64,000 bases of DNA from Hexactinellida sp. DTS-2022. Taxonomy: Eukaryota > Porifera > Hexactinellida. Location: NCBI GenBank assembly GCA_028753945.1, contig JAPNXP010000001.1:5818501-5882500 (forward strand), read 5' to 3'. Below, piece by piece: positions 1 through 64,000 of the stretch. Each line of letters starts with the position of its first letter. The stretch's first letter is position 1. Position numbers and translations under genes: made by a program. Below the pieces are notes generated by a model. The model saw only the letters and a program-made list of their open reading frames with translations. It was not told the origin of the DNA and did no database searches.

Positions 1-1562
1 TTTAAAACTCCAGATGGTCATAAATATTACAAGTCTAAACTAAGAGAAAATAATGTTTATCTAAGATGTGTTCTTTTTAGAAATGGATGTAAAGCTACTG
101 CGAAGTTAGATCTAGTGTCAAATCTAATCACTCCTGCCATAAACCATAATCATAGCATCATAGAATATCAATCTGACGTCTATGAATTAAAAGCAAAATT
201 TAAGAATCGTGCACGGAACTCGCAGGATAATCTTAGGAAAATTTTCGATGACGTAACTCGTGAAGATGCTGCAGCGTTTCATGTGTCGTTTGCTGAATGC
301 GAATCCTCAATGTATCGTTCGAGGAGGGCATTGCAACCGAAGATTCCAACCTCTCCTGCAGAATTTTCTGATATGTTGCCAAATTCAATATATGGAACAT
401 TTTATAGATGTACTGTCTCTATTCATGACCACACGGCTATTATATTTTTCTCAGATAATATCCGAACGTTTTTATCTCAAATAACCAACATCCAGTTTGA
501 TGGAACATTATACCGTCCCAGTCCTTTTTTACCAGCTTTGGACTATATTTCTGACTGTTGATCGACATACTTTACCGGGAATACACTGTCTAATGACTGG
601 TAAGAATGAGGAACTGTACAAAGCAATACTAATTCACATACATCAACTTCTACCCGAACTTCAACCCACAACATCCATGTCCGATTGGGAAGCTGCTCCT
701 CGTAAGGCCCTGAAAGAAGTCTTTCCAAATATAAAACTGTTCGGGTGTTGGTTTCATTTTACGCAGCGAATATGGTATAAAACTCAGAAACTTGGACTTA
801 CAGAGAGTTTTAAAGATAATATTGAAGTTGCAAGTCAATTAATGTCAATAAATGAGCATTCCATTTCTTCCAGCTAGTCTCATCCATCCAACCTACTCAC
901 TACTTCAATTTCCTGCGACTATCATACCTACAGAAGCAATGAAATTAGAGAAACTAAACAAATACTTCAAAAAGAGATGGATAACCCATGTCAACCCAGA
1001 AGAATTATCAATTTTTGACTCAGACTTTACGACGAACAATGGAGCTGAATCTTACCACGCAAGGCTTAAGGATAGAATTAGGGCTAATCACCCCAGAGTA
1101 TGGAATTTTATGACCCATATAAATGAAATAATAATGGATACAGATAACGAATTTGGGAGGCTGTCCCTGGGTAAGGATATAACAAGACCGAGAAAAAAGA
1201 CAAACATTCTAACTGATGATCGCCGTAGTCGTGGTAAACAAAAATTTCAATCCGGTTGCTATACTCCGTGGGAATACATAAATGCAGTAAGTCAGACCAT
1301 TGGAAATATTCGCGATGTACAAGGGGAAGTAGAATTATCTGACTGTTCAGAGGATTCAGAAACAGATGATATTGATAATGATGATAACAGCCACCAGAAT
1401 TGTGTTGTTTGTCTAAACTCACGAACATCCACTTGGATCTTTCTACCTTGCAGACATGCCCAGTGCTGTATGGAATGCTGCAAAAAAATCGAAGAACTTG
1501 GACAATCGTGTCCCGTATGTCGGTCTCCAATAGAAAGTAGCTTTGAAATATTTACCAATTAG
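1..1562 (+). pseudogene. MULE-type transposase with FLYWCH and RING fingers, 5' truncated by window edge
   Basis: Mutator-like DDE transposase, which would cut and paste its own element in the nucleus. The frame is open from base 1. It starts inside a FLYWCH-type zinc finger (C at the CVLF and NGCKA motifs, then NHNH near 145-156). The DDE core follows: first Asp in NIQFDGTL (about 489-512), second Asp in SDWEAAPRKAL (about 680-712), the MULE C-x2-H motif in GCWFHF (about 740-760), and the acid in TNNGAESYH (about 1033-1059). The C-terminus (about 1400-1540) is a C3HC4 RING finger: CVVC, then CRHAQCCMEC, then CPVC, ending with TAG at 1560. Two frame changes break it, one near 500-540 and one near 840-855, so it is a pseudogene in this copy. 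FLYWCH plus MULE is known in animals. The RING tail could be a captured E3-ligase module. Confidence 0.85.
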
Positions 1563-1694
1563 CTTCATTATTGATACATTCATAAAATACTTACTCATTT
1601 GTTTAGGACTCATTAAATTATTAAAAAATAAACATATATATGCTCACTACATTTTCGTGTAAACAACAAGATTGACCAAAATATTTGTCTAGCT

Positions 1695-2085
1695 ACGCCG
1701 ACTGTCTGAAATTACTGTCGAACTAATGCCAACAGTCTGAAATTACTGTCGAACTAATGCCAACTGTATGAAAGTACTATCGAACTAATGCCAACTGTAT
1801 GAAAGTACTGTCGAACTATTGCCAACTGTATGAAAGTACTGTCGAACTAATGCCAACTGTATGAAAGTACTGTCGAACTAATGCCAACTGTATGAAAGTA
1901 CTGTCGAACTATTGCCAACTGTATGAAAGTACTGTCGAACTATTGCCAACTGTATGAAATTACTGTCGAACTAATGCCAACAGTCTGAAATTACTGTCGA
2001 ACTAATGCCAACTGTCTGAAATTACTGTCGAACTATTGCCAACTGTCCAAATTCGAACTAATGACAACTCCAAATTCGAACTAAT
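1695..2085. repeat. 31-bp minisatellite, about 12 copies
   Basis: The tandem unit has the core CGAACTAATGCCAACTGTAT followed by GAAAGTACTGT. Variants alternate GTATGAAAGTACT with GTCTGAAATTACT, and AATGCC with ATTGCC. The last copies shorten near 2040-2085. It lies 130 bp after the MULE stop codon, where subterminal repeats of such elements often sit. Confidence 0.9.
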
Positions 2086-2093
2086 GCAGGCGC

Positions 2094-3262
2094 CCCTTAT
2101 TTTAGCAATGTTATCCACGGTGAGTTGAGTAAAGTCAACAAATTCCTTATATTATATTATTTAATTTAATCAATTGTATAGTAATACTTCAATTAAATAG
2201 AAGCCAGCTGGAATTTATAAGTTAAATCAATATAATTATCGCAAGTTGAATCACTAGAGTAGGATTTAACAAGTTAAATCAATATAATTATTACAAGTTG
2301 AAACAAAGGAATTAGATTTAACACTTTTACAGAAATTGAAGTGTGAGTAAACAAAGAAATTCCAACTCCCATTTATGGCAGAAATTAAACCCATTTCTAA
2401 AAATTTTCTTCTCCCTACAGACGCAGAATTTTATGGTGAATCCAAATATGAAATTAAATTTGGGGGTTTAGTAAAACATTTTTACTGTGCCGACTATACT
2501 ATAGTATAGTGGCCCAGTATTGGAATCACTGCCTTTATTATTATTATTATTTTTACTGTGCCGACTATACTATAGTATAGTGGCCCAGTATTGGAATCAC
2601 TGCCTTTATTATTATTATTATTTTTACTGTGCCGACTATACTATAGTATAGTGGCCCAGTTCTAATCTTACTGCCTTTAATATTTATATTTTTTTTTTTT
2701 TCTCCGTAGACGGTGCCCTGGCCAGAGCTTTAGAGTTGATGGGCTAAAACTTGGCATGTAGGTGCGATAGGACCGTCTAATTTGCACCTGGGGTTACGAT
2801 TTTTGATTAACAAATTTTTTACACATCTTTAACACCTTTCAAAATTTGTCTGGTCCATAACTCAAAAGTTGTTTTACTAAACCCCCACATTTTATTTTTA
2901 TATTTGGATTCACCATAAAATTCTGCGTCTGATGGGAGAAGAAATTTTTCAATAAAGGGGTCAATTTCTGCCATAAATGGGGGTTGAAATTTCTTTGTTT
3001 ACTGACACTTCAATTTCAGTAAAGTGTTAAATCTAATTCTATTGTTTCAACTTGTAATAATTATATTGATTTAACTTGTTAAATCCTACTCTAGTGATTC
3101 AACTTGCGATAATTATATTGATTTAACTTATAAATTCCAGCTGGCTTCTATTTAATTCTACCATTACTATACAATGGATTAAATTAAATTAATTTATACA
3201 AGGAATTTGTTGACTTAACTCAACTCACCGTGGATAACATTGCTAAAATAAATAATATATAA
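2094..3262. repeat. Foldback repeat with about 350-bp inverted arms
   Basis: The left arm (TTTTAGCAATGTTATCCACG at about 2100, then AGCCAGCTGGAATTTATAAG, then the AGACGCAGAATTTTATGG motif near 2420) recurs as reverse complement at about 2925-3250. The spacer holds three palindromic units (2487-2670) and a segment ending in CTCCGTAGACGGTGCCCTGG. No coding capacity is seen. The same modules recur across the window. Confidence 0.75.
2487..2690 (+). repeat. Palindromic-unit array, 3 copies
   Basis: Each unit reads ACTGTGCCGAC, then the perfect palindrome CTATACTATAGTATAG, then TGGCCCAGT and a tail ending ACTGCCTT. Units are separated by (TTA)n. Two copies carry the ATTGGAATC tail and the third carries the TCTAATCTT tail. 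Confidence 0.9.
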
Positions 3263-5730
3263 TTTAATTTATTATCAATAAGTAATGAATGGCATTAAAC
3301 TAAAGATGGTTTATGATAGAACCGTTAACATTTTACATTCCACAACAACGACAGATAAAGTGATTATATTTATTTCGCGAGAATATTCTTGCACAATTAA
3401 TGTACTGACGTAATTTATTATAATTAATTCCTTTTGTATTTAACTTATAGACGGTTCCAATTGGATTATTGGGGTTATCGAGTGCGCTGAATTCAAATAT
3501 GATAGTGAAATTCGATTTAAATTAATAATAAGTGCAAATAATTGAACTTTATTTATTTTGCTGTACATAATAATGATGTTAAATTATTAATTTATTAATT
3601 AAATATTTATACAAATTAGCTAAATTTCATTAATCTCAGAGATGATACAAGATAGAAACAAACTTCCAATATATCAATTGATCCTTATGCCACATAACAC
3701 CTCTACAAATGGGTCTTGACACCTTGTGGTGATGATGACATCGTCAAAAAAATTTGTTTTTACAATTTTGTGAATTCGATATTTAAAATGGGTTATTTGA
3801 AGTTGGGTGAAGACCCAACACTCACATAAAAAATGCTGAGTCATCACAGATTATATTCTACTGAAACTTGAATATCTCTCAAATATAGTGAGCTAAATGG
3901 AGACTTCCAACTCACTAAGGGTCGTTGCCTTTTGAAACACCTTTCTGAAATAATTTAACACCTTCATAGTGATGATGACATGGCGAAAAAAAATCCAAAA
4001 TTGCTGCTGAGCCGACAGCATGTTCCTTTGGAGGCACTATCAATAAACAACACAAAAATATAGTGCCACCAAAGGAACATGCGTCGGCACAGGCTGCAAT
4101 TTTGTTTTTTTTTAGTTATGGTCCAGACAAATTTTGAAAGGTGTCAAAATGTGTCCAAAATTGGTTAATGAAAAATCGTAACCCCAGGTGCAAATTAGAC
4201 GGTCCATACGCACCTACATGCCAAGTTTTAGCCCATCAACTCTAAAGCTCCGGCCAGGGCACCGTCTACGGAGAAAAAATATATAAAAAAATCCAAAATT
4301 GCAGCTGTGCCGACGCATGTTCCTTTGGTGGCACTATATTTTGGTGGTGGTCTATTGATAGTGCCTCCAATGGAACATGCTGTCGACACAGCCTGCAATT
4401 TTGGATTTTTTTGCCATGTCATGAACGTCACATGGTGGTTACACCCATTTATCAATTTGTTACGGGACAAAGGAACGTTTGATAAATTTCATGCTTCTTT
4501 CTATCTTAAACCATCTTGAGTTTAAATTTATATTTCCATTTTAAATGCGTTTTAGACCCCCTATCACTCTAATACAATTCGGGCACCAAACAAGCACACA
4601 AACGAATAACATAAACTAGTAATTCCATCTCAATAATCCATTGTTTATATATCAGTTATCGTTTTGAAATTGAAATCAGCATACTTTGTTTACTTAGAAT
4701 GACATATGGGATTAAGTTTATATTTCCATTATAAATGCGTTATAAACCCCCCTTACACTCTAATTACACTCTAATACATTTCGGGCACCAAGCACACACA
4801 TAAAAAAATATTTATACAAATAGATATTCCATCTCATTAATCAATTGTTTGAATATCAGAAATCGTTCTGAAATTGAATAACTGTTGAGTGAAATTGAAT
4901 TTTCATATAGGAGAAAACTTTAATACAATTATTGTATTAGAAATTGATTTATATAGTAGCAGCTATTGAATCAAATTGAATTATTCATTTACAATATAAT
5001 ACTTATAAGTAACTATGATATCAGAAATTGATTTGTATAGTAAGAGCTATTGAATGTAAATTAATTATTCATATATACTAGAATTCTTTATTGTAATTAT
5101 GATATCAACAATAACTTGAATCCTAATAACACTGAATCTAATTGAATTATTCATAAATAGTAGATCTTCATTGAAACCACGAAATAATTGCATAACTGAA
5201 TATTATTGAATTTACGATTTTAGAAAGTTAAGGGTGAATTGTGGCAACTTTGAGCCTAATTATCAGGTAAATGAGGACGGATTAATAAAATCGTGAAGAG
5301 CTATCAGTTGCAAAATACTTTTCTGATACTAATGATTCTAAAAATTTTCTTGTCATTGCATTTGTTTTCTTATGGGACAAAAAAACCTAAAAGTCCCGTT
5401 AAAAAAATTCACAAGTCGAAATTAATAAATCGTGACCCCAGGAGCACATCTGTAACCCATGAGACACCTATGCTGAAAATTTCAGTTCTTAGTTTTTTGG
5501 TGTGGTTTATTAATAGTGCCTCCAAAGGTTCATGCTGTCGGCACAGAAGCAATTTTTGATTATTTTTTTTCGCCATGTCATCATCACTATGAAGGTGTTA
5601 ATTTATTTCAGAAAGGTGTTTCAAAACGCAACGACCCTTATTCAGTTGGATTTTCCATTTTGCTCACTTCATTTGAGAGATATTCAAGTTTCAGTGGATA
5701 TAATCTGTGATGACTCAGCATTTTAAAGTG
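3263..5730. repeat. Foldback-family repeat region with two long hairpins
   Basis: No gene is seen. It consists of modules shared with 55100-59700 and 33140-33910. Two ~120-bp hairpins lie at about 3988-4112 and 4285-4414, with arms containing GTGCCGACGCATGTTCC and GGAACATGCTGTCGGC. Another half-arm is at about 5500-5565. Short open frames here are read-through of repeat arms that recur in both orientations, so they are not annotated as genes. Confidence 0.7.
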
Positions 5731-6574
5731 CTGTTGCATGAGAAATTGACCCCCATGAGAAAATGACCCCCCCCTTCATATCAACCATGGATACTGTTTA
5801 GGGGGTCATTTTCTCACGGGGGTCATTTCATTATGCAAGCCCCGTGAGAAAATGACCCCCTCATGAATTTCCGCATTGTCATTGCAATAATGTAAAGACT
5901 ACTTGAACAAAACAATGATGTAGTGCAATTATACAAGATGACTTGGCAACTATGTTAATTAACTGAATACTTCTTCTGGCAATGTACTATTTATATTTGT
6001 TGGTACTAGTAATATGATAAATAAGAGTATTTTTTGAGTAAACTTTATTTAGCCTTATTCGAAATTAACCATTTTAATGACAAATAAGAGATAGAGCTTC
6101 AATAGAGATTACTTATATAGAGCTCAGCTCTAATAGAGTTCAGTTTTTCACTATGTGTATTTAGGCACTGAGAAAGGTCAGTTTTTTTCCAGAGTTTGAA
6201 ATTGACCTTTAGAAAGTAAGCCTGGGCTTTTAGTATGGGAAAAAATCTGAACTCTACAAAGCTCAGCTCTATATAAGGATTCCCGCTTCAATATTAGTTC
6301 CAAGTATTTGGTAGAAAACCTGGGTAACAATATGGGATTACCAAGTTAACATATTTACCAAGTCATTTTGTAAAATTGTCACTACATCATTGTTTTGTTC
6401 AAGTAGTCTTTACATTATTGCAATGACAATGCGGAAATTCATGAGGGGGTCATTTTCTCACGGGGCTTGCATAATGAAATGACCCCCGTGAGAAAATGAC
6501 CCCCTAAACAGTATCCATGGTTGATATGAAGGGGGGGGTCATTTTCTCATGGGGGTCAATTTCTCATGCAACAG
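5731..6574. mobile_element. 844-bp foldback MITE with about 200-bp near-perfect inverted termini
   Basis: It begins CTGTTGCATGAGAAATTGAC and ends with the reverse complement. Inverted identity continues to about 5933 on the left and from about 6380 on the right, with internal repeats of GAAAATGACCCCC. The loop (about 6030-6275) contains a second inverted motif, GAGCTCAGCTCTA / AGCTCAGCTCTATA. It interrupts the common flank TCAGCATTTTTTAAGTGCGT found intact near 33410. No long target duplication is visible. Confidence 0.8.
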
Positions 6575-9500
6575 TGCGTTTTGGGTATTCACCCAAATCC
6601 AACCAACCCATGCGAATTATTTCATTCACAAAATTGTAAAATACATTTTTTTGACAATGTCATCATCACCTCAGGTGACTAGACCCATTTGTAGAGGTGT
6701 TACGTGGCATAAGTATCAATTGATAAATTGGAAGTTTGTTTCTATCTTGTATCATCTCTGAGATTTATGATATTTAATTAATTAGTATAAATAATTATTA
6801 ATATGTTTATAATATAACACCAATTTCAATCTCAACTTACAATTATTAATTTAAATTATTTTGTCATAAATAATTAATTAATTAATTTGGCTATAAAATT
6901 TCAATTCCGCACACTCGATAACCCCTAATAAACAAATTGGAAGCATCTATATTAGTCATATACTCACGGAATTAATTATAGTTAATTACGTCAGTATATT
7001 AACAAGTCAAGAGTATTCTTGCAGAAGGAAATATAATCACATAATCTGTCGTTGTTATGGAATGTAAAATCTCGGTTTTCAATTGGAAAATAGGAGCCTA
7101 CTCAATCTCACAAGTTGAATCAATATAATGATACGGGTCGAAACAATAGAATTAGATTTAACACTCCAATTGAACTGAAGTGTTAGTAAACAAAAGAAAT
7201 TTGCAACTCTATTGTGGCACAAACGAAACCAAATTTAATAATTCGTGCACTGTGAAAAGGTGTAGAAATTAATTCTCTATCGAATGCATATAAATTAGTT
7301 ATTCGCGCACTATTTCGTATTCTTTTCTCGCATTACACAGGTGCAAAAATGTGGCCATAAATTTGTAATAAAATATCGTGACCCCAGGTGCACATCTGTA
7401 ACCCATGAGACACATATCCTGAAAATTTGGGCTTTTAGTTAATTAAACTCTGTTCTGTGGAGTGGATACGGAAGTTAAACAAATCCAAAATTGCAGCCTG
7501 TGCCGACGCATGTTCCTTTGGTGGCACTATATTTTGTTGGTGGTTTATAGATAGTGCCTCCAAAGGAACATGCTGTCGGCGCAGGCTGCAATTTTGGATT
7601 TTTTTCGCCAAGTCATCGACGCCCAAGGTGTGAAGAACCATTTGTTAATTGGCCGGAGTCACAAGGAACGGTAAATACATTTGAAGTTAGTTTTATCATA
7701 AACCATCTAGAGTTTAAAGCCATTCTATTGGGGTCAAAAATTTAGGTTCCGCGACCACCTCTGGCTAGTTAAGTTTTATGCCTGATTCTGATACTTTAGG
7801 ATATAACTCGCGATTTAAGCTCCCATGCCGCTCTGGAAAGTTTGGGCAAACTTTTTTATAGCGACAAATTCAAAGGGCCTCCGGCAATCATTTTGAAAAA
7901 TTAAGGCCCCTATTTGAACATTTCATAAATTGAGATTAGAGTGTTTTTGAACAGTATGCAATAAGTAGTAGCTGCACTGAAAATTTCAACTCAATCGGGA
8001 CTATACTTTTAATGTAATAACCTTTTGAAGATTCTTACGTCATTTGTCACCATGGGAGGTCCCTTCTTTAAACTATTTTTTTAAGGGATTTGAAGCATAT
8101 CTCATCTTATATACATGCAATAACCTTTTAGCTCGCTATGTAGTATGTCTCCATGTAAATCTCGGTAATAGACCTAAATTTACCACTTTTTGGTCACGGA
8201 ACCTTAATTTTTGACCCCACTATTCATTCATTTATGTATTGATAACAAGTTATATTATTAGTTATTTATTTTAGCAATGTTATCAACGGTGAGTTGAGGA
8301 AAATTCAACAAATTCCTTATTTAATTTATTTAATTTAATCCATTGTATAGTAATACTTCAATTAAATAGAAGCCAGCTGGAATTTATAAGTTAAATCAAT
8401 ATAATTATCGCAAGTTGAATCACTAGAGTAGGATTTGACAAGTTAAATCATTATAATTATTACAAGTTGAAACAATAGAATTAGATTTATCACTTTACTG
8501 AAATTGAAGTGTGAGTAAAAAAGAAATTTCAACCCCCATTTATGGCTGAAATTGACCCCTTTTTTGAGTTATGGACCAGACAAATTTTGAAAGGTGTCAA
8601 ATATGTGTCCAAAATTGGTTAATCAAAATTCGTTACCCCAGGTGCAAATTTTACTTGACTCACTCACGTGGATAATATTGGTAAAATAAATAACTATTAA
8701 TATAATTTATTATCAATACATAATGGATGAATGGCATTAAACTCAAGATGGTTTATGGTAGAAACAAACTTCCAATTTATCTACCGTTCCTAGTGACTCA
8801 GACCAATTAACAAATGGTTCTTGACACCTTGAGGCGTTGATGACTTGGCGAAAAAAATCCAAAATTGCACCCTGCGCCGACAGCATGTTCCTTTGTTATT
8901 TTTGGACCGTAGATCGTCCACAGAACATAGTTTTATCAACTAAGAGCGAAATCTTTTAGGATGGGTGTCTCATGGGTTACAGATGTGCACCTGGGGTTAC
9001 GATTTTTGATTAACAAATTTTGGACACATCTTTAACACCTTTCAAAATTTGCCTGATCCATAACTCAAAAAATGTTTTACTAAACCCCAAAATCTTATTT
9101 CACATTTGGATTCACCATATAATTCTGCGTCTGATGGTTAAAGAAATTTTTCAGTGAAGGTTTTAATTTCTGCCATAAATTGGGGTTGAAATTTCTTTGT
9201 CTACTCACACTTCAATTTCTGTAAAACTGTGAAATATAGTTCTATTGTTTCAACTTGTAATAAATATATTGATTCAAGTTGTTAAATCATACACTATTGT
9301 TTCAACTTTCGATAATTATATTGATTCCACTTGTGAAATCGAGTAGGCTTCTATTTTCTAATTTAAAATTAAGATTTTACATTCCATGACAACAAGAGAT
9401 TATGTGATTATATTTACTTCTACGTGAATATTCTGCACAATGGATACATTGATACAATTAATCGCTCTGTCTTTAACTTATAGAGAGGGTTCCAATTAGA

Positions 9501-10160
9501 TTATTGGGGTTTTCGAGTACGCTGAATTCAAATATTAGAATGAAATTCAATTTAGGTTAATAATTATTGAAAATATAATAAATTGGACTAAATTTATTTT
9601 GTTGTACATAATATTGGTGTTAAATTCTTAATAATTTGAATAATTATTTATACTAATTTGCTAAATTCGTTAATCTCAGAGATGATACAAGATAAAAACA
9701 AACTTCCAATTTATCAATTGATCCTTATGCCACGTAGCACCTATACAAGTGGGTCTTGTCACCTTGAGGTGATGATGACATCCTCAAAAAAATGTAATTT
9801 TACAATTGGTGAACTAAATAATTCGCATGTGTTGGTTGGAGTTGGGTGAATACCCAACACGCACTTTAAAATGCTGAGTCATCACAGATTATATTCTACT
9901 GAAACTTGAATATCTCTCAAATGAAGTGAGCTAAATGGAAACTTCCACCACTCTAAGGGTTGTTGCCTTCTGAAACACCTTTCAGAAATAATTTAACACC
10001 TTCATAGTGATGATGACTTGGCGAAAGAAAATCCAAAATTGCAGCCTGTGCTGACAGCATGTTCCTTTGGAGGCACTATCAATAAACCACCACTAAAATA
10101 TAGTGCCACCAAAGGAACATGCTTCGGCACAGCTGCAATTTTGGATTTTTTATGGATTAA
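6575..10160. repeat. Foldback-family repeats
   Basis: No gene is seen. Hairpins lie at about 7478-7606 and 10025-10152, with a truncated one at 8848-8895. They are joined by the AGAAGCCAGCTGGAATTTAT and GATGATACAAGATAGAAACA modules in both orientations. A non-repeat stretch at about 7740-8220 has no recognisable content. Confidence 0.65.
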
Positions 10161-11440
10161 TTAATCCACAAATGTTTCTGTTTTTTTACAATTCGAGGAA
10201 ATGTGCTATTTTGATGAGTGTTCTGATTTTATTACCACGATTGTTAGTAGTTATTGTAAAAGCTTTGTAGAATGTACTCCTTTTTTGGTTTTGTGGATGT
10301 CTGAATTACAGCTTGAATCAAGTTGAATGTAGTTTCTTGTATCAAATGTTTGTTCAGAAATATGTGTTTTAAGTGAAGATTACTTGAGTCTTTTTATTTC
10401 TTGGGTAAAGGTGTTAAGAGATGAGTATAATGCTAATGCTGTTAAGTGTTTAGAATGTAAGTACAAGTAAACCTCCCAAAGCGGCACCCATCGGGAGAAT
10501 GATTCTGTGCCGCTTCTCGGAGGTTGCCGCTACTCGAAGGTGCCGCTTTGGGAGGTTTCCCTGTATTCTGATTTTAGTGTTAAAGTTGAAAGTGAATTTA
10601 GTGAACTTCCACTTCCTCGATCTCACGATGTGCCTAATATTAAAACTGACAACTTTGAAACACAAATGGTGATGGAAAGTCCTGAGATTGAAGTTCTAAG
10701 TAATACGAGTGGTGACTGTGGTGAGTTTATCTCGAACTGGGTGAGTGGGATAATATTTGTATCACCAATTCTACTGTTAAAACTTCATTGGTTAGTAATT
10801 GGACTGTTGTATGGCAGTTTTACTACCATGACAGAACTACTACCTTGTATTACTCCAACCATGAATGTTCTAGCTATGACAGAATTTCTACTTTTTATGA
10901 CAGTTTGACTACTTTGTTTGGACTTGCATAACTCGTTAGTTCCAATGTTGTTTCGTAACTTCAGTTGACTAATAATAGATCTTGGCGTATATATATTTGA
11001 ATTCAATGAATTGTTGGCAATTCACACACGCAGATGGATAGTTTAGAAGCTAAAAACATTTTGAGTTACCTAACGAGCGGTATTGTCCCAAAGAACTGAG
11101 TAACACCAGGCAGCCCGATCTGCCCCAAAAATGGTTTCCCCAGGGTAGATCAACTCAGTATGATCCTATAATACCCATTAAGGACTTGGCAATTCAAACT
11201 GCTCCTTAAAAGCACCAGGTGCAACAAAATGCAACAACTACTGCTGGACCGACAAGCTCAAGATCCGACAATACACAGGCCCTACTTTGGAGCCTATTTA
11301 TTTTTTGTTCTTTCGATAGAAAGGATGATAGTTTAGTTATTAGATGAATGAATTGTAACAACCAAGGATTAACAATCTTGGAAAACAAACAATCAGTTTT
11401 AATAACATCGAATTAATTGCAAATAAATGTTTGTTCAATA
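10161..11440. other. Unassigned intergenic sequence
   Basis: Apart from the MITE at 10462-10565, I see no convincing gene. Open stretches are short and part of one is formed by the MITE itself. The segment at 10850-10910 is a locally repetitive CTACTACCATGACAG-like sequence. Confidence 0.5.
10462..10565. mobile_element. GCCGC-type MITE, short form
   Basis: Terminal inverted repeats TACAAGTAAACCTCCCAAAG and its imperfect complement ending GGGAGGTTTCCCTGTA, bounded by TA. This is the same family as 26468-26655 and 57627-57812, with internal CGGGAGAATGATT and GCCGCTTCTCGGAGG blocks. Confidence 0.8.
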
Positions 11441-11445
11441 ATAAT

Positions 11446-11959
11446 TTAATCACTAAAACTAAATGTATTGAAGAACGATGGTAAACGACTGTGAATCAAA
11501 TCAATTACAGGTTGATAATGGCTATCTCTGTTCATCAAATATAAGGCGGGGGTTGTGTAGCCATCGTGATGGGAATGGTATCTGTACCATCTAGAATTAC
11601 TTAATACTTTCTTGGTATCAAAGTGGTATTTCGATACAAAAATATCTACATCAAGCATGCAGCACATGGCGACTATTTCGATGTCAGTGCCCCAATTGCC
11701 GTCGTTGTCCATCTGTGAATCTAACATATATTTCGCTGGTGATTGAGGAAGAAACTTAGTTTCGAGATATCGCGAAATGAAGGCGGCTCCCTGTGCAACA
11801 ATGAACCTGCATATTTCAGCTCGAATCTTTGCATAGCTTGATTGTGACCCTGTTAGAATAGCAGAAAATGCACGGAACAAGCAATTACCATCCTTCTCTA
11901 TCGGTAGATCTGCAAGTGGAGTAACGGTTGTTAAGAGGTCCCCTTCATATACTCCTGGG
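11446..11959 (-). CDS. OTU-like cysteine protease domain, apparently intact active site
   Basis: About 170 residues on the minus strand, ending at 11446. Visible motifs are the DGNC nucleophile loop, then FRAFSAILTGSQ, the WGTDIEIVAM segment and SHYQPV at the C-end. Such domains remove ubiquitin from proteins. The first 16 residues of the longest open frame come from the inserted hAT terminus and are not original. The original start lies upstream, beyond the insertion. Confidence 0.7.
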
Positions 11960-12668
11960 CATAGGCGGCGATCCTGGGGGGGCAGGGGGGCGATTGCCCT
12001 CCCCAATAATATCTAAACGGTGCGAAGGTATCTTTTCGCCCCCCCCAATAATATATAAATCGCCCCCATTAAATATTTATTATCGACATCAACTAAGTGA
12101 AATAGTGTTGAATATTGCACACTGATATTATAAAATTGATGTTTACCATAAACATTTATTATATGGTTTCAAGAATTTAGTGTACTCTTAAAAAAGAATG
12201 AATGCGAGAATCCATATTCACATTTCGTTTTTTGATTTTCTTAGATGGCACATTCAACTTCAAATGATTCGCTTGAAGATCTTATTATAGCAAATAAGCA
12301 GAAACTTGAAATCCAGAAAGTACCAAACCAACCTAAACAAATTAGTTTTCCCCTTGACGAAAAAAACAATAGAAAATTTCTTCCCATACGGTTTAAAAGT
12401 TTCCCTTGGCTTGAATGGGATGATAAAGTAAGTGCAGCTTTTTGTCATCCATGTCGGCAAATCTTTTAGTTGATTCATCTAGGTGCAGCTACAGCAAGAG
12501 TGAAGATACTTTTATTTCATCAGGTTTCAAAAATTGGAAGAAAGCCGTGGAAAAATTAAAAAAGCACGAATCTTGTCATGCGCATCATTTAAGCGTTGAC
12601 AAATTTAGCAATATGTTAAGAGGTCAAAATCTCGCTCCCCCAATAATTTCCACAAATCGCCGCCTATG
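11960..12668. mobile_element. 709-bp hAT element with 8-bp TSD CTCCTGGG
   Basis: Termini CATAGGCGGCGAT and ATCGCCGCCTATG are inverted repeats. CTCCTGGG flanks it at 11952-11959 and 12669-12676. Inside, on the + strand, is a fragment of a TTF-type zinc-finger domain of a ZMYM/hAT transposase, so this is an internally deleted derivative. It lies inside the OTU gene. Confidence 0.93.
12245..12640 (+). pseudogene. TTF-type zinc-finger fragment of a hAT transposase
   Basis: The frame from ATG 12245 carries ISFPLDEK, RFKSFPWLEWD and AFCHPCRQIF, the typical N-terminal TTF/hAT-C2H2-like block. After a stop at 12467-12469 a second frame (from about 12470) continues the same domain with SEDTFISSGFKNWKKAVEK and a C-x-A-H-H segment, so there is one frameshift. 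The catalytic RNase H-like part is absent. It would bind DNA but cannot catalyse transposition. Confidence 0.75.
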
Positions 12669-12676
12669 CTCCTGGG

Positions 12677-13384
12677 TGTTGGGTTTTGTCATAAATGTTA
12701 TCCCAAGTTGAGTACATTTAGAGTTGAGCCAATCAGCTTTTGGTGGTGAGTAATATGGCCCTACTTCTGAGAAGTTCGGAGAACGAATTCGATATGGCAG
12801 TGAATTTTTTTAATCTCCTATCTGTGCTGTGAAGATCTTTCCCTCAACATATTCTATAATCTGTAAAATATAATCTTATGAATAATTCTTTAGAGAAAGT
12901 AGTTATATCTCTCTCTCTCTGAGTGCTTACCGTTGCTTATAGAATATGATGTACATAATCGATAGGATTGAGTGAGGGTGCTGTACTCATGTAAGAGAAC
13001 GCTGCTCTTGCCCATTCGACCAGGTATCCAATTTTTTCTTCTCGCTAAAATAGATTTATTAAAAGATATCTAATTAAAATTAACTTACCATTTTTTCCTG
13101 GCTCCAATCTTCAAAACATATGCTAGAATAGAGCTTGAGGCCGTCATGATACATTTCCCCGGAGTGTTAGCTAGCTCCCTATGTAGCTCTGATATATAGG
13201 TACTCCCCCTTAGGTGCTCAATGACTTCATCCTAAATCTGTGTGAAATTTCAATCTATTCAAATGTAATTAACCCAGCTTACCTTCAAGAGGAACAATTC
13301 ATTAATTATTGTCTTCCGAGGTATTCCATAAGCATAAGTCTCGCAAGATTGATCTCTGTTAATCTAAAAAAATATTTATTATAG
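12677..13384 (-). other. Upstream exons and small introns of the OTU unit
   Basis: On the minus strand, acceptor TTTTTTTAG precedes an 81-nt open exon (13363-13283). Donor GTAAGC follows, then a 143-nt exon (13231-13089), GTAAGT, a 114-nt exon (13044-12931), GTAAGC, and an exon from 12860. Introns are 44-70 bp. The 143-nt exon is open in only one frame and the phase into the next exon does not fit, so this part is decayed or mis-modelled. I do not recognise the encoded family. Confidence 0.4.
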
Positions 13385-13535
13385 TGTGACGATTGTATAA
13401 GTCTAATCAGATAATAAGAAAAACAATTTAAGTGAAGTGCATAACAAACTAACTACTTGTGTGGTATACTACTTTATATACTATGAGTATATGATGTTAT
13501 AGAACTAAGAACTATGGATTAACATATCTGTTACA
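13385..13535 (-). repeat. 151-bp LTR of the gypsy element (3' side)
   Basis: Read on the minus strand it starts TGTAACAGATATG right after a purine run (AAAGGGAGGTGA, the likely polypurine tract following the integrase stop). It ends CGTCACA, giving the TG...CA termini of an LTR. The matching 5' LTR is not in the window, so the exact end is inferred. Confidence 0.6.
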
Positions 13536-13545
13536 TCACCTCCCT

Positions 13546-14841
13546 TTAGAAGAAGTCTTGCATTTGATAATCCCTACTTTCCTGGACCCTTGTAATGTAC
13601 TCTTTGTACTCTTTAGGTTTTCTGTCCCTTAGTGGGTACCTCCGTGTAACTTCAGTGCAAGGAATGTCATCCATTTCTTGGAAGTGTTCCTCTGACGGAT
13701 TCTCAACATCTTTTCCACTCCCCTCTGACATGTTTGTTTCATCTCTGGATGGATTTGTGAACTCCAGGGTTTCATCTTCTACCTCGTTACTTGTCTCACT
13801 TAACCTTTCTAAACTAGTGTTAGCCGTATCCCTGTTGTTCATTTCTCCTGACATTTGAGAGTTGGGTAACATAAAGTCGCTACCTCTACTTCCTTTGTAT
13901 AGTTTACACCGGCTCAGGTGGATCCACTTTCGTCTACTACCGCGATCAATCTTGACGTCCGCCCCTCTCCGTCTGATTACCCTATAAGGTCCATTGAACC
14001 TTGGATCGAGAGAATCTGTACTTCTCTCATTTCGTTCGAATACATAATCGCCTGGGCAAGTTTCCGTCCTCCGTGTACCTCTGTCATATTTTTGTTGCAT
14101 ATTTCGCTTACTGATCCGATCATTATCTGCTGCCTTCTCCAGGAGCTCGGCCTTTAGCTTCACCAATCGCTCGACGTGTTGTTGGTGTGTCTCGTCAGGA
14201 CCCTCCTTGTGAGCAGCAATCCAGGCATCAATAGGAGATATAGGCTGTCTACCCGTGCTGAGTACATGGGCAGAGAATTTGGTTGATGAATTCTCGATGT
14301 TATTACAATAAAATGTAACTTCAGTCAAAATACTGGGCCATGCGTCCTTGTCTAGATTTCTTTCGATAGTTAAGCACCTTGCAACTTGCTTTACGAGTCC
14401 GATACTCCGTTCTGCAAGTCCGTCTGCTTGAGGGTGGTACGGGGATGTATGCCGCTTTTCAATACCAAATTTATCGCACATTTCTCTAACCTCAGTACCG
14501 TCGACATTGTGAGCCTGATCGGTAAGTATACCTTTAGGCACCCCGTGACCCCGGAAAACCCAGCCGTTCTCGAACTCCTTAACGATTGAGGAGGCCTTTT
14601 GATCCTTTAACGGAATAGCCTCTATATAGCGCGTGAAGACATCTACAATACACAAAAAGTATCTATAGTTCTCATCAGACCATGGAAGTGTAGTTATATC
14701 CATAGCAATCAGGTCACCAGGTCCAATTCCACTAATATCAAACTCTTCCATCGGTTGCCTAGGACTATTGGAGGGCTTAGCTCGTTGACAAGTAATACAA
14801 TCATTACAGAATACCTTCACGCTTCGAGCCATCCCCTCCAA
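13546..14841 (-). CDS. Ty3/gypsy integrase, N-terminus deleted
   Basis: 431-residue frame on the minus strand. It opens within the zinc-binding domain (only the CNDCITC cysteine pair remains). The catalytic core follows: Asp in AMDITTLPW, Asp in LTDQAHN, and Glu in HPQADGLAERS, which is the complete DDE set. The GPYRVI-RRR chromodomain-like/SH3-like tail then gives way to an acidic Ser/Glu/Asn-rich region. Integrases of this kind insert retrotransposon cDNA. The HH half of the zinc finger is missing because of the junction with the RT fragment, so this copy is defective. Confidence 0.9.
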   Translation of the reverse strand: MEGMARSVKVFCNDCITCQRAKPSNSPRQPMEEFDISGIGPGDLIAMDITTLPWSDENYRYFLCIVDVFTRYIEAIPLKDQKASSIVKEFENGWVFRGHGVPKGILTDQAHNVDGTEVREMCDKFGIEKRHTSPYHPQADGLAERSIGLVKQVARCLTIERNLDKDAWPSILTEVTFYCNNIENSSTKFSAHVLSTGRQPISPIDAWIAAHKEGPDETHQQHVERLVKLKAELLEKAADNDRISKRNMQQKYDRGTRRTETCPGDYVFERNERSTDSLDPRFNGPYRVIRRRGADVKIDRGSRRKWIHLSRCKLYKGSRGSDFMLPNSQMSGEMNNRDTANTSLERLSETSNEVEDETLEFTNPSRDETNMSEGSGKDVENPSEEHFQEMDDIPCTEVTRRYPLRDRKPKEYKEYITRVQESRDYQMQDFF

Positions 14842-15738
14842 AAAGAAATTTCAATCGGTCTGAGTTGCCCCGTACGTTCATCTTTCTGAGATAATACCCC
14901 TGCAATACCATTAACGCTTGCGTCTGTTTCCACTGTAAAGTTTCTCTCCCAATTTGGAAATGCCAACATCACCGGTTCCTTGACCAATTTGTCTCGTAAC
15001 TTGCGAAATGTCCCTTCACTATCTACTGACCATTCCCAGGTAGCCCCCTTTTCTGTCAATCGGTACAGGGGTCCAGCCAACTCTGCCAAATTCGGGATAT
15101 AGGATCTGTAAAAGTTCAGGCTCCCGAGGAATCGCTGTAGTTCTTTCACACTAGTAGGTCTGGGAAAGTTTGACAATTTCTCTGCCGCGCTGGTCAAGGG
15201 TCTCCTACCGTCTTCAGATACTGAGTGCCCAAGGAACTCAACTTTATCAATACCCAGTTGGCATTTTCTAAATTTAATATGAATATTCGCTTGCTTCATT
15301 CTTTCCAGGACTTCTTGCAAGTCCACCAGATGCTGTTCAAATGTCTGCGAAAAAATGATGCAGTCATCTATATAAGACTCCGTATGTTTCAAGCCTTTCA
15401 AGGTGCTATCCATCATTCGTTGGAATGTAGCTTGGGAGTTGACTAGACCAAAGGGCATCACTGTCATCTCATAAAGCCCTCTCGGGGTGTTGAACGCGGT
15501 CTTTTCCATGTCGTTATCTCTAACTGGTCCGCACCAATATGCAGAGGAGATATCTATAACGGAGAAGTATTTGTAACCATGTAGCTTATCGAGGATAAAC
15601 TGGATTTGCGGGATACTGTATGCATCCTTTTTTGTTACCTCATTGAGTTTTCTGTAGTCAATTGCAAAACGTTGCTTCCCATCCTTTTTGGATACCAAAA
15701 CTACATTACTAGACCATGGTGAGTTTGACGGTCTACAT
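14817..15738 (-). pseudogene. Ty3/gypsy reverse transcriptase and start of RNase H, truncated both ends
   Basis: The minus-strand frame begins within the RT fingers (SPWSSNVVLVSKKDG) right at the hAT boundary. It carries FAIDYRKLNE, the catalytic YIDD in ESYIDDCIIFS, the FLGH segment and the RNase H opening ETDASVNGIAGVL. It then runs into a short tail and a stop where it overlaps the integrase frame. The rest of RNase H and the front of integrase are missing, an internal deletion. Protease, gag and the RT front are absent beyond the hAT copy. Confidence 0.9.
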
Positions 15739-18302
15739 CAGCGGTTCTTAACCTTTTTTGGGCCATTACCCACTTTGGAAGACTCAGCAAATCTATTCCC
15801 CAACCAAAATGTGAATCTTATTTTAAATATTCAAAACCGTATGCAATGCATTCGTTTAATTTTTGTCACATTAGATATTATATAATTCATGTTTCAATTG
15901 ATCTAAATTAGTATATTAACTTGATCCCGGACTTTTTCATACATTTGTGGGATACACCTGTAAAACTAAATATGTAATGTAAAATTTATAATAGTAAATG
16001 AGTCAATGCGATTTTTGCACTTGTTTACTACCCGCAAGTTCGGTGATATTGGGAGCAGTAAAGGATAGTGAACATCTCAGGTCATCTTCCACCTCTAGTT
16101 TGTTTCGAGCCTTTGTTTTGATTGCGAGTAGGCTTGAAAATCCTGATTCACATAGATACGTTGATGAGAAAGGGATAAGAATTTTAAGAGCTCGTTGGCT
16201 GACAGCTGGATAGACTAAACGCATTTTGGCCCAAAAGTCTGGGAGACTGAGAATTTGGAACTCATCCTTGGCGAATGAATCATGTACAAGTTCCAAAAAC
16301 TCATCCTGGATTTCTTCTGAAATCGTCTCTAACTCACACTGGAATGGATTTCTTGTCATACCAAATAATGCATCCCCTGTGTTTACCCCAGGAAAATATT
16401 TATTAAACTCCTCTCCCAGGCAGTCAAGGTGCTCCATTATATCTCTTTGTAACTCTGCACATATGGGCTCATTGCAGAGTACATCTGTCAATCGATGAAA
16501 AGAACATGTATTTCCATCTCTGATCTTCCCACTCCAGAGTTTAATTTTGGAGATGAAGGCATTGATGTTGTCCGAATGACTGATAATGTTTGTATCTCGG
16601 CCCTGAAGTTTCCGAATAAGCTTATTTAGAGCTTCAAAGATATCTGCAAGGTATGCCAAGTGTGAGACAAACTCTGGTTTGTTAAATTCAGATAGGAGAT
16701 CCATTTTGCATTTCATCTTGAGAAAGGTGTTCACCTCTTCCTTGAGTTCAAACACCCGAGCCAACATGTTGCCCTTTGATAGCCAACGTACTTGCGTGTG
16801 GAATAAGAGATATTGGTGGGTAGCATCCAGCCCTTCACAAATTTGGCGAAATAAGCGAGTGTTGCAGGCTCCGCTTTTGACATAATTGACTACTTTAATG
16901 ACGATCACTAGGTCAGCACACAAAGAACTAGGCATTGTCTTAGACGCCAGTGCCTCGCGATGGATAAAACAGTGGGTTCCTAGAACATTAGGATTCTTGT
17001 GTTTAACAAGCGAGATAAAACCAGACCTGCTACCCAACATGGCTGGTGCTCCTAACGAGCACACCCCAGCTAATCTTTTCCAGTCGAGATTCATCTCCCT
17101 AAAGAATGTTGAGACTACAGCCATCACATCTTCTGCCTTTGTTGTCGTCTCCAAGGGCTTGCAAAATAGGAACTCCTCCTCAATCACCTTACCATTAATA
17201 TAACGAGCAAAAACCATCAATTGAGAAAGATTGGCCACATCTGTAGACTCGTCCAGCTGGATAGCAAAGATGGGAGATGCCAAGATCTTTGTAATCACCT
17301 GGTGTTTGATGTTGTTAGAGATGTCAACGATCCTTGACTTGATGGTGTCATTTGACATGGATATTTGCTCCAGCTTGTTAATGGCATCTTTGTTGAGGAC
17401 TATTCGAGCACATTCAAGAATGCAGGGCTTTATGAGAGTCTCTCCTATTGAATGAGACTTCTTGTTTTTTGCCACCAATAGTGCAACAGCATACGATACA
17501 TGAACAATTGACCTTTCCTTTTGGTGGAATGCTCCACTGGAATCAAGTTTCACCCTCTTTAATCCAGTCTATTTCATCTCAAAGAAAACTCTATCTTTTT
17601 TGGAATGCTCCGGGTGGACTGTGATGAGATGTTGCTTCAGTTGATAAGGCTTCATGCTAGAATTCGATAGAGTTTTCATACACAATACGCATTGTGGAAG
17701 TTGATGGCCATTATTTTCCAGGAATGTAAAGCCAAAGTTGAGATAATCGTCTTGATACTTTCTCTTCAGTGACATGATAAATACAGACTTATTTATTTAA
17801 CTACAAGTTAAAGTAAGAAAGCTAGATAACTTGAAATAAGTCGAGGAAGTAAAAAATGTTCAAGATTCAAAAATCAGGGGCTTTTGAGTTTAATATTTGT
17901 AGTTTAGATTATTCTTTTATATCTAAGTATTATGAGTTATCAAACTCAAGTTAACTTCATTTGCACTGTCACATTGATTAAACTTCATAGTGTTAATCTA
18001 CAACTAAACACCTGCTGTATAAGTAATGATGCCATTCAAAAGTTGGTGTTAATTGTTGTTATGATAACATATTTTGATTGCACTTGAATTTGTATGGTAT
18101 TCAGAATGAGATTAATCAATTTAATTATGATACTCATAATTTGACATCTCTTCAATGTATTCTTAAAATTCTCTGAATCTCAGAATTTGACTTAGTAGTT
18201 TTAGTAAATGAGGCCTCAGTTAATAACTTTCATTTTATATTTTCCCAGAAGTTCCATTCCCCACCTAGTGGTCCTCTATTCCCCACCGGTTAAGAACCAC
18301 TG
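15739..18302 (-). mobile_element. hAT element copy 1, 2564 bp
   Basis: Termini are CAGCGGTTCTTAACC and the complement of CAGTGGTTCTTAACC. It is nearly identical to copy 2 (46782-49363) but inverted, and it lacks an 18-bp piece of the inverted terminal region that copy 2 has. Flanks are GTCTACAT and TTATAGAC, which do not match, so no direct target duplication is seen here. Confidence 0.92.
16003..17775 (-). pseudogene. hAT (ZBED-like) transposase with in-frame TAG, copy 1
   Basis: Minus strand, 17775 to 16003. The first 68 codons form a BED zinc finger (CVLCMKTL and HLITVHPEH) and stop at TAG 17571-17569. The same frame then continues for over 500 codons through the RNase H-like transposase: LDESTDVA (first Asp), GVCSLGAPAM (where the family normally has Asp in place of Leu), THCFIHREALASK, and the C-terminal dimerisation block FSSTYLCESGFS. 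The translated part is identical to copy 2, including the TAG and the Leu. It probably cannot catalyse transposition. Confidence 0.88.
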
Positions 18303-18824
18303 TTATAGACCATAAATGTTTAGATTTTCACTTTTTGCGATTTTTTTTAAATAAATTGTTGTTTATTTTCGTCAATGATACCTTGAATAGAGTAATGATA
18401 CTACCAACCGTACCATTGTTGAGGAATACAATACTGATAATCGTTTAAAGTGGTGAAACCAGTGATCCGCTCTACAAAATAGGTCATAACTCTGGAAATA
18501 CGTTTGGACCAGACTCCAAACCATGTACAAACGATATTTATGGTCCTTCAGCATTGCTTAGTCAAATTAAAAAAAATCAGTTCATTTTGAGTTTTGGACT
18601 AAATTTTAGTTTTTTTTCATGTTAAGGACAGACACCCTTAGAAATATTACAGATATACGTATAGTAATATTATTACTATGTAATACTATAAATATTAAGT
18701 TCGTATATACAGTAGGACCTTGTTAATACGTACTAATTTGACGGTCCATTGGTGTACTTATTAACGAGGTTCTAATAAAATTGGATTACACTAGAGAGTC
18801 TAGCAAAGGAAAATTGTCCGTAGG
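18303..18824. other. Upstream region of the MAGUK gene
   Basis: No clear promoter element is seen. At about 18708-18780 a degenerate Tigger/pogo-like sequence begins TACAGTAGGACCTTGTTAAT and contains TTAACGAGGTTCTA, the same termini as the MITE at 46469-46644. The open frame on the minus strand at 18372-18554 has no recognisable similarity. Confidence 0.5.
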
Positions 18825-19067
18825 ATGGAGGATCCGGTGGTAGTGGACCTGACAGAGCTATTGAAGATGTTCTGGAAGTACAGACGGCGCCTTAACTCCG
18901 CTGAGCCCGCCCAGCAGGAGCTCTACGACTCCCTCATAGAGCTGGATAGGTCCGTCCTGGACAGGGTCCGGCAGCTAAGGGACCTCTACTGGAATGTGCT
19001 TCAGAGGCAGTCCCTCACGCACAGACACAAGGCTACCGATATCAGGAGGGCAGCCGCGGAGTGGGGG
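18825..19067 (+). CDS. MAGUK exon 1, L27-like N-terminus
   Basis: ATG at 18825, 81 codons, ending with donor GTAAGT, phase 0. It is distinctly GC-rich against the flanks, as are all exons of this gene. It encodes amphipathic helices (LTELLKMFWKYRRRL, then SLIELDRSVLDRVRQLRDLY) resembling L27 oligomerisation domains at the start of DLG proteins. L27 is an inference from helix pattern and position; another helical bundle is possible. Confidence 0.65.
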
Positions 19068-22000
19068 GTAAGTTCCTACAACATTCTTGCGTAGTCAAGC
19101 AAAATTTGTCTCAAGTGACCACTTGAACGACGCCAAATTTAATGTTGATTACGAATATCGGCATAAAAATTGTTTTGGACTTGATTTGAGGAAGTTAGAT
19201 GAGTTCTAATGAGGGTTGCCAATCCAGTCCAATCGAGAAGATTTTCGATTGCCGATTGCAGCATTTTTCATCGATTGGATTATCGGTTGGATTGCTGCAT
19301 TTTTCATCGATTGGATTGTCGATTTTGTTGTCGATTGGATTGGTTCGGTTTGTTTTTTCAATTTCTAAATAATGCCAAAATTTAAAATGCTCAATTGCTC
19401 GTCAATTAATAAAACCCAATAATATATGTTTTAAGTTTGAACATATGATGAAACATAACTCTTTGATATAATACTGAGGAGTAAACGATCGAAAAAAATC
19501 GGAGAAACAATCCAAAAAATCGATGATAATTGGATTGTCGATTGAAATTGGATTGTCATCCGAATAATCGATTGTCGAAATTTGTATTGCCGATTGTCCA
19601 AATTTGGCTCGATTGGATTGGATTGTCGATTGGATTGGATTGGATTGGCAACCCTGGTTCTAACTTCTAATACCTTCAAAATGTGTCCCTTAAGTGGTCA
19701 ATTGTGGCCGACACATTGAATTTTGGAGTTGCAGTGTTTCATCCAGACATTTAGGCAAGGGGGGAGGCAAAGTAGAGTTTTGGGAATGTGAGGGAGGGCG
19801 GCGTCAGCTTTGATCAATGTTTTTTTTTTCAAATGCTAAGGAGGGGCACAGGATCCAAGGGGGGGCAAATGCCCCTCCCGCCCAGTGTTTGTCAGAAAAG
19901 ACCACCCCGGAAAAAACCCATGGAAAAAAGGTGCCCCACCTGAATTTAACCTGTGACGTAATTGTGCCCCACCAGTGGCGGCTGGCTAGCGCCGCCACCG
20001 CTATAGACAGTAAAATAGTATCCGCACTGTCACCGAAATATATTAATCATGCGAGGCCAGTAAATAGAAAAGGCAGAAGTCCAAAAAAGGTCGGTTTTTT
20101 CCACCTGCCCCGGTCTTTTCTAGAAAAGGGCGTTTTTTTCCGAACACTGTTGGCACCAGACCTGGGGCTGATTACTAGTGAGTGATTACGATTACATCCT
20201 TCAGACTAAGCTTGATTATGATTATGATTACGATTACAGGAAATGTTTTAATCTATTACAATCAATTAAAATCGATTACAATTGATTACAATTTCATTTT
20301 CTTTACGATGCAATTACGATCGTTTCGATTAAGTCCCGGAGTTTCATGCGCACGAAAAATAAGGCTCGGGTGCATGGAAGTAGCCACCAATAATTATTTG
20401 TAGGCGGATATTTCTTTGTGGGTGCAATGAGATCAGCGAACTCTCAAACTATAACCTTATTTAAAGTTATTGTGGAAAATTTAGGGAGTGGGCCCATGGC
20501 CTACTTAATATACGGCTATATATGTCGCCGAGATTGCCATAAAACAAAGAGGCCAGTTTCTAATTTTCAAAATGGAGAATTGATCTTTATTCGAATAATT
20601 AGCACTGATAGACCTGAAAAGTGTATTATAACTATATAGGAATATGGTATCCAGGTATACATAGCACCCTCCAGAATTGTGATATGTCATCATCTGATGA
20701 CGTTATGGTTATTTTTGTTGCGAATTATCTTGTTTTTCTAGCATACTTTTAACATAGTTAAACGCGTTATAAATGTTCAAAATTGGAACATGGTATACCC
20801 AGAAGTAGTAGAATAAAATATATCGAAATTATAAATGGAATGTTGACACATTCCTCGGTTGCCATGGAAAATGTATATTTCCTAAAATGTGCCATAACTC
20901 AAAAACTATGAATGTTATGTAAACTAGACTGGTACTGATCTGTCCGAAATAGGTAACTTCCTATTCATCGATAATACATTTTATATGCCTAACTTCAATA
21001 ATTTTTGAGATAATGAGATAATTAACACTCAATTCATTTTAGGTAATGACTCACTATCTCAAAAAAAATTATATTTTCATTTATTCTACTATATTATATA
21101 GGAGGGTCCGGTTTTGTCGGACCACTTTAACTGTTTGACCGGAGAGTTTTTAGAGCCGTGCGACGTCCGTGATGTGCATAATTAATGTTCTAAGTAGGGC
21201 TGAAACGAATATTCGAAATGTAACGAACGAACCTTTTTCTAAACGAACGAATATTCGTTCGTTTGGATGACTAAGCATTAAATCAATTTCTAGAGACAAA
21301 ATACATTGGAAAATAGGTTTTTGATAATGTTACAATGGTATAATAATAGTTACGAAGTGTATTATACACAAGTTAACTAATAATCAGCTAGTTTAAGTGG
21401 GAATTTATATTTACGATATCTCTAAGCTATACAAAAGTCTTGTTGTTGTCCAAAATTAGTCAACGAATATCCGTTTCAATCTAGTATTCGTCCAAACGAA
21501 TATCGTTTCGTAACGAATATTCGTTTGCAAACGAACGAATATTCGTTCAATCATTTCGAACGAATATTCGAATATTCGGTATATTCGTTTCAGCCCTAGT
21601 TCTAAGCGGCTGGACTAAATATATATAATGAAAATTAATTCCTGTTATTATATAATTTTATACCTTACCTCTAAGTTTAACAAATATACACACATACGCA
21701 GTGTTACGCACACAAATCGAGTACTTAATCATATAGCTCAACTAGGTGACTGTAATTTACCGCAAACCCTTGCTAATTTAGTGTCATTAGTTATTAACTT
21801 AATTTTGAATTGTACTACAATATGATAGAATTGTCCTAGGGCTTTGTGCCAGCAGAGATTCCGCGGGCTACAGACCTGTACGAGGAATTCACTGTGAAGC
21901 TGAGCCGCCCCAGAGAGCACCCTCCCTGGGGAATAACCATAATCGGGGGCGACGAGGACCCGGAGGACCCAGGCATTTACATCCGAGACATCATTGACAG

Positions 22001-25000
22001 CAGCATCGCCCAGAGGTCTGGGGCTCTGCTGCCGTGCGATAGAATTATAGAAGTTAACGGGATTGATACCAGAGCCGTCAGGCATGATGTGAGTATACTT
22101 GTAAAAACTTTATTTTAACAAATTGGATAAATAAACAGAAACTTTCTACTTTTATCTATCTCTATATTAAAAAGACAATTGTTCTTTGTTTGAACAGAAT
22201 TAATGGCAAATACCATAGGCTCTGGAGATCTTAAAATTTGCAGGCTGGGGTAATTTTACACGCTGACAACGATATATTTTGGTTCTATGACGTCATAAAA
22301 GCACATATTTGTGAATAACTCTTTCAATTTTTATCCGATTCGCCCACAATTTAGATGATAACACACAGGGGCGTCAGGTTAACCAAAAAAGCGGGGGGGG
22401 GGGGCGTTGTACTAGTTCATTCAATATGTCTAATACACAGATTAAAATGAATAGTAATTTCAATTATATTTTGAATCCTTCCATGTCTGCATTTCGTAAT
22501 TGATCAATTGAAGAATCCATAATTTCATATTATTTCTTAATTGAACAATTAAAGGGTCTATAATGCTAATAATATACACTGAATGTGTTTCCAACCATAA
22601 ATCAAAGTCAAGATTCTAGTAATTCAATAAATTCTAAATCTAATATTTTGATAATTCGTGTTCTGACTCTAATTATTCTTGAAAATAATAAATGTCTTAT
22701 TCTGAGCATTCCGCTAAAAATCCTAAGATTGCCCAGCCGCTATTAAAACATTTTTTCCCCAGCACAAACATCGCTCACTTCTCCGGACTGCGATCCAGAT
22801 TCTCAGTCCACTGAAGGCCTAAATGAATTTTTTGACCTCTCTCATGCGCATTATGTAATGAACATAATGAAATATTGGCAGGGTTGCCGGGGTATGTGAA
22901 TTCCCATGGGCATAGGCGTCGAACTTCCAATTTTTCTGAAAATCTGGGGGGGGCAGCCAGAGAACATTTAGAAGACATTTATTTTATTTTGCAATTAATA
23001 CACAAGAATCACACAGAATTTTTAATAAATAACGTAAGTGAGATGTAAATTTACCGAGAAAGCTTTATGCAACTTGAAATTTTGGGGCAAATTAAAAACC
23101 TATTATCCTCCACTGTTTCAACTAATTTTCAAAGACAAACGCCAGCTGAGGGGACGAAAGCATACCTGCCAACTGTACAGGGATTCGCTGTAGAGTACTG
23201 GAATTTAAACATTTTGGCAGTTCTGTTAAGGTGTACAGGGATTTATACAATTTATACAGGGATTTTTAATTTACTAATTATGTGTCAAATAATGCCTAAA
23301 AATGTTTACAGTGATGATAGTATATTCTGCCATGCATTCTGCATTGACCACATAAAGGGACAACTGGTTTATTAAGCGTAGAGGGATTACCTGCACAATA
23401 TGTAAGTCATTGCTTTCTCCTTTCCAAGTGCTAATTTAGAAATGTAAGTGTATAGTAATTTCTTGGACGAGCGAGCGCAGCGAGCGAGAAATTTTGTGAG
23501 GTGTACAGGATTTTGGCCAATGTACAGGGGAAAATTGGAGCCCTGTACAGGGATATGACTCAAATAGGTTGGTATGTATGCGAAATCTGGGGGGGGCGAG
23601 ACCTATGCTGCCCCCCCCGACATTTTTCCGTGGGGGGCAGGCCCCCCCCGCCCCCCTTGCAACGACGCCTATGCCCATGGGGATCCCCATACCCATGGGA
23701 ATGGGAATCAAATTTTCCCTTCCGATGGGATATTCGAATATGGTTTCATTAGGTCATCCTTAATTAATATAGGCTTTACATTGATACGAATCTGCTTTAG
23801 TAATTAAATTCGTTTTTATGTATATATTTTACTCCCCTATGGGATTCCTTATGGGGATTCCCATCCCATTCCCACAGGATTCCTATGGGAATGGAATTGG
23901 AATGGGAACGAAAATTCAAATCCCACGGCAACCGTGAATATTGGACCAATTGGATATTGGCAAAATCACTGACGAATGGATTAATAGAAGTGAGGTCAGG
24001 ATTAATCGATTTGTGCTAAGTGAAAAAACTTGAGGAATTCTTCAAACAAGTTAATGACATTAATTTGTTTATGATAATATTAATTGTCTTATATTACACG
24101 TATACATCTCAAATACGAAATAAATAATAAATAATCAGTAGTATCTAGTATTGCAATCACGCACTGCATATACTGTATATTCACAGCACAATTAGTAAAC
24201 TAGGATCAAAATAACTTTAAAGTGAGCATAATCTTTGAAAAGAAACTGGGGGGGCGGCCCCCCGGTTTTTGGCTCATTTCAAAACAGGGGGGGCGAGCCC
24301 CCCCGCCCCCCGGAACCTGACGCCCCTGATAACACAACATACAATGAGACACACGTATACCGATTTTGGGATTGTGATGTCACATAGGAACTAATTTGGA
24401 TTCAGCCAGGGGTGGCGGGAGGGTGTTGCCATTTGGGGCCTGCGCCCCACCTGAATTTGAGCGTGCCCCACCTCATTCCCCACCTGAGGTTGGAAACAGG
24501 CCTAAATTAATGTTAGTGTGCCCCACCTGAAGCAGGCTGTGCCCCACCAGTGGTACCGCTCTAGCGCCGCCACTGGATTCAGCTCTTACAATTTTGTCTC
24601 ATTCTAAAATATATTTTATTCCATGTCTTGCGTCTACAAATTTTAATAATTTTCGCTTTTATTCTGTGCCAGGCAATAACAAAAATGTAGCCTCCTATTG
24701 CTGCGTCATAGCACATATTGAGGTTTGATGATTTAATCTTCACATACAGTATTTCCGAAATTGCATACTCATTATTTAATTAATTAGTTGACATACTTGG
24801 GTCCCAAATAGCAGCATACTGAATTGAGTTGGTGTAATTTACAAGTCACAGGTTTTACTTTATTTAATACGAGTTATATTTGAGGAGAGTAAGGCCGCGA
24901 AGCGTCCGTTAATTGTGTTTCGTAGTGTCTAACACGAACGAACAAAAGTCGCGAATCGCCTTTTGTGAGAGAGTGATCCGTCGCGAAGCGACCGAGACCG

Positions 25001-28000
25001 AAGGCCTCGTACTTTAAATATTGTAATCTCTCCCAAGAGAGTATTATGCTTATTTCAATTAATATCTCCCTTTTGCCCCTAATAGTATAATTGTTCTTTT
25101 ATAACATATATGCAGTCTTATTTTTGTTAATTCTATGTAGGCTGCGAATGTGCTGCTCAGGGTGCGAGAGGAGACACTAGAAATTAAGATTTCTAGGAAG
25201 GGGTTCCCCCCAGAGCCAGAGCTGCAGTTCGATATCCTGGACGTGTACCTGTCAACTGACAACCCATCTAGGGGATTCGGAATAGCTATCAAAGGAGGGA
25301 AGGATGACCCATTGATCGACGGTTTGTATTATCATAGAATGCGCCCTTTGTACCTAACATTTCTACAATAATTCGACAAATTAATAAATATTCTTAATAT
25401 CATTTTGCGCTTGAAATATATACCTATTAGTAATTTGAGAGAATGAATAGGGATGTTGCATTGTACTCTTTGCAACCTTCTCCTAATTTCGAATTGTTAT
25501 GCTCATGATACGTTGAAGTTGCTTCACTCTCGTAATTACAGAGGATATATAGAACATTTATATAGAACAAATGTACAATAATCATTAATTGTGCAGTTAT
25601 TACATTTAGAATAATCTCTTTCCCCGTTATTAAATAAAAGTTTTTTAGTTGTTCTATAAATAGATGTAGCATTTTATGTAACATTGGAAATTATCTATGT
25701 ACCAGAAGGCGTATAATCAAGTATTTTCTCGTTAGATCATGACGGTATATTCATCACATACGTTTCAGGAGTGGCTGCGGAGAACGGACAGCTGGACAAA
25801 GGAGACCGGATAATCAACGCCAACAGCATCAACCTGGAGCACGTGTCCCGGGAGGACGCTATCAGCACCATCACCAGTTGTCCACACATGCTACACCTAA
25901 AGATACAGAAGCGGGCTCTGCTACAGATGACTCAGCCTGATGTTGTGAGCAGCTGCATCAGACAGGTGTGTACAGCATGCGCTAGTATACACTATTTAAG
26001 GCGTATTAGAGTGTAAATTAACTAAGTTGTATAATACACATATTACGTATTATATGTACGTAGTAGGCCCGGCGGAAGCGGTGAGGCCGGTCAGCAGAGT
26101 TGCCTACTTTTTTAAAGCACAAAGCGTGATAGTTTGACTTTTTTCAAAAAAGCTTGAGATTTTGGCTAAAAACCGTGTGAAATGATTTTTCACCTCAATA
26201 AGCTGTATATTTAGGGTTTTATTTAGCCTCCATCCTGAATTTTATGCTACCTATATATTTTGATCTTAGTAGTTTAATACGTCTTTTATTGGAATACGTA
26301 TACCGTACTTATAATATCCCGCTCATGGAATTTGATTTGACAACTTTCGGTTTCATCGTTATTCTTTTATTGTTAATCGACTCGTAGTATAGTCGGTACA
26401 AACTAGCCCGCTTCGCGGTAGAACACAACCAGACACCAACCGCGAATCGGTTGGTGTGTGGTTTATATACAGGTAAAGCTCCCAAAGCGGCACCCATCGG
26501 GAGAATGATTTTGTGCCGCTTCTCGGAGGTTGCCGCTTTGGGAGATTGCTCGTAAGGTAAAACTCCCAAAGCGGCACTCATCGGGAGAATGGTTTTGTGC
26601 CGCTTCTCGGAGTTTGCCGCTACTCGGAGGTGCCGCTTTGGGAGGTTTACATGTACATCTAACATTGATTCTAAAGCATAAATAGGCCTAAATTGTCAAA
26701 TTTATTCAATATGAAATATCAGTGACCAACGTATCCGCATCATTAATGTGCATGTTCTATTAAATTTTCAGATTTTTATCTCTTAGAGAGGGAGAATTAT
26801 GTTCGATTAAGTGACTTTTCATACTTCTCGACTAAGTTGTTAATACGCGTATTGCGTATAATACGTATTATAGTAATACGCTATCCACCAGTGCGTATTA
26901 TACGTTAAATCTTTGATCAACCAGGGATGTTTTCGAAGTAAATTTAGTAGAATATTTGTAATTCTTTTTATAAATACAACATCTAGCAAATAGGTAATCT
27001 TATTTGTACTATACAAACTAAACTATGAGTTGATTAACAATAAAAGAACAACGATTAAACCAAAAGTTGTTCAAAGCAAATTCCATGAGCTCGATATTAT
27101 TTGTAAGGTATACGTATTGCATTATAAGTATTATACGTAATACGTAACCAATAAAAGACGTATTAAACAACTTAGCTTCTAGAAATGTGACAATGATGTC
27201 ATAACTTGTCGAGGCGTGAGAAATTCTTAGTGGAAGCCTCAACTTGTTGGCGGGGGCCAAAAGTTACCCTTATACGCCAAAATCAGATTTGGAAACCGTC
27301 CACTTTCTTCAATAAACTCGGAACATACAAAAAATATAATATTTATACTATTAAAACACAAGGGTATGTATATATGAGTGACTAATACTGTGTATGTATA
27401 TACACTAAGCGGCCAAAAGTATTTGAACAGCAATAATTTGTATTTATACATTCAGTCTTCTAGTAGCATAATGACATTGGTAGATTCTTCAACACAGCTA
27501 TTTACATAAAAGAATATGTAAAGTGTAATAAAATAGCAATTTTTTTGAATTTATAATTATATGGAGGTGTTAAACTCATTAACTATATAATTAGCTATTA
27601 AATAGATAATTTCTGATCATACGATGCAATCAAAATATAGAACTTCTGTTCGCAGATTTCAATTCCACATGGTCGAAATTACTCTAAGTACATAATTTCA
27701 AATAATTACGATTATTTTCTACTGAGATACAGCAACAATAGCATTTGTGCCACTTGTGCCACAAGTGGCACGTGGCAGAGACACTTATGCCACTTGATGG
27801 ATTTTAACGAAAATGACGTGAAATCACAATTTTTATTAATTTATAACTATAGTAAGATATTTATCGTCATTTCAGAGTAGTTTAAACAATCGTTAATAAG
27901 ATACCAGACGACTATTGTGTCTGCATTAAACTTCCAATTGTTCAAATACTTTTGGCTGGTTAGTGTATTTGTTTGTATGTTCAGAGTTGATTGAAGAAAC

Positions 28001-31000
28001 TGTGGGGTTTCCAAATGTGATTTTTGACATATAGGGGTAACCTTTGGCCCCCGCCAACAAGTTGAGGTTTTCACTCGAAATTTCTCATACCGCGACAAGT
28101 TATGACGTCATTGTCACATTTCGAGAACCCTGAAAAGTCACTTAACCGCACTTAATTCCCGCCATCTAAGAGATAAAATTGTGAAAATTTAATAGAACAT
28201 GGACATTAATGATGCGGACACGTTGGTCACACCAGATCACCAATATACTGACTCATTATCGCATGATGACGTAATCACAAAAATTTCACATTGTTAAATT
28301 TGACTATTTTGGCCTATTTACGCTTCTTCAGTGTTAGAAATATGTAAACCACGCGTAAACCGCGAAGCGGTTGGTGTGTCTGGTTGTGTTCTGCTGCGAA
28401 GCGACCTAGCAAGCGAAGCGGGCTAGTAAAATATAAATACACAGCGTTTACTATATTTTGTGTTTAAATTTGACGAGTGTGAAGTTAGCAGCGAGAAATT
28501 GAGCACACTATAAGACACTATAAGTAATGAAGCAACGGGTCAATCTAGATGCCATTTGGAATATAGCAATACTAACCTAGGTACTTTCTGTTAAATTAAT
28601 TTTCCCTAATCTGACGCCTGGGAGGCATACAGTGACTTTGCAAAAAATGTTATAATTTTTCCAAAAAACTTCAAATTCTTAAAATCGAGCACAATTTGGA
28701 CGCCATATTTTGTATCACCAGTATATATAGAACTGCCATTTGGAATATAGCAATACTAGCCTAAGTACTTTCTGTTAAAATAATTTTTCCCTAATCTGAC
28801 ATCTTGGGTGGCATACAGTGACTTTGCAAACAATGTTATAATTTTTCCAAAAAACTTCAAATTCATAAAATCGAGCACAGTTTGGGACGCCATATTTTGT
28901 ATCACCAGTATATAAAGAACTGCCATTTGGAATATAGCAATACTAGCCTAGGTACTTTCTGTTAAATTAATTTTTCCTAATCTGACACCTGGGAGGCATA
29001 CAGTGACTTTGCAAAAAATGTTATACTTTTTCCAAAAAATGTATAATTTAATACTTAGAGTCTAAGATTATATATTCCATAACAACGACAGACTATGTGG
29101 GTATATTTCCTTCTGCAAGAATATTCTTGCATTATTAATATACTGATTTATTTAATTCTAATTTATTCAGTCTGTATTTAAGATTTAATGACGCTTACAA
29201 TCTGTTTATAGGGTTATCGAGTGTGTTGAATTCAAATATTGTAGGGAAATTCATTTTAGATTAATTGTTATTCTAATACTTAAACTTAATAAATGTAAAT
29301 GCACATTGAAATTGCTGTTAAATTATTAATACATTTAATAATTATTTAAACACCTTGAAGCGTTGAAGACAGTAAGAAAAAAATCCAAAATTGCAGCTGT
29401 GTCCATAGCATTTTGCTTTGGAGGCACTATTAATTAACCAGCCATCAAATATAGTGCCTCCAAAGGAAAATACTGTCGGCACAGCTGCAATTTTGTATTT
29501 TGGATTCGGGTAGGTTAGGCTATGGTCGTTGGCGATGAATTTTATTGACTATATTTTCCTCCTCGACTCGCCTGAATTAATTTATTTCTCATTAATATTT
29601 CAGAAAATTTCAATTGATCTCTAAACCTGAAACCATATACCTTGTATTCGTTTTCCTGATTCCAGTATCAGAATATTGAATTAATTATACTATCATAAAT
29701 GTTTTAGTTAGTATAACCTTATAAGTTTCTGATGATTAATTGAGCCAATATATATATTGACTTTTAATCTAAATCGCCTTAAAACTCATTTGGACAAACA
29801 ATCTATTTATTTTTATTAATTAAATATCCATGAAGATACGTAGCAATTATTTAGGTTTATATATTGAGACATCTTGTCAATATTTATTTTAGAGCTGTAC
29901 CGGATTAGAGATTCTCTACTCCGGCCGGATCCGGATATCCGGTGCTCAATTATCCGGTTATCCGGCCGGATATCCGGCTAAATATGTATTTGACAAATGA
30001 AACCATAATATCACATAAGAACAAGTTCTGCTTATTCATAATTTATTTGTACACATACTAAGCTTGTGTTTTTAGGGAGGCTTCTAAAATAATTTATGTG
30101 ATTCCACAATTGATACAGTATATGAATATACTTTCAATCGCATTCACCTTTGGTAAATAAGATCTTTTCAATAACATATTTATTTTCGATTCCTATTTTT
30201 TTTTTGTGATCGCTTTTCCTATTAGCTTGAAAGGTTGCATTTTTTATCAATCCCAGCATGAGTGAAATTTGACATTTTTCTCACTATCTAAGAACGATTC
30301 TTTCAGAGACTCTGTAATGAATGTGATGCCAATACATATATCACGTGGTAAAAATCCTATAATATATAGCACGTCACCACTGTGGAACCACATAAAACAA
30401 AATCCTATTGTAGAAATTCACAACAAGGTGATCATAGTATTTTTCAATCAACTAGTTCTGCTATTACACATTATCAAATTCTACTCCAAGAATATATATA
30501 CAAGAAAACCTGTACCAGACATTAGAACGGCAGAAGAAATGGACAGTTAATGACCCTAGAGCCATGGAAATTCACTTTATATTCGGAGAGATAGTTATTC
30601 TTTAATTCATACACAAATACAATTGGGACCGTTATCTGGCCGGATAGTTGTTCATATCCGGTTCCGGCCGGATATCCTGTAACTGGCCGGATACCGGATT
30701 AGAACCGGATATCCGGTACAGCCCTATTTATTATGCTTTTACAATAAACACCCTTTCTCAAAGGTTAGCCCCATTCCGCTAGCTGAGATGATCAGTAGCG
30801 ATCAAACCAATGTAGAAATAACTCATTTCCTCCTAAAATGGCGTTACAATGTCAAGAAAGTTTTAAAGAAAGATATTACTCCAACTCACATTGAAGTTGA
30901 CTTTAGTTGGCCAATGTTACATAGTACATGCAATGCATTCAATTCTCAAAGTTTAGAAATTTTCCTGACCAACTGCTGGGAAGACTTCATCATAGTGACT

Positions 31001-34000
31001 CAGAAGTAAATTCTATCAACTCGATACTCCACATTTGCTCAGCTCATATAATGCACCGATTTAGCTATAAACTTGAAAATAAAAGTTCGCTAAAGCCAAC
31101 CAAAAGGACCAAACGAATTATTATGTATATAAAGGCTAAACTAACGAGCTCAACAACTATTGAAGATATAAGTCAACTTTTCACTGCTTTGTGCATGTCC
31201 TGTTTCTCAAAGTTTAGGTACCCAGAAACTAAACAATATATTACTAAACTTCAAGATGCAATATTATTTACTGTGAATAATAACGATAATACATCTGAAA
31301 TAGAATACCTCGAGGAATTGGACGAAGAAATGCCAAATAAACAAGGGGATAGCTTGACCTACAAAGATAAGTCACCATTTGGCAAACATTTTCAGAATAT
31401 CTATAATGAGTGTTCAAATTTTATAGAAAATTTAAGCATAAAATTTATGCATCATTCTTTCGAGGAAAACAATGAATTTTATTTACCTGATTTACCGGAC
31501 TTTTTGGCAACACATTATATGCCAATTTCCCCACTATGGACAGGTTTAATGCTTGGCCCGATATTATATCCTGGGAAAGTTGATGTTACCTTCACGAATT
31601 CTATAGCTGAAAATTGGATGCGCATTGTGAAAATTAGTATATTGCAAAATGAAACTAAGTTAAGACCTGGGGACTTTATACGAATGGTACGTGAAAGTAT
31701 TTCTGGCAAAGCATTTGATTTTGCATTCTTACCCATAAGTGACAAATTGCTAAAAAGGATAAAGGTGGAAAAGAATGATAACACACAGGTGGAAGAAATC
31801 TGGAAGAGAGGTAAGAGAAGTAAACGTAGTTACTTTAGGAAAGCTGAACTTTCTACAGTCCGAAGTAGAGACAACCAAGTTAGAAATAAAGGTATAAATA
31901 GACAAAATTCTGAAGGGAATAAGAACAAGGATAAAAAACCCCTCACAGACGGGATGGGAGTGTGCTCCTTCTGATTGCACTTCCCCAATGTTTAATTTAA
32001 CTAGAATTTCAATATTAAAATTACATTTCATCTTAGTGTAATATAATTTAATTAATGTTTGACTTGTGAAGACTTCAAATGTTTAAATTAATTAAAGATT
32101 AATTATTACAAATAGAATTAGGAATACGTTGTAGTATTTACGTTACTATTTGAATAATAGAATTCATTATTGACATCATCACCATCATCAACTTGTAAAA
32201 TGTTCCAACTTCCAAGTGTTTTCATTGCACTTGTTATGAAACACATATTCACTTACAAACCAATTCAATAAAAATCCAAAATTGCAGCCTGTGCCGACGC
32301 ATGTTCCTTTGGTGGCACTATATTTTGTTGATGGTTTATTGATAGTGCCTCCAAAGGAACATGCTGTCGGCGCAGGCTGCAATTTTGGATTTTTTTTTCA
32401 CCAAGTCAACAACGCCCAAGGTGTGAAGAACCATTTGTTAATTGGTCGTAGTCACAAGGAAAGGTAGATAAATTTGAACTTAGTTTCTATTATAAACCAT
32501 CAAGAGTTTAATGCCATTCATTCATTATGTATTGATAATAAATTATATTATTATTTATTTATTTTAGCCATGTTATCCACGGTTAAGTTGGATTAAGTCA
32601 ACAAATTCCTTATTTAATTTAATTTGTTTTAATTCATTAAATAGTAATACTACAATTAAATAGAAGCCAGCTGCAATTTTATAAGTTAAATCAATTTAAT
32701 TATCGCAAGTTGAATCAATAGAGTAGGATTTAACAAGTTAAATCAATATAATTATTACAAGTTGAAACAATGGAATTAGATTTCACAGTTTTACAGAAAT
32801 TGAAGTGTGAGTAAACAAAGAAATTTCAACCCCAATTTATGGCAGAAAATAAACCGTTTATTGAAAATTTTCTTCTCCCATCAGACGCAGAATTTTATGG
32901 TGAATCCAAATATGAAATAGAATTTGGGGGTTTAGTAAAACATCTTTTGAGTTATGGACCAGACAAATTTTGAAAGGTGTTAAAGATGTGTCCAAAATTT
33001 GTTAATACAAAATCGTAACCCCAGGTGCAAATTAGACGGTCCCATCGCACCTACATGCCAAGTTTCAGCCCATCAACTAAAAAGCTCTGGCCAGGGCACC
33101 GTCTACGGAGAAAAATAGAAAAAAAAATAATAATAAAAATCCAAAATTGCAGCCTGTGCCGACGAATGTTCCTTTGGTGGCACTATATATTGGTGGTGGT
33201 TTATTGATAGTGCCTCCATAGGAACATGCTGTCGGCTCAGCTGAAATTTTGGAATTTTTTTCGCCATGTCATCATCACTATGAAGGTGTTAAATTATTTC
33301 AGAGAGGTGTTTCAAAAGGCAACGACCCTTAGTGAGTTGGAAGTTTCCATTTAGCTCACTTCATTTGAGAGATATTCAAGTTTCAGTAGAATATAATCTG
33401 TGATGACTCAGCATTTTTTAAGTGCGTGTTGGGTATTCACCCAACTCCAACCAACCCATGCGAATTATTTAATTCACAAAATTGTAAAATACATTTTTTT
33501 GACGATGTCATCATCACCTCAAGGTGTCAAGACCCACTTGTATAGGTGGTACGTGGCATAAGGACCAATTGATAAATTGAAAGTTTGTTTCTATCTTGTA
33601 TCATCTCTGAGATTAATGAAATTTAGCTAATTAGTATAAATATTTAATTAATAAATTAATAATTTAACACCATTATTATGTACAACAAAATAAATTAAGT
33701 TCAATTATTTGCAATTATTATTAATTTAAATTGAATTTCACTATAATATTTGAATTCCACGCACTCGATAACCCCAATAATCCAATTGGAACCGTCTATA
33801 AGTTAAATACAAAAGGAATTAATTATAATTAATTATGTCAGTACATTAATTGTGCAAGAATATTCTCGCCGAAATAAATATAATCACTTCATCTGTCGTT
33901 GTTGTGGAATGTAAAATCTTAATTAATGCCATTCATTCATTATGTATTGATAATAAGTTATATTATTAGTTATGTTTTTAGCAATGTAATCCATGGTTGG

Positions 34001-37000
34001 TTGAGTTGAGTCAACAAATTCCTTATATTATATTATTTAATTTAATCCATTGTATACTAGTAATACTAGAATTAAATAGAAGCCAGCTGGAATTTATAAG
34101 TTAAATCAATATAATTATCGCAAGTTGAATCACTAGAGTAGGATTTAAGAAGTTAAATCAATATAATTATTAGAAGTTGAAACAATAGAATTAGATTTAA
34201 CACTTTACTGAAATTGAAGTGTGAGTAAACAAAGAAATTTCAACCCCCATTTATGGCAGAAATTGACCCCTTTATTGAAAAATTTCTTCTCCCATCAGAC
34301 GCAGAATTTTATGGTAAATCCAAATATGAAATAAAATTTGGGGGTTTAGTAAAACATATTTTTAGTTATGGACCAGACAAATTTTGAAAGGTTTCAAAAA
34401 TGCGTCCAAAATTTGTTAATTAAAAATCGTAACCCCAGGTGCAAATTAGACGGTCCAACCGCACCTACATGCCAAGTTTTAGCCCATCAACTCCAAAGCT
34501 CTGGCCAGGGCACCGTCTACGGAGAAGAAAAAAAAATCCAAAATTGCAGCCTGTGCCGACGACGTTCCTTTGGTGGCACTATATTTTGTTGGTGGTTTAT
34601 TGATAGTGCCTCCAAAGGAACATGCTGTCGGCGCAGGCTGCAATTTTGGTTTTTTTTTCGCCAAGTCATCAACGCCCAAGGTGTGAAGAACCATTTGTTA
34701 ATTGGTCGTAGTTACAAGGAAAGGTTGATAAATTTGAACTTAGTTTCTTTCATAAACCATGTAGTGTTTAATGCCATTCATTCATTATGTATTGATAATA
34801 AATTATATTATTAGTTATTTATATTAGCATTGTTATCCACGGTTGAGTTGAATTAAGTCAACAAATTCCTTATATTATATTATTTTATTTAATCCATTGT
34901 ATGGTAAATTAAATAGAAGCCAGATGCAATTTATAAGTTAAATCAATTTAATTATCGCAAGTTGAATCAATAGAGTAAGATTTAACAAGTTAAATCAATA
35001 TAATTATTACAAGTTGAAACAATAGAATTAGATTTAACACTTTTACTGAAATTGAAGTGTGAGTAAACAAAGAAATTTCAAACCCCATTTATGGCAGAAA
35101 TTAAACATATTTTTGAAAATATCCCTCTCGCATCAGACGCAGAATTTTATGGTGAATCCAAATGTGAAATAAAATTTGGGTGGTTTAGTAAAACATATTT
35201 TGAGTTATGGACCAGACAAATTTTGAAAGGTGTTAAAGATGTGTCAAAAATTCGTTAATCAAAAATCGTAACCCCAGGTGCAAATTAGACGGTCCATACG
35301 CACCTACATGCCAAGTTTCAGCCCATCAACTATAAAGCTCAGGCCAGGGCACCGTCTACGGAGAAAAAATAAAAATAAAAAATCCAAAATTGCAGCCTGT
35401 GCCGACGCATGTTCCTTTGGTGGCACTATATTTTGTTGGTTGTTTATTGATAGTGCCTCCAAAGGAACATGCTGTCGGCGCAGGCTGCAATTTTGGATTT
35501 TTTTTCGCCAAGTCATCAACGCCCAAGGTGTGAAGAAGCATTTGTTAATTGGTCCGAGTCACAAGGAACGGTAGATAAATTTGAAGTTTGTTTCTATCTT
35601 AAACCATCTTGAGTTTGATGCCATTCATTCATTATGTATTGATAATAAATTATATTATTAGTTATTTATATTAGCATTGTTATCCACGGTTGAGTTGAAT
35701 TAAGTCAACAAATTCCTTATATTATATTATTTTATTTAATCCATTGTATGGTAAATTAAATAGAAGCCAGCTAGAATTCACAAGTTAAATCAATATAATT
35801 GTAGCAAGTTGAAACAATAGTGTAAGATTTAACAACTTAAATCAATATAAATATTACAAGTTGAAACAATGGAATTAGATTTCACAGTTTTACTGAAATT
35901 GAAGTGTGAGTAAACAAAGAAATTTCAACCCCCATTTATGGCAGAAATAAAACTCTTTATTAAAAGTTTTCTTCTCCCATCAGACGCAAAATTTTATGGT
36001 GAATCCAAATATGAAATAAAATTTGGGGGTTTAGTAAAACATATTTTGTGTTATGGACCAGACAAATTTTGAAAGGTGTTAAAGACGTGTCAAAAATTTG
36101 TTAATCAAAAATCGTAACCCCAGGTGCAAATTAGACGGTCCCATCGCCCCTACATGCCAAGTTTCAGCCCATCAACTATAAAGCTCTGGCCAGGGCACCG
36201 TCTACGGAGAAAAAATAAAAATAATAAAAATAAAGGCAGTGATTCTAATACTGGGCCACTATACTATATATAGTCGGCACAGTAATAATAATAATATAAA
36301 TAAAGGCAGTGATTCCAATACTGGGCCACTATACTATAGTATAGTCGGCACAGTAATAATAATAACCAAAGCACTAAGACCAATACTGGGCCACTATACT
36401 ATAGTATAGTCGGCACAGTAAAAATAATAAAGGCAGTGATTCCAATACTGGGCCACTATACTATAGTATAGTCGGCACAGTAAAAATAATAAAGGCAGTG
36501 ATTCTATACTGGGCCACTATACTATAGTATAGTCGGCACAGTAAAAATCCAAAATTGCAGACTGTGCCGACGCATGTACCTTTGGTGGCACTTTATTTTG
36601 TTGGTGGTTTATTGATAGTGCCTCCAAAGGAACATGCTGTCGGCGCAGTCTGAATTTTGGATTTTTTTTCGCCAAGTCACCAACGCCCAAGGTGTGAAGA
36701 ACCATTTGTAAATTGGTCGTTGTCACAAGGAACGGTAGATAAATTTGAAGTTGTTTCTAACATAAACCATCTTGAGTTACATGCCATTCATTCATTCTGT
36801 ATTGATAATAAATTATATTATTAGTTATTTATTTTAGCAATGTTATCCACGGTTAAGTTGAATTTAGTCAACAAATTCCTTATATTATAATATTTTATTT
36901 AATCCATTGTATAGTAATACTAGAATTAAATAGAAGCCAGCTGGAATTTATAAGTTAAATCAATTTAATTATCGCAAGTTGAAACAATAGTGAAAGATTT

Positions 37001-40000
37001 AACAAGTTAAATCAATATAATTATTACAAGTTGAAACAATGGAATTAGATTTCACAGTTTTATTGAGATTGAAGTGTGAGTAAACAAAGAAATTTCAACC
37101 TCCATTTATGGCAGAAATTGAACCCTTTATTGAAAAATTTCTTCTCCCATCATTCGATGAATTTTATGGTGAATCCAAATGTGAAATAAAATCTGGGGGT
37201 TTAGTAAAACAATTTTTGAGTTATGGACCAGACAAAATTTGAAAGGTGTTAAAGATGGGACAAAAGTTTGTTAATCAAAAATCGTAACCCCAGGTGCAAA
37301 TTAGACGGTCACTCCGAACCTACATGCCAAGTTTCAGCCCTCAATGTATACAGGTGTGGCCAGGGCACCGTCTACGGGGACATGATAATAAAGGCAGTAA
37401 GATTAGATACTGTGTCGGCACAGTAAATAATAATAAAGGCAGTGATTCCAATACTGGGCCACTATACTATAGTATAGTCGGCACAGTAAAAAAACAAAAT
37501 ATATTATTAATTTCAGTAAGATTAGAACTGGGCCACTATACTATAGTATAGTCGGCACAGTAATAATAATGATAAATTCAGTGATTCCAATACTGGGCCA
37601 CTATACTATAGTATAGTCGGCACAGTAATAAAATAATAATATTAAAGGCAGTAAGATTAGAACTGGGCCACTATACTATAGTATAGTCGGCACAGTAATA
37701 ATAAAGGCAGTGATTTCAATACTGGGCCACTATACTATAGTATAGTCGGCACAGTAATAAAGGCAGTGATTCCAATACTGGGCCACTATACTATAGTATA
37801 GTCGGCACAGTAATAATAATATTAATAACCAAGGCACTAAGACCAATACTGGGCCACTATACTATAGTATAGTCTGCACAGTAATATCAGTCATTATCTA
37901 GCAGATAGTATTGGCTTATGTAATATGTTCTATTGTATTCAGTATACTATAGAGTAATTACAATATGGAGAAAATGGCTGATTTATGTAAATAATCGTTA
38001 ATAAAACCTAGAGTTGATTAGCGACCTATTCATTTTAATTGATATATAGAAAGAACATCCTTAGGAGAATACAACCTCTATAATTTCAATTGATAATTCG
38101 AATTATTAAAGAGTCACTGGACCAGAATACAAATTTCGATATAACTGACGAACAAAAGCGCAATTGTGAATTCGGGCTTCGAGATGATCATCTTCAGGAA
38201 ATTCTATATCTCCTGTCCAAATTTGAAATCTCTATCCCTTTTGGTCTAGCCAAACCATCGCGTACGGCCGGCCGGCCGGAAGTCCGACAGAGGTAAATTC
38301 AATAGTGTGCACTTATAGTATAAAACTATTGTAGGACCCTACTATAACGTTTTTTACTAGAAGAAGCACACTAAAAAACGAAGAATGCGAAGGATAGATA
38401 GTAGCAGGATACAAAATGACCATACATGTTGTATATCGGAAAAAATAATTATTTACATGTAGAATCAAATGAATTATCAAGTGATGATAGTATATTTGTT
38501 ACAAAATCTGATGATATCCAGACATACGTTCACGGAGAGTTTAGCCCAGTAAACCCATCATGGCAAAAAAGAGAGGTGTAAAGAAATGATGCTTACATCT
38601 GTTTGTGGAGTTATTTATGAAAATCAGGCTATTAATAATACCCTGAAAATACGTAAATTGGTTCCCTCGAAGGAAAAGCTTATTGCACCGAATTGAAATT
38701 GTTTGTTCAGTTCTCTCTCGTATATCATAACAGGATCTGATCATAATCACAGAGAAATAATGGAGCTATTATTATTAAATATGCAAGGGAAATACAAAGA
38801 TTTTTGTTCAAAATACTGCAATTCACACTCAAATTTAAACGCTACAAACAACTACTCTTCAATTGAGGAGTATATATAATCGAGTAAGATTGACAGAACT
38901 GGATCTTGGGGAACCGACTTGGAATTATTTTTAGCCGCACAATTGCTTAAAACAGATATTTTCTTATACAATGATTTTGACCACCTTTGGTATAAATTTT
39001 CGGGGCATGGATTTAACGATAAGAAAGATGTCCATAATTTAACTGAAAACAGGATATATCTTCGTCTCTACTTAAGTCATTTTCAACCAATAACAAAAGT
39101 TAATTCAGAAGATTAAGTGAGACAAAGCAACATATGGGAATTTGACCCTACGAAGTATAATTAGCTAGAGATATATAAATCGAAGTCTGTAGTATTAGAT
39201 TTGATTAGAATTAGCATCTTAGCATAGTTTGACAATTATTAAAAATGTAGATTTGCTATGTCATTGGGGGACATACTTTACGTATATGTCTGATTTAGTT
39301 GTTACCAAATTGACAAAAAGTACCTAGGCTAGTATTGCTATATTCCAAATGGCAGTTCTGTATATACTGGTGATACAAAAATATGGCGTCCCAACTGTGC
39401 TCGATTTTAAGAATTTGAAGTTTTTTGGAAAAAGTATAATATTTTTTGCAAAATCACTGTATGCCTCCCAGGTGTCAGATTAGGGAAAAATTAATTTAAC
39501 AGAAAGTACTTAGGCTAGTATTGCTATATTCCAAACGGCAGTTCTTTATATACTGGCGATACAAAATATGGCGTCCCAAACTGTGCTCGATTTTAAGAAT
39601 TTGAAGTTTTTTGGAAAAATTATAACATTTTTTGCAAAGTCACTGTATGCCTCCCAGGCGTCAGATTAGGGAAAAATTAATTTAACAGAAAGTACCTAGA
39701 CTAGTATTGCTATATTCCAAATGGCATCTAGATTGACCCGTTGGTTCATTACTTATAGTGTCTTATAGTGTGCTCAATTTCTCGCTGCCAGCTCTCTGCT
39801 AACTTCACACTCGTTTAAATTAGATATTTGTTTGAAATTTTGTATTAAAAACTTTATACACATATATGCTAATTTTAAATGTAAATAGTGAGTACGTAAA
39901 AGATATGTTATACCATACCTTCAAAAACAGAAGTTAATCACAATGATTCAAAAGAATAAAGTCAATCAACATAAAGTCAGAAAGTCAAATAATGAAGAAA

Positions 40001-43000
40001 GATAGAAATTCTTTAATTTATTTTTGAGAACAATTTTCTAGAATAGAAACCTGTAAGTAACAGGATAGAAGTTTAATATATATTATTATAACATGATGAA
40101 ACATTAGAGTAAGAATTAAGAAGTTGAAATCAATATAATTATTACAAGTTGAAACAATAGAATTAGATTCAAAATAATTATTACAAGTTGAAAGACAGAT
40201 AACTCCGCTTAATAGAGTCACCTTGAGACCAGGTCGCTTTGGCCCGATTAAGCGGAGAAATCTATCCACCGAAAATATTGTATGCCAAAATGTAATTCCG
40301 CCCTAAAATTCCTGTGAAATTTTGACCCGATTAAGCAGTGAAATCTATTAACCGGTGGCTCTATTAAGCGGAGTCCATTGTAATAGAATTAGGTTTAACA
40401 GTTACTTATTCTGAAGTGTGAGGAAATAGAGGAGATTGGCACCCCAGTTATGGCATAATTGAACATTTATGATTTGCCATAAGGTGTAGAATTAAATTAT
40501 TTATCCAAATATGTAAATTTTATCAAGCCACTATTAATTAATGTTGTGAGCCATCATTAGATTAAATAGGTGTCAAAATTATTTGATCAAAATCGTAACT
40601 CCAGGTGCATATTAGACGGTCACCCCGCACCTGCATGCCAAGTTTCAGCCTTCACTGTATAGAGGTGTAGCTGTTGCAGTGTACAGTCGAAACTGGGTTT
40701 TTTGCCCCCCTAAATGCATGGAAAAATAGGTAAAAAAACCCGATACGCTAAAAAACCCGTATTTAACAATATACAGTTCTATGAGGTTATGAAGAAACAA
40801 GGAGGCAAAATAAACCGATAAGGCAAAAAAACCCGTTGCAAAAAAACCCGATTTCGACTGTATATGCATTTTTGGTGTACATGCATGCACACTGGTGTAT
40901 ATGCACTTTATTAACTATATTGGCTACAAGTGTATATACACCAGTGTATAAGCACATTTGCTTATTTTTAATTCAATGGGTTCTTATGAATTTATACTAG
41001 TATATTGTGATTTCCTGTGTATCTAGTTATGATATAACATTGATTCTGAAATTGTACATATATTCCCTCGATGTAATATAGCAAGTATAATACATATGTT
41101 ATGATATGACATACGGCGCGCGTAAATTACTTTGAAAAAATTACAATCGATTATATTTTCACACATGCAATTGTAGGATGCATTGCTGGGAATACAATTA
41201 GAATTAACTTCAAATAATTTGTGTTTATTGAAATGCATTGCATGATTATAATTGTATCTTATCAATTATAATCAAATGTTATACAGTCGAAACCGGTTTA
41301 TTCTAAATCTAAACAATTCTTTGCATGGAAATAAAGTAAGAAAAATCCGATAGTTAGAATAAATCGATTGAAAATAAAACAAAATTGGAATTTCTTACAC
41401 ATTTAGAATAAATAAAAAAACGATTAGTTACCAAAACCCGGGGTTAGAAAAATTGTTTCGACTGAATCATAATTAGATAGATACACAGGAATTCACAATA
41501 CTTAATTAAAATTCATAGGCACCCATTGACATTAAATATAAACAAAAGTGCATACACACTGGTGAATATACACTTGTAGCAATAATATGCAATCTAGTTA
41601 ATAAAGTACATATACACCGGTGAACATGCATGTACAGTGTACAACAAAAGTGCATATACACTGCAACAATTTCAATACTGGGCCACTATACTAATAGTAT
41701 AGTCATAGTGTGCACATTATTGATAATATACCAAAAGGCAGTAAGATTAGAACTGGGCCACTATACTATAGTATAGTCAGCACAGTAAAATAAACCACTG
41801 CAGTAAGATTAGAACTGGTCCACTATACTATAGTATAGTCGGCACTGTAAAAATGTGAGATTTCGAATGTAAGCGTGAAAGCGGGATATATATATATATT
41901 TTTAATGCGTGAGAGTTGGCAACCCTTCCAACAGGCCAATAGCTTGACGCCGGTAAAGCCATGTCCTGACCATTTTATAACTGCTTCCGCCGGCCCTGCG
42001 TTGTATAAAGATCACGTTCATTGTTACAAGGAGAATTATTTACAAAAATAAGTTTACTGTGAGACTAACTTATTCTCACAGTTATGGTATTCTTTTTCCC
42101 TCATCATCAAATAATATATTTCACATCCTAAATAGCAGTTGTTCTATGGTTAATCCGTACGTATAATACCCTAATACGTGCGAATAAATTTTGTAGAATT
42201 GTTTGCTTACTTCTCTTACACCATTATACTCTATTTTTATAATATTATTCCTTAAACAACACTTGAGTATATGTTATGTCGATTTTGTCAAATAGTCGAT
42301 TTTACAAAATCGACATTTTTAATTAGTTGATTTTGTAAAATCGACATTTTTAATTAGTTGATTCTGTGAAATCGACATTTCAAAATGTCGATTTTAGAAA
42401 ATCAACATATTTTATTCGTTGATTTTGCAAAATCACCCTGGAATATTTTTCATTCTAGTAAAAAAATTCATTTTGGTAAATTTTCTCTTCATACAAGTTG
42501 GTAGATATTTGGATGAAGCGAATTCTGAACAAATGCAATAAGACTAAGGCCTATCCAAGTAATATAGCCAAAGTCGAACACTTTTTTTAGTTCCGCTGAT
42601 TCATGTTGATTTTGTAAAATCAACATTTGACAAAATCGACATAACATTTACACAATATGCAAACAGCTAGTCGTGATCTACGTTATAATAAGGCCTGTTC
42701 ACTCTTCTTAAAATTTGGACCATGGATGTCGTTTAAGTCCATTGATTCTTTTTAGAATAAATGTTATAGTCAGAGATAATTAACCAAGTAGTAATCCAGA
42801 AGAAGTAAAATATTATTGGGCTTAATACCAAGCACATTTGAAGTAAATGAATGTTGCAATAGTACAAAATATTAAAGAAAACATCAAAGTGAATACAAGT
42901 TTTTAGCAAATAAACATTTCAAGAACAATAACAACTAATTGGGTTTAACTTTCTTATTTTTCGAGAATTTTCGACATGAACCGACTGCAAAGGTTGCAAG

Positions 43001-46000
43001 GCATTCATATTTTTTGTTCTGGATTATTACTTGGTTAATTATCTCTGACTATAACATTTATTCTTAAAAGAATCAATGGACTTAATCGACATCCATGGTC
43101 CAAAATTTAACACTAGTTAACAGGCCTTATTATAACGTAGGTCACGCAGCTAGTCTAGAATATATTGTTTTGTGGACTGGCTTGTAAATAGTCCTGTCAT
43201 TAATTGACTTGACTAGGCCTGTTGTGGGAATTCGCTAAATCAGAAATATTGTAAATTTCCGAATGGCCTATTAGACTTTATATAGTTAGCTACAACTGTA
43301 TTCAGGTAGTTCTGAAGAGCCAGGGCGGAAATTACGGGTTGAGTGTCGGGGGCACTGAAGGTAAGCTCTACATTACTCGCTTGACATCTGGAGGCGCAGC
43401 CGAGAAGAATGAACGCATATTCCTGGGAGACCAGGTAGTTGCTGTTGGAGATAACTCAACCCTTAACTGCTCTGCTGACGAAGTCTACAAGTACCTTCAA
43501 AACTATCCCCAGCAGGTCAGCTTAGGAGTAATGCGGTAATTACTTATGGGGATACTTGTATGGTAGGCTGAAGTAGAAAATTGTAGTATTTGATCTTGGA
43601 TATTTCTCAAATTGACGAAAACGGGAGTTAAATAGTTGCTCCAGTTACTAATACTACTGAGTTCCTTACAAGTATTCTCTTATAAAATGTATTAATGTTG
43701 ATGGAGTTGATACCGGTTATAAGATACTGTTGTGAATTGTGATTAGAAGAGGAGAAAACAGATATTACTGGTATATTATTATATTTTCACCGGTTATAGA
43801 GCATGTGTATAGGTATATTGATTTGCATACCATCACTCAAGAAACGAAAAGTTCACTCTCTCACTGCAGGGCCGTAGGTTCAGGTGCGGCAGGTATGGCC
43901 TAGGCCGCTCCAATATTTAGGTCATCCATGGCCTACTTAATATACGGCTATATATGTAGCCGAGAAGGCCATAAAACAAAGAGGCCAGTTTCTATTTTCA
44001 TTCTAGGATAAACTATGCCTCCTACTGTTGTTATTTGGGTTGTATATGGGGTAATCAACCATTGCGAGTCCATTAGAACCACTTTTGAGAATCTCAGATT
44101 TGTCGTTAAGCTATTTAGGCGCCATTTAATGATGACACCACAAATATACAAAAATTTACAGTTTGAGTCTAAAGAACTACAAGAAAATGAAAATAATTTG
44201 CTAATATACTTAGAATACATTTTCCGAATATATAATGATAATGAATATATATAAGCCAGCAATTATATACGTTTTATAGACGAAAATAGTAATTAGTAAT
44301 TCGGATAATACTTGTATTTTAGCATGTGGTTGTTTTATAATTTAAAATTTTTTTAGAATGTCGCCATTTTGTGATTTAGTAGCCTTTTGGGTATGAAATA
44401 TATCCCTATTTTAGTATTCCTATTATAAAATTATTAAAAGTAGCAAGAAACTGAAATTTATGATATTTAAAAATTTTTTCATTTTACCAAGAATTGTTAC
44501 TGTCATCATTAAATGGCGCCTAAATAGCTTAACCACAAATCTGAGATTCTCAAAAGTGGTTCTAATGGACTCGCAATGGTTGATTACCCTATATACAACC
44601 CAAATAACAACAATAGGAGGCATAGTTTATCCTAGAATGAAAATTAGAAACTGGCCTCTTTGTTTTATGGCCTTCTCGGCGACATATATAGCCGTATATT
44701 AAGTAGGCCATGGGTCACCATATAAATATTCGGGCACCCACAACCATAGGTTTCGGCATAATGATATACTACATAGGAATAGGTGCTCCATAATAGGGCT
44801 GGATCACCCAATAGGCTAAGTAGGCTGTATCCTAGGGGCCCGTGGGTTTGGGCCCCCATAAAATCTGCTCGTCTTAAGTTACTTTAATTATTACATTTTT
44901 AATCTATCAAAGCGTAATGTTTTGCCTACTAATAATTATTGACATTTCAATATATCTATCTATCTATCTATCTACCTATAATCTGTACGTATATTAGAAG
45001 CACAATTGTTGTATGTGTGTTTGTTTGTTTGTGTGTTGTCCAGAATTAATATGAAATACCACAAGCTCTAGAGATATGAAAACTTGCATGCAGGGGTAAG
45101 TTTACACGATGACAACGATCTATTGGTTTTCTACGTCATCGTGCGATAATGAGTAAGCATATTGGCAATCTGGTGTGACCAACGTGTCCGCATCATTAAT
45201 GTCCATGTTCTATTAAATTTTCAGATTTTTATCTCTAGAGGGCGCGAATTATGTGCGATTAAGTGAATTTTCAAGGTTCTCGAAATGTGACTGACGTCAT
45301 AACTTGTCGAGGTGTGATAAATTTTGAGTGGAAACCTCAACTTGTTGGCGGGTACCAAAAGGTACTCCTATATGCCAAAAATCACATTTGGAACCGTCCA
45401 GTTTCTTCAATCTACTCGGAACATACAAACAAATATATATACCCAGCCTTGTGTTTTAATAGTATAGATTATTATTATTATTATTATTATTTCGGTGAAT
45501 TCACTGCAGATATTCACATATACAATTCACTGCACATTTGAGGTTTGGTGATTACCTGCTGACTCCATGCTCCACCTGCATGTTTTCAGTTTAGTTAGTT
45601 CTATTAGTGATTTATTAATAGCATACAGATGTTAATTAGTTTGGCTACGAAGCAACCTTTGTGAGAGAGTGATCCGTCGCGAAGCGACCGAGACCGAAGG
45701 GCTCGGAAAAACCGATGAAAAACCGAGGGCCAAAATGTCAAAATTCCTTAAGATGACTTAGCAATTTTCGCTCAAATTTAGACCTCGGTTTTTCCGGAAT
45801 AACTCAAAAAATATTCATTATATACAATTTTCATTTTAGTCACATGTCTATCTCACCTATGACAACCTGTCATGTAAATTTCAAAACAAAATATTCATTT
45901 TTGAAAAAATATTATGAACATAAATTTCACTAAAATCGGCTTACAATGATGATTTGCATCCCTATCCAATATCCATAATGTAGAATATGTTGTCAACTCT

Positions 46001-49000
46001 AATACGTAATACTATTGATAAGAATTTATTATGTCCTTTGTTTATAATTCAATGATTTCTCACTATAAATATACACTGCCTTTCTTCTACTTGATTTTCT
46101 TCAAATTTATTTTCATTTTTTTCAAACTCACATTTTCACTTTTTTTTCGAACATCTTTTTGACTTCACAGCATATTTCTCATCTCCATTTTCTCCTCATT
46201 TCATTTTCTGCTCTCTTCTTTATTCTTCCAAGTCGATTCTTCCAATTCAAGTGAGTTTATTTATTTAATTTGCCTTAGCTACTTTTTTATTTATTAATAA
46301 TACCAGGGCAGGCCTTGGCCTGACCGATAATTTTACCACTACATTTTGAAGGATCAAATCTGAAATTTAATTTACAATATCGTGGCCCTCAAGGTTTGGA
46401 TGCCCAAGGCCGGCGGAAGGAAATACCTCCGGCCTAGAATACTAACATAATTATATAATATTACTATATGCAGTCGATACTAACGGACGATAACAATTTG
46501 TTCGCTTTACCCAGAGTTCGTATTAACCGGAGTAATACCCATTCAATCGCCATTGTAGGGACCTGATTTTGTGGAACTGTTCTTCTTATCCGGAAATTCG
46601 TATTAATTACCCGTGTTCGTATTAATTAACGAGGTTCTACTGTAGTAGTATATATGTATTGATTTTATAATTAAAATAATAATAATAATTTCATCTATTA
46701 ATGACTTCAATAGAGCAATTCGTCGAAGCTCTCCAGAAACTCGGCTATGAAAGCTTCGATAGCGTAAGAGATGCTTTGAACCAGTGGTTCTTAACCGGTG
46801 GGGAATTCCCCACTAGTGGGGAATAGAGGACCACTAGGTGGGGAATGGAACTTCTGGGAAAATATAAAATGAAAGTTATTAACTGAGGCCTCATTTACTA
46901 AAACTACTAAGTCAAATTCTGAGATTCAGAGAATTTTAAGAATACATTGAAGAGATGTCAAATTATGAGTATCATAATTAAATTGATTAATCTCATTCTG
47001 AATACCATACAAATTCAAGTGCAATCAAAATATGTTATCATAACAACAATTAACACCAACTTTTGAATGGCATCATTACTTATACAGCAGGTGTTTAGTT
47101 GTAGATTAACACTATGAAGTTTAATCAATGTGACAGTGCAAATGAAGTTAACTTGTGTTTGATAACTCATAATACTTAGATATAAAAGAATAATCTAAAC
47201 TACAAATATTAAACTCAAAAGCCCCTGATTTTTGAATCTTGAACATTTTTTACTTCCTCGACTTATTTCAAGTTATCTAGCTTTCTTACTTTAACTTGTA
47301 GTTAAATAAATAAGTCTGTATTTATCATGTCACTGAAGAGAAAGTATCAAGACGATTATCTCAACTTTGGCTTTACATTCCTGGAAAATAATGGCCATCA
47401 ACTTCCACAATGCGTATTGTGTATGAAAACTCTATCGAATTCTAGCATGAAGCCTTATCAACTGAAGCAACATCTCATCACAGTCCACCCGGAGCATTCC
47501 AAAAAAGATAGAGTTTTCTTTGAGATGAAATAGACTGGATTAAAGAGGGTGAAACTTGATTCCAGTGGAGCATTCCACCAAAAGGAAAGGTCAATTGTTC
47601 ATGTATCGTATGCTGTTGCACTATTGGTGGCAAAAAACAAGAAGTCTCATTCAATAGGAGAGACTCTCATAAAGCCCTGCATTCTTGAATGTGCTCGAAT
47701 AGTCCTCAACAAAGATGCCATTAACAAGCTGGAGCAAATATCCATGTCAAATGACACCATCAAGTCAAGGATCGTTGACATCTCTAACAACATCAAACAC
47801 CAGGTGATTACAAAGATCTTGGCATCTCCCATCTTTGCTATCCAGCTGGACGAGTCTACAGATGTGGCCAATCTTTCTCAATTGATGGTTTTTGCTCGTT
47901 ATATTAATGGTAAGGTGATTGAGGAGGAGTTCCTATTTTGCAAGCCCTTGGAGACGACAACAAAGGCAGAAGATGTGATGGCTGTAGTCTCAACATTCTT
48001 TAGGGAGATGAATCTCGACTGGAAAAGATTAGCTGGGGTGTGCTCGTTAGGAGCACCAGCCATGTTGGGTAGCAGGTCTGGTTTTATCTCGCTTGTTAAA
48101 CACAAGAATCCTAATGTTCTAGGAACCCACTGTTTTATCCATCGCGAGGCACTGGCGTCTAAGACAATGCCTAGTTCTTTGTGTGCTGACCTAGTGATCG
48201 TCATTAAAGTAGTCAATTATGTCAAAAGCGGAGCCTGCAACACTCGCTTATTTCGCCAAATTTGTGAAGGGCTGGATGCTACCCACCAATATCTCTTATT
48301 CCACACGCAAGTACGTTGGCTATCAAAGGGCAACATGTTGGCTCGGGTGTTTGAACTCAAGGAAGAGGTGAACACCTTTCTCAAGATGAAATGCAAAATG
48401 GATCTCCTATCTGAATTTAACAAACCAGAGTTTGTCTCACACTTGGCATACCTTGCAGATATCTTTGAAGCTCTAAATAAGCTTATTCGGAAACTTCAGG
48501 GCCGAGATACAAACATTATCAGTCATTCGGACAACATCAATGCCTTCATCTCCAAAATTAAACTCTGGAGTGGGAAGATCAGAGATGGAAATACATGTTC
48601 TTTTCATCGATTGACAGATGTACTCTGCAATGAGCCCATATGTGCAGAGTTACAAAGAGATATAATGGAGCACCTTGACTGCCTGGGAGAGGAGTTTAAT
48701 AAATATTTTCCTGGGGTAAACACAGGGGATGCATTATTTGGTATGACAAGAAATCCATTCCAGTGTGAGTTAGAGACGATTTCAGAAGAAATCCAGGATG
48801 AGTTTTTGGAACTTGTACATGATTCATTCGCCAAGGATGAGTTCCAAATTCTCAGTCTCCCAGACTTTTGGGCCAAAATGCGTTTAGTCTATCCAGCTGT
48901 CAGCCAACGAGCTCTTAAAATTCTTATCCCTTTCTCATCAACGTATCTATGTGAATCAGGATTTTCAAGCCTACTCGCAATCAAAACAAAGGCTCGAAAC

Positions 49001-52000
49001 AAACTAGAGGTGGAAGATGACCTGAGATGTTCACTATCCTTTACTGCTCCCAATATCACCGAACTTGCGGGTAGTAAACAAGTGCAAAAATCGCATTGAC
49101 TCATTTACTATTATAAATTTTACATTACATATTTAGTTTTACAGGTGTATCCCACAAATGTATGAAAAAGTCCGGGATCAAGTTAATATACTAATTTAGA
49201 TCAATTGAAACATGAATTATATAATATCTAATGTGACAAAAATTAAACGAATGCATTGCATACGGTTTTGAATATTTAAAATAAGATTCACATTTTGGTT
49301 GGGGAATAGATTTGCTGAGTCTTCCAAAGTGGGTAATGGCCCAAAAAAGGTTAAGAACCGCTGCTTTGAACAAAGGAGACAAACATAAGCCAAAATCTGT
49401 CTGGGGAAAATTGTCAATTATTCTTTTTGGAAAAAACAAGGCTACTAAGCGCGATTCTCTCAGCTCCAAATGGAGATTGAATAGAGGAAACTTTCAGCAT
49501 CACGTAAAGCAAATGATCAGTACGCGTAAGTCTATCATTCCCATTGATGTATCCCAATTGGCAGTAGAGCATATCAGAACTCAGTTAATATCTGCTAGCT
49601 CATATCCTGACATGTAGACCTCAGTAAGATGTGTTTGAAGGAGTTCGATTTCAGTTTTCTTAGTTTACAGCGAGACGTAACGAATAACAGTTTGCTAGGT
49701 TTATTGGTATCTGGTTGCGATGACTGCCAACTTTACGGTCTGATGTCTAAGATAGCTTCTTCTCCTCCCCAAACAGGGAGGACTGATAGCCATTTTTGGT
49801 CATTCGTAAACTGTAATAATAGTCTATGGTTAGATGCAATGAAATTTTTCAGCTTAGAGTGTCCGCTTGTTAGTGGTGAGTTCATGCTAGTGGATGACAA
49901 ACTCCACGACCAGTCGAAAAAGTTTAGTTGCTGTCTAATGGAGTCAATGCAATGGATTCGACTAATCAGGCGAAATTGTAACTTAGTGGATTCATGGATT
50001 TTAGTTGAAAAAATTAGTTGTAGGATATTAGAGCTATTTGGGAATTCATATATAGCTATCACAGTCAGCAACTAGATATATTCACTAGCTTTATTCTAGC
50101 CTGTCGAGAAAGTTCAGATACTTTAAGCTCATTTATGAATCTTTGTCCTTAAAATTGCATCATACCTCTTCTTCTTATCAACAAGTCCCGATATTGTCAT
50201 CTACCGATGACCCGCAACCTGAAATTGATATTACCTCCAATATCCCTGAGTCCAAATTGCTAGTGCCATCAGTAGATGACAGTATTCTGGGTAATGAAGT
50301 CATAGTTGAACAATCCGTGTTTAGTGAGGAAATCTGTGGTGAATTTTTGCTAAGTGGAATGGAATGGAAAAGTATTACACTAATTCATGGAGACTCTGTA
50401 GTATTTTCTATAGATTGGACCAATTTATTTATTTCAAAAATCGAGGGAAATTTTGTATGTGTTCTTTCTTTTCAATACAAAAAGGTTAATAAACTTAGTA
50501 GTAGAAACAAAATAGCTGTTTTTTTAGAGCAAAAGCAGCGTGTAAGTTTAAAGATTGTTTTGAATTTACATTTGTAATAAAGAAAGAGCCGTGGAGTGTA
50601 AAATTGGTGATAATATTACTGTGGAGTATGTTGCTTATGGAACCTTATCTGAACAGCATTTTGATAATACAACTGTGCACTCACGAAATTTATCACATTC
50701 GCATAGGTTAGAAGTAGCCAGAGGGGTAGCAGATACATCTGTAAATGCTTATTTCTATGATCAATTTGATTCTGTGGAGAACACAAACTTAGCACTTAAT
50801 TATGGTAACCTAAATAAGGTTAGAAGTTCTGCAGTCCTGCGAAAAGCTAAATTTGATTTGTCTAGTTTACAGAGGTATTCTAATGATAACTGTACTGAGT
50901 TAGTTAGCTTACAACAGTATTATAGAAATATTGTTATTGGTCTTCATGTTAGAGGTTACATACAGTCACTAAGTCATAATCCTTTTATTGTACATATGTA
51001 CACTGAAGATCAAATCAAAATATTGAAATTGTTTAAAGATACAAGAATTGTTCTTCATTTAGATGCCACAGGATCAATTGTTAGGAAAATAGAACCCTCA
51101 CTAAAGAAAGTATTCTATTACGCTCTTACTGTAAGACATCCTACTTACTCCACTAGTCCAATTCCACTAGCAGAAATGATTAGTTCAGGACACACCAGTG
51201 CTGAAATAAGTTAATTTTTGCACAAATGGTCCCTTGATGCAAAGAAAATACTGGGCGATATAAACATTTCACAAGTTGAAATAGATTTCTCCTGGGTTTT
51301 GATTCACAGTTCTTGTGGTATTTTTCTCAAGTGTGATATAGATACTTATCTCCATAAGTGTTGGAATATGGTGGATGTAAATTCTGCAGTTAATGAAGCG
51401 GACTTTAAAGTAATTCTTCACTTATGTTAGGCTCATTTAATACACAGCATAGGATTTCATATAAATAAAAAATTTAAACTACAAAAAGATGTGAGAAAAC
51501 TGTTTTACATTGTATCGGATTTATTGTACGCTGTTGAAATGACAAGTATCAATAATTTATTCCAATCTTTATGCATTCTATTTATGAGTAGTTCTTTAAG
51601 TGCAATAGTAAAGACACTTACTCATTTGCTAGAAACATACATTAGTAATGAATCCGCAAACTCCTTGGAGACTAATGAATATTTGGTGGAAGAACATATG
51701 GATGATAATAATAGTGCTAGTGATAACAAGGCTAGTAAAACATACAGAGAAAAATCCCCTTTCGGCAAACATTTTGTAAATATTGCAAAAAATTGCAAAT
51801 CTTGGATCAACAATATACCAGGAAAAAATCCAAACCCTTGTTATAATCCTGAGCTTATAGAATACTTGTTAACATTCTCCTACCCATATTACCTTTATGG
51901 AGTGGAATAATCTTATGACCTATTTGTGTAGCGGATAAGAACAAGACTAGCATCTTTAGCAACGCTATTGTGGAGAATTGGATCCGTATTGTTAAGTTAA

Positions 52001-55000
52001 ATATTTTGGAATCCAAAACTAATTTGAGGCCTGGAGATTTGATACAATTGCTATATCCTGGTATAGTAAGTAGGTTATCAGCATTTCAATTTGCCTTTCA
52101 CCCGCGAGCGAATAAGGTATTTAAAGGTAAGAAATAGTTTGGAAGAGAAAAGTGTTGAAGAATGATCACGAAAAATGAAAGTATATTGCGGTTATTTACA
52201 ACCTAAATCATATGAATTTCAAACATTTAAGAAGAAAAAAGTTGAGAATAAAAACAAAATAAGTAAAATTAAGCGTAAATTTGTCCCACGAAAATGTGAA
52301 AAGTTATCTAGTTTACGTACACATACTGCATCAAAGGTTATGCGAGTGGCCTCTATAATTACAGATGAGGAAATAGTTGAGACGGGGCCATAGGCGTCGT
52401 AAATGCAAAGGTCAATCCTTCGGGCCGCCCGGAAATTCCGGTTAATGTCCGAGTAAACTCCGGGTATAGTATTAGTAGCATAAGGGCAACCCTTTCGGGC
52501 CGCCCGGACATTTCCGGGCACCCGGGCAGGTTACGAAGCCTATGGACGGGGCTAATACGATATGTACTACCAAGCTTTCGTCCCCCAAATACAGACTGGC
52601 AGATTTCAACGTGTAAAGGTGGAAGTTTCACTTTCGCGAGGAGTTACCGTACTCTATTAATGATATTTTAGATAATGAAGAAAGTTTATTTAGTTATTCG
52701 CCAAACTTGACTCAATATATAATTGGCGATGGAAATTTCTTATCTCATCACTGGTAGTCAAGATTTCCATGCAGAGTTTAGGGAGTTAATAATTGATCAA
52801 ATGCTAGGTGACCTAAGTATGAGTTGCAATAAATATTTACGCACAAAATATGTTTATACGCAGGATAATTATCGAAATGTACATGACTGGGTCAACAAAA
52901 CAGGCATGAGGAAGAGTGGGAAATAGGCTACAGATCTTGAGGTGTTTGCAACTGCTTTGTTATTTAATATGGATATCTGGGTATTCTTGGGTCCATTGGG
53001 AACACGTTGGATTGGATTTTCAGGGAATGGATCAACTTTTGAAGAGTTGATGAAGGCGCCAACCCCAAATGGGATATATATACGAAATATTGGGAATCAT
53101 TATGAACCTATTATTTCTGTTAAATTCGAAAATAATAGTTACCGGTAATTAATTTATTATTGAACAAGGCAGAGTTTTAGAAGAGTTGCAATAGTTTTAC
53201 CACAATATGTAGATGTACTATCCTGTTTTAATGGCGCCCTTTTAATATCGTAGCAGTGAAAGGAATTCATACATATTATCATTAATGTGTTAAATTCTAA
53301 ACCAATAAACTAGTTCTCTCTTTATTTCCATGTTCTACTAATTAGTTCTCTACCTTTTCACTGTGCCGACTATACTTTAGTATAGTGGCCCAGTATTGCA
53401 ATCACTGCCTTTATTACTGTGCCGACTATAGTATAGTATAGTGGCCCAGTTCTAATCTTAGTGCTTTGGTTAGTTATTACTGTGCCGACTATACTACAGT
53501 ATAGTGGCCCAGTTCTAATCTTACTGCCTTGGTTAGTTATTATTATTACTGTGCCGACTATACTATAGTATAGTGGCCCAGTTCTAATCTTACTGCCTTT
53601 AATATTATTATTATTTTGCTGTGCCGACTATACTATAGTATAGTGGCCCAGTATTGATCTTACTGCCTTTAATATTTTTACTGTGCCGACTATACTATAG
53701 TGTAGTGGCCCAGTTCTAATCTTACTGCCTTTAATATTATTATTACTGTGCCGACTATACTATAGTATAGTGGCCCAGTTCTAATCTTAGTGCTTTGGTT
53801 AGTTATTATTACTGTGCCGACTATACTATAGTATAGTGGCCCAGTATTGGAATCACTGCCTTTATTATTATTACTGTGCCGACTATACTATAGTATAGTA
53901 GCCCAGTATTGGTCTTAGTGCTTTGGTATATTATTATTATTACTGTGCCGACTATACTATAGTATAGTAGTGCTGCGAACTGGAATTAAATTTGATTCAA
54001 TTCAGTTACAGTTACAGTTACAGTTACAGTTTTAGTTTAATTTCAGTTACAGTTTTAATTCAGTTACAGTTACAGTTTTAATTTCAGTTACAGTCTTAAT
54101 TCAGCTACAGTTTTAATTCAGTTACAGTTTTAATTCAGTTACAGTTTTCATTTCAGTTACAATTTTTACCACAGTCAAGTACAATTTCGTACTTAGTTAG
54201 GTATTCACAACTTTCACCTATTTACGACTAAACCTTAGTTAATTATTACTAATCCTTATTATACTCTATACAATAAATAATCGTAATCGCTTTATCTAGG
54301 TTCCAAGGTCTGCAGACATCATAATCTAGTTTCATTTTTTCTAATTTCATTTTGTGCCGCCTGACTAGTGCTGCAAACCGGAATTGAATTTGAAGAAATT
54401 AAATTCCAGTTTTAATTTCAGTTGGAGAAAAATACATTTCAGTTACAGTTACAGTTACAGTTTTATAAACGAGTACATTTCAGTTACAGTTACAGTTACA
54501 GTTTAGAAAAATCGCTAAAACTATTTCAGTTGTAATTCAGTTACAGTTTTAATTCAGTTTCAGTTCGCAGCACTATAGTATAGTGGCCCAGTATTGGTCT
54601 TTAGTGCTTTGGTATATTATTACTGTGCCGACTATACTATAGTATAGTGGCCCAGTTCTAATCTTACTGCCTTGGTTATTATTGGTCCGTATTGTCTCCA
54701 CAGAACAGAGTTGTAATTACTAAGAACTGAAATTTTCAGGACAGGTGTCTCATGGGTTACAGATGTGCACCTGGGGTCACGATATTATATCACATTTTTT
54801 TGGACACATTTTTGCACCTGTTTAATGTTAGAAAAAGAACAATAAATAGTGCGCGAATAATCAATTTATATGCATTCGATAGAGAATTAAATTCTACACC
54901 TTTTCACAGTGCACGAATTTTCAAATTGTACTTAGTTTGTGCCACAATTGAGTTGCAAGTTTCCTTTGTTTACTAACACTTCAGTTCAATTGAAAGTGTT

Positions 55001-58000
55001 AAATCTAATTCTATTGTTTCAACTCGTTATTATAATATTGATTCAACTTGTGAGATCGAGTAGGCTTCTATTTTCCAATTGGAAAAAAAGATTTTACATT
55101 CCATAACAACAACAGATTATGTGATTATATTTATTTCTGCTCAGAATATTCTTGAACAATGGATACATGAGATATTTAATTCTAATTAATTCGCTCTGTG
55201 TTAAACTTAGAGAAACGGTTCCAATTAGATTATTAGGGTATCGAGTGCGCTGAATTCAAATATGATAATTAAATTAAATTTAAATTAATTATTATAGCTA
55301 ATAATTGAACTTAATTTATTTTGCTGTACATAATAATGGTGTTAAATAATTAATAAATTTATTAAATATTTATACTAATTAGCTAAATTTCATTAATCTC
55401 AGAGATGTTACAAGATAGAAACAAAATTTCAATTTATCAATTGGTCCTTATGGCACGTGCCACCTATACAAGTGGGTCTTGACACCTTGAGGTGATGATG
55501 GCATCGTTAAAAAAATGTATTTTTACACTTTTGTTAATCTGATATTTAAAATGGGATAGTTGATGTTGGGTGATGACCCAACACTCACATAAAAAATGCT
55601 GAGTCATTAGCTATTATATTCTATTGAAAATTGAATATCTCTAAAATGAAGTGAACTAAATGGAAACTTTCACCACTCTAAGGGTCGATGCCTTCTGTAA
55701 CACCTTTTTGAAATAATTTAACACCTTCATAATGATGATGACAATGCGAAAAAAATCCAAAATTGCAGCCTGCGCCGACAGCATGTTCCTTTGGAGGCAC
55801 TATCAATAAACCACCAACAAAATATAGTGCCACCAAAGGAACATGCGTCGGCACAGGCTGCAATTTTGTTTTTTTCTCCGTAGACGGTGCCCTGGCCACA
55901 CCTTTATACATAGAGAGCTAAAACTTGGCATGTAGGTGCGATGGGACCGTCTAATTTGCACCTGGGGTTACGAATTTTGATCAAATTATTTTAACACCAA
56001 TTTGAACTAGTTATGGCTCATGAAATGAAATAATTATTTTTGAGCTTGATAAATTTTAAATGTACGGATAGAGAATTAAATTCTACACCTTTTCACAGTG
56101 CACGAAATTTTACATTGGGTTTCGTTAGTGCCACAATAGAGTTTCAAGTTTCCTTTGTTTACTAACACTTCAGTCCATTGAAAGTGTTAAATCTAATTCC
56201 ATTGTTTCAACTTGTAATAATTATATTGATTTAACTTGTTAAATCTTACTCTATTGTTTCAACTTGCGATAAATATATTGATTAAACTTATAAATTCCAG
56301 CTGGCTTCTATTTAATTGTAGTATTACTATACAATGGATTAAATAAAATAATATAATATAAGGAATTTGTTGACTCAACTCAACCAACCGTGGATAACAT
56401 TGCTAAAATAATTACTAATAATATTTATTATGATCAATACAAAATGAATGAATGGCATTAAACTCTAGATTGTTTATGATAGAAACAAACTTCAAATTCA
56501 ACAATCGTTCCCTGTGACTACGACCAATTAACAAATGGTTCTTCACACCTTGGGCGTTGATGACTTGGCGAAAAAAATCCAAAATTGCAGCCTGCGCCGA
56601 CAGCATGTTCCTTTGGAGGCACTATCAATAAGCCACCAACAAAATATAGTGCCACCAAAGGAGCATGCGTTCGGCACAGGCTCCAATTTTGGATTTTTTA
56701 TTATTATTATTATTGATCCGTAGCCACTCCACAGAACAGAGTTTTATCAACAAAGCCCAAATTTTTAGGTTGGGTGTCTCATGGGTTACAGACGTACACC
56801 TGGGGTTACGATTTTTGATTAACAAATTTTGGACACATGTTTAACACCTTTCAAAATTTGTCTGGACCATAACTCAAGCAATGTTTTACTAAACCCCCAA
56901 ATTTTATTTCATATTTGGATTCATCTTAAAATTCTGCGTCTGTTGGGAGAAGAGATTTTAAAAAAATGGGTTTAATTTTTGCCATAAATGGGGGTTGAAA
57001 TTTCTTTGTTTACTCACACTTCAATTTCTGTAAAAGTGTTAAATCTAATTCCATTGTTTTAACTTGTAATAATTATATTGATTTAACTTGTCAAATCCTA
57101 CTCTATTGATTCAACTTGCGATTATTAAATTGATTCAACTTATAAATTCCAGCTGGCTTCTATTTAATTGTAGCATTACTATGCAATGGATTAAATTAAA
57201 TTAATTTATATAAGGAATTTGTTGACTTTACTCAACTCACCGTGGATAACATTGCTAAAATAAATAACTAATAATTTAATTTATTATCAATAAGTAATGA
57301 ATGAATGGCATTAAACTAATGATGGTTTATGATAGAACCGTTAAGATTTTACATTCCACAACAACGACAGATTAAGTGATTATATTTATTTCGGCGAGAA
57401 TATTCCTGCACAATTAATGTACTGACGTAATTAATTATAATTCATTCCTTTTGTATTTAACTTATAGACGGTTCCAATTGGATTATTGGGGTTATTGAGT
57501 GCGCTGAATTCAAATATGATTGTGAAATTCGATTTAAATTAATAATAAGTGCAAATATTTGAACTTTATTTATTTTGCTGTACATAATAATGGTTTTAAA
57601 TTATTAATTTATTAATTAAATATATATACAGGTAAACCTCCCAAAGCGGCACCTCTGAGTAGCGGCAACCTCCGAGAAGCGGCACAAATCATTCTCCCGA
57701 TGAGTGCCGCTTTGGGAGTTTACCTTACGAGCAACTTCCCAAAGCGGCAACCTCCGAGAAGCGGCACGAAATCATTCTCCCGATGGATGCCGCTTTGGGA
57801 GGTTTACCTGTACTAATTAGCTAAATTTCATTAATCTCAGAGATGATACAAGATAGAAACAAACTTTCAATTTATCAATTGTCCTTATGCCACGTACCAC
57901 CTATACAAGTGGGTATTGACACCTTGAGGTGATGATGACATCGTCAAAAGAATGTATTATTACAATTTTGTGAATTAAATAATTCGCATCGGTTGGTTGG

Positions 58001-61000
58001 AGTTGGGTGAATACCCAACACGCACTTTCAAAATGTTGAGTCATCACAGATTATATTCTACTGAAACTTGAATATCTCTCAAATGAAGTGAGCTAAATGG
58101 AAACTTCCACCACTCTAAGGGTCGTTGCCTACTGAAACACCTTTCAGTAATAATTTAACACCTTCATAGTGATGATGACTATGCGAAAAAAATCCAAAAT
58201 TGCAGCTTGTGCCGACTGCATGTTCCTTTGGAGGCACTATCAATAAACCACCACCAAAATATAGTGCCACATAAGGAACATGCGTCGGCACAGGCTGCAA
58301 TTTTGGATTTTTATAATTAATTCAGCCAGTATATGACTTATATAGATGCTTCCAATTTGTTTATTAAGGGTTATCGAGTGTGCGGAATTGAAATTTGATA
58401 GCCAAATTAGTTAATTAATTATTCATGACAAAATAATTTAACTTAATAATTGTAATTTGACATTGAATTTGGTGTTATATTCTGATTAATATTAAATATT
58501 ATTTATACTAATTAATTAAATATCATAAATCTCAGAGATGATACAAGATAGAAGCAAACTTCCAAGTTCTAAATTGATCCTTATGCCACGTAACACCTCT
58601 ACAAATGGGTCCTGACACCTTGAGGTGATGATGACATCGTAAAAATGTGATTCTACAATTTTGTGAATTATATATTTCGAATGGGTTGGTTGGTGTTGGG
58701 TGATCACCTAACACGCACATAAAAAATACTGACTCATCACTTATTATATTCTACTGAAACTTAAAAATCTTTGAAATTAAGTGAGCTAAATGGAAACTCC
58801 CAACTCACTAAGGGTCGTTGCCTTTTGAATCACCTTTCTGAATTAATTTAACACCTTCACAGTGATGATGACATTGCAAAAAAATTTACAAAATTGCAGC
58901 TGTGCCGACAGCATTTTCCTTTGGAGGCACTATCACTAGACCACTACCTAAATATAGTGCCACCAAAGGAACATGCGTCGGCACAGCTGCAATTTTGGAT
59001 TTTTATTATTATTTATATTATTTGTATTTCTCCGTAGCCGGTGCCCGCCCACACTTTAATAAATAATCTGCTAAAACTTGGCTTTTAAGTGCCGGAGTGA
59101 CCGTCTAATTTGCACCCGCGATTACGATTTTTTATAAAATATTTTTAACATCTATTTAAGCTAATTATGGCTCTTAACATGAACTAATTAATAGTGAACT
59201 TGATAAGATTTACATATTTGGATAGAGAATTATATTGTACACATTTTTGCAAATCACAAAAGTTCAATTTGGCCTAGGTTTGTGCCATAATTGGGGTACC
59301 AATCTCCTGTATTTCCTCACACTTCAGATTCAGAAAAACTGTTAAATCAATTTCCATTGTTTCAACTTGTATTATATATTTTGATTTGAACTTGTTAAAT
59401 CTTACTCTATTGTTTCAACTTGCGATAATTATATTGATTTACTTATATATTCCTGCTGGCTTCTATTTAATTGAGTATTACTATACAATGGATTAAATAA
59501 AATAATATCATATAAGGTATTTGTTGACATAACTCAACTCACCGTGGAACATTGCTAAAATATATAACTAATAATATTATTTATTATCAATACATAATGA
59601 ATGAATGGCATTAAACTCAAGATGGTCTATGATAGAAACAAACTTCAAATTTATCTACCGTTCCTTGTGGCTCGAACCAAATAACAAATGGTTCTTGACA
59701 CCATGAGGCGTTGATGTCATGGTGAAAAAAAATCCAAAATTGCAGCTGGGCCGACAGCATGTTCCTTTGGAGGCTGACAAGGCTGGATTCGGTTAACCGG
59801 CTAACCGGTTAACCATTGCTGACATCGGTTAACGGTCAGAGATTTTATTAACCAGTTAGCCGGTCTGTTGAATAACAGCAGAGTTATTGGGAAATTATTG
59901 CATAAAGTATTAAATTTTTTTGAATTTTATCAGAATATGTAGTCCTAAATCCATTTCTCATCACAACTTATTAAATTTTCTTAGAAAACATTGATTTAAA
60001 TTTACCTAAAGCACGAAATGTAATAGTTAATATACTTATGCGGTTATACTTTATACAGCTGAGTCTTATTCTTAGTATAATAAAAAATTTATAAAGGATT
60101 TATTGTATTGAGTAGGATGGGCGGTTAACCGGTTAACCGTGGCGAGAAATCGAATTGTAACCGTAGCCTCGGATCGGTTAACCAACCCCACCCTTGGGAG
60201 GCACTATCAATAAACCACCACCAAAATATAGTGCCACCAAAGGAGCATGTATCGGCACAGCTGCAATTTTTATTTATTTGGCCGGATCAAAAAAATTATT
60301 TCAGCCGTTTCTAATATACAGAATATAGATTTACTCTATTTACGATAATTAATTAATTAAAACCCTGATCCACACTTGTGGTAAATGGTATAAATAGCAA
60401 AATCCCATTTTCACTTTCATTTACCATTGAAAGTGAATTAACTTTCAGTTTCGTGTGCAACGAAGGGATAACTTATTAATTCAATAATATAGGTTTTAAT
60501 TGGGTGCAGAATTTGCGTCGTTATACGAATTAATCACAAGTGTACTCCAAAGCGATCATCGATAGCCACTCTATTTTATAAATTCCTTCTCATATCTAAT
60601 ATTATATTTGGGAGCGGCATCCCCAAATTTGAAAGAGGGTATGTAAACAAATGGGGATGCCCCCCTCCCCAAATTTCGTTCTTGGGGGGGGGCCTAAGAA
60701 ATATGTGCTATAATTCAAATTTGGGGGAGTCCCCCACAAACGTGTTTCTAAATTTACAGATTTTGGAAGGACCCCAAATAATACCCTACAGGTCCTGCAA
60801 GGACGCTTCAGGGGTTTGGCCAGGGTTACCAAGGGAGTGGATTTCCATTCGCATTTACACTGGGAATTCCAATATGGATCTCCATATGATGTTCATATGA
60901 ATCGGATCTTAATATTTGATATAGTTATCCATATGGGGGATTCCATAGGAGAAATTCTGATTCCCATTCCAATTTCATTCTCATATGTGAATTCCCACAC

Positions 61001-62709
61001 CCACGGTATCCCTGGTACGCCTGTTGAGCAAAGCGTGACGAAAGATGGGGTTCATCACTGTGCTACGTAGCAAATTGCGTTGTGCTCATTGACTGATTCA
61101 AGCCCTTTATTTTATACTACATGTTCTGTCAGACGTGTTTTGCCCGTTCATTATATTTACTGGTCCCAAACAATGGAGTGTTTTCAGAATCTATTATAAC
61201 TACTACCTGTGGCCATGCAGACTGAATAGCTATTCTGTTTTTAGATTTGCCTCAAGCTTGCGCACGCCCAGAGGGAGTTTAACAGCCTGTTGGGCGCGGG
61301 GCTAATTTCTCCGAGCATCTCTGCCAACAGCATGAGGCACAGCCTATTCGCAGACTCTTTTTACTTCAAAGTTAACTTCAATTACAACCCAAAGCTGGAC
61401 AGAGAGTGGGTCATGTGACTAAGATAGCATTAGTTGATCTTATCAGGCTGGGCCTTATGGCCAGGGGCGTCAGAAGGGGGGGGCACAGGGGGGCACGTGC
61501 CCCCCTCAAAAATCTCGGTGCCCCCCTCATCTGTGCATCCCCTCGCCTGTGCCCCCCTTCCCCTGTCCAAATAGATGAAATAACAACACCAATGATACAC
61601 ATGAGTTCAAATGTCATGATACCACTGCTCTTATCCGAAGTGAAACTATCAAAAAAGACATAAAATCACGTTGGGTTTTATACTACTAAGAATTAGCTTT
61701 TTGTCTGTGCCCCCTCTAAATCCTGATTGCCCCCTCCCCAATTTCACGCTTCCGACGCCCCTGCTTATGGCCAGGGCTTTTAATGAGTCACAGAGTCATT
61801 TGACTTGTGACAAAAATAACTGATTCGAGTCACCGAGTCATATGACTCATGACAAAATTCAGTGACTCGAATCACCGAGTCGCCTGACCCGAGACAAATT
61901 TAATTACTGGAGTCACCGAGTCTGACTCGATTACTCGTAGTGACTCGCGAGTCATGAAGTCAATCATGTAACATCTTTTGTGATTCACGGGTTTTCGAAT
62001 TCTGAATACAATCAGATTAGTAGAATATACAGGTATATATTCAATTTCCAATTGCTTATCTTACCATACGTACACATCAATGAGTCGCGAGTCCTGTCTC
62101 AAGTCACCGAGTCAATTGACTGGTGAGTGGTGACTCGTTGACTGTTGATGACTCGCGAGTCATCGAGTCAATCAAATGAGTCGTGAAAAGCCCTGCTTAT
62201 GGCTGGATTAATAAGAACATTATTTTCGTATTTCCACAGTTCCTTTATGCTTAAATTTACACTTCCCACTTATCACAGTTTTATAGCTACAATGAGGATA
62301 GTATCAGTGATAACTTATTGGATTTGGAATCTATAATAGGATATATTGTCAAACACCACTGGCCATGGTCTAAATTTGTTTACCTTATCCGAAATTTCTT
62401 ATAACGTATTAACCCTGCCACCACTTATGAAATTATTCACTTCCTCACTGCAGCCCTTCTCGCTGTTATAATCATCCAATTACTAGTCCACAGCACATAC
62501 ACATGTATTAATGACAGACTACTCCAGTTAATTTGACCAGCAATATTATCGATGATAAACTGCTTGTTAAGGTCATACCACGGTCGATTTTATCGACTGC
62601 TGTGCTCTAGGTGTCCTCCTCCTGGATTGGAATTGACGAATGGAATGATTGTTAGAATAGACAGCTATAATGACATTGTCATGTGTCAGAGCCAGAGCAA
62701 TACACCCAG
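18825..62709 (+). CDS. DLG-type MAGUK scaffold gene, 7 exons, 3' partial
   Basis: Join 18825-19067, 21840-22088, 25141-25321, 25736-25965, 43306-43527, 61245-61414, 62611-62709; 464 codons so far. All junctions have GT-AG and matching phases. Order: L27-like helices (residues 6-60), PDZ1 (about 96-185), PDZ2 (about 195-284), PDZ3 (about 302-383), linker, SH3 (from about 412). DLG proteins sit under the membrane at cell junctions and synapses and tether receptors through PDZ domains. The PDZ3-linker-SH3 layout matches the DLG1-4 group rather than ZO or CARMA proteins. The PDZ1 front follows the L27-like exon directly, while family members have a longer linker, so an exon could be missing or the linker lost. 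A rough start is taken at the first ATG of the open exon. The SH3 end and guanylate-kinase domain are outside the window. Confidence 0.82.
19211..19656. mobile_element. hAT MITE, 446 bp, TSD GTTCTAA(T/C)
   Basis: Termini GAGGGTTGCCAATCCAGTCC and the complement of CAGGGTTGCCAATCCAATCC, with internal GATTGGATT tandem motifs. Flanks are GTTCTAAT (19203-19210) and GTTCTAAC (19657-19664), one base apart. It lies in MAGUK intron 1. No open frame. Confidence 0.87.
19740..20600. other. Intron 1 repeat remnants
   Basis: At about 19840-20010 it holds GTGCCCCACC blocks and a CCAGTGGCGGCTGGCTAGCG end related to the MITE at 24407-24575. At 20180-20300 there is a low-complexity GATTACGATTAC run. At 20496-20570 there is a single arm of the 43927-44713 foldback family (CATGGCCTACTTAATATACG). 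No gene seen. Confidence 0.6.
21195..21598. mobile_element. hAT MITE, 404 bp, TSD GTTCTAAG
   Basis: Termini TAGGGCTGAAACGAATATTC and its inverted copy ending GTTTCAGCCCTA. GTTCTAAG flanks it at 21187-21194 and 21599-21606. Internal ACGAATATTCG repeats. No open frame. It lies in MAGUK intron 1. Confidence 0.92.
21840..22088 (+). CDS. MAGUK exon 2, most of PDZ1
   Basis: Acceptor TTGTCCTAG, 83 codons, donor GTGAGT, phase 0 on both sides. It contains the PDZ strand-loop PPWGITIIGGDEDPED in place of the usual GLGF loop, then GIYIRDIIDSSIAQRSGAL and CDRIIEVNGID. The Trp in the carboxylate-binding loop is unusual and may alter ligand choice. Confidence 0.85.
22879..23936. mobile_element. Middle element of the nest, TSD AATATTGG
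   Basis: Termini CAGGGTTGCCGGGGTATGTG and the complement of CACGGTTGCCGTGGGATTTG. AATATTGG flanks at 22871-22878 and 23937-23944. Internal TTCCCATGGG/CCCATACCCATGG motifs. It lies inside the outer element. Confidence 0.9.
22911..23673. mobile_element. Innermost element of the nest, TSD CCCATGGG
   Basis: Termini CATAGGCGTCG and CGACGCCTATG. CCCATGGG flanks at 22903-22910 and 23674-23681. G/C-run blocks sit near both ends. The target duplication is itself a palindrome belonging to the middle element. Related ends occur at 52389 and 63879. Confidence 0.9.
24407..24575. mobile_element. hAT MITE, 169 bp, TSD GATTCAGC
   Basis: Termini CAGGGGTGGCGG and CGCCGCCACTG. GATTCAGC flanks at 24399-24406 and 24576-24583. 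Internal GTGCCCCACCTGA repeats. No coding capacity. Confidence 0.92.
25141..25321 (+). CDS. MAGUK exon 3, end of PDZ1 and start of PDZ2
   Basis: Acceptor TTCTATGTAG, 181 nt, donor GTTTGT (weak), phase 0 in and 1 out. It supplies PDZ1's last helix and strand (AANVLLRVREETLEIKISRK) and PDZ2's front with the ligand loop SRGFGIAIKGGKDDP. Confidence 0.85.
25736..25965 (+). CDS. MAGUK exon 4, rest of PDZ2
   Basis: Acceptor TTTTCTCGTTAG, 230 nt, donor GTGTGT, phase 1 in and 0 out. The split codon makes Asp. It encodes GIFITYVSGVAAENGQLDKG, DRIINANSINLEHVSREDAI (with the helix B His and Val positions) and the closing strand LHLKIQKR. The His at the helix start fits class I PDZ ligands (S/T-x-hydrophobic). 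Confidence 0.87.
26468..26655. mobile_element. GCCGC-type MITE, dimeric form
   Basis: TACAGGTAAAGCTCCCAAAG start and GGGAGGTTTACATGTA end, TA-bounded. It contains two head-to-tail GCCGCTTCTCGGAG blocks separated by GCTCGTAAGGTAAAACTCCC. Same family as 10462 and 57627. Confidence 0.85.
26832..27175. mobile_element. hAT-like MITE, 344 bp, imperfect TSD CTTCT(C/A)GA
   Basis: Termini CTAAGTTGTTAATACG and CGTATTAAACAACTTAG. Flanks are CTTCTCGA (26824-26831) and CTTCTAGA (27176-27183), one mismatch. Rich in TACGTATTA-type motifs. A solitary related end lies near 26020. Confidence 0.8.
27401..27967. mobile_element. Tc1/mariner-like MITE
   Basis: Inverted termini TACACTAAGCGGCCAAAAGT and the complement of TACACTAACCAGCCAAAAGT, continuing ATTTGAAC, flanked by TA. 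The CGGCCAAAAGTATTTG type end is typical of Tc1-like elements. The interior has no transposase frame. It sits inside the Helitron-like foldback. Confidence 0.8.
28551..29045. repeat. Left subterminal array, about 2.7 units of ~185 bp
   Basis: Units begin GCCATTTGGAATATAGCAAT and include GGAGGCATACAGTGACTTTG and TTTTCCAAAAAACTTCAAAT. Inverted to 39310-39735. Confidence 0.9.
29046..29520. repeat. Foldback-family fragment with hairpin
   Basis: ATTCCATAACAACGACAGAC and AGAATATTCTTGC modules lead to a hairpin at about 29378-29505 (arms CAAAATTGCAGCTGTG / CACAGCTGCAATTTTG). No gene. Confidence 0.75.
29890..30726. mobile_element. hAT-like element with CCGGATATCCGG repeats
   Basis: Termini TAGAGCTGTACCGGATTAGA and the complement of TAGGGCTGTACCGGATATCC. 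Multiple GCCGGATATCCGG motifs near both ends. The duplication is ambiguous in AT-rich flanks (ATTTATTT / TTTATTAT). A 93-residue open frame at 30269-30550 has no recognisable domain. It sits just before the surviving transposase segment and may have replaced or split its 5' part. Confidence 0.72.
30728..31974 (+). pseudogene. DDE transposase of the 11.3-kb element, 5' lost, one frameshift
   Basis: Frame one (about 30770-31005) carries PIPLAEMISSDQ, LLKWRYNVKKV and the acidic motif THIEVDFSWPMLHSTC. A frame change near 31000 leads to the 30928 frame, with ILHICSAHIMHRF (C-x3-H), an acidic hinge, KSPFGKHF, PISPLWTGLMLGPI, and SIAENWMRIVK, which probably holds the catalytic Glu. A Lys/Arg-rich tail follows. 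It is homologous over its whole length to 50591-52170. The first catalytic Asp region is missing upstream. I do not know its superfamily; a MULE relative is suggested by the N-x-x-E-N motif and 9-bp duplication. Confidence 0.72.
32160..37900. repeat. Tandem ~850-bp repeat array with hairpins and palindromic units
   Basis: The unit runs hairpin, CGCCCAAGGTGTGAAGAACC, ATGCCATTCATTCATTATGT, AGAAGCCAGCTGGAATTTAT, TCAGACGCAGAATTTTATGG, CCCCAGGTGCAAATTAGACG, GGCCAGGGCACCGTCTACGG, then the next hairpin. Copies start at about 32272, 34535, 35380 and 36544. A partial copy fills 33910-34530, and 33138-33910 is a differently arranged unit. Hairpins: 32272-32395, 33138-33258, 34535-34652, 35380-35502, 36544-36667. 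No gene. Confidence 0.85.
36230..37890 (-). repeat. Palindromic-unit arrays, 5 + 7 copies
   Basis: Twelve units with ACTGGGCCACTATACTATAG then TATAGTCGGCACAGT, separated by (AAT)n. Five lie at 36237-36545 and seven at 37390-37885, either side of one 850-bp repeat. Three tail types (GTGATTCCAATACTGGG, GTAAGATTAGAACTGGG, CACTAAGACCAATACTGGG) are intermixed. Confidence 0.92.
38040..38600. other. Unassigned stretch inside the 11.3-kb element
   Basis: A short open frame at 38090-38296 (with FGLRDDHLQEILYLLSKF) has no family I recognise. It could be a remnant of the transposon's other gene. It contains GGCCGGCCGGCCGG at about 38266-38280. Confidence 0.3.
38600..39116 (+). pseudogene. OTU-like protease remnant
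   Basis: Frame through 38697-39116 reads NCLFSSLSYIITGSD, then SWGTDLELFLAAQLLKTDIF and SHFQPITKV, the Cys, WGTD and His blocks of an OTU fold. The DGNC loop is broken: Asp is Asn and Gly is a TGA stop (38694-38696). A second stop (TAA) lies before the SWGTD block. It is dead in this copy. It belongs to the 28471-39812 element, between the repeat arrays and the right terminus. Confidence 0.75.
39310..39735. repeat. Right subterminal array, inverted copy
   Basis: Reverse complement of the left array, with ATTGCTATATTCCAAATGGC and CACTGTATGCCTCCCAGG in each unit. The outermost part continues ATCTAGATTGACCCGTTG to the terminus. Confidence 0.9.
40195..40383. mobile_element. Pogo/Tigger-like MITE
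   Basis: AACTCCGCTTAATAGAGTCA at the left and GGCTCTATTAAGCGGAGTCC at the right are inverted, ending near CATTGTA. Internal CGATTAAGC-G-AGAAATCTAT blocks repeat. The ends fit CAGT-type pogo termini only loosely. Confidence 0.65.
40682..40862. mobile_element. Pogo-like MITE, 181 bp
   Basis: Termini TACAGTCGAAACTGGGTTTT and the complement of TACAGTCGAAATCGGGTTTT, TA-bounded. AAAAACCCG repeats inside. No coding capacity. Confidence 0.85.
40863..41660. repeat. Inverted TATACACTGGTG-type arms around the MITE
   Basis: CACACTGGTGTATATGCACT (about 40887) and AGTGCATACACACTGGTG (about 41550) with TATTAACTATATTGGCTAC are inverted around a centre near 41220, so the interval 40863-41660 is a degenerate foldback into which the 41282 MITE inserted. 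No gene. Confidence 0.55.
41282..41465. mobile_element. Pogo-like MITE related to 40682
   Basis: Starts TACAGTCGAAACCGGTTTAT and ends AATTGTTTCGACTGA, with TCTAAA/TTAGAATAAA motifs inside. Confidence 0.75.
41680..41855 (-). repeat. Palindromic units, 3 copies
   Basis: CTGGGCCACTATACTA/TAGTATAGTC units at about 41688, 41756 and 41815, same orientation as 36230-37890. The first has an extra TAA in the palindrome centre. Confidence 0.85.
42271..42650. mobile_element. MITE-like inverted repeat with TCGATTTTGTAAAATCGA motifs
   Basis: ATGTTATGTCGATTTTGTCA at the left and TGACAAAATCGACATAACAT at the right. Internal copies of GTCGATTTT...AAAATCGAC are themselves palindromic. No open frame. Confidence 0.75.
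42665..43153. mobile_element. Foldback element with ~130-bp inverted arms
   Basis: CTACGTTATAATAAGGCCTG (42679) through TAATCCAGAA pairs with GGATTATTACTTGGTTAATT (43020) through CAGGCCTTATTATAACGTAG (43121-43140). It ends 150 bp before MAGUK exon 5. A single related arm lies near 63720-63780. Confidence 0.85.
43306..43527 (+). CDS. MAGUK exon 5, PDZ3
   Basis: Acceptor CTGTATTCAG. The frame joins exon 4 as ...CIRQ-VVLKSQGGNYGLSV. It contains GGTEGKLYITRLTSGGAAEK, LGDQVVAVGDNSTLN and helix SADEVYKYLQNYP. Donor GTAATG after 43527 gives phase 0 and matches exon 6. A downstream GT at 43536 would not fit. PDZ3 lacks a complete GLGF loop (NYGLSV). Confidence 0.85.
43927..44713. mobile_element. Foldback element with ~210-bp inverted arms
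   Basis: CATGGCCTACTTAATATACG at the left; arm identity continues through TTTAGGCGCCATTTAATGAT (about 44135) and is mirrored at 44502-44711. Flanks GGTCATC / GGTCACC suggest a degenerate 7-bp duplication. Short frames within are arm read-through in both orientations. Confidence 0.82.
44953..45709 (+). mobile_element. Helitron-like fragment
   Basis: TCTATCTATCTATCTACCTA start, then AGAAGCACAATTGTTGTATG, similar to 22158. The interior (45170-45420) matches the arms of 26390-28430. The end at GTCGCGAAGCGACCGAGACC matches 24970. No Rep/helicase frame. Confidence 0.4.
46064..46071 (+). promoter_or_regulatory. TATA-box-like site upstream of the transposon gene
   Basis: TATAAATA followed by a pyrimidine-rich leader and a donor-like AAGTGAGT at about 46249-46256. 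The position, 640 bp before ATG 46701, would suit a promoter with a spliced leader. Inferred from sequence pattern only. Confidence 0.3.
46469..46644. mobile_element. Tigger/pogo-like MITE
   Basis: GCAGTCGATACTAACGGACG at the left; TTAACGAGGTTCTACTGTA at the right. Internal TTCGTATTAA repeats. Arms are imperfect. Confidence 0.65.
46782..49363 (+). mobile_element. hAT element copy 2, 2582 bp, TSD CTTTGAAC
   Basis: Starts CAGTGGTTCTTAACC and ends with the complement of CAGCGGTTCTTAACC. CTTTGAAC flanks at 46774-46781 and 49364-49371. Nearly identical to copy 1 at 15739-18302 in the opposite orientation. Recent insertion. Confidence 0.97.
47327..49099 (+). pseudogene. hAT (ZBED-like) transposase with in-frame TAG, copy 2
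   Basis: The BED finger frame starts at ATG 47327 and stops at TAG 47531-47533. The same frame continues to 49099 with LDESTDVANLSQL, GVCSLGAPAMLGS, THCFIHREALASK, LFHTQVRWLSKGN and the dimerisation block. The second catalytic Asp position is Leu (TTA at 48047-48049). Protein identical to copy 1. A read-through of the TAG would be needed for a full-length product, and even then catalysis is doubtful. Confidence 0.88.
49629..50577 (+). pseudogene. Middle frames of the second element, unrecognised
   Basis: Two frames, 148 and 144 residues, in the same direction. The first has LLGLLVSGCDDCQLYGLMSK, FWSFVNCNNSLWLDAMKFF and VSGEFMLVDDKL. The second is Ser/Asp-rich and ends in a hydrophobic strand. 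No catalytic motif recognised. They probably belong to one long decayed protein, since the intervals lack another gene. Confidence 0.4.
50591..52170 (+). pseudogene. DDE transposase of the second element
   Basis: Frame 50591-51214 has a His-rich N-part (NLSHSHRLEV), then IVLHLDATGSIVRKIEPSLK (first Asp) and PIPLAEMISSGH. It passes a TAA (51212-51214) into HKWSLDAKKIL and QVEIDFSWVLIHSSC (second acidic site). A TAG at 51428-51430 interrupts the C-x2-H block that reads HICSAHIM in the other copy. Then come KSPFGKHF and, around 51950-52050, AIVENWIRIVKL with the Glu. At least three stops/frame changes: inactive. Aligns throughout with 30728-31974. Confidence 0.75.
52175..52393 (+). other. Basic tail of the transposase
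   Basis: Lys/Arg-rich frame (FKKKKVENKNKISKIKRKF) that resembles the basic tail at 31800-31974, interrupted by the MITE at 52389. Confidence 0.45.
52389..52544. mobile_element. hAT MITE, 156 bp, TSD GACGGGGC
   Basis: Termini CATAGGCGTCGTAA and TTACGAAGCCTATG. GACGGGGC flanks at 52381-52388 and 52545-52552. Internal TTTCGGGCCGCCCGGA motifs. Related to the truncated copy at 63879. Confidence 0.92.
52700..53148 (+). pseudogene. OTU-like remnant with catalytic Cys deleted
   Basis: GDGN near 52725-52736 is followed by Phe instead of Cys, then a frame change into SYLITGSQDFHAEF (from 52738). The block LFRAL expected between them is missing. A TAG at 52924-52926 replaces the Trp of the WGTD block, and the frame continues ATDLEVFATALLFNMDIWVF and NHYEPIISV with the His. 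Inactive. Confidence 0.78.
53361..53967 (+). repeat. Palindromic-unit array, about 10 copies
   Basis: Units ACTGTGCCGACTATACTATA, TAGTGGCCCAGT and a tail, in opposite orientation to 36230-37890. Three tail types are intermixed: ATTGGAATCACTGCC, TCTAATCTTACTGCC and TTAGTGCTTTGGT. Some cores are mutated on one arm (TTTAGTATAG, GTAGTATAG, ACAGTATAG, TAGTGTAG). Confidence 0.92.
53968..54575. mobile_element. hAT MITE in a palindrome core, TSD TAGTATAG
   Basis: Termini TAGTGCTGCGAACTGGAAT and TTCAGTTCGCAGCACTA. TAGTATAG flanks at 53960-53967 and 54576-54583. Interior is a CAGTTACAGTTTTAATT tandem array, with a second internal end TAGTGCTGCAAACCGG at about 54366. Confidence 0.93.
54584..54690 (+). 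repeat. End of palindromic array, 1-2 units
   Basis: Remainder of the interrupted unit and one further copy at about 54620-54675. Confidence 0.85.
54691..57300. repeat. Foldback-family repeats with hairpins
   Basis: Hairpins at about 55752-55875 and 56573-56700. Modules occur in the reverse orientation to 32160-37400. No gene. Confidence 0.7.
57301..59768. repeat. Foldback-family repeats
   Basis: Hairpins at about 58188-58313 and 58880-59003, plus a half at 59728-59770. Modules GATGATACAAGATAGAAACA and CAGCTGGCTTCTATTTAATT. Interrupted by the 57627 MITE. No gene. Confidence 0.7.
57627..57812. mobile_element. GCCGC-type MITE, dimeric form
   Basis: TACAGGTAAACCTCCCAAAG at the left and its complement at the right, TA-bounded, with the same central TTTACCTTACGAGCAA spacer as 26468 in the other orientation. 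It interrupts the sequence ATTAATTAAATATTTATACTAATTAGC known intact at 55360. Confidence 0.93.
59777..60196. mobile_element. Element with GGTTAACCGGTTAACC ends inserted in a hairpin
   Basis: Left end near CAAGGCTGGATTCGGTTAAC; right end complement of CAAGGGTGGGGTTGGTTAAC. Flanks GGAGGCTG / GGAGGCAC (6 of 8). The hairpin resumes at 60197 with GGAGGCACTATCAATAAACC. Internal CGGTTAACCG motifs near both ends. Confidence 0.78.
60280..60815. other. Unassigned intron sequence
   Basis: No gene seen. At 60605-60790 runs such as TTGGGGGGGGGCC and CCCCAAATTTC form a degenerate inverted repeat (GGCATCCCCAAATTTG / CAAATTTGGGGGAGTC). Confidence 0.5.
60822..61013. mobile_element. Small hAT-like MITE related to the 22879 element
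   Basis: CAGGGTTACCAAGGGAGTGG at the left and CCACGGTATCCCTG at the right resemble the termini of 22879-23936 (CAGGGTTGCCGGGG). Internal ATTCCAATATGGA and CCATATG motifs. No clean duplication found. Confidence 0.6.
61245..61414 (+). CDS. MAGUK exon 6, PDZ3-SH3 linker and start of SH3
   Basis: Acceptor TTCTGTTTTTAG, 170 nt, donor GTGACT, phase 0 in and 2 out. It completes the last PDZ3 strand (SLG-ICLKLAHAQREF), then gives the Ser-rich linker (LISPSISANSMRHSL) and the SH3 opening DSFYFKVNFNYNPKLDREW. The arrangement mirrors the PDZ3-SH3 joint of DLG proteins. Confidence 0.82.
61462..61763. mobile_element. hAT MITE, 302 bp, TSD CTTATGGC
   Basis: Termini CAGGGGCGTCAGAAG and CTTCCGACGCCCCTG, the family of 22366. 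CTTATGGC flanks at 61454-61461 and 61764-61771. Interior has GGGGGGCACAGGGGGGCA and GTGCCCCC runs. Confidence 0.93.
61772..62195. mobile_element. hAT MITE, 424 bp, TSD CTTATGGC (shared)
   Basis: Termini CAGGGCTTTTAATGAGTCAC and the complement of CAGGGCTTTTCACGACTCAT. CTTATGGC at 61764-61771 and 62196-62203. Interior is a GAGTCACCGAGTCA/TGACTCG tandem. It stands next to the previous MITE with a single 8-bp copy between them. Confidence 0.93.
62611..62709 (+). CDS. MAGUK exon 7, SH3 core
   Basis: Acceptor GCTGTGCTCTAG, 99 nt, donor GTGAGT, phase 2 in and 2 out. The split codon makes Met. It encodes GLELTNGMIVRIDSYNDIVM, matching the SH3 strand pattern (L-x-F-x-x-G-D-I-L-x-V). The Trp pair usual at the binding face is replaced. 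The remaining SH3 and kinase-like domain are not found up to 64000. Confidence 0.78.
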
Positions 62710-62820
62710 GTGAGTCAAGGAGTAAGTTAAGTATCTCTTTAGCTTAGATAGGCTGAAATATGATCAGAGATAAGCTATTTCTTAGTTTAGCAAGGATATG
62801 TAACTAATATGGTTGCTATA
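62710..62820. other. Start of MAGUK intron 7
   Basis: GTGAGT donor followed by unremarkable AT-rich sequence. No further SH3 exon was found to the window end. Confidence 0.5.
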
Positions 62821-63297
62821 TACACTCCCAACCAAAAGTATTCGTACTCCACAAGCATTCCCATAGAAAATAGTAATATAGTGTGTCAATAATAAAGTTT
62901 ATTGACACTAAATACAAGGAATATTGCAATTTAGATTTCATATTCGTAATCTACGCATTCGAAATCTTTAAAGAAGCTTTGAACTCTATGAGCTACTGAT
63001 TAGGTTGAAAATTATCTTCCTATGCCACCATGTGCCACTTATTCCCATCTTGTAGCATGGGGACAATTGGAAGAAGTGGTACATGGTGACACCGGATGAT
63101 AATTTTCAAACTGATAAATATGTAATTGAGTTGAAAGCTTCTACAATGGTCAATTCGGTGGCGTAGAATACGATTCTGAATACAAAGTGGCGACATCTCA
63201 TAGAATTTGGATAAATTAGCGATAAATATTAGAGTTATATAGTACTATATCCATAGGAAATTTTTGGGTGTACGAATACTTTTGGTAGGGGAGTGTA
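62821..63297. mobile_element. Tc1/mariner-like MITE
   Basis: TACACTCCCAACCAAAAGTA and the complement of TACACTCCCCTACCAAAAGT, TA-bounded, continuing TTCGTAC. It has the same ACCAAAAGTATT type terminus as 27401 but a different interior. Confidence 0.85.
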
Positions 63298-63304
63298 CTT
63301 TGCT

Positions 63305-63600
63305 TAATCAACCAACGACCAAAAATATAGTACCTCCAAAAGACATGCTGTCGGCACAGCTGTAGTTTTAGATTTCACTGTGCCGACTATACTATAGTAC
63401 AGTGGCCCAGTTCTGATCTTACTGCCTTGGTTTTTTTTTTATCCGTTTCCTCTCCACGAAACAGAGTTTTATTAACTAAGAGCTGAAATTTTCAGGACAG
63501 TTGTCTCATGGGTTACAGATGTGCACCTGCGGTCTCGATTTTGATAATTCACATTTCCATCCCAGAAGGTGACAAAACTTTTAATCAATTAAATTAGAGG
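63305..63600. repeat. Hairpin half, one palindromic unit and foldback fragment
   Basis: GACATGCTGTCGGCACAGCT (63345), then ACTGTGCCGACTATACTATA (63378) and GGTTACAGATGTGCACCTG (63513). No gene. Confidence 0.75.
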
Positions 63601-63699
63601 GTTGTCTCAGTATGGATTATCGAGTAGCATTCAATTAGTATTAAAGGGTATTCTATCAATTATTAATTAAGTGTGTATTATAGAATGTCTAACAGAGGC

Positions 63700-63878
63700 T
63701 GTAATTTAATTGGTCGAGACGTGACCTACGTTATATAAGGCCTATGCACCAACTTTGTGAAACTGGACCATGGATAAAGGAAGGCTATTGGTAAATAGGT
63801 TATTTATCGTTATCTAAATAACTAGTAGTGAAAGATGTCATAAATGTTCTATAACTATATAGGAACATGATATCAAGG
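63700..63878. repeat. Single arm of the 42665 foldback family
   Basis: GACCTACGTTATATAAGGCC, then ACTGGACCATGGATAA, similar to 42679-42740. Confidence 0.6.
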
Positions 63879-64000
63879 CATAGGCGTCGGACCCACCCGG
63901 CCACCCAGCATGGGCCGGGCAGCCCGAAGGGGCTACCCGGCTCTACTCGGCGTGAATGTTGCGGCCCCGGAATCGATTGGGCCGATCCCGGAACCTTTGG
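63879..64000. mobile_element. hAT MITE end, cut by window edge
   Basis: CATAGGCGTCGGACCCACCC with CCCGG runs matches the terminus of 52389 and 22911. The other end is outside. Confidence 0.65.

Follow-up and report, generated by a model that had tools for sequence, protein, structure and literature searches.

What kind of mobile element pairs a transposase with an OTU protease in a glass sponge, and what would the protease do for it? The question is raised by a locus in a 64,000-nucleotide stretch of the genome of Hexactinellida sp. DTS-2022 (contig JAPNXP010000001.1; the window hereafter), which a sequence-only reading had described as an inverted-repeat transposon carrying a DDE transposase and an OTU gene. 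Our preferred reading, to which we give a probability of about 0.6, is that the locus is a dead copy of a recently mobile DNA transposon that would encode a leader with a 2A-like motif and a transposase-OTU fusion as one gene.

Boundaries and decay of the window copy

The segment 28473-39814 of the window is a terminal-inverted-repeat (TIR) element, a decayed and dead copy of a cut-and-paste animal DNA transposon (Table 1). Its inverted ends of about 510-570 bp are made of 186-bp units. The proposed inverted-repeat architecture was confirmed by arms that match at 95% (28483-28606/39670-39793) and 97% (28805-28977/39484-39656), with further arm pairs besides, and by ends matched in other copies; the subterminal tandem units, given earlier as about 185 bp, measure 186 bp at both ends (28550-29039 and 39313-39726). 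The element ends in ACGAGTGTGAAG, as set by other genomic copies, which places its boundaries at 28473 and 39814. The element proposed at 28471-39812 therefore stands, with both positions two bases off. The 9-bp target-site duplication (TSD) is likewise present, imperfectly at 8/9, a score of 8 or 9 being reached by about 0.026% of random 9-mer pairs of the window; because it consists of TTAAATTTG and TTAAATTAG, the GTTTAAATT named earlier is displaced by about two bases.

The copy has lost its 5' coding sequence, its frame is broken, and foreign stretches of about 0.8 kb and 6.4 kb lie inside it. The smaller of these replaces about 1.5 kb of 5' coding region, and the first catalytic Asp is absent from the open pieces of the transposase remnant (30683-31009 and 30925-31974). 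The larger, which separates the broken transposase and OTU parts, contains diverged repeats at 0.8-1.4 kb spacing and a tandem array of 56-65 bp. The 11.3-kb length first reported is the span as measured, but it overstates the size of the element because of the nested insertions: the longer related copies measure 4.8-7.8 kb, two of which themselves carry insertions, and the two deletion derivatives are 0.5 and 2.0 kb long.

Table 1. Features of the element copy in the window (window coordinates; L009 is a related genomic copy)
Feature	Position	Strand	Remark
Left target-site duplication TTAAATTTG	28464..28472	.	8/9 match to right copy
Left terminal inverted repeat, starts ACGAGTGTGAAG	28473..29039	+	2.6 tandem units of 186 bp
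Leader exon remnant, 2A motif lost here	29830..29890	+	from alignment to L009 1841-2487 and L009 leader position
Foreign stretch, CCGGATATCCGG-rich ends	29891..30726	.	gap between homologous blocks; ends read by eye
Transposase remnant	30727..31928	+	96% identity to L009 4013-5222; frame broken
Nested 6.4-kb insertion	31929..38372	.	TAAAAAAC at both junctions
Transposase-OTU linker remnant	38373..38687	+	end inferred from L009 coordinates
OTU domain remnant	38688..39116	+	frame broken, open piece 38880-39116; start inferred from L009 coordinates
Right terminal inverted repeat	39307..39814	-	2.2 tandem units of 186 bp
Right target-site duplication TTAAATTAG	39815..39823	.	

One fused protein in related copies

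A search of the same 112-Mb genome returned 52 matches, and genomic copies encode one protein of up to about 1350 aa, with a presumed transposase core and a C-terminal OTU domain that has its catalytic residues. The pairing noticed in the window thus exists beyond this locus, but as a single fused protein: L009 encodes both parts in one stop-free ORF of 1077 codons with the OTU domain at 920-1023, and two separate genes were accordingly rejected. The sequence-only reading had turned on whether intact copies ever carry both parts together, and they do: 22 of the 52 matches have no stop between query residue 280 or earlier and residue 1057 or later, the end of the OTU domain. The remaining three stop-free matches longer than 600 codons end before the OTU domain, and OTU sequence follows further along the same strand. 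Four stop-free copies of 1260 aa are 99-100% identical to one another.

Eight proteins of the family, with members from subfamilies at 33-57% identity, were aligned. D471, C517, H520, E708 and the OTU residues D921-G-N-C924 are invariant, the first Asp (LDATGS; D396 in L009 numbering) is kept in 7/8, and the C-terminal His (H-F/Y-x-P) is kept in all six members that reach that far. The core is presumed to be a transposase because it has conserved acidic residues, sits within TIR and TSD anatomy and belongs to the sole long ORF of stop-free copies. Pfam searches with the window fragment, L009 and the eight aligned members gave no match for the transposase part; an NCBIfam search with three proteins gave no relevant match, and a PDB sequence search left it without a match, only the OTU part finding one (OTUD1 with a profile, E=1.8e-4). 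A search for relatives in viral contigs with the alignment yielded 25 pattern matches, none of which was confirmed.

The sequence-only reading had also suggested looking for 9-bp duplications at other copies. Eight of the 11 elements with both ends inspected, the window copy included, have them at 9/9 or 8/9: 9/9 in L010, L012, L016, L029 and L023 (the last with a 5-nt offset read by eye, scripted comparison without offset scoring 0), and 8/9 in the window copy, L011 and L021. L009 scored 7 of 9 and L013 6 of 9, and the inspected ends of L032, the subfamily with the intact 2A gene, showed no clear 9-bp repeat. Recent mobility of the family in this genome forms part of the preferred reading and probably holds with it.

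Conservation of the OTU domain

The OTU domain of L009 matches PF02338 with E=1.2e-9 (39.1 bits, cut-off 23.3) and has the DGxC motif and the C-terminal His, whereas the window fragment by itself falls below the cut-off (18.5 bits, E=0.0029). All eight aligned members match at E<=1, L013, which is truncated in the OTU domain, below the cut-off. The domain is presumed to be an OTU-type protease that removes ubiquitin. Passive capture of a functionless host fragment would be in keeping with the broken OTU domain of the window copy and with the gene-fragment capture known for DNA transposons (PMC6431247), but it is very improbable given that subfamilies at 33-57% identity retain the catalytic residues and the reading frame and that codon-position bias is seen in nearly every pair. 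Second-codon-position divergence for OTU, core and linker was 0.16, 0.23 and 0.42 between L009 and L012; 0.20, 0.26 and 0.55 between L009 and L030; and 0.16, 0.23 and 0.66 between L009 and L031. Judged by this measure, constraint on the OTU domain equals that on the catalytic core among closer subfamilies, whereas in distant pairs the OTU domain is less constrained (L009-L032, 0.44 versus 0.37). The bias is absent from the L013-L012 pair, which offers 58 OTU codons and a frameshifted tail. A tree built from 19 OTU rows leaves 10 of its 16 inner branches open and has one that is well supported, so that a single origin of the transposon OTUs is not demonstrated by it. The branches of transposon OTUs are shorter than those of L050 and L051, which we take to be cellular, and of three others (L055, L057 and L058).

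Relationship to known transposons

The sequence-only reading knew of no standard animal family that pairs a transposase with an OTU domain. This did not survive comparison: the pairing has precedent, since Ginger1 transposases, also encoded by TIR elements, carry C-terminal OTU or, in others, Ulp1 domains (PMC2836005). The present family shares the C-terminal OTU with Ginger1, but the Ginger1 core is Gypsy-integrase-like (zinc finger, DDE and GPY/F), and membership was rejected because none of the eight members matches rve. An rve match was obtained for L035 and, below the cut-off, for L037; profile comparison with six rve-type ORFs of this genome gave nothing significant. L046 has an OTU behind an integrase-like ORF, and this OTU is nonetheless alignable with that of L030 (52/196 identical, E=1e-15, a single comparison), and the alignment takes in a WQxxKC segment ahead of the domain.

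The family may instead belong to a superfamily that has been catalogued before, either Mutator in the wide sense or Rehavkus/MULE-NOF, with its OTU tail on record in Repbase or elsewhere outside the papers searched; we give this slightly less than an even chance. Similar unnamed proteins exist in many animals, which we count in its favour. The 9-bp TSD and long, repeat-rich TIRs resemble MULEs and Rehavkus, the latter described with TIRs of 26-400 bp, a single ORF and a minisatellite near one end (PMC6446971). A collinear D..D..CxxH..TN...E order occurs in 7/8 members and in 0-2 of 5000 shuffles of each, as a pattern written after the alignment had been seen. Against this, the MULE transposase profile PF10551 matches 0/8 members. 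Comparisons by hhalign with MULE ORFs of this genome, in sets of 3, 6 and then 17, gave P=0.13 and 0.19, and P=0.45 with the 17, which is the median of 100 column-shuffled controls. The PHD finger reported for Rehavkus, which was compared by description alone (PMC6446971), was not found by Pfam in the eight members. Mutator membership is thus suggested by structure and unsupported by profile comparison.

In the parts of the literature consulted, the proteases linked to MULEs are Ulp1 (PMC2836005, PMC13317346), and by word search OTU and protease are absent from the main text of an arthropod MULE survey (PMC13359780). OTU domains are also described on some Helitrons and Helentrons (PMC6431247, PMC2836005), whose proteins, unlike those described here, serve rolling-circle replication, and otubain-like genes are listed on a soybean BAC clone with a CACTA element (PMC2613891).

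A leader exon with a 2A-like motif

Four of the seven subfamilies inspected have, ahead of the ORF, an exon that ends in a 2A-like StopGo motif, D[V/I]ExNPGP or GxExNPGP, the latter a known skipping motif (PMC6249498). The motif lies in frame upstream of the ORF, and in-frame splice sites join leader to ORF in three subfamilies, with GT-AG phase-1 introns of 58-68 nt predicted in L010, L013 and L032. The pattern GD[V/I/M]E.NPGP occurs at 48 sites in the genome and its reverse at none. Of these sites, 9 are followed on the same strand, at up to 6 kb, by a transposase (a scored match of the window element's family), 10 by an OTU domain and 13 by either; none has one on the wrong side or strand, and random sites, placed with assumed lengths for contigs C9, C15 and C16, averaged 0.2 (maximum 3). 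GGIE.NPGP occurs at 49 sites, again with none for the reversed pattern. An L032-type transposase lies within 4.5 kb downstream of 18 of the 49, within 130 nt of 11, and in no case in the wrong place; in each of the four 1260-aa stop-free copies the motif starts about 97 nt upstream.

Viruses, non-LTR retrotransposons and sea-urchin NLR genes are known to carry sequences of this kind, and in the last of these D[V/I]ExNPGP ends an N-terminal leader (PMC4981915); the present case differs in being a TIR DNA transposon. That range of carriers would allow the motif to come from independent retroelements inserted upstream, but its recurrence at the same place and orientation in four subfamilies, its closeness to the ORF in the 11 L032-type copies and the in-frame splice sites render this explanation very improbable. 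No motif was seen upstream of L029, L030 and L033 (upstream sequence of L033 partly covered), so that it would be dispensable or lost in those. In L009 a stop falls between leader exon and long ORF, and this copy is therefore not intact as a whole.

The 2A-like motif is also present on Ginger-like integrase elements and Helitrons of the same genome. Helitrons L070 and L071 (Helitron_like_N in L070, E=3.5e-29; PIF1 in both) begin with a leader-2A whose homology to the L032 leader holds with the motif excluded (1 and 0 of 2000 shuffles scored as well). The L031 and L032 leaders are marginally similar, with 29 of 2000 shuffles matching their score, and the L009, L013, L035 and L037 leaders showed no homology beyond the motif in the pairs tried.

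A possible role for the OTU domain

In the preferred reading of one leader-2A and transposase-OTU gene, the leader exon would be spliced to the main exon in phase 1 in several subfamilies, and ribosomes would skip at NPG/P to release a free leader and a transposase-OTU protein beginning with proline. The transposase would cut at the element ends and insert with a 9-bp stagger. Since the OTU domain is fused to the transposase, it most likely acts in cis within the transposition complex, where it may take ubiquitin or a ubiquitin-like protein off the transposase or end-bound host proteins, so that the complex would be neither extracted nor degraded ahead of break repair. Such stabilisation of the transposase or its complex has roughly an even chance; steering of repair factors is a lesser possibility, and loosening of silencing a slightly smaller one. 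An unskipped, leader-bearing fraction may go to membranes and throttle nuclear transposase, as sea-urchin 2A signal sequences might suggest; the L009 and L013 leaders reach hydropathy peaks of merely 1.4-1.9, which makes a membrane-signal role weak there.

The OTU domain might alternatively be an anti-silencing effector that acts in trans on chromatin, with silencing complexes or histone ubiquitin as possible targets, in the manner of the VANC/KIU proteins of plant Mutator-like elements. In plant MULEs, VANC (KIU) genes that carry Ulp1 have been connected with hypomethylation of related elements (PMC13317346), a TET/JBP gene is common to unrelated fungal DNA transposons (PMC12730594), and several element kinds in this genome carry OTU domains. 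We consider it unlikely, as all 22 stop-free long matches have the domain joined to the transposase and not as a separate gene, and Pfam detected no chromatin-reader domain in the eight members.

Significance

In the open-licence literature, Repbase and Dfam being outside its scope, we found no report of an OTU-transposase fusion on an element with 9-bp TSDs, nor of 2A on DNA transposons; in a 2026 StopGo survey the words transposon, transposable and transposase are absent from the main text by word search. The Ginger1 paper notes ubiquitin-pathway enzymes on transposases and merely suggests a role (PMC2836005). Here, a ubiquitin-pathway fusion recurs on a second transposase type and is conserved like the core among closer subfamilies, and the near-identical stop-free copies provide assayable versions of it. 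That this family shares a 2A-like leader with Helitrons and Ginger-like elements suggests that mobile elements exchange modules. We tentatively raise the possibility that an N-terminal leader-2A and a C-terminal OTU domain form a portable kit swapped among unrelated DNA transposons within a single animal genome, passing between transposase types because they would be useful to any nuclear transposition machine. Both parts occur together on the window element's family; Ginger-like elements and Helitrons have 2A, and integrase-type elements have OTU. If the kit were real, animal DNA transposons would in general make use of ubiquitin removal and of dosing or targeting under 2A control.

Gene structure and conservation

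The transposase and the OTU protease of the window element had been taken for two genes in the sequence-only reading. However, in L009, the main reference copy elsewhere in this genome, a single stop-free ORF of 1077 codons carries the entire transposase-OTU arrangement. In the window they resemble two distant genes because an insertion of 6.4 kb, built of repeats and bearing TAAAAAAC at each junction, splits them. This insertion also contains a 56-65-bp tandem array with the palindrome ACTATACTATAGTATAGT. Aligned with L009, the window copy retains both ends, 61 bp of leader exon, ~400 transposase codons and the linker-OTU end, the last two at 96% and 95% identity respectively; it lacks ~1.5 kb of 5' coding sequence, where an 836-bp foreign stretch now stands.

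Pfam detected OTU alone on the L009 ORF (E=1.2e-9). Its protein had at least 52 genomic matches, a lower bound like all family match counts, as 43 of 1236 candidates were scored. At least 22 of the 52 read without a stop from no later than query residue 280 through to the end of the OTU, in frames 819-1349 aa long. Eight members from seven subfamilies could be aligned along their whole length, with an Asp, a CxxH pair, the Glu of [TS]N-xxx-E-N-W and the OTU D-G-N-C invariant; the first Asp (LDATGS) is present in seven, the exception, L012, being frameshifted at that point. By codon position, the OTU is conserved like the core among closer members and less so among distant ones, and the linker between them changes freely. 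Given these invariant columns and codon-position constraint, it is most likely that the fusion is functional and predates the divergence of the seven subfamilies. Similar proteins probably occur in many animals; the elements and genes of this genome suggest that the host is itself an animal.

Ends and target sites

The end-sequence search gave 44 matches in the assembly; comparing copies locates the ends at ACGAGTGTGAAG in the window copy's subfamily and at ATGAGTGTGAAG in a second. The reported inverted ends and ~185-bp tandem units were both seen, the unit measuring 186 bp. The proposed flanking 9-bp duplication is present but imperfect, and the boundaries move from 28471-39812 to those tabulated. 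Elsewhere, the duplication matches at 9/9 positions in L010, L012, L016 and L029 (also in L023 after a 5-nt offset, by eye), at 8/9 in L011 and L021, and more weakly in L009 (7) and L013 (6); none was seen at the two ends inspected in L032. The family thus includes non-autonomous copies, L016 being an end-only derivative with an exact duplication. A THAP-domain ORF within L010 is probably a nested P-type element.

Coordinates of features in the window and at other loci of the genome
Feature	Location	Strand	Remarks
Window element	28473-39814		Imperfect 9-bp duplication; comparison of copies
Tandem array	36299-36548, 37451-37895		Within nested insertion
OTU ORF	11446-12012	-	188 aa
Gypsy-type pol pieces	13546-14850, 14817-15737	-	Upstream of OTU ORF
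End-only derivative	L016:1553-2051		499 bp
THAP ORF	L010:4024-4287	+	PF05485, E=1e-8
OTU ORF	L058:24-899	+	WQRKxC segment before domain
Helitron	L070:526-1722		G000:C18; first ORF opens with leader and GGIEINPGP
Helitron	L071:577-1683		G000:C18; first ORF opens with leader and GGIEINPGP
CGDIEVNPGP	L009, L010, L011, L018		Upstream of ORF
SGDIEINPGP	L012, L013, L021, L022		Upstream of ORF
CGDVEVNPGP	L031		Upstream of ORF
GGIEINPGP	L032		Upstream of ORF
Degenerate 2A-like motif	L025		Upstream of ORF

2A leaders and OTU domains within and beyond the family

In four of the seven subfamilies, copies have a motif of the 2A/StopGo type ahead of the ORF; none was found in the upstream sequence examined of L029, L030 and L033. 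Predicted splice sites join motif exon to main exon through a phase 1 GT-AG intron of 58-68 nt in L010, L013 and L032, with a stop past the junction in the first two and none in L032. GD[V/I/M]E.NPGP occurs at 48 genome sites and GGIE.NPGP at 49, against 0 for either reversed pattern. Counting same-strand features up to 6 kb downstream, 9 of the 48 have a scored family transposase match, 10 an OTU and 13 either, including four with OTU only that are candidate members; further members have the motif without a scored transposase match (e.g. L010, L021, L022). An L032-type transposase follows within 4.5 kb at 18 of the 49 (within 130 nt at 11). Neither comparison contained a wrong-side or wrong-strand placement. 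Four 1260-aa copies share 99-100% identity, each with the motif ~97 nt upstream, so 2A-bearing copies have probably moved recently.

Judging by sequence matches, neither the 2A motif nor the OTU is private to this family. Six GD[V/I/M]E.NPGP sites unlinked to it were examined (L034-L039). L035 matches rve and a SCAND3-type zinc finger, L036 a SCAND3-type finger, L037 rve (sub-threshold) and L038 an H2C2 finger; these four appear to be Ginger-like elements in which GD[IV]ExNPGP precedes the integrase. In L035 the motif lies inside a 215-aa ORF ending just 5' of the integrase ORF. L034 has a similar leader without a long ORF, and L039 resembles the transposase-OTU family by eye. The two unlinked GGIE.NPGP sites examined, L070 and L071, place a 2A-like site on rolling-circle transposons; these Helitrons had no matches to the family's proteins. 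Their leaders start MISIELYRA, compared with MISIELWRA in L032, and with the motif excluded 1 and 0 of 2000 shuffles scored equally high against L032.

At least 150 OTU matches exceeded the cut-off (150 scored among 440 candidates). Of four loci examined, L049 belongs to the family, and the OTUs of L046-L048 sit, by eye, behind integrase-like ORFs; 2A (L035-L038, L070, L071) and OTU (L046-L048) were recorded at different Ginger-like, Helitron or integrase-type loci. The window's separate OTU ORF follows Gypsy-type integrase and reverse transcriptase pieces in the same orientation; together they may be an LTR element with an OTU. The L058 OTU ORF was linked to none of the transposases examined.

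Placement and proposed mechanism

The 9-bp duplication and long repeat-rich TIRs recall Mutator/Rehavkus elements as described in PMC6446971, and family structure points to that side. However, Pfam and profile comparisons of the core did not show Mutator-type kinship, and the family lacks the PHD finger attributed to Rehavkus. Ginger membership is excluded by the transposase core. For these reasons we describe the family as 9-bp-TSD TIR elements of unplaced ancestry that would work like a Mutator-type element.

Anatomy, fusion, conservation and near-identical copies can be read from the aligned copies. Transposition would proceed by cut-and-paste with a 9-bp stagger, ribosomes would skip at the 2A, and the OTU would act in cis. 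Bao and colleagues proposed DNA-repair factors as the targets of such proteases on Ginger1 (PMC2836005), an anti-silencing role was suggested for plant KIU/VANC proteins (PMC13317346), and in sea urchins a 2A leader serves as a dual targeting signal (PMC4981915). We favor the hypothesis that the OTU protects the transposition complex, because it is covalently part of that complex.
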